64,000 nt of DNA from Spirogloea muscicola (taxonomy: Eukaryota; Streptophyta; Zygnematophyceae; Spirogloeales; Spirogloeaceae): assembly GCA_009602725.1 (NCBI GenBank), contig WELB01000139.1, positions 203,522 to 267,521 on the forward strand. The letters are read 5' to 3'. This document shows positions 1 through 64,000 of the stretch, in pieces; position 1 is the first letter of the stretch, and each line of letters starts with the position of its first letter. The notes under the pieces were generated by a model. It did not search any database, had not been told where the DNA came from, and was given only the letters and a program-made list of their open reading frames with translations. The position numbers and the translations under genes are program-made.

Positions 1-123
<123 letters not shown>

Positions 124-1373
124 CCTGCTGCCCGAGCCACGGCCGCCGTCGCCGGGGCGGCCGCCGCGCCGCCGCTGGTGCCGCTCTATGGGCCCTTCTA
201 CGTGCCGGCGAGCCCGTGCCTGTCCGGCAACCCGGTCCTGTTCGTTGCGCCGGACGGCGTGTCGCTGGCCGGCCTCGACCTGCCCGACTTCTTCGAGCGC
301 GAGCCCGTGCGGCGGCAAGGCGCATACGAGGTCCCGCTCGAGCTCCTCGCCTTCGACTTTGTGGGCAAGTCCGACGAGCGCTTCCTGCGGGCCTGGGAGC
401 AGGAGGCCGAGCGGCGCCTGACCTTCTGCAGCGCGGCCACGCTCCCGGCGCCCACGTGGGCGGCCAAGGCTGCACGCCACGTGCCCTTCTGGAGCGACGT
501 CATTGGTTGGTTCCGGCGGCGGCAAGAGGAGGAGGAGCTGGCTGCTGCTACCTGTGTCCGGGATGCAAGCTTCGATGAGCTCGACGGCCTAGACGACAAT
601 GGCGTCCTCTTTGACGGCAACCTGCTGGAGCACCCGGACTTCTTCGGCGAGCTAGACTCGGCTGCTGCCATCCACCGAGGCCGAGATGACGACAGCGTGG
701 CAGATGCTGCTAGCAGCGGTCGCTGTTGGGACAACGTCTATTCCTCTGTGGGTGGCGAGGGTGACGTGGTGTGCTGGGGCAGCAGCCCCTACACTCAGGT
801 ATTTCTAGCTGACTGCTGTAATCTGGCTTGATGTCATCCCCTCTCGCCATTGATCTCTACCTCTGCCCCCCTCCCTCCCTCCCTCTCTCCCTCCCTCCTT
901 TCCTCCCTCCCTCCCTCCCTCCCTCTCCCCTCTCCTTCCCTCTCTCTCTCTCCCCCCCTCTCTCGCTCTCCTCAATTCAACCTCTTGTTCAGTTGTCGCC
1001 TAAGTGCCAGGTAGGTGCAAGGCTCCAGTGTGCTCAAATTGATGGGCCTTTTCTGATCAAATGGCACTGCCGGTCCAACTGCTCCCTGCAGGATCTGGCT
1101 GCCCACCTTCTCAAGGGCGGGTGGAGCGAAGTTCAAGTGATGGAGGCACTGGGCCCACTGGAGTCAGGCTCAGACGCTGATGGCGCAACATCCGAGAGCA
1201 GCAGCACCAGCAGTGCAGCCAGCATTGGCGCAAGCAGCGCAGCTGCGCCCTCGTCCTGCATCTCCTCCGTGGAGGAGCTGGAGCAGTCGCTTGCTCTTCT
1301 CTGCGACGCTCTGCAGCGCGGCGGTTGGCAGGAGGACGAGGCCGCTGCTGCACTTGGGCTCGCTGACTGCTAG
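124..1373 (+). CDS. Unrecognised protein, 3' part, with two C-terminal GGW repeats
   Basis: Two exons, 124-798 and 993-1373, join in phase 0 across a GT-AG intron rich in pyrimidines. The frame is open from the poly(T) onward and there is no convincing ATG near 178, where the frame has only GTG, so the gene is 5' partial. I do not recognise the family. Visible features: an aromatic and proline-rich start (PLYGPFYVPASP), a stretch of acidic and hydrophobic residues (FDELDGLDDNGVLFDGN), a Ser/Ala-rich low-complexity linker, and two similar motifs near the end, LAAHLLKGGWSEVQVMEALG and LCDALQRGGWQEDEAAAALG. These look like short helical hairpins of UBA or similar type, but that is only a resemblance. 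The stop is TAG at 1371-1373, with a hairpin just beyond it. Confidence 0.65.
858..975 (+). repeat. Pyrimidine (CCCT/CT) low-complexity tract inside an intron
   Basis: Nearly pure C and T for about 115 bases, as CCCT and CT units. It lies in the intron between the two exons of the first gene and ends shortly before the acceptor at 991-992, so it may serve as an extended polypyrimidine tract. Confidence 0.85.
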
Positions 1374-1411
1374 AGGTCAACGAGACATGGTCCAAGATAG
1401 GCATGGCGATC

Positions 1412-1456
1412 GGTCATTGGCCATAGGCAACTGGTTGTTGCCGATGGCCAATGATC
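1412..1456 (+). other. Hairpin just after the stop codon of the first gene
   Basis: Left arm 1412-1431 and right arm 1437-1456 are reverse complements at 18 of 20 positions; one of the two exceptions is a G-T pair. The loop is 5 bases. It starts 38 bases after the TAG and would lie in the 3' UTR of that transcript. Confidence 0.75.
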
Positions 1457-2427
1457 GCTGACCATTGACATCGTCAGACATACTGCCCCACTGAATGCAT
1501 GTGCAGGCTGTCAGATGCCCATATGCAACAAGGCCCTCAAAAATAAACCACAGGCAACCAAGGCTGCTGGCGGTAGAAGCGCACTGAGGGCACGGTAGCG
1601 CGAGGGGCTTCACAATAAATTAGGCTCAGGTCTTCAGTTATGGCAATTGGATTGTTGTACTTTGACGTTTGACCACCAACTTAAAGTAACCTGCTATCAC
1701 GGTTTCACACAATTGGCCACAATGTCAGACCCATGAACTTCAGGGTGCTGGTTCATGCATGATTACAATGTCGGAGACATTGTATCCATCTGGGCTGGTT
1801 GTGTCATTTGCATTGTGCACTTTTCCGTCATGCAATTGAAATCAGCTGGGTGATTCATTCCTTCATACATACGACATCTGAACCGTCAACCTGACAAAAT
1901 TGACTGTTTTGCATGCCCGCTACGTTCCCTTCACCAACACCCCCTCTCCATCACCTCTCCTCCCAACAGCCAGAGGCCCACTCAGTCAGTTTATGCGGTC
2001 TGTCAGGTTTGCACTTTGAGATCTGTCCTCTCTTATAGAGACGAAGTGCTCGAGATGGTATTTGTTACTAGGGTACCACTGGCTGCGATGAGATGCCACG
2101 CCATAAGACGTGGGATGCCCAGTGGCACGCAGAGCAAATCAAGCATGTACGCAACAAAGGTAGCATAAGAATACAAGAGTAGCTTGTAATAGGTCGAATG
2201 ATTGCTCGTCTCCGCCAGCGTTGTGGCGCTTGGCGTGATCCGTGTCATACGGTACCTCCGAGGTCTTCCCGTGAACGACCCGTCCTTTGGTACCCTCGCC
2301 GCCCGTGGACGTCACATGTCCACCTTACAGTACCCTCGAGGTCTTCCCGTGGACGTTACATGTTACGCGGCCGACCCTCGTGAGGCCCGCCCCTTTTTGC
2401 GGGTTGGGCCTTGAAGCACCTATTGAC

Positions 2428-2530
2428 CACTTGAGTCACTGTGTGCTTCAGTGCTTTTCTGGCCCCTTCAAATTTTGTTCACGAATTTTTTGGGCTGGCC
2501 AATCACAGCCGTTGCCCTCTGCTGGAAGAG
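2428..2530 (+). repeat. Solo copy of the GGGCTGGC hairpin repeat
   Basis: It contains the family layout: TGCTTCAGTGCTTTTCTGGC, a CTTCAAATTTTGTTCA segment, a T-run, then GGGCTGGCCAATCACAGCC and a short GCCCTCTG tail. The same order of blocks recurs at about 40.3, 41.1, 42.4 and 56.1 kb. It is not protein coding. Confidence 0.7.
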
Positions 2531-3055
2531 TATCTCTGCCAGAAGGCCATCAGCTTTTCGATTTACTGGCCACTTTTAAGCATGCAGCTGCTCCATTTCA
2601 GTGACATAACATCAACTACATATAGCAGCCTGCCGTCCAAAACCATTTGACTGGACAGTTTTTGAACAAACAAGGGTGGTTGCTATGCATGCCAAATTGG
2701 AGGCATACAGTCTGGTCCGTGCATACACTGAGGACGGTTGGTAGTATCTGCTCTCATTCTGCTGAGATATATTTCCTCTGCGACAACTGTGCTCAACCTA
2801 CTCCGCAACAAAGCCATGACAAGCCTCCTTCTCAGTCAATGCCAACAAATGTGACCTGAAGGAGACCTTTGGTCCTGTAATCAGCGGACCACCAATGCCC
2901 AAGCATGCGGCAATGTACGAACAATTGGAGACACAGGATGGGGCTGGACGGTACATAACTAACAGTCCAAAAGAGTCAGAAGGTGAATTGACTACATTGA
3001 CCACCTCCCACCTCCTCCTGCATCTTCCCTCAGATCATCTTCCAGGTATCCAGGT

Positions 3056-3080
3056 CCAGGTACCCAACACGGGTACCTGG
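3056..3080. other. Perfect 10-bp inverted repeat
   Basis: CCAGGTACCC, a 5-base loop, then GGGTACCTGG. It lies about 400 bases beyond the cellulose synthase stop codon on that gene's 3' side. A transcript hairpin or a palindromic protein-binding site are both possible. Confidence 0.6.
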
Positions 3081-3471
3081 TTGCATCCCTGGCTGCGTTG
3101 GCCACCTAGTCTCCCTGACTTCGACAAGGTGGCTAAATCTGGCCGAAGGAGTCTTTCCATTCAGACCGCTTCAGCAAGTCGCAGGTTTGAATACCCGCCG
3201 GATTACCCAGAATTTCTAGGCCATGATGGGCTGACTCCTGGCTGAGTCCTGCGTGTGATAAGGTCTCTCCATCAACTGAGCCTCCACAAAGGTCGCCTTC
3301 TGTCGCCATCTCTTGTCAAGCTCCACGCAGTCTTGTGCATGACTACACATTGCGCCTTTCTCCACCACGTGGTGAGGAGGCTAGCCTTTCCCAGCAGTCG
3401 TCAAGCCGTCTTCCCCACGGTGTTGACGATCTGACCATCTAACAACGTTACATGGTCTTCCTTCTGAAGCC

Positions 3472-6400
3472 TTAGCAGCGGATGCCGCACTGCTCCAAGC
3501 TGGGGCCGTCATACTTGGGGAGGAATGGGTCAATCTTTATCCATAGCAGGGAGAAGATGGAGGCCAGTAACACGGACCACACAACCACAATAGTTGGAGT
3601 GCGGTTGTGCCGTCCCATCAGGCCCTGAATAAGAAAAGCAAGCAGTCGCATTAAGAATGAGACTACAGATAACATGCACAGAAAAGCTCCGGGGATAATA
3701 TTCATCTTGTGACGGCCGATGCTGCAACAAGCTCTAAGATAAGTAGCTCTTGTTGGAGGTAGGGGATGACAAGAGGAGTTGTACTGTACCTTGAGGAAAG
3801 GATAGAGATGCACAATGACCCAAAGAGCAAAGAAGAGCTTCCCAAACAGGGACCCCCACGCGTTGGTCCCATTGCCCACGCCATTGTTAATAGCATTGGC
3901 TACGCCAGCCACAATGCCCACAATGTTAATAACCAGGATAGTTGTGGGAGGAATTAGTAGGGACGTCCACTTGAATATGTACAGCTCGCCAAACTCTGCA
4001 TCCTCAGCAGCCTTGGCTGTGACCGTAAAGTTTGTGTCAATGCCAGCAAGCACCTTCAAAAGTCCCTGCAGGCCAAGGAGGAAACTTATGAGCAACACTG
4101 CCCCTACACGAGAAGCATACAGGAGGCCGTCCAGGAGCCGTCCACCTGGCAAGACTTGGTGTACCACACTGACCTGCACGACAGCATACAAGTGGCTTGA
4201 GACGCCTCCAATGACCCAAAATTGCTCATTCCTCCACCACTCCTCGAGGCCAACACCACTCCACCGCATCTCGAGGATGGCCGTCACAAAGATGGAGAGG
4301 AACATGGCAATGAAGTAGATGGATGCCAGGTCGCCAATTTGCGGGATGATGAACTTGTTTGTGAGGAGGCAGATGGCTGGCAGCGTGCAGTAGGTGACGA
4401 GGGGGAAGGACGTGAATGGGTAGATGACAGTGTTGATGTAGGCAACGCGCTGGAGGAACTTGAGGCGGCCGGGGCCCCAGCCGAACCAGATGGGGCAGTA
4501 CATGGAGAGGAAGATCTCAACGGAGCCCAGCGCCCACCGCAGGACCTGATTGAGGCGGTCCGACAGGTTGATGGGCGCGGAGCCCTTGAACGCCGCTCGT
4601 GGCGGGATGCAGTAGATGCTGCGCCAGCCGCGGACGTGCATCTTGAAGCCCGTGAGGATGTCCTCTGTCACGGAGCCATAGATCCACCCCACCTCCTTAC
4701 CCCAGTCTGTCTTCTCCTCGTATCCGCACGAAATCACATGGATTGCCTCCTTGAGAATGGAGCTGGGATTGCCGGCGCCCACACTGCCGCCTTCCTCCTT
4801 GAAGGTCGACAGCACAAAGACAGGCGACTGTCCAAAGCGCTTCTCAAACCTCCGCATGGTCATCAGGCTGTCTGTCTCGCCGTCCCCACCAACTGCAATG
4901 CTCTTGTTGGGATTGGTCAATGGATGCCATGTGGTGGACTGGGACTACTCCTCGGCTCAGTCAAGCCCTCAGGATTGGCTCAAAAGTGACATGTCATAGT
5001 GGCGTGCAATGAGAGCAGCACTCACCACTGTGGGCATCCTCAAGGTAGTGCAATGGGAGGTTGCCGGCATCCTTCTGGTTGTTCCTCTGCTTCTTCGCCT
5101 CCTTGCCGCCCTTGCCAAACTTGGGTGGCTTCAGCGGCTTGGGGGCGACCTTCTTGCGGGGATTTCCACAGCAGCATAAAGTCAAGCAGCAGCTGGTAAG
5201 GCAGCCCCGAGATTTCCGCTTAAGCGCCGGCGGATCGTAAGCATACAGAGCCTGCCGCCGGAAGCAGCAGCCAGTCCCGACGTAAACAGGCCCCTGGATG
5301 CCATCCAACCCTCTCAGATTGATCTGCACATACATAGGAGCCACTCATGGTATCAGATAGCGAGCACCAGAAATAGTGGGCTGAAGTCAGCAGATGCATC
5401 CGACCAGCTTTGCAGCTGCGACGTGTTCAACGAGCATTGATCACATGGAGCTTACACCATTTCGAATTTATTTCATATAAAAACAATTACTAGACCCAGA
5501 ACAACAATTAGAACTCCCGTCTTTACTTAAGACTCGGTCATAGACAAGTTGTGGAGTACTCACATCGAAGAAGACTGTATTGTGATTGGCATAGCGATCG
5601 GAGCGATCAATGCCGTCAAAACGTTGGGGAAATTGGACGTAGCAAACTTTCTTCCCCAGAGCTGGATCCATCATGAAGCACATTGCCTCTCGCAGCGCCT
5701 TGCAGTTGTTCACATAATGGTCGCAATCCAAGTTGAGGATGTACGGCGCGTTTGTGAGGACAGCCGACACTCGAACCTGAGCAAGCGTGTGACATAATGT
5801 ATGTCAGGCATTGCTTTGCGACATGGTAACATGGCCGGTGTCTTTTATGATGACGGGCAAGGCATAAGAATGTGAATTGCTGACAGCTTGTCGTTGTCAG
5901 TTTAGAATGCATAGGAGTCAATGACAGAAGAGCGGCTCAAGCGCCGCGTTATTGAAGTCCGCCGGTGGTATACGGTGTGCTCTGCGAACTTACAAGCGAA
6001 TTCATGGCTCCTGCCTTCTTGTGGTGATTATACCCTGGCCGCTTCTCACGTGATACATACACCAGCCGGGGTAGCGCCAAGCCATCGGTGTCGTGACCTC
6101 CACTGGCACCCAAGAAGACCTGCGCCAGCGAGTCAGCGTTAGAAGGCAATCGCAATGGATGCATGCGCATGATGAGGTACTTGCATGCGGCCAGCATGCC
6201 ACAGGACACACTGACAGCTGACAGATGACATGGCTTGTCTTGTCACCTGGATCATGCCGGGGTGGTCGCGAGTGTTATTTCCTGGCCAAGGTGTGCCATC
6301 CTGCATAGTCCACCCGTCCTCGGGTACCTTCGAGGCCTTGGCCACAAGCGCATTGAGACGCACCTTCCACTCTTCATACTCCCTCTGCCAACGTGAGGGA

Positions 6401-9400
6401 AGAGCTCAGTAAGCTGGTGAGCAGGGGCAAAGCTTCCAAGCCAGACTAATCTGTGAGAGGCAAGGTTTGAGTGGATGATCAAGTGAGTAGCCTTCAGCTA
6501 GGCGTCAGAGTGCCGAGAGTGCTCACCTTCATTGCACGCCGATCGCGCACAAAGCTGGGCTGCACCTTGTCCTTGAGATAGTCCAGCTTCTGAGCAAAAT
6601 AGACCTCTGGAGCGCGTGGCTCGATGCTGAATTTCTTGCAGAACGGAACCCACTTGCGGGCAAATTCCGACGTCTCAGAAAGCGCCTCAAAAGTCAGCAT
6701 AGAAGCACCATCGTCACTGCCATGGTGCAACAAGAGCGAGCATCCTCTATGCATTAGTCAAACGTAAGTGCAACAGCAGGAGGAGCCCTGGTTACGATAA
6801 CATCAGCTACGGCAGCTGCACATGCTGCTGCACTGTCAACAGGACCAAGAATGGTACCTAAGGTAGCAGGAGAACTTGTGCACGGGGTAGTCCATGGCCA
6901 GGATGGAGAGGATTGTATTCATGGTGGCCAGCGGCGGCTCCTTGAGTGGGTCCACTGTGCTAACAAACATATCCACATGGGAGAGCTGCGACTCGCCGTG
7001 GCGGTCATATCTGCAACATTCCATTTGTCAAGATATGCGCAACTTGAGACAAGTGCAATCAGCCAGCAATCTCTCGGGCTGCTAACAAACTCTGTGAGGC
7101 TTTTAAGCAGTACATGTCATAAGAATGTGCCGGAGATAGGTGGTAAATCTTCCGCAGCTACCTATACAAGCTGGGAAGGGAGCTTGGTGCCTTACTGCCC
7201 TGGTGAGTGACTGCTCACCTAAGTGCTAAGCGGTCAAGATATGTTTCGCGGTTGACGGGCATCCACTTAGGAAACTGCAGAGCAACATGGCATGCTGGTG
7301 GTGTCAGTGCGTGACCTTAGCAAGAAGAAGCGCAGCCCAGGCAACACACTTCTGCCCTTTGGAAGATTATGCAAGAGGTGTGCCATACCTGATCGAGCAC
7401 CCAGGAGACGGCAAACCACAGCTCGCAGATCACCGATGTCAACCAGAGCCCGTATGCATCTGGCACTGGGTTGAGGATCCGGTAGCGGAAGAAGAAGCCC
7501 AGAATGATGAGCCGCAATATGATGCACAGCCGGTAGGGGTTGATGAGCGCCGAAGGTATGGTGACCTTGCGCGACAGCGGCTGCCGGGCCTCGTCCGACC
7601 TGCAGCGATCCATATAACCAGGCTGAGTTGGGAGACAGTCTTGGCGCTACTCGATCGGCCATGAAAACCAGCAATGGCTGCTCCATAAGAAGAGGTAAGA
7701 ATGGCCAGCAGCAGTCTCACATGGGCACATCCGGCCCCGGTCCAGCGGGATCCTCCGGATCGTCGCCACCGCCACCGCCCTTGCCGCCCATAAGCGGGTT
7801 GGTGCCCTCTGTCATCGCCATCTGACCATGGCAGCAGTAGACAGTCGGGTGGCAAACCGTACTGTGAGTATGCATTCAAGATGCAGTGGCCAGCTTCATT
7901 GCGGGTGGCAGCCATTGCTGCTGCTGAGAGGTTGAGGTCTTTGTCTGGTGCTCACCCCCATCTTCTCCTGGCGGTTCTTCCACGACTCAACACGCTCCTT
8001 CCAAGCAATGCTCCCATAGCCGTAGCTGGCCAGGTCCTTCTCCTCGTCCGTCATGTGGTCTGCCGGGAGCGGGGTCCCAGCTGAATGCACATACCAGTGA
8101 TGGACTTTGTGAGGAGGGCACAACTGGCATGGCTGCTGCCTGCAGCACACGAAACCTAATGCCAGTCGCAACTGCATGGCAACTGGGCCATGGCTTCTGA
8201 CACTGCAGGATCACTAGCAAAGCTTTGCAAGGATGAGGCTGTACCGAAAGCATGCTCGGGTACGCCCCCACCGTAGCCGTGTTCGGGAGTGTAACGGGGG
8301 TCACCCATGCCTACACCAAGGCTGCCATATGCTGGCTCGGCCTCTGCGTAGCTCGGCTCCGGCGAGGGCGGGTACGGTATCGGGTGCACAGCGCCTGGCG
8401 GCCCGCGCTTGCCCGACGCAAGCGACGGCGGGGGCGGCATCGTCGGGGGCGGCATCAACATGGGCCGTGTGACCATCAGCGCCTGCTGGTAGTCAATTGG
8501 CACCTCGGAGGCTTGCTTGGCGGATAGCACCGACTCCGTCTCCTGCGCCACAAGCACGAGCCCCATGATTGCCTTAGTAAGGCAAGAAGCTGCGCAAGTC
8601 CGCTGCCAAAACGACGGCACTCGATTGTTCAGCCGTCTGCTGCTATTCAGTAGCTATGTCGTACTGATTGGCGGCTCACCATGGGGCCATTGGTCAGGAG
8701 CGGAAATTGGCCAGGGTTGTAGTCTGGCTGGTACTCGTCGTAGTGGTGCCGGGAGTGATGGTGGGCACCATTGGCAGCATTGGGTTGGCCGGCCGGCGGC
8801 GGGGCCATGTGGTGCGTCGGCCCGCCTCCGACCAAACGGTCACGGTGATTGAGCGGCTGGTAGCTGCTGAGGGAGTCGACGTCGTCCTCGGCAGCCATGG
8901 CCTGCATGAGGTGCGACAGGCCCTGCGCCGCCATCACCTGGTGCGGCTGCGGCTCCTGCGGGGCTGCCAGGCCTCGAAACTCCTCCTCCAAGTCGTCAGC
9001 ATCGAGCTCCTCCATGTCCCCCTCCTCCCGAGGGCTTCCTGAGAGAGTTCCAGCCAAAGCCCAGCAGCATGTACGAGTATGTGAGTGCCGACCGGCGCGA
9101 CAAAGTACTGGCAAGGAGCAGCTCGTGCCTGCTCATGAGTCTGCAGCAACAACGGGAAAAGTAAGGTGCAGGAGGGGCACCCTTGTGGCGTATGTAGTGG
9201 CTCTTGCACTGCGGGCACGCCTGCTGACCCTCCTTGCGCTCGTACTCGTAGCAGGGCCGGCAGACAGGGTAGGCGCACTCGTTGCACGCCACAAAGAGGT
9301 CGCCTTCGGTCGTCGCCCCGACCTCGTCGCCGCAGATTTTGCAGATAGTCGGGTCGAAATCGCTGTTCCGGATGGGCCTCGGCTGCGGAGGACCAGCAAG

Positions 9401-9643
9401 TCGGCAACGTCAGCGCCACATTTGATGCACTAACTCGAGCCCAAGCAGAGCCAACCTTGGCCCGACACAGAGAAGCGATGTCCATGGCACTGCCCCAAGA
9501 AGCACGCATGCCTGGCCGTCAGCCGTCAGGGTGCAGCTCGATGCAGAGCGCCCACTCACCCCGGCGTCGCCTTCCTGGGAGCGGATGACCACAAACTCGT
9601 TGCGGTTGTGGCTGCCGGCCACGAGGCCAGTGGCGACGTCCAT
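3472..9643 (-). CDS. CesA: Cellulose synthase catalytic subunit (CesA)
   Basis: This GT2 membrane enzyme polymerises UDP-glucose into beta-1,4-glucan at the plasma membrane. I assemble 17 exons in consistent phase, 1243 aa: 9643-9560, 9382-9181, 9038-8680, 8572-8245, 8080-7956, 7821-7721, 7599-7389, 7274-7219, 7010-6858, 6716-6527, 6384-6247, 6119-5994, 5776-5564, 5323-5026, 4892-4174, 4065-3790, 3624-3472. The start follows the family pattern [16 protein letters not shown]. Visible parts: Zn finger of CxxC pairs (residues 42-87), a long variable His/Pro/Gly-rich region, first membrane segments near [12 protein letters not shown] (540-543), DCD (708-710), TED (937-939) and QVLRW (977-981), then the C-terminal membrane segments and a QCGIRC end. 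It is about 150 aa longer than usual, mainly through the variable N-terminal part. Exon 4's acceptor could instead lie 33 bases further in. Confidence 0.96.
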
Positions 9644-11354
9644 GGCGGGCAGACGGACGCCTTGTGCCGCTCTAAACCAGGTCAAGTGTCCAAGTGCTCA
9701 AGCCTTCGTTCCAGTGTCAGCCCTGGCGCAGGCCCGGCGGCGGACCTGCCAGTACTCCGAGCCGGCCGTGCCTGTGGGGTGGCTTCAAGCCAGGCACCCG
9801 CGCCAGCCGCTTACCACTTCAGCTGCTTCCAGTGCGCCGATGCCTGCGGCAGCCATGGCAGCTGGCCGCTCCTGCTGCCTGCCAAGGCAGCAGCGGCAGC
9901 GTCCAAGCCTGCGGCGGCCAGTCCAGGGCGCGCCCGCCCTGCCACGGCGTCCGCCCCGCGCCCGCTCCTCCCCCTTTCGTCCGCCCCTCTTGTGTCACCT
10001 TCTCGAGATACGCCTTCTCGTGCCGCTACCGCGCCACGCACACTGCCACTGCCGGGAAAGCTGTCGCTGCAAGGCCGCCGCAGCTGGTGCCGCCGCCGGC
10101 CGCAGCTGCCGGGAGGCCGGCGCTCACGGCGCAGATGACGGCGGCGGCGGCGGCGGCGNNNNNNNNNNNNNNNNNNNNNNNNNNNNNNNNNNNNNNNNNN
10201 NNNNNNNNNNNNNNNNNNNNNNNNNNNNNNNNNNNNNNNNNNNNNNNNNNNNNNNNNNNNNNNNNNNNNNNNNNNNNNNNNNNNNNNNNNNNNNNNNNNN
10301 NNNNNNNNNNNNNNNNNNNNNNNNNNNNNNNNNNNNNNNNNNNNNNNNNNNNNNNNNNNNNNNNNNNNNNNNNNNNNNNNNNNNNNNNNNNNNNNNNNNN
10401 NNNNNNNNNNNNNNNNNNNNNNNNNNNNNNNNNNNNNNNNNNNNNNNNNNNNNNNNNNNNNNNNNNNNNNNNNNNNNNNNNNNNNNNNNNNNNNNNNNNN
10501 NNNNNNNNNNNNNNNNNNNNNNNNNNNNNNNNNNNNNNNNNNNNNNNNNNNNNNNNNNNNNNNNNNNNNNNNNNNNNNNNNNNNNNNNNNNNNNNNNNNN
10601 NNNNNNNNNNNNNNNNNNNNNNNNNNNNNNNNNNNNNNNNNNNNNNNNNNNNNNNNNNNNNNNNNNNNNNNNNNNNNNNNNNNNNNNNNNNNNNNNNNNN
10701 NNNNNNNNNNNNNNNNNNNNNNNNNNNNNNNNNNNNNNNNNNNNNNNNNNNNNNNNNCGGGGGCCCGGGCCCGGGCCCGGTCCGGGCGGACCAAACCAGG
10801 TCCGCGCGGACCGGTCCCGGTCGGCACCCCCTGCCACCGGTGCACGGGAGGGGGGGCTCCCCGCCAGCCTGGCGCGCCACGCGGCGGGTATCCGACGGCC
10901 CACGCGCGTCCCGGCCGTCGGGCGCACGGAGGGGGCGCCATCCGGAGCCCGCCGCGGGAAGATTTGAATTTACGAAAACCTGGATCCCGGGGGTGGGGGT
11001 TTTGGCCACCCCGGGCAAGGGAGGCGGCTGGCAGGCCCACCGTGCCGCGGCCGGGGAGGGATGGGGGAAGCGGGGAGGCCAAGCGGCGGCGGCGCCGTGG
11101 CTATGGATGCCCCCCGGCCGCCGCCTTCTGACCTGCTGGCCTGAGGCTTGCGTCTGTTAGCCGCGCGCCCGTGGCGCAGGCACAGCAGGAGTCTCGTTGC
11201 GGCGAGAGCATTGCTCCGCCCAGTGTCGCAGCGGAGAAAGGGGCCACCGAGGGAAGGTCCAAGGATGTGGAAGGGTCCGTGGAAGCAGAGCGTAGACTGC
11301 GACTGTGACGACTGAACGGCGCAGTCCTAGCTATGCGCACGACTGCCCGACGGG
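9644..11354. promoter_or_regulatory. Divergent upstream region shared by CesA and SNM1
   Basis: The two genes are head to head, so this stretch must hold both promoters and 5' UTRs. It is very GC-rich, includes GGC and GGGCCC runs, and is broken by an assembly gap. A 13-codon upstream ATG frame starts at 11102, ahead of the SNM1 start. I see no clear TATA box. Whether the genes are co-regulated cannot be told. Confidence 0.4.
10159..10757. other. Assembly gap, 599 N
   Basis: A run of N flanked on the left by GGC repeats and on the right by alternating GGGCCC. Reading frames that cross it are not evidence of genes. Confidence 0.99.
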
Positions 11355-14300
11355 ATGGACGAGGAAGCTGGCGACTCGGGCGATGAGTTCTCCTCCTTCG
11401 CACAGTGTCAGCAGGCTGCACGGCCGGTCAAGAGGGAGCGCAGGAAGCGAAGCGTCTCAGCAGCCGTCCCTTTGAGGCCATGCAACAGAATTCTGCCCGG
11501 CAGACATCTGACATTGGCTGGAGAGATAGACGCTGCAGTGAGGCTGGAGGCAGCCGAAGCCGACGTCTTACACAGCTTGGAGCCCAGAATCAAAGAGATT
11601 ATCCAAGATGCACGTACTTGTAGAAGCGCAACCAAGGATGTGCTTAGTGACTTGGAGGCAGGCATAAAGGAGAGTGCTCCACTTGCAAGTGCTCCTGAAG
11701 CCTCAGGGCTGCAGCATTGCGAGCTTCGGTCGCTGGAGTGCCCTGTGTTTGAGGAGCAGGCAGGTGAGCTGCTGGGACCTGAGCGTGAGCAGCAGACTAG
11801 TCGCTTCCTGGACTGCTTCCAAGTCGAGGTCAGTGCTGCACCCCCTATCATGTAGCCTTACCGGCTGCGGACTTGCTCTGATATCAATACCTAGCCTTGT
11901 CTGCATGACAACTGTAGCAGCTCATTCAAAGCACTTGCTAAGCCAGCAGCACGTACTGCATGTCACTGATGCGTGCTCGGCAGAGGTTCTTGTGTCCGTT
12001 CAAGACCAGCTGACAGTCTGCGTCACTGTCCTTTTTGCAGTCAGAACAAATTGCTGTAAAGCAGCAGCTTGAGGGGGTTGGCATGTCTGGCAGTCCGCCT
12101 GTCTCCTGTAGTCCAGGAACGCTAGCTGAGGCTCAAGAGTCCAGCCAGACGCTGCTGGCCAAGCCGCTGCAGGATGCAGAAAATGGCTCAAGCTGCATAA
12201 CTGATTTCTTCAGAGTACAGTCACGGTCTCAGACTCGGCGTCCTCAGCCGCCCTTACTTGTCAGAAGGGATCACAAGAAGGTCAGCAAGAAGCAAGGCGC
12301 TGGGAGTGCCGGCCACCCTGGCTTCGCTCCTTGGCAATGCATCCCTGGGACTTCCTTCCGAGTGGTGAGTGGCATCCATGAGATTCAGTTCACAAGGCAT
12401 GAAAGCCAGGACATGACACTGTGCTGAGAGCGATGCCCTTGTCCAGTTAAAGCCAGGCGTGAGCAGGAGGTTGTGGTCAATGACATGGTGTTATCGTGCA
12501 AGAGTAGGTCTCTAATTGTGGTCTGCATGCGCTCAGGATGCATTCCAACATGGCAAAGAGGACTGCACCTACTGGTTCCTGACGCACTTTCACATGGAAC
12601 GCAAGTTTCCCACCTCTTTCTTGTCGACTCCCTCTAAGTCTTGACCATGCCAATGTTTGCCCTCTTTGATAGTTGAATCTTGAACATGCCAATTATGCGC
12701 TCTTTGATAGCTGAGATATGGTTACTTGCATACAACCTTAAGGACTTCTGTAACCAGGAGGTTGCTGGCATTATGTAACAAACGACCACCTCTTGTCGCA
12801 GGTTACCAAGGCCTGACTAGGAGTTTCAAGGCAGGAATGATAGTCTGCTCGCAGATAACGTCGCGCCTAGTGCAGTTCAAGATAGGCATTGCAAAAGAGA
12901 AGATCATGGAAGTCGATCTTGGCAAAAGCTTCATGCTCAACGATACACGTGTGACATTCTTGGAGGCCAACCACTGCCCTGGCGCCGTCATGATACTCTT
13001 TGAGCCCCCAGACGGTAAGGTGAGCTGCACAAATGGCGTCATGAACCTGCTCTAAATGATTTTACTTGGAATATAAGAGCATTATGTAATGTGCACAGGA
13101 GTAGCAATACCATACACAAATTGGCTACTTTTGCAAGGCAAGCCGGTATTGGTGTCACCAAGGCGCTAAGCATGTATATGTCCTCCTACCTGCTTGTTGG
13201 GACAGGCCGTCCTTCACACTGGGGACTTCCGTTTCTGCCCTGCGATGTTGGAGTACCCCGCTCTGAAGGCTGTGTCTGTTCATACGCTTATCTTGGATAC
13301 GACATTCTGCCAGCCTCAGGTATCTCTACCTTACTCGTCTCCTCGCTTGTCGTGCGACCACGATCATGAATCACTTGTTCACTGTGATTCTTAGACCTGA
13401 GCTTGTAGCTACTATGGTGACCCTGTAGTGTTGCACTGCAAGCTTTTGTCAAAGTCAAGTTTGTCTTGACCTAGAGCCCACTTCAGCTCCTTGTCCTTCT
13501 GCTTATTCATGATAAGATTCACATGGACTTGGTACTTCCTTGTTTGGTTTTGCCAGTATGACTTTCCTAAGCAGGACATAGTAATCCAGTATGTAACTGA
13601 TGCCATCCTGGTTGAGAGCTTCAATCCCAGAAGCCTTTTTCTCATAGGCACCCACTTACTCGGTACATACTTTGGCACGTCTATTTCCTGCCTAGTGGCT
13701 TTATTTCTCAATTCTCTGCAAAGCATCATAACACCACTAATGTGGACAGCTGTGCTCATTTCAATCTCCTATGACTTGACCTTGCTCACGGTACAGCCAT
13801 GGGTTCCTGTTGTCCACAGGAAGAGAGAAACTGTTTCTCAATGTAGCTCAAGCCCTGCGGAAGAAGCTCTTTGTCAGCCCTTCCAAACAGCGGCTGCTGG
13901 ATTGCATGGGCCTGTCAGAGGAGGACAAGACTTGGCTTGTCAATAAGGAGACACAGAGCAACATACATGTCGTCCCAATGTGGAGCATTGCCAGCTTCAA
14001 GAGGATTGCCTCTATTGCACGTCATTATCATGTTCGTGTTCACAAGATGACCTGCTGATGCTGGCTATGGCTTCTCATTCTGGTGTGCATGTGAGCTCGG
14101 AGCACTTGTGAGACTTTGTCAGAAACACTGCCATGTGGAAGTCTGCTGCTCATATTTCACTTGTGAGTCTGTCATGTATATGCTACTCCCTTCTGTAGGC
14201 AGAGAAGCTGCTGACGTGTGTGAATATTTGGTGTACCAGGGAAGGTTTGACACAATTGTTGGCATATCCCCGAGCAGTTGTACACTTCAGCGCAGCAAGA

Positions 14301-14710
14301 AGCGAGCAGCAGGTCGGAGGTGGCAACAGGGCACGCTTGTCAGGTGTCAGACATCAATCCAGCTGCTCTTGTCGTCCAAGAAAACTTGTTGCTCATGTTG
14401 CGCGCCAGTGCGACAGTCTGACAATAAGACCCAGAAGTTGAGGGGGATGTGTGGTTCAACCTGCCAAGTTTAGGGTACTTCAGTAAAGTCTTGCGCAGTC
14501 TCACTGGTATGTGCATTTGACAGAAAGATGATGCTCAGTCTGGGCATTGACAGGTATGAGGTGCCGTATGTGGAGCATAGTAGCTTCAGAGAACTGCAGC
14601 ATTTTGTGCAGGCTCTTGCCCCAAAGATAATCGTGCCGAGCACGAGCGAAAGTTCAACTGAGCTCGGCAGAGACATTCTGGCCAGCCTTTGGGGCCCACA
14701 ACAGGAGTGA
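11355..14710 (+). CDS. SNM1: SNM1/DCLRE1-type DNA cross-link repair nuclease
   Basis: A metallo-beta-lactamase/beta-CASP nuclease that acts as a 5' exonuclease in interstrand cross-link repair. Nine exons in phase give about 600 aa: 11355-11828, 12041-12364, 12537-12600, 12802-13019, 13206-13319, 13557-13662, 13820-14020 (or 14035), 14199-14343, 14554-14710. The N-terminal ~250 aa are variable; the nuclease core starts at IPGTSFRV and DAFQHGKEDCTYWFLTHFH. Visible motifs: EANHCPGAVMILF (H345), LHTGDFRF (D367), LDTTFC, GRRWQQGT and PYVEHSSF (H557). Two oddities. The HxHxDH metal motif reads H283-F-H-M-E-R288, and that junction works only with a GC donor (GCAAGT at 12601). The family name is secure; the exon 3/4 junction and the end of exon 7 are less so. 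Confidence 0.9.
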
Positions 14711-16098
14711 ACGTGCCAAGGTGATGCCGAAGCTCTTGAGGCACAGACAGAACAGTGTTGCGAGCTCTGTCAAAGTCCTCCTCAGGGCCCTCTATGGCCT
14801 CGCCACCTGACATGGCTTGCCAAGGTCAAAGGGAGCTATGCCAGCAGTCGCCTGCTGCAGACTGCATCGACTGAAGAGTAAGACATGCATTTGCTGCTAT
14901 GCAAGGAAGCAGCCCTGATGAGGATGGCCACTGGTACCTCCATCTGCCGACTCACCAAAGTGGTATGCTTGAGCCCAATATTGAGTGCTGTTAGCGCATG
15001 TTGTTGCGTCACAGAATGGTTTCTGAGCAAAGTAGCACACCAGTGTATTGCATCTCTGCATGGTGCTCGCTCCAGGCCCGCTGACTAGATCAACGTCAGC
15101 CTGTGGCGTGCAGCTGTCTTTCACCCCACTGTACAATGGAGAAAAGGGAGTGCAGTGAAGCCTAATGTAGGGCAGCGCCCGTGTTGAGTTACTTCATTGC
15201 AGGCCATTGTCAATGCTCAAATGCATTACTTGCTAAGAAAGTGGAGACCAGACCATGATCTCAATCTTCTATGCTGTGGCACATGCCCAACATTGCTTCC
15301 TCTGGTACTTGTAGCTACAATCCATGTAGATCATTCTCCACCTATATTGATGAAGCGAGGGGGCACTGGGTTGGCTCGTAGCAGCAACATGGCTCCACAA
15401 TCTAGACAACATATGTAGGACAATCAAACAGAGTCTGGCATCAGCAACTTCTTGAAAAGAGTGCTGCATTCTGTAATTACTGCTCCCATTTGGTGCTACA
15501 AATGAAGCTGAAGCGCCATATCTGCGCATGCTGGCATTAAGTCTGTCTGACATGCATCACATGGTACTTCTGGTCATAACACCACAGAGCCTCAAATGTG
15601 AAGAAAGACACAAAGCTGACCTGCTCTTGACCTGGATCGTACCTTAAGGTCATAAAGTCACGTAGTGGAAGAGTGATTGAGCAAAGTCGATCAGGAGGTG
15701 GGCTTGAAGGCAGCCATCCTCGAATAGGACGTAGCAGCTCACAACTAGCAATTGCACCGCAACGAACCGAGACTCAAGTGATTCACCAGAAAAACGGGAC
15801 ATTTGTCTTCCTGTCTGTGGCGAAACATATTGTGCTCAATTGAAGGGTATTGAAGCACTAGCTGGAGATGAGAGTAGTAAGAATGCTGACACAGTAACAT
15901 TAAAAATCTGAGATACCTGATCGCTCTAATTCCTTGCATTTCCCAACCACTCAAATGACACGGACACTCTCGCTTGAATGTTGGTCTAAGGTTGGCTCTT
16001 ACAAGGCACAAAGGCAATAATGCCAGGAGAGGTCCTAGCAAAGGGGGCCGACATGATGGCCAGATGGGATGTGAGATCCTAACACCATCTTGGGCTAC
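14711..16098. other. Intergenic, nothing recognised
   Basis: Between two convergent genes (SNM1 on plus, tomosyn on minus). I see no coding exons, RNA gene or clear repeat, apart from the two genes' 3' UTRs, which must end here. Confidence 0.5.
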
Positions 16099-19000
16099 TC
16101 AGATGATGTCCTTCCACCACTTCCGGCCTTCCATCTTCTTCACCAACTCGTCGGCCATGGAGCCAAAGTTCTCGGCGCCTGCCTCGAGCTCCTCCGTGTG
16201 CTTTTGCAAGTCCTGCAGTGAGCCATGCCATGCATTACTGTAAGGAACCATGTACCCAAATCAGGGACTCACGCCCCAGTGTCATGGATGCATCTTTCCC
16301 TGAGGCTGTAGTCTCAAAATAGCATCAGCAGTAATCAGGACGAGACACTGAGGTGCATCCAGCCCTCCATGCTCAACGTGCTCAGTCAAGAAAGATACCA
16401 ACTCTCCCCTCCCCCATATTTCCAAGGGTCTGTCTGCTTCAGCTGCTTACCTCCAACTTCTCGCCTCGCTCGACAAGCCTATCACGAGCAAGGCTCGCGG
16501 CTTGTGCAGCATCCTGCTTGAAAGCCGTCCCAAAAACAGGAACTGCATCAGTCCACTGCTTGAACTTGCAACGGATAAGGCAAACAACAGCATGATACAC
16601 CAAGCAGTCAAGCTTGCTGCCGGTAGTTCAGAGTTTGCAATCTTGGATACTTGTCTTGGACACACTCACCGCTGACTTCCTCCCATAAGCCGCTTTGATG
16701 TCCTCGGCGGAGCGCAGATGCGGAGAAGCGTTTCCTGGTACCACCTCAGCGCGGGCCTTCGTCTCTCCCTTTGGCGAGGGCATAGCATCGCCAAGCAGCT
16801 CCGCCCTCGGTGAAGCCTCAGCCCCTTCAGGCCCTTTGCCTTTCTCTGGCCAGAGACAAACGTCACGCCGTTTGATACTTAGCATTTGTGATGAGAGCTT
16901 GCAGGGATGTATGCATCAGATCAGATTCAGTTGTTACTTGTGAGTTGCACCAGATGCAATGGAACCTTCTCGCCCAGCATAAATAGACACTGCACATTAA
17001 GAGGTGCCTTGTACTACTGAGCGATGGAATGTTACTGAGCTCACCACTGCGGCTGTTTCGGAAGAGGCGGCTGCCAAAGAGACCGCTAGGCCTGTTGGGC
17101 TTCTTGTCAGGTACTACAGGCTCCGCATCAGGAGTGTCTTGTGGAAGTTCCTCAATAACCAACCTTATTGGCACAGAACCTTCCCCGAGAATTTCTGCAG
17201 AGAAGCTGTCACACGTTTGCTCAGCAGCCTCAGGCTCTGCAATAGCCTACACATGCATTGACCTGAGGCAAAAGTACTGATCTAGAGGTAGGAACCTGTG
17301 GGACTCAAGTGACTTGCAGTGAATCTATCCCACTGTATACAGAATAAGCGAGACCACAAATTCCCATCGATACTTGCAAGGAAGCACGAAACAAGCTGCG
17401 AGGCCAGCAGCCCTTTTGGACCATGATATGCTCACCCTCTACAGAGTTGATAGATGGATCGTTGCGTGGAGAAGGGGCGCCATCGAAGGGGTCCTCATGG
17501 GCCTCCACTTCGGGTACCGGCACCAGGGCAAATGGTTGGGAGGCGAAGAGGTCGGAAAGCTCTGCTGCAGTATGGGCAGGTCTTCGCTGCTCCTTACTGC
17601 TTCCCTCAGACGAGAGCTTCTTCTCCTTGCCTTGAGCCATCTGCGGGATGGACACCACCGTGGTGCCCACAGCCACGACCGTGCTACTGACGTTGCTCAC
17701 CACGCCCTTGATGTCCTCGAACAACCCCTACATGCCTTGCAAGACAAGTCGCACATCAGATCAAATTTTCCCATGCTCGTATCAAATTTTAGCATCTCAC
17801 ACACACTCCTGCAGCTGCAGAAGTCCCACTTTACGAATTGGACAAGCTATATCACCTCCTTCCTGTCAATAAATTGTGTTACATCGGATCCTATTTCATT
17901 CTGATACAACAAGCTCTTATCAGGCCTCTTGTTGATCTTGCCACCAAACTGCTCCGTTAAAAGCCCCAAGCAACTTATCCCAGGCTGTGGGACAGCTTCC
18001 TCATACCCATCGCTTCGCTTCAGGAGCTGAATGTCGTTGGAGAGGAGCATGACTTGAGCTGGAGGTGGTAGGTGGCGAGGCCACAGCCACAGCAGCCTCA
18101 AGGGCTGCAGCTGCTGCATCTGCAGCTTCTGCGAGCATCTTGTCGTGCAAATTTGGGAGCGACTCAGGTACTCTGAAGGAGAAACAGTAAGAGCTGTTAG
18201 GGCAATGTATATAATCTGCTTTGTCAATAAAGCCTCCCAGCTGACCCATTTCCCAGAAGCTTGCCTATGTAGCTGTGAGGAAACGTCAGTCTGAAAGAAC
18301 GAGGCTCGAAGATGGGCAGACCTACCCTGTCCACACGTGCACGGGCCAACTCTTGCTGGGTCTCATGTGTTACCTTGGGAGCATACCTTAGCGCATTCTC
18401 CTCATGGAAAAGCGACAGCTGGAGTAGCTCACTGTCGCCACCGAGCTGCAAGCTTGACCACAACGTCAATATCAGCCTCTGACTCACTGAGACCGCTCAA
18501 GTGCATACAAGACTTCTAGGGACCTCATGCCCTCCCTCCCTGCCCCTCCTTCCCCCCCCCCCCCCTCTTACTGTCGCGCCCTCACTCTCTCGTATGCTCC
18601 CAAGGAGTTTGACCTTACACAGGTGATACGGCCGTCTGCTGTACAAGTCATGGATGGTAGCAGGTCCGTCAGATGCTCGTACTCTGAACCTGTGACTGCT
18701 TGAATTGATCTCTCGTAATTCACTGCCATATCAGAGAAACTCCTGCACAGAGTGCAGACAAGCCACCTGTGAGTTATGCGTTGAGGTCCTGTGAAAGTGA
18801 TAGACAACAAAGTCATTGGCTATCAGTTAGGCGCGGGGACGTCCGCAAGCATCTAAAGCCATACAAAGAATGCAATACTTCACCTGATCTCAAGATCGCC
18901 AGCGCGAGAGAGCAAGGTCAAAGCTGATGGGAATACATCATCGCCACAGGAAGCAGCCCAAGCACAACCCGATTCGTGCAGTCTTATTTTCTTCAAGGAC

Positions 19001-22000
19001 TTCCTTTCACCCTGCACAGTAAAGCAGCAAGCTCAAATTGTTGCTATGCACCACAATCAGTTGGTGCATAGCAGCAACGCTCAAAGCAACACACAACACA
19101 TCTTCATCCATGGCCCCAGATTCTCAACAGCAGTTGGCAAGCAAAGCAGGTTCAATGTCTGACCAACAGACTGACGTTAACAGAGCAGCCCAGAGTGAGG
19201 GATCGTACTTTGAAAATGGCTGACATTGAGTAGACCCGAAGCCAATCTTGTGAAATCAGGCAGACTGATGCTGCTTCCAATGGCTTCACCCCAGTAGGAG
19301 CCTCAACTTCAGTGACCTCTGAACTATCTACCTCTACATTGACCATGTCATGGGCAGGTTTATCACCGACAACTTCTACTCTGGATGTAGATACTTCTCC
19401 CACTTCTCCCACTTTCTGCTGCTTCTGCTCCTGTACCACGTCCTGGCCTGATTGGTTGGCAAGCAGGTCACTGCCACTAGTCTGGCCTGAAGGGCTAGCA
19501 ACTGATGCTGCTTCACCAGTGCCTGGGACAGTGCCTAAATGATCACGCTTTTGCTCATCATCTGGTGCCAAAGATTCGGTGGACTCTTTCGCATGACCCT
19601 CTGATCCTAGTGATCCTAGTGAAAATATTGTGCTGGGAACTTCAACCTCTGAAGCAGTATCACTCCTCTCACTCCCATGTGTGGAGCCTTCAGCCAAGCT
19701 CGTGCTGGATTCCCTCCTCATGACCTCCTGCACGACATCCGCAACGCCCTGTTGCGTCTGCAACCGCACGTGGTTGGGAGTCAACAATCCCTCTGAGTAG
19801 TATTCTCTTAGCTGATCAAGAGCTGCTCTTCCTGATAAGCCCTGGCTCTCTGGTATCTCCGTATAGCCATGTTGAGCATCTGACTTCTCAGTCACAACCT
19901 GCTCCCCTGTCTCTCTGCTTCCTGCATCTGGCTCAGTGAGCACCTCACTCTTTGCTCCAAGAGCCCATACAGGATTGAAGTTTCCACTCAATTGAGAAAT
20001 AGGATTCCCCCGATTATCTGCAGAAGCAGTAGAAGAACATGTCATATCTGTGTCTCCAGCAACCTCAGTGCAACCTATACTGTAACTCTGATTGGTTGTG
20101 CTTCACATGTTTTAGCCCCTTAGTCTTCATTCTCATCCATGGGTTTCACTTAGCTACCACTTTGCAACTACCTACTTCAATGGCAATATTCTTCTTCGAC
20201 TTTCAGTAAAGATCATGCAAAGATGATCAGCTCCTTCGTCCACAGACTTGCAAATAAGTGTCTCTAAGTCTCCTCAAGACTTCAGTTTCTGATTGACACC
20301 AACTTAGCCGCTAAGCACTTATCCTCATATACTACACCAGATGTTCCCTCACCTCACCCAGCGCTCTCCAAGCAAGTTCTGCAGCTATCTACATCGCTGC
20401 TTGCATGTATCAGGTGTTGCATAAGGAGAAGGCCGTGAACACTCACCGAGGACAAGTAGATGAACCGTCTGTGAAGGATACTTGGGCTGAAAGGCACCAG
20501 CACCTAGGGTGCTTCCCGAGTTGGCGTCCAAGATAACCACCTCACTCATACGGCCAGTGACTACAAGTACAGGGCCTGTAGACCCCTGAGGAGATTGTTC
20601 CATGCCCTTCTTTTTCTCGCTTCTATGATGCTGATGGCCGTTTGACACAGGGGCTCCTTCAGCAGTCAGAGGCAGGAACACGAAAGCAAGAACGGCAACA
20701 CCAGAAGTAGGAACAGGTGTAAAATGAGTAAGGACAGAGCACGTCATGAGATCTACAATGGATACCTGCACAACAACAACAATCAAGTCATCCAGAAAAG
20801 TCAATATATCGGTGTCGACATTGCAGGGCCACCATCTTGCTTGCCTGTCTTTGACTGATCTGGTCTGTCCTTGAAAAAGCAGTGCAACTACTAGAGATGC
20901 TCACCCCTCCTAGCTTGTCGCCTATGGCAAGGCGCCCAATCGCTGTAGCAAGCGCCAGTGCAGAAATAGGTACTGGGTGTATGCTGATATCCATGAAGAG
21001 TTGAAAGCCTGGACCGCAGTTGCTACCTTGACCTGCGCATGAGCAAGCACTCAGATTAAATGTGCTCTAGTAAATCTGCAAGAGCTTTGGCTGGCGACAA
21101 GCTTGATAAATATGTCCATGAGTTAAATTTGTGTACAAGACGCAAAAGTAAGTGCATTGATGAGTTCCTCAGCCTTTGAGGCCAGATCTCTCACACTTCA
21201 TGACAAGATGGGCTGCTCCAATCTTGTGAAGGGAAATGCTACGTTCTTCGCTTGACCATTGATAAAGGAAGACCTGCCCATATGTGGCTCGTCAGGCTCA
21301 CCACATTATGCAAGCAAGCAGAAGATGCTCGTGTAGGACATGCAAAAACGACATGAAAGTAAGAGGTTGCTGCCAAGAGCAGACACAAGAGCAGGCCTTT
21401 TCAAAGGCAATGCCACAGCTGTCCCGGTCTATTCACTCTACCTGACCAGATGAGTGAGCCGTGGCCAGCACCCCAGCAGCTGAGCACCATTCAAAGCAGG
21501 TCATTTCGTGCATGCCAGAACCTTCTGCTACCTGCAAATGTGAGGAGGAAGATTAGAGAGACGTGCTACGATAATGTGGCAGAACCAGATGTAGCATGAA
21601 GCATTGCGGTCATGTACAAGGGCGCTGAAAATGATGCATGCGACTAGGATTGCATGAGGCTATTTCTGACATATAACAATGTGCCAGATGAGCAACCTGA
21701 GGGTGTGGTACTGTGGTAACGAGTGACAGGAGAGGCGATGACACATCCCACAATTGCAGCCTCCCATCCCGATGGCCAGTCATGTAAACAGCAGGCTGGT
21801 GTACCACATTAGATGAGCTGGGCAAGCCTCCTAAGATAGGCCATCTTGTGCCAGCTGGAAGTTTGGCTGGGTGCCAATTGTCCTCCCTTGGTAGCTGCCA
21901 GAAAAACACTGTGCTTGACTTCAGGCATTCCGACAACGATGGAGGGCCATAGTGGACTGTCCCAGCAGTCTACAATACAGATGACTTGAAGATCAACCCA

Positions 22001-25000
22001 TCGGTCGCTCAGAGCGTAACTTCTGACATTGCACTGATCCTCAACATCCAAGAAAGTCAAATGGCAGGACGCACCTTGACAAGCTTTCCCAGGATGGGCT
22101 GCAGCTCATTGCTGAAGACGAAGGCTTTCGCTGTAGTGATGTACGAGTCTGATACTGGAGGCTGCAAGGGTACAGGCTCTATGCTCAACGGAGGTCCCTG
22201 ACCTGCAGATGATCTTAAGGTTGCCACAATATTCTTTTCGTCATAGAGGTGCACTTGACCAGGGGTTGTCAGTACTACCACGGCAGCAGCTGGGACTGCT
22301 AAGTCGCTCGCTGCATTTGGAAGCAGGATGATATCTGCCACAGGGCCCAACCAAGGAATATGCGTTCTTGATGTCTCTGGTAGATGCTCCCCATCTGTAC
22401 CTGCACTGAGCGATAGCACCTGCAACATACTTCACAACTCAGCAGCTTGCCCAAGCTCCAACATAGGATACTGTAAGAACCTCTATCCAAGAGCTGGTTA
22501 ACTGTCAGCTACTTCCACACACTAAGCTCTCAATTGACTGAGGTCCGCTTTCTTGTCAACTCAAACCTGCTTAGCCATGCTAGATGAAGCTTCCACAAGC
22601 ACAAACAGTGACAGACTTGCCACGAATAGGCGTGCTACTTAAGATCATCTGCAGACAGAGGGTACCAGACATCGTACAGTGATCTCTTCAGGGAGACCAA
22701 GATCCCCGCCTCCACATATGTACAGCCTTCCATGTCCACGTGTATTAGAACCTCCACTCCCGCACCACTTTAATATAGTTACAGGCACGCGAGGTGCACC
22801 AGCTGTAAGCTGCACAACTTCAGCTAGGTCTCCTGACAACATCTCCGTGCCTAGCCATCAAAATAAAGCAAGGGGACAAGTCAAGTCAGGCAAAGAGCCT
22901 GGCATTCCTCTGCTATTCACTTGGACCACTCTTGGTAAGAAGCCCACCCTACTGTAGACAGGAAAAGCCTGCCACCTATTGTTGTGAGAGACTCCAAATG
23001 GGCCAGTCATGTAGGCGCTGCTGTTGAAACTTGCAAATGACCTTTGGCAGCTCGGATACGCTGCTTTTTAGCAATGGCCATGGCTGCTACTGACCTGCCA
23101 AGCGTTCATTGGGCGTAGGGAACTGCCAGAGGACTACATCGCCATCTGTATACCCCACTGCGGCGATGCTGCCTTCTGCACAAGCCCAGCATGCTGTGCA
23201 AATGTCGTGCTCTTCTTCATCATCCTCCCAAGATTCAGATTCATGCAGATCCTCCTTGGAAAGGCTTGCTCCCTCCACCATCTGAAGTGTGTGTGCTTGG
23301 AGCTGCCTCCTCTGACTGGCTGTGCCACCACGAATGGCCACTGCACGGACCTCATGGAGGGACCAGAGGACCATGAGGCCATTTGCATAGACAAGTAGCA
23401 ACCTGAGATGTGTATGACTTGCTTTTCAGGCCACGGCTTAAATAGCTTAACAGATTTTATAGTCACTAAATGGCTGCAACGGCCAGCATGTGCAGGACTA
23501 TCAATTAATATGTCAGCCATCTTAAGTCAGCAGTGTAACAATATCTACGCATGGCACAATGCAAACTTATCATCCTTCTGGAGCAGTCTTCAAGTTGACA
23601 ACAAGAGGGGCTTGACTATGATATGGAAATGACCTGTCATGTACTGCATGGGGCTGAGGTAGTATTCCAACAAGAGCAGGGGCGCTCATGCTGCCTGGTT
23701 TAACTAGGCCATCTGCACTAGCAAACCAATAATCAGGAACAAGAGCTCTATTACGTAGTGGTGAGACTGTGCTCGTACCTCATAGGTGCGACTCAAGCTG
23801 TAATTGGTATCTCATTCAAGCGTAAGTTGCGTAATCAGTCACTGCTGGACAACTTCCATGTGCATGCTTTCCAGCCTGAACAATAGCTTAAGCTATGTGA
23901 AAAACAAATTCAGCAAAATTTGCAACTCCTTGCAACCAGACATCATGTGCATTCTTGCCTAGCGTTGCATGGGCTGGAACAAAGTAAGGCTGGGCTTGGA
24001 GATGTTGCTGGTCCTCATCAAAGCGCATGACATGCATATTGCCAGTCTCCTCCCCAATGTAACTGGAAGGACAGCAAGAGAAGAATGCATGACCTGGTAG
24101 AATACTCAAGTGTCCACATCACTCTGATTGTAGGTTGCACCCAACATTGATAGTGGCTTGCACCCAACATTGGCAATCTTTGCTATCACATACTGTCGTC
24201 TTTTTATGGGCATCTTTCTCTGTGTGGAAAACCTACTGCTCTCTGCTTCTCAGTTGAGCTTTATTGTTAGTAGAGTTTGATTGCACTTTGCTTGGAGATG
24301 TAATTCCACACTCAGATATCAGATGTGGAATATGCATCTATAGGCCATGTTTTAATGCAATGCTTCACTCACAAGTAAGGGCTTGCTGCTGCTACTGCTA
24401 ATGCAGTGACATCTGTCTCCCATGTAGTGGAGGCAACAAGCTCCTGCTTGCATAGGTCCCAGACCTGTTATCAAGATTTGGATACTTGTCAGTGCAACAC
24501 TTGATGCAGGTATAGTGGACTGTAATCTAGAGCTGATTCTGGAAGGAACCCTCAGTTGTGCTTAACACCTCCACCCACAACCCCTCGGAATGTATGCACC
24601 TGAATTTGTCGTGCTGCCTGTCTTACCATGTACTCAATACTAGCTCAAACATCTCACTTTGCTGCATGCCACACTTACGCAAGGGCATTGAAGAGCTAGT
24701 ACCTCAATATTGTTTCTAGTGGTAATCTGGATCAGTCGTCCTCGATTTGGTACAAACTGAGACATGGCAAAAGCACGTTCAATGTGCAGAATAGAACGTG
24801 GACGCCATATTCTTGCTTAGCAAATGGGCATCCTGGACTTTGACAGAAGCAGACAAAATGCAATCAAATAGGAATTCAACACTAGCGTATGCATGCTTCA
24901 CCAAAGATAGCAGCTACTCCGCCGTTCGCATGGAGCTGCACAGGCGATTGAAGCTCGAACCTCCAACAGTCTGCATGGTGCTCTGTTTGGAGATTGCAGC

Positions 25001-25814
25001 AATGCTTCCACCCCTTGCCCACCAAAAACTTTGATCTGCCCAATCCTGGTAAGGACATTGAAACTCGATCAGACGGCCGGTGGGGGTTGCTGTAGGCCAT
25101 TGTTACTATGATATATACGGCTTGTAGCGTGCAAGCTTTCAAAGCCACCGCTACACGCTAAGGCTTGCCTATTCTTTCTCCACTATCGCTGGCTTCTTCC
25201 AGTGACACCAGGAAAGAAGCACCAGGGAATTAGGTAAGACTAGCTAGAAGGCACGTCACCAGACATTCTGCTGCTTGATCTTTGATAGTGACTTGCACCA
25301 AGTACTCTTAGTGACTTGCAGCAACACCAATTGCATATGCCAATGTTTTGCATAGCACAAGCGACTGCAAATAGAAAATACAGCCGCGAAGTGCAATGTA
25401 GGCCTCCACAAGAAGTGGAGATAGGAGGCATTGAGGTGACCTCGTGCCAACAGCGAGCAGGCGCTGCACGGGCTCGTAGGCAAGGATGGATGCGGAGGAG
25501 GGGACACCATGATGAGCCACCAGCCGGGGATTCAGCTGCTCAGGCCTCAGGGCGCTAGCGGGAGCAGTCTCCTGCGCCACAGGGCCCGCCGAGACATCGG
25601 TCGTGACAGCTGACAGTGCCATTATGGTGCTTCTCGCCGATACTTGAGGGCCATTGCTAACATGGTGCAGCGGCGAGGCCAGAGTCGCGATCAGCAGAGC
25701 GGAGCGGGCGTTAGGATCGCCGATATGGAAAGCGCGGCCGCAAGCGAGGGCGATGGCGGAGGCCCGGACCGCAGGCTGCAGCGTGGGCTTGCGGATGAGC
25801 CGCCGGACGAACAT
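16099..25814 (-). CDS. Tomosyn/Lgl-like WD40 protein with C-terminal R-SNARE
   Basis: Relatives bind Q-SNAREs through a C-terminal VAMP-like helix and regulate exocytosis at the plasma membrane. The gene has 20 or more exons. The start MFVRRLIRK at 25814 matches the family start MFVxKLVxK, followed after a longer than usual insert by [11 protein letters not shown] and LLAVGT. Exons I could phase: 25814-25441, 25045-24961, 24756-24703, 24464-24373, 24062-23959, 23703-23634, 23402-23095. Further blocks lie near 22.8, 22.4-22.1, 21.9-21.7, 21.5, 21.0-20.9, 20.8-20.4, 20.0-19.2, 19.0-18.9, 18.75-18.6, 18.45-18.3, 18.2-18.0, 17.7-17.4, 17.25-17.05 and 16.85-16.67 kb. WD40-like pieces include [12 protein letters not shown] and [15 protein letters not shown]. 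The 20.0-19.2 kb exon adds a long Ser/Glu-rich linker. The end, [14 protein letters not shown] (about 16.5 kb) joined to [16 protein letters not shown] (16212-16099), is the SNARE helix. Confidence 0.9.
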
Positions 25815-26219
25815 GGTGGTGCGCCGCCAGCATCTCCACCAATCGACGGCGCCTTCTTAGGCCGCGAGCCCGCCGTTTGACAGTCTGGCCGCCGCCGTCT
25901 ACGCCGCTGCAGGTGGCGGCGGGCGTCGGCTGAGGCCCTCGCGCGGGGGGGCCGCGGCGCCGCGCCTGGGACGGCGGGAGCGGAGGTGCAGCGCCGACTG
26001 GTGCCTCGACCTGGGAGCAGGCGTCGTCTCATTCTACTCACTCGTGGGTACAGGTACAATCCGAAAGGGCCTGGGCTAAATAACGAAGGGAACCGGGCTC
26101 ATCCAAAGGAAGGCGAGGAGGGCGGTTAAAGGCCACAGCCCAATAACAGAATGGACAACTTCCAACGGGCTGAGAGGCGCTGATATTACACAGGTATGCA
26201 AGCTACAGCTACAGCTAAT
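25815..26219. other. GC-rich 5' flank of the tomosyn gene
   Basis: Very GC-rich directly upstream of the tomosyn ATG, so probably 5' UTR and promoter. Open frames here on both strands are composition effects. Confidence 0.45.
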
Positions 26220-26475
26220 GGGAGCTTGGTACCCCCGAGTCAGCAGCCGCAAGCCGGAGTAACTTGCAGCAGGAAAAAGCCAACCCCATCAGATCGGCGA
26301 CGGCAGGAGGGCACGCGTGTAAAGAGCGCAAACATGCGAAATACTCTGCCGGCGATAATTGATTGCTCTGGCGATGGACGTGCACAGGGCGTTTGGCAGT
26401 CGGTGGCTGGACCTTCTGCCCATTGAGGATAGGGGCTGGAACAGCCAGCCCAAAAAAGACCTTCTGCCAGTATCC
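26220..26475 (-). repeat. Interspersed repeat with hairpin, reverse orientation
   Basis: Read on the minus strand it carries the hairpin GGGCTGGCTGTTCCAGCCCC near 26427-26450 and a block shared with the copy at 55780-55830: a GGAGCTTxxxACCCCCGAGT core followed by a CGCAAGxCGGAGT block, as written on the plus strand. Confidence 0.6.
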
Positions 26476-26519
26476 CTACAGCGGTGAATGGCACACGCTT
26501 CATCTGCGTGCTGGTTGTG

Positions 26520-27010
26520 CTTTGGCTGCAGCCTTTTCTTGTTTTTTCCGGCTTTTGACATTGTCCATTCTTGTTGGGCTGGCTTTGCTGGCCCCCTTTC
26601 TCCATGGGCGCGCTCTTTCTTGCTTTGCTCTGGTGATAGACAGGGGACCCGCTACCCGGAGACTAGTTTCTCCGACCTGCGGCTGTTCAACAGGACATTG
26701 AGCATCCAGTGGCCACTTTTAGAAGGCTCGCCCCTAAAGAAAGAGGGGCTGGCAAAGCCAGCCCAAAAAGAATGGACAATGTCCAAAGCCGAAGAATGAG
26801 AAGCCGAGGAAGGACTCCTCTACTCTACCAATCACGACAACATACTAGGGAAGCTCAGTACCCGCGAGTGAGCAACATCAGGTCCGAGTAGCTCGAGGCA
26901 GGGAAGGAGGCACTCCGCCGAGACCCGGAGGCCGCGGCCAGAGCGCGTCCTGCGCGCGTGTGGACAGCATGGGCAAGGGATCGCTGGAACGATACCGCCA
27001 AGCGCATGCC
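26520..27010. repeat. Inverted pair of hairpin repeats plus a coding-like tail
   Basis: A plus-oriented unit at about 26553-26600 (CATTGTCCATTCTTGTTGGG, then CTGGCTTTGC) faces a minus-oriented unit at about 26750-26796 that matches it with few differences. The minus unit continues to 27010 with the fuller family structure. On the minus strand that part includes the recurring coding-like motif HTRAGRALAAASGSRR and SDLMLLTRGY followed by a stop. Confidence 0.7.
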
Positions 27011-27019
27011 ACTTAGGTC

Positions 27020-27290
27020 GCTGTGTGCTTTAGGGCTTCTCTGACCCCCCTTGAACATCTTCATGTTTTCCTTTTTCGAGATGTAACCGGAGCACATTTG
27101 TCCTTTCCGCAACGGCATTTGTCAGTCTATTTACAGCGAGCTCAGCCTCATGCTTTGCACCAGAATGCTGGTAAAGCTTTAGCTGGTGGCAGAAGGGCTT
27201 GTCATCTGCCGTCCGGTAGTTGGGCATCAATATATGCTGACTCGTCATGCTGACTCGTGGTTACTGAGCGGGTAAAACACTCAGTAACCT
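27020..27290 (+). repeat. Interspersed repeat, plus orientation
   Basis: Shares GTTACTGAGCGGGT and the LQRAQPHALHQNAGKAL reading with copies at about 50.0 and 40.8 kb. It begins only about 10 bases after the preceding reverse copy, so the two abut head to head. Confidence 0.6.
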
Positions 27291-29284
27291 GAGCGGCAGC
27301 TTAGGATACTTAGCAGCAGGTGATGTACATTCATAACTGTGCTTGCCTGTGCACCTGCCCATTCAGGCGCTCCATCACTCTACACGCTCCATTTCTTCTT
27401 GGGGATGCTTTCTCTTGTAAGTGCTTCTTCTTACGGGTGACCATTGAGCGGTAGACCAATGGGCCGCCGATGAAATATAGCTCAAGAGCACGACAACTAC
27501 CAGCATCCCGCTCGCTACCAACCGAGCCTTTGGGCAAAACGGCCCTTCAGATAGGATCAAGTGCCTGAATGCCAGCGGCCCGAAGAAATGATCAATCAGG
27601 CAAGAAGTATCGCCAAACACGAGCTCATGAGAGTGAAAGCATCACTCGTTGGGATGCAGAGTACCTTGTTAGCAGCTACAGTTCGTACAGACTGGCAGCA
27701 GCAAGCAAGTCGCCATTGCAGAATCAGAGTGCTTGCTAGTAGCAACAGCCAATGTCAAGGCGCCACAGATCATGGACTTTGTAAGTAGCAGAAGTAGCAG
27801 CTTGAGCACGGCAGGCACGCAGCAAAGCATAGGCGTGGGACTTGATTTTACGTGAACAGTCAGTGGGAACAGTCAAGGTAGTAGACGTCCCAACGACGTC
27901 CCAAGCTCGCTTACATGTGCACTCTGCGTTGTTTCTGGTCCAGCCATTGCTGGCGCTTGCGTAGCACCTGCTACTTGGGCATCCCTTATCTGATCCGTTG
28001 AATGTTTGATAAGGGGCTCTTCATCATCTTGCCAGTCTGTCAGACCTTCACGTACTGAGCAGGATAAACAACATGTGCGTGGTTGCAGGGGCCCTTCTCA
28101 TGGCAAGCCTTTCTCGAGCAAGTCATCAGTGTGACTGCAGACTTTGGAAAGGTAGCTGATCAACTAAGCTTCTAAGCTTCGGACAAGGGAGCAACTGGGA
28201 GCAATACTCTGCATAATAATTTGCAATCATGACAAGGTACAGCACCTACCAGATACAACATCTGATGTCAAGATGATCTAGCAAGGTACAAGTCATCCAT
28301 AAACAAGACAACAATGGCATGCGTGGCCACACCAACTAATGAATTGCTGTGAGATCGAAGGTATGTGCTGTACATGTCATGCTTTCTAAGCGACACTCGG
28401 GCACACTGGGTCTGACTCTTATCTCCTGACAAAGAGGGACAATAAAACTTGCTGCCAAAGTGATGAAGGCAGCAAGAAGTGAACCGATGTGGAGGAGCTC
28501 GAACTCATCCACAAGACCACTTGAGGACGGGGATTGACCACCTACTGAAGCAGGCAGACTAAGTGGCCTTGGCCCTTATTTATAGAGCAACATGGACTTG
28601 GCCAAATTGATCAGAAGGCCATAGCGACTGCCAATGCATAGCGAACTTCAATTCAAATGCCTGGTCACTCCCTCACTGCATAAATTTTGGCGCTCAGATT
28701 CAAGCAACAATTGTTTGCGATCAATCACTGTCAAGCCCACCCCTGACTAAGAATGTCTTGCGACTCTGCCATGGCGCTGCTGCTGCCAGCTGGCCTATAT
28801 TAGTACCTGCCTGCATCGAGAATCACATTGCCAGTCGTTTCTGCTGAGAAGATTGCACTGCGTGACAAAATCAAGTGGCTGAACATCAGGACATAGCAGC
28901 CAGAGTAACAAACAAACGGCAGAGGGCTGGTTGACAACGCCCACTCCAGTTATTCGGAGAACAGACTTACGCGCCAGGCAACATCGAACGTTCTGTGCCT
29001 GTGCGCGAGGTCAACATAGAAGCCTCTCTGCAACCGAGGATGCCAGCTGATTGACTTGCCTTGTAGTACAAAGCCTTTGCAGGGTTGGGGGCTGGGCTGG
29101 CCGCAGGTTGGCCAGTAGTCTCGCCAGTTATAAGCCCCTTCGCCGACGAATGCTGCCGTATACAATGTTTTCTCTCTCCTCATACAAGCGTCTATCTGTT
29201 TGCTAAGCGCCCCGGTCATTCTGGGCCATCTGCACAGAGGCCCGGCGGAACATTCCCGCTGGGCTGAAGAAGCAGCTCTTTCCA
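27291..29284. other. Intergenic, nothing recognised
   Basis: About 2 kb of AT-richer DNA with no credible exon on either strand and no RNA gene that I can see. Confidence 0.5.
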
Positions 29285-29720
29285 AAGTATTCAGTATGCT
29301 GAATACTTTTTGGAAGGGTGTGAAGGCATCAATTAGCGACCTTTGTGTATTGACCCGTGGTTACTGAGCGGGTCAATCTGCTGTAGGGCTATGAAGGTCT
29401 TCAGATGTGCTTGCCTTTGTACTTGGCCATTTGGCCTTCGTTTGTTTCAAATACACGAAATTGTCCAAAGTGGGCGAGGGCTGAGAAAAGCCAGCCCCAA
29501 GAAGCCACAGCGACCCGAAGCGCCCGGACTCGCTTGCCTTTGTACTTGGCCTTTTGTGTGTTGTCGTGTTTGGTAGTGCAGTCCTTTTTCGGCACCTATT
29601 TCTTTGGCTTACGACATTGTCCTTCTTTTTGGGCTGATTTGCCATCCCTTTTTCTCTATGGGCGAGCACTTCTCTCTTTTGGCCTTTCTTTTGTTTCGAA
29701 TACACGAAATTCTTTCGCTG
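29285..29720 (+). repeat. Composite of interspersed repeat units
   Basis: Contains TGACCCGTGGTTACTGAGCG near 29348, the block CTTGCCTTTGTACTTGGCC at about 29408 and again at 29530, the block TTTGTTTCAAATACACGAAA at about 29445 with a variant near 29690, a reversed hairpin near 29475-29500 (GAAAAGCCAGCCCC) and a forward GGGCTGATTTGCCATCCC near 29630. It looks like several units inserted next to or into one another. Confidence 0.65.
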
Positions 29721-30288
29721 AAGCACACAAGCAAGCAAGGCTGAGGCATGAACGAGGTCCGGAATCAAAAACTTGAAATGGAAAAAGAACAGTGGAGAGC
29801 AGCATGGCCCCCCCGTCAACCTCATGCGCGTTGCGCGCGCCCTTCTCTCAACGCTGGCGACGGCGCGGCTGAACGCGACGCGTGACGCCGCATCAAGCCG
29901 CTCGGCGGGCACGAGCGCGCTTCCTCCTACGCGCCTAGCCCCGCGTGGACAGATAGATCTCTGCTGCACAGTTCTGGTGGGTACCATGGCGGCGCCCCTG
30001 TTTGTCGCATCTGCCGCCCTCTGAGACGCAGCCTGCTGGGCCCCCAGGTGCCCCTGCCGGCCCCTGCCAGGCGGGCCGCGTGAGCTGACGACGACAACAC
30101 CAAATCCGACCTGGAGTGCTGATGCCCTCTGAGGGCCCCATCTACTGCCAGATCTCTGTTGCTTCGCCCTCGCTGCCTGCTGTCCTATCCCCCCTCCCCC
30201 CCGCGTTCCCCCGCCGGCCTGGCCGGCCGCCAGGTTGTTGTCGCAACGTTGGCCTACCCCCTCCCGCCCCCCCTCTCCTCCGCCTCGC

Positions 30289-30295
<7 letters not shown>

Positions 30296-30347
<52 letters not shown>
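30296..30347 (+). repeat. (CT)n microsatellite at a gap edge
   Basis: About 50 bases of perfect CT repeat running straight into the N run. The gap is probably a failure to sequence or assemble this tract. Confidence 0.95.
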
Positions 30348-30874
30348 NNNNNNNNNNNNNNNNNNNNNNNNNNNNNNNNNNNNNNNNNNNNNNNNNNNNN
30401 NNNNNNNNNNNNNNNNNNNNNNNNNNNNNNNNNNNNNNNNNNNNNNNNNNNNNNNNNNNNNNNNNNNNNNNNNNNNNNNNNNNNNNNNNNNNNNNNNNNN
30501 NNNNNNNNNNNNNNNNNNNNNNNNNNNNNNNNNNNNNNNNNNNNNNNNNNNNNNNNNNNNNNNNNNNNNNNNNNNNNNNNNNNNNNNNNNNNNNNNNNNN
30601 NNNNNNNNNNNNNNNNNNNNNNNNNNNNNNNNNNNNNNNNNNNNNNNNNNNNNNNNNNNNNNNNNNNNNNNNNNNNNNNNNNNNNNNNNNNNNNNNNNNN
30701 NNNNNNNNNNNNNNNNNNNNNNNNNNNNNNNNNNNNNNNNNNNNNNNNNNNNNNNNNNNNNNNNNNNNNNNNNNNNNNNNNNNNNNNNNNNNNNNNNNNN
30801 NNNNNNNNNNNNNNNNNNNNNNNNNNNNNNNNNNNNNNNNNNNNNNNNNNNNNNNNNNNNNNNNNNNNNNNNNN
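30348..30874. other. Assembly gap, 527 N
   Basis: N run bounded by the CT microsatellite. The long frames across it encode only low-complexity residues and are not genes. Confidence 0.99.
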
Positions 30875-31303
30875 CCCGTCCCTCCTCCCCCCCCAGACCC
30901 CGCTAAGGGCCAGCCAGTCCTGCCCTCGCCCCGGCGTCCCCTCCTCCGCGAGTCCGTAGAGACAGCTGCGCCGCCGCCGCCACCACCACCCGCGCCCGCG
31001 GCTCGCGGCCTCAGCCAGGCGCCCCAGCGCTCCGAGGAAGACCAGCCGGGGGAGAGCGAGGGCCCAACCCAGTCGCGGGTCCAGAGCCCGCCGCCACTCC
31101 TGCCTCCAGCGTGCCCAGCAGGACCGGTGGGCGGTGCCAGCCAAGGAGGCACCCACATCGTGCAGGCCTCTCTCTGCACCGGAGCAGCGACCAGTGACAC
31201 CTTTGCAGAGGCGCCATCGCAGTGAAGGCCCGAAGCGCGCCGCTGCTCCCGCTTGGCTGCTTCTCGAGCCATCAGACGCGACCTCGCAGGAGAGGAGGGC
31301 AAG

Positions 31304-31633
31304 ATGGTGAAGGACCTGTCTGTCGCGGAGATTGTGGTCATCTCGGCGCTCTGCGTGGTGCCTGTCGCCATGGGCCTGCTGCTCGTCTTCGTCGCCGTGT
31401 GCCAGCGGTCCGGGGACAGCGATGTCAAGTCGTGGCCGTCCGACGGCGACGACGAGCAGGAGCTCACGGGCGATGGCGGCGGAAGGCCGACCAAGCCGCT
31501 GCGCAGCGACCAGGTCCTGCCCACCGCCGACTTCGGCGACGATGGAGACCTCGAGGACGGCCGGCGGGGGGCGGGGACGCCCAAGAAGTCCATCACCATG
31601 GAGGCCGTCATCCCCGTCATTGGGACTCAATAG
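31304..31633 (+). CDS. Small single-pass membrane protein, unrecognised (109 aa)
   Basis: The frame starts at ATG 31304 (MVKDLSVAEIVVISAL) and ends at TAG 31631-31633. Residues 8 to about 32 are hydrophobic and long enough for one membrane helix (IVVISALCVVPVAMGLLLVF). The rest is polar and acidic with DGDDEQEL, a KPLRSDQVLP stretch and a basic TPKKS near the end. That suggests a short N-terminal anchor with a disordered cytosolic or lumenal tail. I do not recognise a family. It could be a complete gene or the last exon of a gene whose start lies in or before the gap; the good ATG context (GCAAGATGG) favours a complete gene. Confidence 0.5.
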   Translation: MVKDLSVAEIVVISALCVVPVAMGLLLVFVAVCQRSGDSDVKSWPSDGDDEQELTGDGGGRPTKPLRSDQVLPTADFGDDGDLEDGRRGAGTPKKSITMEAVIPVIGTQ

Positions 31634-32715
31634 TGCTCTCCTGGACATAGCTGCCACTTCTATTCTCCTTTACCCACTATGTTTCAGTACTGGAAACCAC
31701 TTCTGGTTGCTTGCAGTGCTCCCGCGTTAAGAGTCTGTCCCTCACCCTTGTGTCTTGGGAGCAGCAGGAAACGTATTGGAGGAGGCTCACTGGTCGCCGC
31801 TTGCCAATATTGCCTCAAGAAGGCACGGCTGCGGCAGCAGATGGGCTCAGCCCTCCTCCCGTTTCCTGCCGCTCCACTCCCCTCTCACAACTGGCAGTAT
31901 GTCTAGCCCCTGTACTCTACTGGACCAAAGTACCTGAATGTTATGAAATTTTCACGAAGTAATTGCGTTCATTCATTACAATTGTAGCGCCAAAAACATT
32001 GTGACATTCTGGGGAAACTCTTGCGGTTGCCACCCAAGTGGTACCTTAAAACCAATGTACTTTGACCATGGAAATCGACGCATACAAGGGCTCCTTGTAG
32101 GCACACTGCCTGCCAGCATTTTGCAGTGAAAGCGCAGCAGGCGCAACATGTAGGGATGCCCCCAGGTTTTGAGTGCACTCTTGCAAGAATGGTTGTCCAG
32201 CTGCTGCCTCCACAGGCATTGAACCCCGGACGTATGAAGCATGGAGCGGACTTCATGGTCACCTAATCTTGTAATTCAAGCAGACATGCCACATGGCTAC
32301 CTACACTAATCACGCCTTAGGCAATGTCCCAAAGATCACAACTCACAAAATGAAGGCTTTTTTGTTCTACTTGCCTGCTATTCTTTGCTGAGCGTAACCA
32401 ATAGCCATTTCTTTGTAAAGCAGCAATGTGAATGTACACTGCAGTACTCTAGGTCGTAGATTGCACTTAGCAAGCTACTTCACAATTGTGTAGGACACCT
32501 TTCATGACTAGCGCCCAACCTTTGGGGCCCACCAACATCATTACACGATGTTCACACAACCCGGATCCCTCCTACCAGTGCCCCCTAGATTACACCTGAT
32601 TTACTGCAAGTCGTCCCTCTTTACAATATGTCGTGCCATATGCAAGGGTAGGCTAGGCTGCCAATGGAGCCCAAAAGTAGGAGCGAAGGGCTGGAGTACA
32701 GGAGGAGGCCTACAT
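31634..32715. other. Intergenic, nothing recognised
   Basis: AT-richer DNA between the small membrane protein and the 3' end of the SDH1 gene; no exon, repeat or RNA gene seen. Confidence 0.5.
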
Positions 32716-37869
<5,154 letters not shown>

Positions 37870-38006
37870 GGTGGCGGCCAGCTTCCGACGACGACGACTA
37901 CACCAAAGAGCTCAGGCAGCAGTAGGAAGCCGTCAGGCGCTCCAGGCGTCTCCTCGGTTTAGCCTGGCCAGCTGCTGAAGGGCCTGGCGTCGTCCTCCCG
38001 GACGTC

Positions 38007-38010
<4 letters not shown>

Positions 38011-38046
<36 letters not shown>
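38011..38046. repeat. (GGC)n microsatellite upstream of SDH1
   Basis: Twelve perfect GGC units about 145 bases upstream of the SDH1 start codon, so likely in its promoter or 5' UTR. Confidence 0.9.
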
Positions 38047-38049
<3 letters not shown>

Positions 38050-38249
38050 GTGGCGCGATTAGTGGAATGACTCTGGCGACGTCACGGGAAAGCGGTATCC
38101 TCGGTGGCCTATTTCCACCCCTCCTCCTTCCCCTCTCCCCGGGCGTCAGATCATCCTACTACCTGGCCCCTCGCCCGTAGAGCCCTCCCTCTCCCCGGAT
38201 CCACCCGTAAGCTTCCTGCGAGCCTCGTCCCCGTCCCGGCGGACCTTCT

Positions 38250-39440
38250 CCAAGGGACATACTTCCAGGAGCGTAGTCTCTCTGATTTGCGGCTGCTTAG
38301 CAGGGGTTACTGAGTAATTTGTAGCTGCTTTCTTTCTTTGTGTGCTGTGGTTTCTTAGCGCTTCCTCTGGCTTCCTCTGGCCCCCTTCTCTCTGACCTGC
38401 GACTGCTTAGCAGGGGTTACTGAGTGATTACTAGCTGCTTTGTTTCTTCTTGTGTGCTTGTCTTTCTTAGTGCTTCACCTAAGTGCTTCGATTAGCCCCT
38501 TTCTTGAACTGTGTTCATTCTTTTTCTTGGGCTGGCTATTCCAGCCTATATCCTCAATGGGCGAGCCCTTTCTTCTCGCGTGTAGCCCCATACGTTGCAA
38601 TGGCTTTCAAGGAAGACGCTATCAGGAGAGGGCGGTGGCTGTGAGAGGTCCAGCCCAGAATGACGAACTGAACAAAATTCGAAGGGGCCAGCGAAAGCGC
38701 TGAAGCACAGAGGGAATCAAGAAGCTACGAAACACTCAGTAAACCCAGTTAAGCAGCCGATGCGATGGCTTTTGCCTAATCAGTGTGTTGGCTTGTCTGC
38801 CTTCAGCGCTTCCCTGGCCTCTTCGAACTTTGTACATTCCTTTGTTCATTCCTTTTCTGAGCAGGTCAATCACAGCCAGCGCCCTCTGATGTTGCTCACC
38901 CGCGGATACCGAGCTTCCCTCTGCATTGTCTCGTGTTTTTGTCGTGTTTTGTAGTTGAGTCCTTTTTCGGCACCTCTTTCTTTGGCTTTGGACATTGTCC
39001 ATTTTTTTGGGCTGGCTTTGCCAGCTCCTCTTCTCTCTGGGCGAGCACTTTCTTCTACTGGAAAAGTCTGACTTGGCCTCTCGTCTATACCATGCGAACC
39101 GCGCGCCTCATCTTGCCCAAGTCTTTCGCATGCGCCTGGCGGTATTTCGTTCCAACGTTCCCTTGCCCACGCAGTCCACACGCGCGCAGGACGCGCTCTG
39201 GCCGCCGCCTCCGGGTCTCGGCGGAGTGCCTTCCCTGCATCGAGCTACTCTGACCTGATGTTGCTCACTCGCGGGTACTGAGCTTCCCTAGTGTGTTGTC
39301 GTGTTTGGTAGAGTAGTCCTTTTTCGGCACCTCTTTCTTTGGCTTTGGACTTTGTCCATTGTTTTTGGGCTGGCTTTGCCAGCCCCTCTTCTCTATGGGC
39401 GAGCACTTTCTTCTATCTTGCTAGTCCGTGTGTCCCGTTT
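38250..39440 (+). repeat. Cluster of interspersed repeat units
   Basis: Holds a local tandem of about 113 bp (GGCTGCTTAGCAGGGGTTAC at about 38290, and a near copy at about 38403). Two longer, similar units end near 39060 and 39420 with the same order: GGTACTGAGCTTCCCT or a variant, a T-rich segment with CCTTTTTCGGCACCTCTTTC, CATTGTCCAT or a variant, then GGGCTGGCTTTGCCAGC and ATGGGCGAGCACTTTCTT. The second unit also has a GC-rich left part (39090-39260) that matches the reverse copy at 26880-27010. A reversed hairpin lies near 38640-38670. Confidence 0.75.
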
Positions 39441-40239
39441 CTTTCTTCGTTTCCCTGCGGCGTTCCCTGACGTTATGGGGACAAAATCAAGAAATGCTGA
39501 AGGCTTGCGTCTGTAAGAAAGCCGCGCCCGCCATGGCCTTGGCGACGGCGGCGGCTGCGACGGCGGCGGCGGCGGCGACTGGGGAGCGACCTGACTCGGA
39601 GGGCCCGAAGGTGTTGAGAAGAGCGAAGGGCTGCCTGCCCTCCAGTGTCTTATGACCCGGCCCGACCCGCAGGAAATCGCGGGGAGGCTGAGCTGGTCGG
39701 CCAGCCCGGCAGATAAGCCGCTGACCTGTCAACCAGCGTGTGAGGCCCATGCCATCCTCCCACTCCTAGGTCAAAAGCCCTAGACCTCGTCTACCGCTGT
39801 CTGTGATGAGCATTCCAAGGCGCTCCAGCGCAGCTCCACACAAAACAGCTAGACCTAGACCATATGCAGCTAGCAGTGAAGAGTTTACAAAGTACACTCT
39901 TTCCAACAGCGTCTGCGTGCTGGCCGTGCCGTGGCTGCCGCCTCAGGCTATGTGGGGAGCGACGCCTTTCCACCTTCTCCGATCTGCTTTTGCTGCCGAG
40001 AGGTTGTTAGGCGTCCATTCGAAGAATGTCCATTTGCAGAGGGCATGGAGAGAAGTTCAGAGGTTTGCACAAATTGGACCTCGTCCGTTCCATTTGGGCT
40101 GGTCTGTCATAGCTATCGCCTCACTCTGCAAGAGCTTCTTTTTGTGTTCCAGCTGCTACTTTCTCCGACTCGTGGCTTCTGACGAGACATCTCTGAGCAC
40201 GCACCCTTAGTGCTCTCCATGCTTTCCGGCTCCTCAGGT
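39441..40239. other. Intergenic, no convincing gene
   Basis: A short frame from ATG 39533 encodes Ala-rich low complexity from a GGC-type run and is probably not a gene. The rest shows no exon. The stretch from 39940 to 40200 could be old repeat material. Confidence 0.4.
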
Positions 40240-40570
40240 TTCTAAACTGTTCTGATGGGCTGGCTTTTCACAGCCCTCGCCCCCTGCTTCTTCTTCTTCT
40301 TCCCCGATCTGGTGCTTTCTGGCCCTTTCTGTCCATTCTTTGGGCTGGCCTCTCACAGCCACCAGTCAATCTGGCCGTGCTTTCTTCTTTCTGACCTTGT
40401 GCAGACTTTATTGAGCTGGCCTTTCACACCATCGCCCCTGTTTAGATAAATAGGAGGACCTTGTCATCCTGTTGTGGGCTGACCCGTTGCAGCTCTCGCC
40501 CATCCAGACGAGTTACCTCTTCGAGCTGGCATTTCACAGCCAATGCCCCCTGTCGATGAGCTTCTTCCTT
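40240..40570 (+). repeat. Cluster of hairpin repeats
   Basis: At least five degenerate hairpins in 330 bases: near 40255 (GGCTGGCTTTTCACAGCC), 40341 (GGGCTGGCCTCTCACAGCC), 40410, 40477 and 40518 (GAGCTGGCATTTCACAGCC), most preceded by a TCCATTCTTT-like segment. All point the same way. Confidence 0.7.
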
Positions 40571-41130
40571 CTCCTTGGAGCGGCACTACCATGATCATCC
40601 TCGAGGGGACCATCTTTACCCGTGTGCCATGGATATCTATGGAGGCTACGGCGTGAAATGGTCCTCCCTGATCCAGCATCTGGCCCGGCTGGTTGATGCG
40701 CGTCGTCGAAGTCGGGGGGGCAGCTTGGGCCACTCCAGCATTCCGCAGGCCTTAGTTGCATATTATAGAATGCGGCTCTCGCTTAGTTTGCAGCGCTCGC
40801 AAGCATTGGCTCTTCATCAACGTGCAGGGCGCGCTCTAAGTCAGGCCTCCGGCTTTCGTGGCGGCGCTCCAGCTCCCCAAGTTAGCTTGTCAGATTTGTT
40901 TGTGCTCACCCGTGGGTACTAATGTCATCTTAGGTACCTTAGATTAGGTCTCCGTATTATGTAGCATTGTTTAGTCTGCACTCGACTCTGCCTGAACAAT
41001 GTATTGGCTTGAATTGGCCTCCCTTTCAATTCATGCGCCCCGCGCGCCTTCTCTCTCTTTCCGACCTTGACTATTCTCGTTTGGCTGGCCTTTCACAGCC
41101 GTCGGCCCCTGAATCAGAGTATCTCCTCTC
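40571..41130 (+). repeat. Repeat unit with coding-like motif, promoter-insert element and hairpin
   Basis: The frame near 40770-40922 reads SLQRSQALALHQRAGRAL and, further on, SDLFVLTRGY then TAA, as in other copies. The block 40973-41056 is the element that is also inserted upstream of the second Ole e 1/Root_cap gene. A hairpin TGGCTGGCCTTTCACAGCC lies near 41083. Confidence 0.7.
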
Positions 41131-41529
41131 TTCGTTTCTTTGTGGCAGCTACTTTCCTGACTTGCGGCTGCCGCTAATGGGTTGAGAGGATGTACGTAGT
41201 GGTCACTTGCTGTCGTTTGTGCTTTTCCACTTCCTTTGGACCGCGGACGCGGTTTACCAAGCATGGACAAGTTCGTCGTGCTGGTGGCCGACGTCCATCG
41301 AGGCGTATTGGAACCCAGGCTTTGACCTACTCCAGCGGCTCGCACCTGGAGCAGCGAGGGCAGCAGGCTGCATTGTCTGAAATAGCATGCTGCAGCTTCT
41401 GAGTCTCGACACGGCCCTTTCCTGCTGCTACTACTTGGATGACCTCTCTTCTAGCTTAGCGACTATTGACTAGGACTATTGAGCCCCCGTTTGTCGTAGC
41501 CACCTGCATTGCTTGGTTTGCGCTCGATG

Positions 41530-42400
41530 GCCCTTCTAGACCTTGTCAATGCCTTTTGGGCTGCCCTATCACAGCCATCGCCACCTTTCAGAATCTATGT
41601 ATGAGAGTTGTATTTTCGTTATTTGGGCTGGATTTTCCACTCGTCGCCTTTGGAAGTGCTTTCATCTCTTTAAGACAGTCAAACAATTAGGCTGGCTGTA
41701 ACAGCCATCCCTTGCTTTTGGAGTTGCTTACTTGCCTTGCAAATAGCTTTCTTGAAGTAGCATCTTCTCCCTCAATGCCCACTCGCAATTCGAATTTCAC
41801 ATTTTACATTTCACAGCATCTTTCACAGGCACTTCACAGCCCCTCCGTCATTTGGCCCTTCGAACTTCTGTCAACTCTTTTCGGGCTGGCTTCTCACAGT
41901 CCTTGCCCACATTGGGAGAGCCACTTCTTTCACAGGCACGTCACAGCCCCCGCCCACGTTGGAAAAGCCACGTTCTTTTCCTTGGACTCGAGCTCACTTG
42001 TTCATACGCTGTGACCTTTCACCGCCCGGCCAGCATCTCGTCGTGGATCGGCTAATCGAGCGGCGCTCCTGAGCGCGCCAAGTGGCAAATGGGCAGGGTA
42101 TAGACAGACCAACCTGACGAATCAACCAGAACAAATACGGGCCCCCAATCGGCAGAAGGCGCCCTTATCAGTAGGAGTTGAGTGTGTATTTCGAGTAGAG
42201 GAGGGCCTGCGTTGCCAAGTACGAAAAGCAAGCACAATGACAGATGTAAACTACCTGCTGCTAAGATGACCCGCCCAGTAACTACGAGTAACTAGAAAAG
42301 CGTCCATTTATAGAAGTCGTGGAGTGTGGTTCGTGATTTTGCAATATCCGGCCCTTTTGGACTTTGTCCATTCTTCTTGAGCTGGCCTCTCACAGCCATC
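41530..42400 (+). repeat. Scattered hairpin repeats
   Basis: Hairpin cores near 41557 (GGGCTGCCCTATCACAGCC), 41690 (GGCTGGCTGTAACAGCC), 41884 (GGGCTGGCTTCTCACAGTCC) and 42378 (GAGCTGGCCTCTCACAGCC). A CACAGGCACxTCACAGCCCC block occurs twice near 41825 and 41932. No gene between them. Confidence 0.6.
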
Positions 42401-42544
42401 GCCATTATCTTAGGCATGCTCGATAAATTTCACATTGTTGCAATGCAGTATTTGACTTAGAATAACGATAAAGGTAAAGCAGAATTCAAATTACTACTAT
42501 AAAGCTCAACTTGTCTCCTATATCTGCACGACATTGTAAGCTCC

Positions 42545-42790
42545 CATGGAGAGGTCATTTTCGTGTATTTGAAACAAACGAAGGTCAAATGGCCGAGTAC
42601 AAAGGCAAGCAGAGAGGGGGCGAGGTCTGAAGGAGCCGGAGTGCGAAGTGTGAGACCAGCCCAAAGATAGGAAGCCCATCCAACGAGAGAAGTGGCACTT
42701 CTCACGGGGGCGAGGGCTGTGGAAAGCCAGCCCGAAAATGTGGACAAGGTCCGAAGGGGCCAAGAAAGCGCTAAGAGACACAGATAAAGT
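42545..42790 (-). repeat. Interspersed repeat, reverse orientation
   Basis: On the minus strand it carries the hairpin near 42715-42738 and the blocks TTTGTTTCAAATACACGAAA and TTTGTACTCGGCCATTTG, the same material as at 29408-29463 and 50157-50215. Confidence 0.7.
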
Positions 42791-43274
42791 ACGACGCACA
42801 AGGATCACTTAGCAATTGCTAGTAAATCTGCACGAGTACTCCACCACGACCCTCTTCTACTAGCAAGTCATATATATACTCATTAAAGTACTAGGAAGTG
42901 CGACTTCGAAATAAACTACCACTTGATTGTGTTGCGGCCGCTTAGCGAACCCGCCCACGCCGGTAAGTCGCCGACAGGGCCGCCCACCGTCCAGCATCAG
43001 TTCGCTGCTACTATCCTCTCCTCTCTGCAGGCACTAAGCGCTTGCATCGCCTCCCTCTTCCCTCCCTCCTTGCGACCCGCTCTCTCATTGCCGATCTCGA
43101 CCAGACCACGCCGTCGCCCCAGAGCCCGTCTCTCCCAATCCGCAGCCCTATCCGTACCTGCGGCAGCGCCTGAAGTGGTACGCAGTTGTGGGCTGCTGTG
43201 AGGAGGGGCGCTGATCTGGCGCCAGTGTAGTCTTCGCCGCCAAGGCCCGGCCGGCTTAAGAGGGCAGGCCCGCC

Positions 43275-45592
43275 ATGCTCCGACTCCGATGCGTCGCACA
43301 GAACTACGACTGGGGCCTGCTGGGGCCCCACAGCGCGGTGGCCAGCCTCTACGCTCTGGCCAGCCGAGAGCCTGCGAAGCCCGACAAGCCGTATGCGGAG
43401 CTGTGGATGGGCACGCACCCCAGCGGGCCGTCCGTCCTGATCCCATCAGAGGCGGCTGACGGCGTGGAGCCACAGCCCCTCAAGGCCTGGCTGGCGGCGC
43501 ACCCCGAGGCCCTTGGCGACGGGGTTCGCGACCGGTGGGGTGGCGATCTGCCCTTCCTCTTCAAGGTACTGGCAGCATACAACCCCGACAGCGCCACCTA
43601 CAGCTATCTGCCATGGCAGGATTGGTGAACGATCTCCTGACCGGATGGCCATGGCCAAACCATGGTCCACGAGCATTGCCACTTCCTGCATAACGCATCG
43701 TGATCAGTGGTGCGCTGCGGTCAGGCTCGTCAGGCCATGGCCCCACAGAAAGTGCAGCCAGACAAATCGGCAATGCTGAAGCGTCCGTGCTGCACGGCCG
43801 CCTTCCTTGCAGGTCCTGTCTGTGGCAAAGGCGCTATCCATCCAGGCGCACCCCAACAAGGTGCTGGCAGAGCGTCTGCACGCTTCTCAACCGCAGCACT
43901 ACAAGGACAACAACCACAAGCCGGAGATGGCGCTTGCCCTCACACCCTTCGAGGTGTTGTGCAGCTTCGTCTCCACTGAGGTATGGATACTCATCACAAG
44001 TGCTTTCCTTCCTGGGCACGCAAGCACAGGCATGCAAACGCAAAGACAGACACCCACGGGCTTTGTTGCAAAACCTGCATCATGAGAAGGCGCGCGGTGC
44101 GCATGAGAGAATCATGACCAGCACCGTAATCCTCATTAGTACCAGTCTGATCTAGCTTTGTGCCGTTATGGTGTCACAGGAGCTGAAGCGCAGCATTGAG
44201 ACAGTGCCAGAGCTCCGCAAGGTGCTCGGCGAGAAGGCCTGTGACATGGTGATGAGCGGTCGCCCGTCAGAGAGTGATGCCCTGCGAGAGGCCTTCACGG
44301 TTCTCATGACCAGCGACAAACCAGCGGTGGAGGCCGCCCTCGCTGAGCTGGTTCCCCGCTTGACTGAGGTGCAATAACGGGAAGCAGAGCCCACCCTTGA
44401 AAGCCTATGTGAAAGAGTCCTTTTGACTATTCAGTCCACAAAGTGTTCAATGATGGGAACCATAAATTCCCCCGGGCCTTCGTTGCCTTTGGCACCTCTA
44501 TTGTCTTTGCTTTGCTTTGCTTTGCTAATCAATGCTTTGCTTATTGAAATCACCAAGAGAGCCTCCCATCAAACATTCTGCTGCCCCACTTACAACAGTG
44601 ATCCTGGTCTGCTCTACCTCGTACACTGACTGCCCACACAGTGATCTTTCTCTTCAAGCAGAAAACCGAGCGGACACCCAAGGAGGACCTTTTGCTGCGC
44701 CTTGAGCGCCAATACCCTGGTGATGTTGGCGTGCTGTCTGCGTGCTTCCTCAACCACCTGATGCTGGAGCCCGGCACAGCTGTCTACCTTGCCGCCAATG
44801 AGCCGCATGCCTACCTCTCTGGCGAGTGCATTGAGTGCATGGCAGCATCTGACAACGTTGTGCGTGCGGGCCTCACCCCCAAGTTCCGCGACACCGAGAC
44901 GCTCTGCTCCATGCTGACATACAAGCAGGTAACTATTTTGACGTACTTTTTCATGACAGACAGCATTATCCAGTTGGCAGTAGTCGAATCCGGCACTGGT
45001 CATGAAAGTCATGGCCCTTGAATGATCAAGTACCTCCACAAAATGTGCCAGGGCCTGCCCGAGATACTGCAGGGCGTCGTGCTCGACAAGTACACAAGCC
45101 GCTACACGCCACCGTTTGATGAATTCGAAGTTGACCGCATCACCGTGCCTGTCGGCGAGTCATACAAGCTAGCCGCCTCAAGCGGCCCGTCCATCCTCCT
45201 CACCTTCCAGGTATGTAAGGAGATGCAGCCAGCACACCAGCATGCGGCCAAGCTGTTACGCGCCCAACCTCAGCTGGAATTGCCTAGATGCCTGACTAGT
45301 CAAGCATTGAGCAGAAGGAAAGCTACGCACGTCAGAACATCATTAGAAATCTATTTCCAACTAATGCTCGCTTCAAGTGCGCTTGGTGCTGCAGGGCAAT
45401 GGTGCTGCCACTCAGGAGTGGGCTGGCGCGCAGAGTGTGAGCGGCCTGAAGAAGGGCGACATCCTGCTCGTGCCGGCGGGGGCCATACTGGAGCTCTCGG
45501 CAGTGGTGGAGGCTGACGGCGGAGGCGCCGCGCCGCCCGAGGACCCGCTGCAATTGTACCGGGCGCTGGTCAACAGTCGGGCCCTGCAGTAG
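43275..45592 (+). CDS. PMI: Phosphomannose isomerase, type I (mannose-6-phosphate isomerase)
   Basis: Zn enzyme interconverting fructose-6-phosphate and mannose-6-phosphate in the cytosol, the entry to GDP-mannose, ascorbate and mannan synthesis. Six exons in phase give 423 aa, a normal length: 43275-43565, 43813-43980, 44180-44368, 44662-44928, 45052-45210, 45395-45592. The start [14 protein letters not shown] is the family N-terminus. Zn ligands are visible as Q108 and H110 (QAHPNK), E135 (HKPEMA) and H265 (NEPHAY). Other family motifs are [23 protein letters not shown], and [19 protein letters not shown]. The C-terminal cupin-like part ends in [11 protein letters not shown] and NSRALQ. All introns interrupt between codons (phase 0), which supports the model. 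Confidence 0.96.
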
Positions 45593-45762
45593 TGGCCTCG
45601 CAGCCGATCGGATAAGGCTTGTCATCACGTCCTCTGAAGCTAGCCCGCATTCACACCGTGCATGCCTGTGAGAGGCCTCTGAACCAGTTTCGATCCTGTG
45701 CCTGATGAGCAAAACCACTACAACTCCTGACCTGCTGATCGCTGAGAGGCTGACGCAGCTCC

Positions 45763-48700
45763 ATGTCCGCCGCTCCTTTCGTCGGCCATTGTGACGGCCA
45801 AAGGCCGAGCGCCGCGAGGAGTTTCGCCAGACCGCGGCCGTCGCCCGCGCTCTCACGGCGTGTGCGCCGTCAGACGAGGCCGCAGGCGGCGGCCGCGCCG
45901 AGTGCCGCCGCGGCCAGCGCCGCGNNNNNNNNNNNNNNNNNNNNNNNNNNNNNNNNNNNNNNNNNNNNNNNNNNNNNNNNNNNNNNNNNNNNNNNNNNNN
46001 NNNNNNNNNNNNNNNNNNNNNNNNNNNNNNNNNNNNNNNNNNNNNNNNNNNNNNNNNNNNNNNNNNNNNNNNNNNNNNNNNNNNNNNNNNNNNNNNNNNN
46101 NNNNNNNNNNNNNNNNNNNNNNNNNNNNNNNNNNNNNNNNNNNNNNNNNNNNNNNNNNNNNNNNNNNNNNNNNNNNNNNNNNNNNNNNNNNNNNNNNNNN
46201 NNNNNNNNNNNNNNNNNNNNNNNNNNNNNNNNNNNNNNNNNNNNNNNNNNNNNNNNNNNNNNNNNNNNNNNNNNNNNNNNNNNNNNNNNNNNNNNNNNNN
46301 NNNNNNNNNNNNNNNNNNNNNNNNNNNNNNNNNNNNNNNNNNNNNNNNNNNNNNNNNNNNNNNNNNNNNNNNNNNNNNNNNNNNNNNNNNNNNNNNNNNN
46401 NNNNNNNNNNNNNNNNNNNNNNNNNNNNNNNNNNNNNNNNNNNNNNNNNNNNNNNNNNNNNNNNNNNNNNNNNNNNNNNNNNNNNNNNNNNNNNNNNNNN
46501 NNNNNNNNNNNNNNNNNNNNNNNNNNNNNNNNNNNNNNNNNNNNNNNNNNNNNNNNNNNNNNNNNNNNNNNNNNNNNNNNNNNNNNNNNNNNNNNNNNNN
46601 NNNNNNNNNNNNNNNNNNNNNNNNNNNNNNNNNNNNNNNNNNNCGGCGGCGGCGGCGGCGCCGAGGCCGCCGAGGCGACGAGGGATGCCTACGTGTACGG
46701 GCCGTACGGGCCGTACGCGTACCGCGCGCGCGTCAAGGGCAAGCTGGTGCGCGGCGACGTCTCGATGCCGCACGCCGTGCACCTCTTCTCCACCATTGCC
46801 GACGACGCCGGTGCGCCTGCCACCGACCCTGAGCCTAAACCCCTTGATTCTTAAGCCCTGTTCAGGCTCACCTCATCCGCCTCCGGCCTCTGACGAAATT
46901 CTAATCACTGAACCCCTTCGGACCGGAAACCCCTAAACTCAAAACCCTGACTCTTAAGCCTGAACCCTGACTCCTTAGCACCTTGGTCCTGAGGCCCGAC
47001 CCCTAAGCCCCCAACTCTGATCTCGAAGTCAAGCCCCTCTGCCCCGAGCTTTCGCTGTATCATCACCGGCCCCGTTGACTCTTTACTATACTTGGCGCCT
47101 TGGATGTCGTACCCTGCTCCCCTGAATCCTGGGAGTGACTTTCTCCACCTCGAGCACTGGCCTCCTGAAGCACTGAAAGGCTAACTCTGGTACCGAAGCT
47201 TGTCTGGAGGCACTGAAGCCTCTGGCGCTGAACCCTACATTGCTGGCTGCCCAGAGGTCACCTCGTTGAGATTAGCGCAGGACCAGAAGTAGCCCACTCG
47301 AGAACTGACACCCGGCAGCGGTCGTGGCCGGGCACGCGGGTAGGGCGGCAGAGCAGGAGGAGGTCAACCGCAACATCATGAAGCAGGCGTATGAGGCGGC
47401 GCTGGACGCCATGGACCCTGGCGACGCCGTTGGCTTCTACTTTGCATTCGTGCGCAATACGCGGAGCCGCGCCTGCCAGGTCCACACCCTCTCCTCTTGG
47501 ACGTGCCGCCACGTGCACGACATGCTTCACTTTTCACTTGTTGGGTCATCCTCTGAAAGTCAGGTAGGGGGATAGGTGATGTGAAGTTAGAGAACATATT
47601 GGTGATACGTCTGCCCTACGTGAGCTCTTCTAGTAGCTGCCTTGACACCTAAGTGCCGAATCTGCCTGGTGGAGCTCGCAGTTGCCATGGCAGGAGTGGA
47701 CTCTTGTTGCGCAGCTGGCCGCCCAGCCCGCGGATAGGGCAGACGACTTCGACCTGCTGCAGGAGGTGCACCACCTTTTCTGCAGCAAGGCTACAATCGT
47801 CAGCTGTGCTGACTTAGGTGTTCGTGTCCCAGAGTTGCGAGGTTTGACCCTTGGTGAAGGCTAGGGTCCAGGCTCTAGGGCCTTCTCATGAACTTGTGTT
47901 TCAGAGCTTAAGGCCATATCCAAGTTGCGCAGCTCCGTATGCTGATGATGTCATGCCCCTTCTTGTTGGCATCCGCTTTTCCTCTATAGATGGACACGAG
48001 GGCCCGATCGAAGCTTGCGCAGTGCGTGGCATGGTATCGGCCCGACCTTGCCTACGTCAGGAAGCCATCTTTCCAAGTGAGTCCTAGTATATACAACCTT
48101 ATGACTTTGCCACGGTGCTAGATGTTCATTGCACGAGGAAGGTACTGCAGCAAATGAGAGTTCGAATTCTGTAAAAATGACGTGGATGTTAATGGTTCGG
48201 GGTTGTGCAGTAGGAATCTAGTCTCTAGAAATCATTATGGGTTGTTAATGATGAGCTATTGATGAGCTTGCCTTGGCAGTCAAGTCTCAGGGTCGTCAAA
48301 GCAAGTCTGCTACAGGAACCTCGATATCATGGGGTTTAGAAGTTGTGGGGTCTTGGTTCATGATTCAGGACATCTGTCGTCTTGAGTTGCACAGGTGCGC
48401 TTTGAGCCGCAGGATTTATTCTTTGAGACAGTTTTGTCAGAGCTGGATCCTCTGCGGGACGGCAGGCCAGGCGGGGGCCTCTATGCCACACTTCTGGCCA
48501 CATTGGGGCTTCACGTATCCGCGGGACGGGAAGCTGTGCTGGAGACATTCGAGCAGGCTACTGAGGCTGAGCGGATAGCTTGCTTGGGCACGGTCTTTGC
48601 TGCGCTGCCAGTGGATGTCCTAGGGCCGCTTGGACTCCATGGCACGTCCACTCGAGGCACGGCGGAGGCTGGCTGCATGGACCAATCAGAGGATGTCGAC

Positions 48701-49075
48701 AAAGACAGCAATTACGAGCAGGCGGCGAGCGATGAGCTCGAGTGGCGAGGGCAGGACGCTGAATTCGCAGAAGCTTCATGGGCTGCTTTCGATGATGCCG
48801 GCGACGACTCTGGTGATGACGAGCTGGCAGGCCCATCTTTGGCTGACATCCTGCGTGAGGAGGAGGACAGTGACGGGGTAAGCGGTCCTGCCTCTTACAA
48901 CGATGACGATGATGAGGATGACGACGGCGGCAGACTGGCAAACGAGGGGGCTCCAAAAGTAGAGCAGCGTCTGAAGGTTGCCATCTCGCCCTATGATTGT
49001 ACTCGCCTGCTCCGTGAGCTCACGCTTGTACGGGCGCAATTTGAAGTTTTGGACACTGTAAGGACTGGTGATTGA
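45763..49075 (+). CDS. Unrecognised protein, possibly plastid-targeted, crossing a gap
   Basis: The probable start is ATG 45763. The first ~54 residues (MSAAPFVGHCDGQRPSAARS and on) are rich in Ala, Ser and Arg, as in transit peptides. After the gap I join 46644-46810, 47319-47479, 47694-47798, 47990-48076 and 48395-49075, all in phase. Readable parts include VYGPYGPYAYRARVKGKLV, MDPGDAVGFYFAFVRNTRS, WTLVAQLAAQPADRADDFDL, CVAWYRPDLAYVRKPSF, FEPQDLFFETVLSELDPL, and a C-terminus with acidic runs (YNDDDDEDDDGG) before AISPYDCTRLLRELTLVRAQ. I do not know the family. The link from the start codon to the part after the gap is inference; the 3' exons are firmer. Confidence 0.6.
45925..46643. other. 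Assembly gap, 719 N
   Basis: N run inside the unrecognised gene, flanked by GCC/GGC repeats. Confidence 0.99.
46825..47060 (+). repeat. Degenerate CCCTGACTCTTAAGC-type repeats in an intron
   Basis: CCTAAACCCC, TTCTTAAGCCCTG, ACCCCTAAACTC, AAACCCTGACTCTTAAGCC and GACCCCTAAGCCC follow one another at irregular spacing inside the intron 46811-47318. They resemble decayed minisatellite units or a telomere-like tract, but no two neighbours are identical. Confidence 0.5.
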
Positions 49076-49899
49076 CTTCTCTCAAGCTTTTGGCCCAAAT
49101 CATCTGCTGAAGCTCTCAAGCAATCGTTTTTGACATTTGCAACCACGGCCAACCACCTTGACCCTTTTGCTTGCTACAGCATGCGCACAAAAGCTGTGTG
49201 GATAGCAAGTGTCTTTCTGGATGCGACTTTTGATGCTGCCTTACAAGCTTCCTGTAATAGCTCATTCCTCAAACAGTCCACAAACTTGCTCCAAGTAAAT
49301 ATAAGTGGGAGGGAATGAAGCATGTCTGCTGGAGCTAGTAAAAGCCACCGCAATCTTTTGAGGGTCATTACTTTCCTAGATGACAAGAGTACATGCCCAT
49401 GACCGTGGTGTGTTTCCAACGCATAGATAAATTTAATGTATACACATGCGAGAAGTGCGGACTGTTTCTGAGGACTGGGATCCATTAACTTGGAACAGCC
49501 CTTTGGTTCAAGCAGAAGGAGCAAACCAGGTCTTAACAAAGCCAGCAACAATCTGAGCCTACATTCTGCGCCACATTGAGTCATGCTGCGCAGATGTTAT
49601 AACACCCCACAGGTTTGACGGTCATACTTGCTTGGACAAGCTGCCCTCCATAGCTCCGCTTGCACCAGAGTAAGCTTTGCTGCTGTCACGATGCAAAGAA
49701 GCATCTCAGGCTGCTCAACACGTAACTGGTACTTCGGGTGTGTCGAATGTGGGGTGCTGGAGAAGCTTTAGCTGCTGCTTAGGCGTGCCTTCAACTCACT
49801 GCTCTCAGTGCGGCGAGTTACCGTTGCGCCTACTTGTATATGCAAGAGGCATGCCAGACAGGCTCCATGCTTGTACGGTGCCAAATACGATAATGACTT
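49076..49899. other. Intergenic, nothing recognised
   Basis: 3' flank of the unrecognised gene; no exon or RNA gene seen. Confidence 0.5.
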
Positions 49900-50220
49900 T
49901 GTCGTTACTTGTTGTTTAGCTCGCCCTTCCGGTTCCGTGTTGACGTCTGGTATTATCGCAGCCACGGGCTACCCCTGGCCTGTTTGCAGCGAGCTCAGGC
50001 TAATGCCTTGCATCAGAAAGCTGGGCGAGCTCTAGTTGGTGACAGAAGGGCTTCGTACCTGACATCTAGTATTCATGCATCGGTTAGCGACCTTTATGTC
50101 TTGACCCGTGGATTTTGAGCGGGTCAACCTGCTGTAGGTTATGTAGATATTTAGATGTGCTTGCTTGCCTTTGTACTTGGCCATTGGCCTATGTTTGTTT
50201 CAAATACACGAAATTTTCCT
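49900..50220 (+). repeat. Interspersed repeat with coding-like motif
   Basis: The frame reads CLQRAQANALHQKAGRALVG, later SDLYVLTRGF then TGA (about 49978-50118). It is followed by GAGCGGGTCAACCTGCTGTAGG and the blocks CTTGCCTTTGTACTTGGCC and TTTGTTTCAAATACACGAAA, as at 29.4 kb. Confidence 0.7.
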
Positions 50221-51333
50221 GGCCATTGCAGGCTGTCACCACCTTGCCACTGCGCAGGTTTGGCTTTCAGTGCAGGCCCTGCAGGTGCCTCATGCGTGGC
50301 TGCCCTCGTTGTGTCGCACATCGACATGATGAGCGCCGCCTGAAAATTTCTCAAGCTGCATGGCAGTTGGGAGTGTTCCACGCGTGCACTGGAGGCCTGT
50401 ATCACGTACTTCCATTTCCAGAAATTGCAGCATGGACACTGCATGTTCCTTACACCTCGTGCCTGAAGTCCCAACTACTGTAGACTTGGGCTCAGGAGTT
50501 ACTGTTGTGGGTCTACTTTGTACGTTCGGAGTCTCCAATTTGAGTCAGGTTCTGAAATTGTAATGGACGCAGAGAGTTGCATATTGAGGTTGATCTAATT
50601 CGATTGTAAGGACTTCATGAAGCCTCTAAATCCAAGGAAACAGCGATCTCAAAGACATGAGTCAGATGGGCAAGCCAGAGTTGCCGAGGATATTGCATCA
50701 CACACAGAAAGGATGTGAAACGCGACATAGGATCCTCATCTCTGCCTCAGGCGAGGAAGCTGTTATCAGGATGCAGCAGCCTTGCCGAGCGAGCTTGGCT
50801 GAGGTTGGCACATAAAGGACTGGACAAGTGACTGGACTGAATGAGGACTTGGGCTCTCGAGGAATGGAGTGTGTTCTGAGTAATGGAGGGCCTGAGTGGC
50901 CAAAAACAATACAAGCACTTCAGGAGGAAAAAGCTTTTGACTTTGAAATTCAGCACAATTTGTTACGAGCATGAAAGAATGGGTTCCAGCTCTGGACAAC
51001 CACTGGGTGCTTGGCGCTTTGCGCAACGCACGGGGGGTGAACGCAAAGGCTCCAAGAATGGTTTGCACACCGTCAATAGCGATGGCAAGAGAGCGAGCGC
51101 ACATGGCCGCAGCCAGCAACAGCAACAGCCTAGCAATGACTGAAAGACAGAGCCTATGGCCCTGTGCTCCTGTCAGCACTTGGCTGCTGGGATGTGGACT
51201 AAGCGGCCTGGCGTGCAGCATGATACGCCTATAGGCGACTTAAACTGATCATTGGGAGATACTTCACTACACCACACTCTACACCATGGAGTTGGGGCTT
51301 GGATCAAGTATTGGGCCAGCCCAATGGGGCCAG
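50221..51333. other. Intergenic, nothing recognised
   Basis: No credible exon. The right end is the 3' flank of the first Ole e 1/Root_cap gene (minus strand). Confidence 0.5.
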
Positions 51334-52822
51334 TCACAGGAGAATCTTGCGAGAAGAAGCGCCAGCGTGCTGCCCAGCACGTCTAGTGGTGGTTTTGGTG
51401 GTGCCAAAGCGCGAGAACTTGCAGTCGGTCGCCAGGAGGCCGGATGTGAGGTAGTCCTCGGGTTCGCCGTCGAGGTAGCCATTGCCGTCGGGGCCGGCGA
51501 CCTGCCAGACCTGGAGCAGCGGGCTCCACTCGCGCACGTATGCAAAGTGGCGATCCTTCTGGTCGGCCCGGAACGTCTGGCCGAGCACGCCGTGGGGGTT
51601 GGACGACAGGCCCACGGCTGACACCATGTCCACGGAGAAGTGCACGTATGCATCTGCCGCAGTGCGCAGGTCGGGGACCTCGGGCCGCAGCTTGAGCACC
51701 AGGTCTGCGACGCCCACGACGGAGAGCTCGTAGCGGTCGACGTCGTCGTCGCCGTCCAGGCCGTGGCCAAGGAAGGTGAGCGCCACTGCTGCATCGCGAG
51801 TCACGAAGCGCTCGCCCTCGGCGAGGCGCACGGCGCGGCCGTCGACGTGGATTGAGTGCATGTAGCCTGCGCCGCGCTCGGGCTCGGCGCCGCCTCGCGC
51901 CGCCAGGACGACAGTGTGGTTGTCGGACAGCACACCGAGCTGCTTGATCCACGAGTACGTGGTGCGGCCTTCAACGCGGCCATCCAGATGCATGTTCACC
52001 TGCAGCCTCTCGTCCGTCACCATGCAGTAGTCGTTTCCGGGCGCGCCTGCAGGAGAGCAAGCAGGACGCGGCAACCAGTCAGCCACATGTTCTTTCGTCG
52101 TCGCGCAGATTATCAATAATCTCAGGCAGCTCAAATCACGTCTGTGCGTTTCCATGAATTTGTAAGCATGTATGATGTTGGTGAAGTGCTCCAAATGACA
52201 GGCCGAGCAGGACGCCAGGTTGCAGCACTGCACATAGAGAGCGTATTGGTGCGTAGAGCTCACCAGTGAAGTCGAAAGCGACAGAGTCGGCGCCGGTGAA
52301 GTGGGGGTCGCCCTTGATGCCGGCACCCTTGCACTTGGTGGAGTCCAGAGACGCGGGCTTGAGGCAGAATGGCCCGACGTTGTACTGCTGCTCCCTGTTA
52401 CAGTTGCCGCTGGAGTCCTGAATGTTGTCACCCGTTGTATCGCCGTTGTTGCACGAGCCCACGACGGAGCACGAGGAGCCGGCGGGCGCGGACACCAGCT
52501 TGACGAAGCAGCCCTGGAACTTGGGCAGGAACGGTGCCAGAAAGTCGAAGAGGACCTCGAAGTAGCCATTGGAGTCCGTGGTGGCGGTGTAGACGGTGGA
52601 GGTCTTGGCGCCGTTGACGAGGCAGTAGGACTGCACGGTGGCGCCCTTGACGTAGGCGTCGCCCTGGCTGGCGTTGTACACGCCCGTCCAGCAGGTGTTG
52701 CGGAAGACGACGCCGGAGCCGTACCAGGTGGCGGTGGCGGGCGCGGCGCCCAGCGCCAGGACCAGCGCCGCGGCCAGCAGCAGCGCGGCGGCGGCGTTCG
52801 GGGCGACGGTGGTGGCGGCCAT
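51334..52822 (-). CDS. Secreted Ole e 1-like/Root_cap two-domain protein, copy 1
   Basis: Exons 52822-52264 and 52046-51334 join in phase 1 (423 aa). Order: Ala/Leu-rich signal peptide (to about residue 33); Pollen Ole e 1-like domain with NTCW, VKGATVQSYC, TTDSNGYFEV and GCFVKLVSAP; a Cys-rich linker; then a Root_cap domain from GDPHFTGADSVAFDF through DYCMVTDERLQVNMHLDG, GVLGQTFRADQ and TDCKFSRF. In land plants both families are secreted, wall-associated proteins, so an extracellular role is likely; the biochemical function is unknown. Oddity: the first Cys of the CxxC in the Ole e 1 part is Arg here (VVFRNTCW), unlike copies 2 and 3. It is the most divergent member and lies about 4.7 kb from the next copy. 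Confidence 0.88.
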
Positions 52823-53219
52823 GGCGGGCTTCGCGGCTGTGCTGCAGCTGCGGGCCGGGGTGGGCTGGGGGGGGCTGGCGGGGGAGCTGGTCTGGTGTTT
52901 GGGGGGCGAGGGGGGGGGGGGGCTTATCTATTGGGGCCCCACCGGCCCGCCAGCAGCGCCAGGGTCCCTGCCAGCCGGGCCGGATCACGCTGGGCAGGGT
53001 GTACTAGCACCAAGCCCCGGGCCCGGGCAGCAGGATCTCGTCCGATTTGCTGCGTCGCCCCTGGACGTTCCCGGAAGACGACGCGCGGGGGCGGGACAGC
53101 CCCCTGGCTCTGCCGTAGCCCCTGGCTGCCATTGGCCGCCGCTGCTGGCGCCAGGGGGCTGGCTGGGAGTGCAAGGCTCCACGACCACGCTCCTTGCTTT
53201 TTGCTTGATTGTTCCTTTT
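52823..53219. promoter_or_regulatory. GC-rich 5' flank of copy 1
   Basis: Contains a G-run of about 14 at 52909-52922 and GC-rich sequence with parts shared with the flanks of copies 2 and 3 (GCCCCTGGC, GACGACGCG). It must include the promoter, but I can point to no defined element. Confidence 0.4.
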
Positions 53220-53890
53220 GGGCGCCTTCTCTCTACGGGCTGGCCAGTCAATTTGGAAACGCTTTTCTTGGGCTGGCCCACAGCCATTGCCTCACATCGA
53301 CATCTGTTTCTTTCCTTGTTGGCAATAAGACTATGGACGGGCTTTCGTTGGTGGCAGAAGGGCTTAAGATCTGCCGTTCAGTATCGGACAAACGATTAGC
53401 GACTTCTACTTGCTGGCCCGTCGTCAGTGGGCGGGTCGGCGTAGCAGCGGGTATGTACATTCTACGGATGTGCTTGCCTCGATACTCGGCCACTCAGCCC
53501 CTCCATCAATCAGAAGAGGCTCTATGGCTGCTGCCTCCGGGTCTAGGCGGAGTGCCATTTTCCCGGCTGCGAGTTACTCGGACTTGCTGCTGCTCACCTG
53601 TGGGTACTAAGCTTTCCTTTGCGTCGTCTCGTGTCTAGCTGTGTAGCTTTCCTTTTCGGCACCTTGTTTGGCTCTTTGGATTTTGTCCATTCTGTTTTGG
53701 GCTGGCTTTGCCAGCCCCTCTTCTCTATGGGCGAGCAATTTTTTTCCTGCTTTGCAGCAGGCCTCTCAGCGTCACTTCGATCCTGCTTCTACTGCTGTTT
53801 GAAAGAGAAGTTGTTCTTTTACATGGGACGTTGGCTGAGAAAGGCCAGCCCGAGAATCGTTGACAAGGTCCGCAGGGGCCGGAGAGCACC
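53220..53890 (+). repeat. Cluster of interspersed repeat units
   Basis: Hairpin near 53276 (GGGCTGGCCCACAGCC), a fuller unit 53450-53760 with SGSRRSAIFPAASYSDLLLL in one frame and a GGGTACTAAG stop segment, followed by CCTTTTCGGCACC and GGGCTGGCTTTGCCAGCCCC near 53699, and a reversed hairpin at about 53830-53850. Confidence 0.7.
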
Positions 53891-55559
53891 AATCAAACTG
53901 CTGGGCAATTGGCTATGACGAATGAGTGCTCAATGACCCCTACTCTACAGCCGCAGGTCGAAGTAGCTAGCTGCTCAAAAGTGGCGCCACGTCAAAAAGC
54001 AGAAGCAGCAGCTGAAATGCGGCTTCCCACAGATGCACGGCAAGTGCCTGGGTGCGCAGGAGCGAGACTGAGAGACGCATTTGGCACACTAAGTCAGTGA
54101 CCTGGCGCATTAAGGCCGGGCTTCTCGCCCTGCTGCCTTGACGCTTGTGACGCAAATGGGCGGGGTGACGAAGGGTGCTCAGTAGTCATCCTCCCTTCTC
54201 TCGGCATAGAGCCATGATGCCCGGGACGACGCTACTGCTGCGGGTAGGTCGGTTGCTCAGGACAAAATTGAAGCCGGAGAGTCTGCCTCGGCACAAATGG
54301 TGGCACTCAAAAAAAAAAAAGTTGGATTGACCAAGCTTTCGGCCGTTGCAGCAGCTCATTCTTCCATGGCCAGCAGGACGTACTTCATATTTCACGCCAA
54401 CAGTCCCAAGTCCTCACGCACCACAATCGTCTAGAGTGCTTGCCAGCAGAGCCAGCGGGGTCCTTCCCTGTGTGACACTCTCTGCAGCTCTCGACGATAT
54501 GGTGCACCTTGAGCCGCGTCCTTGGCGATTGGTGTAAGAGTGATAACCCAAGCACGCAAGCGCAGTCTAAGGACGGGGTATGGGAAAGGGACTGACAATG
54601 GCCTCAAAGCAGCTATGCAGAGCCACTCTTTGGTGGCTCGATACATTTATGTCGACGATGATCTGGAAGCTCGAGGGGCTGCCCAACATCTCATCATCCT
54701 CCAGAAGTGAAATCATACACTTTTCAAAGACTCTGTCTTTGCGCAGTGGGACACTCATGTTCCCAGGATGTTCGAAAAGCAGCTCACCCTGGATAGTCAA
54801 CGCAACTTGCGTCTGTGGAACTTCTGGTGACCGGCTTCCTGTGTCAGGCTTTCAGCCGCATGGGTCCGGGTAGAGGGTTCAAGGATTCAAATACAACGCT
54901 TTTGTAAGCCGTGTGCAATGTCTCTATGCGCGGCACGTGCAGTCACGCTCATTGGGATACATCATCGAGAATGTGGAGCACGTCGAAAACAGTCCATAGC
55001 CAGGTTTGATTTGAATACACTCTGTTCGGTCCAATTGCCAAGCTAGCTGCAGCATTTCTTGGTTCCCTGGCCTGATCGCAACTTACGAGTTGCTCTTGCA
55101 GCTGTGTATAGACCGTCAACGCTGATTTCGGCACCAATTTGCTTATATGGCATCAGAACCTGGCCGCAAAGGCATCCCACTTGACCAGAGGTTCAACAGG
55201 GATCATGCTTCTCTCAGCCAGGAAGGCAGACTAGTGTGCGTTACTTTGGCCGAGAAGACTTCTCTCTTGCAATGAGATCTTGGCAATCCGGGACTCACAT
55301 TTGCGACTGCTCTTCCTAGATGTGGATCGGACTAGAGTTGATCTGCACTGATGTTGACTATGTATGGACTGAGATTGAGTCGACCTGGACTGGACCCAAG
55401 TGAGACTGATCAAGGACTGCATATCATTGTATTGCTCTTGTTGTGGACGGGCTCTTCATTAACCCCGTCAACGGCCACGATAGCTTTAGTACAACTGGCT
55501 TAGCTCAATGAGCGTGAACGTCAACGACCACTAGCAGAAGAATTGAAGCTATTCCAAAG
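53891..55559. other. Intergenic, nothing firm
   Basis: A minus-strand frame near 53990-54080 reads MRLSVSLLRTQALAVHL, a fragment of the recurring repeat motif. The rest, including an A-run at 54310-54320, shows no gene. Confidence 0.45.
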
Positions 55560-56215
55560 GAAGAAAGACTCTTCCAGTAGAGGGCGATGGCTGTGATTGG
55601 CCAGCCCAGGAAAAAGGACAACATGCGAAGGCGCCAGAAAGCAGCGCTGGAGCATACAGCGACTTAAGTGGCCACTCTTCCAAGGGGCAGGGGCTGTGAA
55701 AAGCCGGCCAAGAAAGAATGAACAAGGTCCAAAAAGCCGAAAACTTCTCAGCTATGCACGAGACTACAATGGGAGCTTAAGACCCCCGAGTAAGCAGGCG
55801 CAAGTCGGAGTGACTTGCAGCTAGAATAGAGCCACCCCGAGGTGACCCAGAAGTAGCAGCCAAAGCGCGGCCTGCCCGCAAGTGCACTGCGTGAGCCAGT
55901 GTACGTTGGATGGAAATGGATAGCCGCATGCGGAAGAACTGGGCAGCGGAGCCGCGAAGGATAGAGTCCACAGCAGGAAGGAAGGAAGCAGTGAGGGCTG
56001 TGGACAGTCAGCCTATTTAATGATGAACAAGGCCCAAATGAGCCAGAAAGCGAAGCGACCAGCGGTCACCTCCGTCGCCATTGCCAGTGCCAGCAGCACG
56101 CTGTCTCGTGCCACAATTCCGCTTTGCGTCGTTCTCCTTGTCCATTCCTTTGGGCTGGCCTCTTCACAGCCACCAGTCAATTTGGCCGCGCAATTCTCCG
56201 CTTGAAGAAGCAGAC
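55560..56215. repeat. Interspersed repeats in both orientations
   Basis: Reversed hairpins near 55580-55607, 55690-55710 and 55985-56012. A minus-strand frame at 55920-55780 reads VHLRAGRALAATSGS and SDLRLLTRGS then TAA. A forward hairpin (GGGCTGGCCTCTTCACAGCC) lies near 56152 with the tail ACCAGTCAATTTGGCCG, shared with the copy at 40341. Confidence 0.7.
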
Positions 56216-57502
56216 GTGGATTATCCGCCTGGTGAGGTGCCCAGTCTCCGGGCATCTGTCAATTCAACTTCATACGTCAAGTATATAACATGACAGAATG
56301 AGTCCCTCATGGCATCGTCTCTTCAAGGACAGTTCCCTCTTGGGCATTCCCAAGCATTCCTCAGAACCCCTACTAGCGGTCTCTTAGTAACGGCCTCTCA
56401 ATGACGGTCCACCCCTAACGGAAGCCTTGACAATGTGTCATACTGCGCCACTTCCTGCGGCAGCTTCACGCTGTCTCGCATCATAGATCTCGGTTTGGCC
56501 CGCCCAGTGGTGGCAAGCCTATTCAACCGTCTGTCAAGAGCACTTTTCCACGGCATTGATGTTCCGATGTGTGACATTGTCACAAATACAGCGCAGTGAG
56601 CAGCTTCTGCAGCCTTCTGCGAAATCCCAGGTGCTTATCCACGAGCGGGCCCCTCCTTCATTCCACAAAAGTACAGCGTTCCGTCCATCAGGGTAAGGTG
56701 GTGGAGGACGTGGCGTTCTGCCGCTTCAGCAGCTTTGACGAGCCCCCAACAGTGACCCTTGCTGTTGAGCTGGTCACACAGCAGAAACGTTGCTCCCACT
56801 CCACCAGTCACGGCTCCTCTGCATCTGCATCCTAAACCTCGGAGGATGTCGTGCATGAAAAGGGCCTTGCCACTCTTGGTGAGGTGTTATGACTTTTGCT
56901 GAAAAATCTTGAATTGAAGTTCTTACGTCATGTACTACGTTGTTGAGTATCCACAACAGACTCTATCCATGGACCCGGACACGATTGATGTACATGTGTG
57001 CACGACCACAAGTTCGTGTGCAATGAGCCGAACACTGACATCCGACCTTGTACCAGGAAATTGCAGGAAGAGGCTTCCTTACAAATGGTGGACAAATTGG
57101 CCACATAGAATGTGGTAATAATGTATGATTACTTGGACAATACAGAAAAGCTTTGAAGGGGGGGTATACACAGAAGTCGAGGCCTGCAGTGCAGATGGCG
57201 TACTGTACATCGAATACGATACAGAGTGCTGGGTAACGAAATGTTGTGATAGCACAGCCCTACTAAAGAGGTGCGAACACAGAAGTCGACAAAGTCAGTG
57301 CACTGCCTGTGGCAATGGCAGAAGTCTCACTTTGCGTGCTACTGCAGCTGGATGGTGATGGGAGAACAGTGCCACCCGTCACTGTGCTCCGGTCAGCACC
57401 GGGCTGCTAGGAAGCAGGTGGGCAGCTTGCTTGACATGATGCATACGATGGCCTTTGCGCTTTTCGAGTGAGTCGGTTGGCGCACGGCCAAGTCAATGCA
57501 AC
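56216..57502. other. Intergenic, nothing recognised
   Basis: AT-richer DNA with no exon seen; the right end is the 3' flank of copy 2 of the array. Confidence 0.5.
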
Positions 57503-58967
57503 TTAGACGAGCATCTTGCGAGAGGTCACAGTGGCATGCTGGCCAGCGTGGTGGGTAGCAGCTTTGGCAGCTCCAAAGCGCGAGAACTTGCAGTCGACAG
57601 CAAGGAGATTGGAGGTGGAGTAGTCCTCAGGAACACCGTCGAGGTAGCCGTAGCCATTGGGGCCGGCGACCTGCCAGACCTGGAGCAGCGGGCTCCACTC
57701 GCGCACATATGCAAAGTGGCGGTCCTTCTGGTTTGCCCGGAATGTCTGGCCAAGCACGCCGTGGGGGTTGGATGACAGTCCAACGGCAGACACCATGTTC
57801 ACAGAGAAATGCACGTACGCGTCCACGTCAGTGCGCAGGTCGGGGACCTCGGGCCGCAATTTGAGCACCAGATCTACGACGCCCACGACGGAGACCTCGT
57901 AGCGGTCCACATCGTCATCGCCGTCCAGGCCGTGGCCGAGGAAGGTGAGCGCCAATGCTGCGTCGCGAGTCACGAAGCGCTCGCCCACGGCGAGGCGCAC
58001 GGCGCGGCCGTCGACGTGGATGGATTGCATGTAGCCTGCGCCGCGCTCGGGCTCGGCGCCGCCTCGCGCTGCCAGGACGACAGTGTGGCCGTCGGACAGC
58101 ACACCGAGCTGCTTGATCCACGAGTACGTGTTGGGGCCCTCGACACGGCCGTCCAGGTGCATATTCACCTGCAGCCTCTCGTCCGTCACCATACAGTAGT
58201 CATTGCCAGGCGTCCCTGCAGGAGAGTAAGCAGGACAGGGCAACCAGTCAGAGGTTTGCTTACACCACATGGTCCGTGAAGGCATGAAATGTCGTCTCAG
58301 CAGATGAAACAATTTCTGTATGTCTCCATGGATGTTTGTGCACACATGCCGCACTACTGCCACTGAATAACAGGCCGAGTGTACGCGACATTGCAGCACT
58401 GCAGAAAAAGAGGGTCAGTGAGTGGCTCTCACCGGTAAAATCGAAAGCAATGGAGTCTGCGCCGGTAAAGTGGGGGTCGCCCTTGACGCTGGCACCCTTG
58501 CACTTGGTGGTATCTAGCGCTGTGGGCTTAAGGCAGAAGGGCCCGACGCTGTACTGCTGCTCCTTGTTGCAGTTACCGTTGGAGTCCTGGATCGTGTTGC
58601 CCGTGTCGCCGTTGCTGCACGAGCCTATGACGGAGCAGGACGAGCCGGAGGGCGCGGACACCAGCTTGACGAAGCAGCCCTGGAACTTGGGCAGGAACGG
58701 CGCCAGAAAGTCGAAGAGGACCTCGAAGTAGCCATTGGAGTCCGTGGTGGCGGTGTAGGTGGTGGCGGTCTTGGCGCCGTCGACGAGGCAGTAGGACTGC
58801 ACCGTGGCGCCCTTGACGTAGGCGTCGCCCTGGCTGGCGTTGTACGCGCCCGTCCAGCAGGTGTTGCAGAAGACGACGCCGGAGCCGAACCAGGTCGCGG
58901 CGGCGGGCGCGGCGCCCAGCGCCAGCACCAGCGCCGCGGCCAGCAGCAGCGCGGCGGCGGCGGCCAT
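57503..58967 (-). CDS. Secreted Ole e 1-like/Root_cap two-domain protein, copy 2
   Basis: Exons 58967-58433 and 58215-57503, phase 1 junction, 415 aa. Signal peptide to about residue 25 (MAAAAALLLAAALVLALG). The Ole e 1-like domain has the full CNTC pair. The linker contains CNKEQQYSVGPFC, and the Root_cap domain opens with KGDPHFTGADSIAFDF. The intron again falls just after FDFTG, as in every copy, which marks common descent. The end reads SRKMLV. Differences from copies 3 and 4 are scattered, for example GERFVTRDAALAL and EVSVVGVVDLV. The frame is intact with no sign of decay. Confidence 0.9.
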
Positions 58968-59460
58968 GGCGGCGGGCTGGGAAGGTGGCGCGCGAGCTGG
59001 GCCGGGCTGGGCTGGCCTGGCCGGGCTGCCGGGACGGGAGCTGGCTGCTGGTCGATGGGAGCTGGGGAGGGTGGTTTGGCGCCCTTTCAAGGCCGCCGGG
59101 CCCCGCCGCCTGCCCCCTGGCCCCCTGCCTGCTGCGCCGAGGGGCCCTGGCCAGGCGCGCACAGCCCCCTGCGAGCAGCAGCGGCGCGGCCTGGCCCGGA
59201 CCCGCTCCCGCAAGACGACACGCCGCCGAGATCCGGCTCGTGCACGTACCGCCCTGCCGCAGCCCCTGGCTCTGCTGGGCCCCCCCGGGCCCCGGCCCCG
59301 CCGCATGTGCCCCGCCTGGCGTCTGTTCAGTTTGCACTGAACTCTGCCTGAGCAATGTATTGGCTTGAATTGGCCTCTCATTCATTTCATGCGCCCCGCG
59401 CGCCTTCTCTCAGAGCGGCACGTTCTGGGCAAGATGGGCGGGCGCAGGACCTCACCTAGC
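58968..59460. promoter_or_regulatory. 5' flank of copy 2, homologous to that of copy 3
   Basis: GC-rich and aligns with 61795-62220 upstream of copy 3 along most of its length, except for one inserted block at 59329-59412. Promoter elements must lie here, but I recognise none. Confidence 0.5.
59329..59412. mobile_element. ~85-bp insertion upstream of copy 2
   Basis: The flanks read GCGTCTGTTC on the left and GCGGCACGTTCTGGGCAAG on the right. In copy 3 these flanks are joined directly (62161-62190), so the block is extra here. The same sequence, with a few changes, occurs at 40973-41056. It is too short to code, so it is a small non-autonomous element or a fragment of one. Confidence 0.75.
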
Positions 59461-60350
59461 TCCTCGACCCTTCAACCCGTGTAGCCGGAGGAAGCAGGCT
59501 CAAGGGGTTCAGGGTCGTAACCCCATGGCCGTAATAGCTTATGATACTGCCAACGGCGACTTGGCTCGGAGGTGCTTCGGAGACGGTGAGAGTGGGGTCC
59601 AGCAGGATGAAGATGTTTCGGACTGCTTGCATTGCTACCATTACATCGACCAAAGCCAGCTTGCTCATGTTTTGAAGCACTCACTACTACTTTGTCCTCC
59701 TGATTACCACTGCCTCATAAGTGCTCTCCTTTATATCTCATCAACACCAATTCTGCAGACAAGCCGACAAGAATCTCCAGCGTCTTGAATTGAAGCTTGA
59801 AAGTGGGGTGGGGTACAAGGGGGGGTGGGGGTACAACAATACCATCCCAACCTGCAAGTCGTAGCCCGCTTCAACTCTTAGACAAAGATGACGACACTGA
59901 GCTACCCAGATGATATGTACGACTTCGATCTGGGGTATCATGAAGACCTGTGGGCAGAGGCTTGAACCAGAACACATTGGGGCCGAGATAGGTGATGGCA
60001 CATATCCTCCACACAGGGATGAGACCTGGGTCCGAAGGACAAGGCTGGCAGCATAGGTGACTGATCGTGAAGGCATCAGGATACAACGGCAGATCTCGAG
60101 CAGCCAAAGAGTGATAGATTGACCGGCGCTACTGGGGCTAAGGGGCTCACATCAAGACACAAAGAATCATTCATACACACTAAGTCGACACTAGATAATA
60201 AACCTTGCAGCTGCAGCCAGACGCTGACAGGAGGACGGTGCAGGCGGGCACTGTGCTCCGGTCCGCGCGAGGCTACTGGGTGGCAGGCTGGCACTGTGGA
60301 GCAGCCTAGTAAGCGTACAGCGCTATCAAAAGTAGCTAATTGCATGACAG
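59461..60350. repeat. Tandemly duplicated intergenic block, copy A
   Basis: Aligns with 62222-63113 almost base for base (for example ATGGCCGTAATAGCTTATGA at 59525 and a one-base variant at 62283). It includes the G-rich tract and the 3' flank of copy 3. Neither block has a convincing gene. Confidence 0.85.
59804..59831 (+). repeat. G-rich repeat, possible quadruplex
   Basis: GGGGTGGGGTACAAGG followed by GGGGGTGGGGG; four or more G-runs within 28 bases. A matching tract sits in the duplicate block at 62566. Confidence 0.7.
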
Positions 60351-61794
60351 CTAGATGAGCATCTTGCGGGAGAAGCCATTGGCATGCTTGCCAGCGCGGT
60401 GGGCGGCGGTCTCGCCGAATCGCGAAAATTTGCAGTCGCTGGCGAGGAGGCCAGAGGTGAGGTAGTCCTCGGGAGCACCGTCGAGGTAACCGTTGCCATC
60501 TGGGCCGGCGACCTGCCAGACCTGGAGCAGCGGGCTCCACTCACGCACATACGCAAAGTGGCGGTCCTTTTGGTCCGCACGGAATGTCTGACCGAGCACG
60601 CCGTGAGGGTTGGACGACAGGCCCACGGCGGATACCATGTCCACGGAGAAGTGCACGTACGCGTCTGCCTCGGTGCGCAGCTCAGGGACCTCGGGCCGCA
60701 GCTTGAGCACCAGCGCAGCAACGCCCAAGATGGAGAGCTCATAACGGTCTACGTCGTCATCACCGTCCAGGCCATGGCCGAGGAAGGTGAGCGCTACTGC
60801 TGCGTCGCGCGTCACAAAGCGCTCGCCCTCGGCGAGGCGCACGGCGCGGCCGTCGATGTCGATGGAGTGCATGTAGCCTGTGCCCCGCTCGGGCTCGGCA
60901 CCGCCACGTGCTGCCAGGACGACAGTATGGCTACCGGAGAGCACGCCGAGCTGCTTGATCCAAGAGTACGTGTTGGAGCCCTCGATGCGGCCGTCCAGGT
61001 GCATGTTCACCTGCAGCCTCTCGTCCGTCACCATGCAGTAATCTTTACCGGGCGAGCCTGAGAAGAGGAGGCACAGGATATCGACCAATCAGATTTCTGC
61101 TGTCTCAGGGTCCAAGCAGGTACAAATTAAGAATGTCTGATGAAATACGCCTGTACTTCCACATGTACATACCTGCAAATGCTATCCAATCGCCGAAAAG
61201 GCAGGCGAGCCAAGTTGCAGCATTGCTCCAAAAGAGAGGGGCCGGTGTGAGCAGCTCACCAGTGAAGTCGAAGGCGACGGAGTCGGCGCCGGTGAAGTGG
61301 GGGTCGCCCTTGACGCCGGCGCCCTTGCACTTGGTGGAGTCCAGCGCTGCGGGCTTGAGGCAGAAGGGCCCGACGCTGTACTGCTGCTCCTTGTTGCAGT
61401 TGCCGCTGGAGTCCTGGATGTTGTCGCCCGTGTCGCCGTTGTTGCACGTGCCCACGACGGAGCAGGACGAGCCGGAGGGCGCGGACACCAGCTTGACGAA
61501 GCAGCCCTGGAACTTGGGCAGGAACGGCGCCAGGAAGTCGAAGAGGACCTCGAAGTAGCCGTTGGAGTCCGTTGTGGCGGTGTAGGAGGTGGCGGTCTTG
61601 GCGCCGTTGACGAGGCAGTAGGACTGCACCGTGGCGCCCTTGACGTAGGCGTCGCCCTGGCTGGCGTTGTACGCGCCCGTCCAGCAGGTGTTGCAGAAGA
61701 CGACGCCGGAGCCGTACCAGGTGGCGGCGGCGGGCGCGGCGCCCAGCGCCAGCGCCAGCGCCGCGGCCAGCAGCAGCGGCGCGGCGGCGGCCAT
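60351..61794 (-). CDS. Secreted Ole e 1-like/Root_cap two-domain protein, copy 3
   Basis: Exons 61794-61260 and 61057-60351, phase 1 junction, 413 aa. Signal peptide with likely cleavage near residue 24 (GAAPAAA). Ole e 1-like domain about residues 28-112 with Cys 34, 37, 60, 98 and 111. Cys-rich linker to about 160 (Cys 117, 133, 145, 156). Root_cap domain about 163-400, opening with GDPHFTGAD at 163. Diagnostic C-terminal Root_cap features are GVLGQTFRADQ and SDCKFSRF. The end reads NGFSRKMLI. Together with its flanks it forms one unit of a ~2.76-kb tandem duplication with copy 4. Substrate or partner unknown. Confidence 0.92.
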
Positions 61795-62221
61795 GGGGGC
61801 GGGCTGAGAAGGTAGCGCGCGAGCTGGGCCGGGCTGGGCTGGCCTGGCCGGGCTACCGGGACGGGCAGCTGCTGGTCGATGGGAGCTGGGAGAGGGGGGG
61901 TTTGGCGCCCTTTTCTAGGCCGCCGGGCCCCCGCCTGCCCCCTGGCCCCCTGCCTGCTGCGCCAAGGGCGCCTGGCCAGGCGCGCACAGCGCCCTGCGGG
62001 CAGCATGGACGGGGCCGCCGTCCTGCACCGCGGCCTGGCTCGACCCGCTCCCGCAAGACGACGCGCCACCAAGATCCGGCTCTTGCACGTGCCGCCATGC
62101 CAGAGCCCCTGGCTCTGCTGGCTTTGCCCGGGGCCAGGCCCCGCCGCATGTGCCTGCCCGGCGTCTGTTCGGGGCGGCACGTTCTGGGCAAGATGGGCGG
62201 GCGCAGGACCTCGCCCAGCTT
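61795..62221. promoter_or_regulatory. 5' flank of copy 3
   Basis: GC-rich sequence homologous to the flank of copy 2, but without the ~85-bp insertion. No defined element recognised. Confidence 0.45.
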
Positions 62222-63113
62222 CTCGACCCTTTAACCCGTGTAGCCGGAGGAAGCAGGCTCAAGGGTTCAGGGTCGTAACACCATGGCCGTGATAGCTTAT
62301 GATACTGCCAACGGAGACTTGGCTTGGAGTTGCTTCGGAGACGGTGACAGTGGGGTCCAGCAGGATGAATATGCTTCGGACTGCTTGCATTGCTACCATG
62401 CTTACATCGACCAAAGCCAGCTTGCTCATGTCTTGAAGGACTCTCTACTACTTTGTCCTCCTGGATACGACTGCCTCATAAGTGCTCTCCTATTATATCT
62501 CATCAACACCAATCTTCTGCAGACGAGCTGACAAGAATCTGCAGCCTCTGAGCTTGAAGCTTGAAGGGGGGGGTGGGGTACAAGGGGGGGTGGGGTACGA
62601 CATTACCATCTCAACCTGCAAGTCTTAGCCTGCTTCAACTCTTAGACAACAAACATGACAACACTGAGCTACCCAGATGAAATGTACGACTTCGATGTAA
62701 AATACCATGAAGACCCTTGGGCAGAGGAGGTTTGAACCAGAAAACGTTGGGGCCGAGATGGGCGATGGCACATCCTACCTCGACACAGGGATGAGACCTG
62801 GGTCCCAAAGGACAAGGCTGGCAGCACAGGTGACTGATTGTGAAGGCATCAGAATGCAATGGCGGACCTCCAGCAGCCAGAAGGTGTTTGATCCAATGGC
62901 GCTACTGGGCCTAAGGGAGCTCACATCAAGACACAAAGAATCACTCATACACCACTTAAGTCTACACTAAATAAGTGCAGCTGTAGCCAGACGCTGACAG
63001 GAGGACGGTGCAGGCGGGCACTGTGCTCCGGTCCGCGCGAGGCTACTGGGCGGCATTCTGGCAATGTGAACAGCCTAGCAGGCGTGCAGCGCCATCAAAA
63101 GTGGCTAATCTCG
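62222..63113. repeat. Tandemly duplicated intergenic block, copy B
   Basis: Duplicate of 59461-60350, offset about 2.76 kb, with small indels and base changes. Confidence 0.85.
62566..62597 (+). repeat. G-rich repeat, possible quadruplex
   Basis: Two units of a G7-8 run, TGGGG and TAC in tandem; counterpart of the tract at 59804-59831, with longer G-runs. Confidence 0.7.
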
Positions 63114-63826
63114 TCAGAGCGAGATGAGCATCTTGCGGGAGAAGCCATTGGCATGCTTGCCAGCGCGGTGGGCGGCGGTCTCGCCGAATCGCGAAAACTT
63201 GCAGTCGCTGGCGAGGAGGCCAGAGGTGAGGTAGTCCTCGGGAGCACCGTCGAGGTAACCGTCGCCATCCGGGCCAGCGACCTGCCAGACCTGGAGCAGC
63301 GGGCTCCACTCACGCACGTACGCAAAGTGGCGGTCCTTTTGGTCCGCACGGAATGTCTGACCGAGCACGCCGTGAGGGTTGGACGACAGGCCCATGGCGG
63401 ACACCATGTCCACGGAGAAGTGTACGTACGCGTCTGCCTCGGTGCGCAGCTCAGGGACCTCGGGCCGCAGCTTGAGCACCAACGCAGCAACGCCCAAGAT
63501 GGAGAGCTCATAGCGGTCCACATCGTCATCGCCGTCCAGGCCGTGGCCGAGGAAGGTGAGCGCCAATGCTGCGTCGCGAGTCAAGAACCGCTCGCCCTCG
63601 GCGAGGCGCACGGCGCGGCCGTCGACGTGGATGGAGTGCATGTAGCCTGCGCCGCGCTCGGGCTCGGCGCCACCTCGCGCCGCCAGGATGACACTGTGGC
63701 CGTCGGACAGCACACCGAGCTGCTTGATCCACGAGTACGTGTTGGGACCCTCGACACGGCCGTCCAGGTGCATATTCACCTGCAGCCTCTCGTCCGTCAC
63801 CATGCAGTAATCTTTACCGGGCGAGC
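63114..63826 (-). CDS. Secreted Ole e 1-like/Root_cap protein, copy 4 (second exon only)
   Basis: Only exon 2 lies in the window; the acceptor is at 63827-63828, and the first exon, with the signal peptide and Ole e 1-like domain, must start beyond 64000. The exon encodes the Root_cap part from DYCMVTDERLQVNMHLDG to SRKMLISL. The 3' half and the intron side match copy 3, while 63511 to about 63790 matches copy 2, so the exon is a mosaic. The frame is intact. The end is two residues longer than copy 3 (MLISL against MLI). Confidence 0.88.
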
Positions 63827-64000
63827 CTGAGGAGAGCAGGCACAGGACATCGACCCGTCAGATTTCTGCTGTCTCAGGGTCCGAGCAGTTACTAATGCCG
63901 AGTCTCTGATGAAATACGCCTGTACTTCTACATGTACATACCTGCACATGTAGAAGTAAAGAGCAGGCAAGCCAAGTTGCGGACATTGCTCCAAAAGAGA

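What the first reader, a model, noticed from the sequence alone, without database searches (positions are those of the whole stretch)
51334..64000. Tandem array of an Ole e 1-like plus Root_cap fusion protein
At least four minus-strand genes share one architecture: signal peptide, Pollen Ole e 1-like domain with conserved Cys, Cys-rich linker, then a Root_cap domain. In land plants I know these two domains from separate secreted families tied to pollen, root cap and cell wall. Finding them as one protein, amplified in tandem, in what looks like a streptophyte alga suggests an ancestral or lineage-specific extracellular matrix protein. The shared intron just after FDFTG shows the fusion predates the array.
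Basis: partly seen in the sequence, partly recalled or inferred. Interest (0 to 1): 0.75.

Follow-up and report, generated by a model that had tools for sequence, protein, structure and literature searches.

The report
Tandem algal cell-wall fusion genes
A green alga close to land plants carries a repeated set of genes for a probably secreted protein that joins a pollen-allergen-like domain to a root-cap domain, and the root-cap half looks like a distant relative of animal mucus-protein domains that can cut themselves.

Summary
Three complete minus-strand genes, and one cut by the window edge, encode signal peptide, Ole e 1 domain (Pfam E 1e-9 to 1e-12), Cys-rich stretch, then a Root_cap ("DPH") domain whose Pfam scores (26.5-29.1 bits) straddle the cut-off of 27. 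The fusion is not peculiar to this array: all 34 Ole e 1 matches found in the 153 Mb genome lie beside a DPH hit, and five paralogues hold both domains in one open frame. The array exists on three contigs and is older than their divergence. A streptophyte is supported; Spirogloea muscicola is likely, not proved.

[quoted passage not shown] 1.9e-8 with a cleaner set; both above their shuffles). The GDPR subclass alone does not pass this test, and Pfam's VWD model finds nothing. All 19 class A sequences keep GDPH, the motif animal VWD domains cut autocatalytically. I read the protein as a secreted wall or mucilage protein, possibly self-processing. Structure, cleavage, secretion and expression are untested. 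My searches found neither the fusion nor the VWD link in print.

The parts
52264..52822 (-). Copy 1, exon 1: signal-type N-terminus, Ole e 1 domain (52439-52714 by Pfam), Cys-rich stretch, start of DPH domain
51334..52046 (-). Copy 1, exon 2: rest of DPH (Root_cap) domain and tail; 423 aa in all
58433..58967 (-). Copy 2, exon 1 (Ole e 1 at 58599-58880)
57503..58215 (-). Copy 2, exon 2; 415 aa in all
   Evidence: Root_cap 26.5 bits, just below the cut-off
61260..61794 (-). Copy 3, exon 1 (Ole e 1 at 61426-61707; nine Cys before GDPHF)
60351..61057 (-). Copy 3, exon 2; 413 aa in all
63114..63826 (-). Copy 4, exon 2 only; its exon 1 lies outside the window and is cut by a single-N join
52047..52263 (-). 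Copy 1 intron, 217 nt, GT-AG, phase 1
   Evidence: predicted; no RNA data
58216..58432 (-). Copy 2 intron, 217 nt, GT-AG, phase 1
   Evidence: predicted; no RNA data
61058..61259 (-). Copy 3 intron, 202 nt, GT-AG, phase 1
   Evidence: predicted; no RNA data
52298..52312 (-). GDPHF motif of copy 1
58467..58481 (-). GDPHF motif of copy 2
61294..61308 (-). GDPHF motif of copy 3

Best explanation
Each gene encodes a secreted two-module extracellular-matrix protein. SHOWN by sequence: a hydrophobic N-terminus of signal-peptide type, an Ole e 1/PAC domain and a DPH (Root_cap) domain, joined by a predicted intron inside the DPH domain and under purifying selection; a tandem array older than the divergence of three sister contigs. 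SUPPORTED by profile comparison: the DPH domain is a remote homologue of VWD-type domains. INFERRED: the Ole e 1/PAC part binds wall or mucilage polysaccharide and the VWD-like part gives assembly or stability, as VWD modules do in animal mucus proteins. INFERRED, weaker (about 0.35): copies with intact GDPH cut themselves between Asp and Pro in the secretory pathway, the halves staying tied by a disulfide between the Cys upstream of GDPH and the invariant Cys of the DPH domain. Copy number is high because the product is bulk wall or mucilage material.
For: Pfam Ole e 1 in 3 of 3 and Root_cap in 4 of 4. Both domains in one open frame in five paralogues. All 34 PF01190 matches beside a DPH hit. 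hhalign of nine DPH domains against 28 VWD domains: Prob 96.1, E 3.5e-9, score 63.2, 140 columns; 152 block shuffles reach at most 36.6. A cleaner set of 24 script-spliced or single-frame DPH domains: E 1.9e-8, score 59.1, against at most 40.4 in 104 shuffles. Without the GDPH...FDFTG segment 35.5 against at most 25.6 in 152 shuffles. A second tool run with eight VWD sequences: E 3.8e-8. GDPHF in 19 of 19 class A sequences. GDPH self-cleavage and its need for Asp and His: PMC10880436 (parts 1-4 of 7 read). PAC domain assumed to bind pectin and O-glycans: abstract of PMC7177597 in the listing.
Against: Pfam's VWD model gives no match to any DPH sequence at E <= 10. The GDPR subclass alone (five single-frame sequences) scores 27.3 while its shuffles reach 28.4; subsets with E about 0.0015-0.0017 have no control and are not significant. 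Block shuffles reached E 2e-5, so these E-values run optimistic. The clean set aligns confidently over only 82 columns, the N-terminal half; the 140-column result rests partly on hand-joined sequences. The Gln that helps cleavage in FCGBP is Thr here. Both structure models failed (pLDDT 31 and 35). Exon 1 has dN/dS 0.87 between copy 3 and C11, so Ole e 1 constraint is loose at that distance. No RNA, protein or localisation data.
Confidence: 0.66

Rival explanations
1. The fusion and secretion are real, but the DPH domain is an unrelated beta-sandwich with a GDPH-like turn by convergence; the protein is an oligomerising stress protein, as the authors of PMC10796529 suggest for DPH proteins by analogy with small heat-shock proteins.
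For: No Pfam VWD match; GDPR subclass alone not above its shuffles; cold-responsive expression of wheat DPR genes and the sHSP analogy in PMC10796529 (parts 1-4 of 5 read).
Against: The signal persists without the GDPH segment (35.5 against at most 25.6 in 152 shuffles), and extended alignments place GVLGQT on GLLGN.
Confidence: 0.2
2. The two domains are separate neighbouring genes or the prediction joins unrelated exons.
For: No RNA data; the spliced models are predictions.
Against: Exon 1 ends inside the DPH domain; five paralogues have both domains in one open frame; 34 of 34 Ole e 1 matches adjoin a DPH hit on the same strand; low dN/dS in both exons.
Confidence: 0.02
3. The three sister clusters are haplotypes or an assembly artefact, not copies from an old genome triplication.
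For: The contigs are unnamed and the assembly history is unknown; a single-N join interrupts copy 4.
Against: dS between counterparts is 0.07-0.26, large for alleles; five exon-2 groups each have members on all three contigs; other loci also come in threes (C46/C47/C66, C11/C26/C18). A triplication is on record for Spirogloea muscicola (passages of PMC7994812, PMC9065682).
Confidence: 0.06

Closest known systems
DPH-domain / Root_cap (PF06830) proteins, including the Ancylonema DUF3494-DPH ice-binding protein (PMC10796529)
   Same: Same C-terminal domain beginning at DPH, secreted, N-terminal partner domain variable, large families in streptophytes
   Different: Partner here is Ole e 1 rather than DUF3494 or a Cys/Pro/Gly-rich stretch; an Ole e 1 partner is not mentioned in that paper (term search)
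Ole e 1 / PAC-domain wall proteins (PF01190; PMC7177597)
   Same: Ole e 1 domain over the Pfam cut-off behind a signal-type N-terminus
   Different: Followed by a DPH domain; root cap is not mentioned in PMC7177597 (term search). Closest solved structure is Pla l 1, only E 0.032
VWD domains of mucins, VWF and FCGBP (PF00094; PMC10880436)
   Same: GDPH start, collinear profile match, extracellular setting
   Different: No Pfam VWD match, no C8/TIL/E domains detected, longer domain (about 250 aa), GVLGQT in place of GLLGNY or GLCGN (the last recalled)
Inter-alpha-inhibitor heavy-chain C-terminal domain (PF06668)
   Same: GDPH and VWD-like predicted topology per PMC10880436; sub-threshold Pfam matches in 3 of 9 DPH sequences; heavy chains are ester-linked to polysaccharide at their C termini (passage of PMC7170535)
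   Different: Below the cut-off; no match in class A (the window's class); no evidence of covalent linkage in algae

Membership tests
Pollen_Ole_e_1 (PF01190) | Score over the curated cut-off of 23 bits | tested here: met
   38.7, 47.5, 48.5 bits in 3 of 3 complete copies
Pollen_Ole_e_1 (PF01190) | Conserved Cys of the domain | tested here: inconclusive
   11 Cys in 16 of 17 class A copies; copy 1 has Arg for the first Ole e 1 Cys. Disulfides unknown
Root_cap / DPH domain (PF06830) | Score over the curated cut-off of 27 bits | tested here: inconclusive
   29.0, 26.5, 27.3, 29.1 bits: 3 of 4 over, one under; none of the 36 genome-search matches lies on C139
Root_cap / DPH domain (PF06830) | C-terminal domain of about 280 residues beginning with DPH (definition in PMC10796529) | tested here: met
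   DPH to C-terminus is about 250 residues in copy 3; full-length match to other Root_cap domains
VWD (PF00094) | Score over the Pfam cut-off of 22.9 bits | tested here: not met
   No VWD match at E <= 10 in any DPH sequence scanned; bacterial control scored 74.1. So not filed as VWD
VWD (PF00094) | Profile-level homology to VWD | tested here: met
   E 3.5e-9 and 1.9e-8, above all shuffles; but the GDPR class alone is not
VWD (PF00094) | VWD beta-sandwich fold | tested here: inconclusive
   Both models useless; no fold search made. PMC10796529 reports a predicted beta sandwich for a DPH domain
Self-cleaving GDPH domains (FCGBP type) | GDPH with Asp and His intact | tested here: met
   19 of 19 class A sequences
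Self-cleaving GDPH domains (FCGBP type) | Cleavage between Asp and Pro | not testable with these tools
   Needs expressed protein
ITI_HC_C (PF06668) | Score over the cut-off of 27 bits | tested here: not met
   3 of 9 DPH sequences match, best 18.5 bits, E 0.0016, in a hand-joined sequence that mixes two loci

The most novel reading that the evidence does not exclude
The streptophyte Root_cap/DPH domain is the plant branch of the VWD / inter-alpha-inhibitor heavy-chain superfamily. In the GDPH-bearing algal fusion, self-cleavage at Asp-Pro activates the Asp so that the Ole e 1 half becomes ester-linked to wall or mucilage polysaccharide, as heavy chains are linked to chondroitin sulfate and hyaluronan; the GDPR classes, land-plant-like, have lost this chemistry.
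Probability: 0.1. Interest if true: 0.92.

Novelty: new variant of a known kind. Interest (0 to 1): 0.64.

Why it matters
Root_cap proteins are abundant in streptophytes (over 2,100 hits in 199 genera in PMC10796529) and have no known mechanism. A link to VWD-type domains would give them a fold family, a probable role in extracellular assembly, and a plain test: does the GDPH class cut itself while the GDPR class does not? Their fusion with Ole e 1 in a close relative of land plants would tie two unexplained secreted plant families to one old wall or mucilage protein.

Tried and rejected
Structure route: exon 2 (A2) and exon 1 (A3) of the window copies were folded; mean pLDDT 30.8 and 34.7, so no fold search was made. 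VWD in the own genome: none, but no control genome rang either. DPH relatives in bacteria and archaea and in viruses: 27 and 46 stretches matched patterns, none confirmed. Rubisco large subunit for naming the host: no match. The FCGBP hit (E 3.3e-5) was not taken as proof: it sums five repeats, none significant alone; the first profile gave only 0.17. A read-through or mis-joined gene was rejected because of the single-frame paralogues.

Counts that rest on part of a list: the 87 DPH hit clusters were made from all 105 places, 38 of 99 and 20 of 72; the rest I judged by eye to be further exons of listed loci. Some clusters are fragments. All 34 PF01190 places were entered. Of the 87, 34 have a Pfam Ole e 1 upstream, 4 more show one only with the copy-3 query, 49 show none; a looser proximity count printed 35. 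Left out: C18 (its model stops at 246 aa). Kept: C55_292504, although no start codon was found (an X stands near the start). Two of 30 VWD loci (L067, L074) gave no stop-free frame with GDPH and were dropped; L070 is truncated and was kept.

Papers: PMC10796529 parts 1-4 of 5 and PMC10880436 parts 1-4 of 7 were read; PMC7177597, PMC5073881, PMC5446989, PMC7994812, PMC9065682, PMC7170535, PMC12420790 and PMC7289721 only by term passages (the last two hits were in reference lists); all others were seen as listings.
Full report
What is there. Spliced models give three complete minus-strand genes of 423, 415 and 413 aa and exon 2 of a fourth. Each complete copy starts with a hydrophobic signal-type segment (no signal-peptide program was run), continues with an Ole e 1 domain (PF01190, E 1.3e-9, 2.4e-12, 1.2e-12) and ends with a Root_cap region (PF06830, 29.0, 26.5, 27.3 and, for copy 4, 29.1 bits against a cut-off of 27). 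Copy 3 has nine Cys before GDPHF and two after it. The introns (217, 217, 202 nt, GT-AG, phase 1) follow FDFTG, about 17 residues inside the DPH domain, so exon 1 alone would end inside a domain. Exon 1 of copy 4 lies beyond the window and stops at a single N, behind which an inverted exon-2 fragment follows; whether that copy is complete cannot be told.

How sure is the Root_cap label. By Pfam alone it is marginal, and none of the 36 PF06830 matches of the genome search lies on C139, C40 or C55. The whole domain is clearer: a Root_cap domain from another locus (38.9 bits) matches copy 3 at 44% identity, E 5.4e-41.

The genome. The window is part of a 153 Mb assembly of 471 unnamed contigs. 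Clusters like this one sit on C139, C40 and C55. Seventeen gene models of this class were built on them (16 with a start codon), plus two in the diverged C11/C26 set; the third member, C18, broke early. Exon-2 distances sort the 17 into five groups, each with members on all three contigs, so the tandem copies predate the divergence of the contigs. dS between counterparts is 0.07-0.26. A cellulose synthase lies at 3478-4944 (PF03552, 598.3 bits; best PDB match 8vht, 595.2 bits, against 48.8 for the closest of the weakest group listed); that these are plant-type enzymes is recalled. A genome triplication is on record for the zygnematophyte Spirogloea muscicola (passages). That species is my inference; no sequence was matched to it.

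How old and how general is the fusion. All 34 PF01190 matches at E <= 0.001 have a DPH hit on the same strand beside them. The search reads exon by exon, so Ole e 1 genes split by introns could be missed. Five paralogues, two on C66, one on C46, two on C47, have both domains in one open frame. The C11/C26/C18 set has both domains at about 39% (Ole e 1) and 55% (DPH) identity with the intron at the same place. So the fusion predates the array. Of 87 DPH hit clusters, 49 show no Ole e 1, among them intronless genes on C83, C164 and C279 that I could not read.

What the DPH domain is. A profile of nine DPH domains was aligned with 28 VWD domains from the phylum of a Myxococcus record. hhalign gave Prob 96.1, E 3.5e-9, score 63.2 over 140 columns from GDPH to GVLGQT; a tool run with eight VWD sequences gave Prob 95.0, E 3.8e-8. 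Some of the nine were joined by hand, so I repeated it with 24 script-spliced or single-frame sequences: Prob 95.4, E 1.9e-8, score 59.1, now confident over 82 columns of the N-terminal half; the rest aligns collinearly, GVLGQT on GLLGN, only when the alignment is forced outwards. Controls: 152 block shuffles of the first profile mean 23.8, sd 4.6, maximum 36.6; 152 column shuffles maximum 22.2; 104 block shuffles of the clean profile mean 25.5, sd 4.5, maximum 40.4. Without GDPH...FDFTG the score was 35.5 (E 9.6e-5) against mean 16.5, sd 2.9, maximum 25.6 in 152 shuffles. Class A alone: 46.1 against at most 39.9; the GDPR class alone: 27.3 against at most 28.4, so not distinguishable. Reversed DPH gave E 0.25, Ole e 1 against VWD 0.41. 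Shuffles reached E 2e-5, so the nominal E-values are optimistic. The DPH profile's first PDB match is FCGBP (summed over repeats), while the VWD profile finds FCGBP, mucins and VWF. ITI_HC_C has sub-threshold matches in 3 of 9 DPH sequences. Pfam's VWD model matches none. I conclude probable remote homology, not membership.

Mechanism. PMC10880436 reports that GDPH in VWD domains is cut between Asp and Pro autocatalytically, that changing Asp or His prevents it, that changing a nearby Gln has a partial effect, and that a disulfide can keep the pieces together; it names inter-alpha-inhibitor heavy chains as VWD-like in predicted topology. All 19 class A sequences have GDPHF and an upstream Cys; the Gln position is Thr by my alignment. 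Other classes read GDPR, GNPR, GSPR, or N/D-DPH and by those data would not be expected to cut in the same way. The PAC domain is assumed to bind pectic polysaccharides and O-glycans (abstract of PMC7177597, listing). A maize root-cap glycine-rich protein accumulates in mucilage (title in the reference list of PMC10796529). Hence the wall or mucilage reading. Cleavage is a prediction; ester linkage to polysaccharide, by analogy with heavy chains (passage of PMC7170535), is speculation.

Concerted evolution. Between copies of different exon-2 groups, exon 1 differs by 6.7% of nucleotides on the same contig (38 pairs) and 7.7% across contigs (76 pairs), exon 2 by 13.9% and 13.8%. Shuffling contig labels within groups gave so low an exon-1 difference in 0 of 5000 cases. 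The Ole e 1 exon is thus homogenised within arrays, most simply by gene conversion; the DPH exon is not.

In print. Searches for root cap with Ole e 1, with VWD terms and with GDPH or heavy-chain terms showed no description of this fusion or of the VWD link. Searches found no paper; one search listed 15 of 43, six of seven with one opened by passages, all 13 with four opened. The library lacks most subscription journals. DPH domains, their restriction to streptophytes and one other fusion (DUF3494) are known from PMC10796529.

Noticed in passing
window 3478-4944, minus strand: Part of a cellulose synthase gene (PF03552, 598 bits), about 46 kb from the array.
   Followed up: partly
clusters on C139, C40, C55 (window copies 1-3 included): Exon 1 is homogenised within each array while exon 2 follows the old groups (0 of 5000 permutations): concerted evolution of one half of a gene.
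   Followed up: yes
L013:336 (C139:267735), just beyond the window end: A single N joins copy 4's exon 1 to an inverted exon-2 fragment: a scaffold join or a rearrangement.
   Followed up: partly
window 52264-52822 (copy 1): Copy 1 has Arg for the first Ole e 1 Cys (VVFRNTC, VVFCNTC or VVFCNNC in the other 16).
   Followed up: no
   Followed up: no
window 59103-63068: Non-coding flanks of copies 2-4 repeat with 2.76-2.87 kb spacing, mostly 80-95% alike, one at 70%: whole units were duplicated.
   Followed up: no
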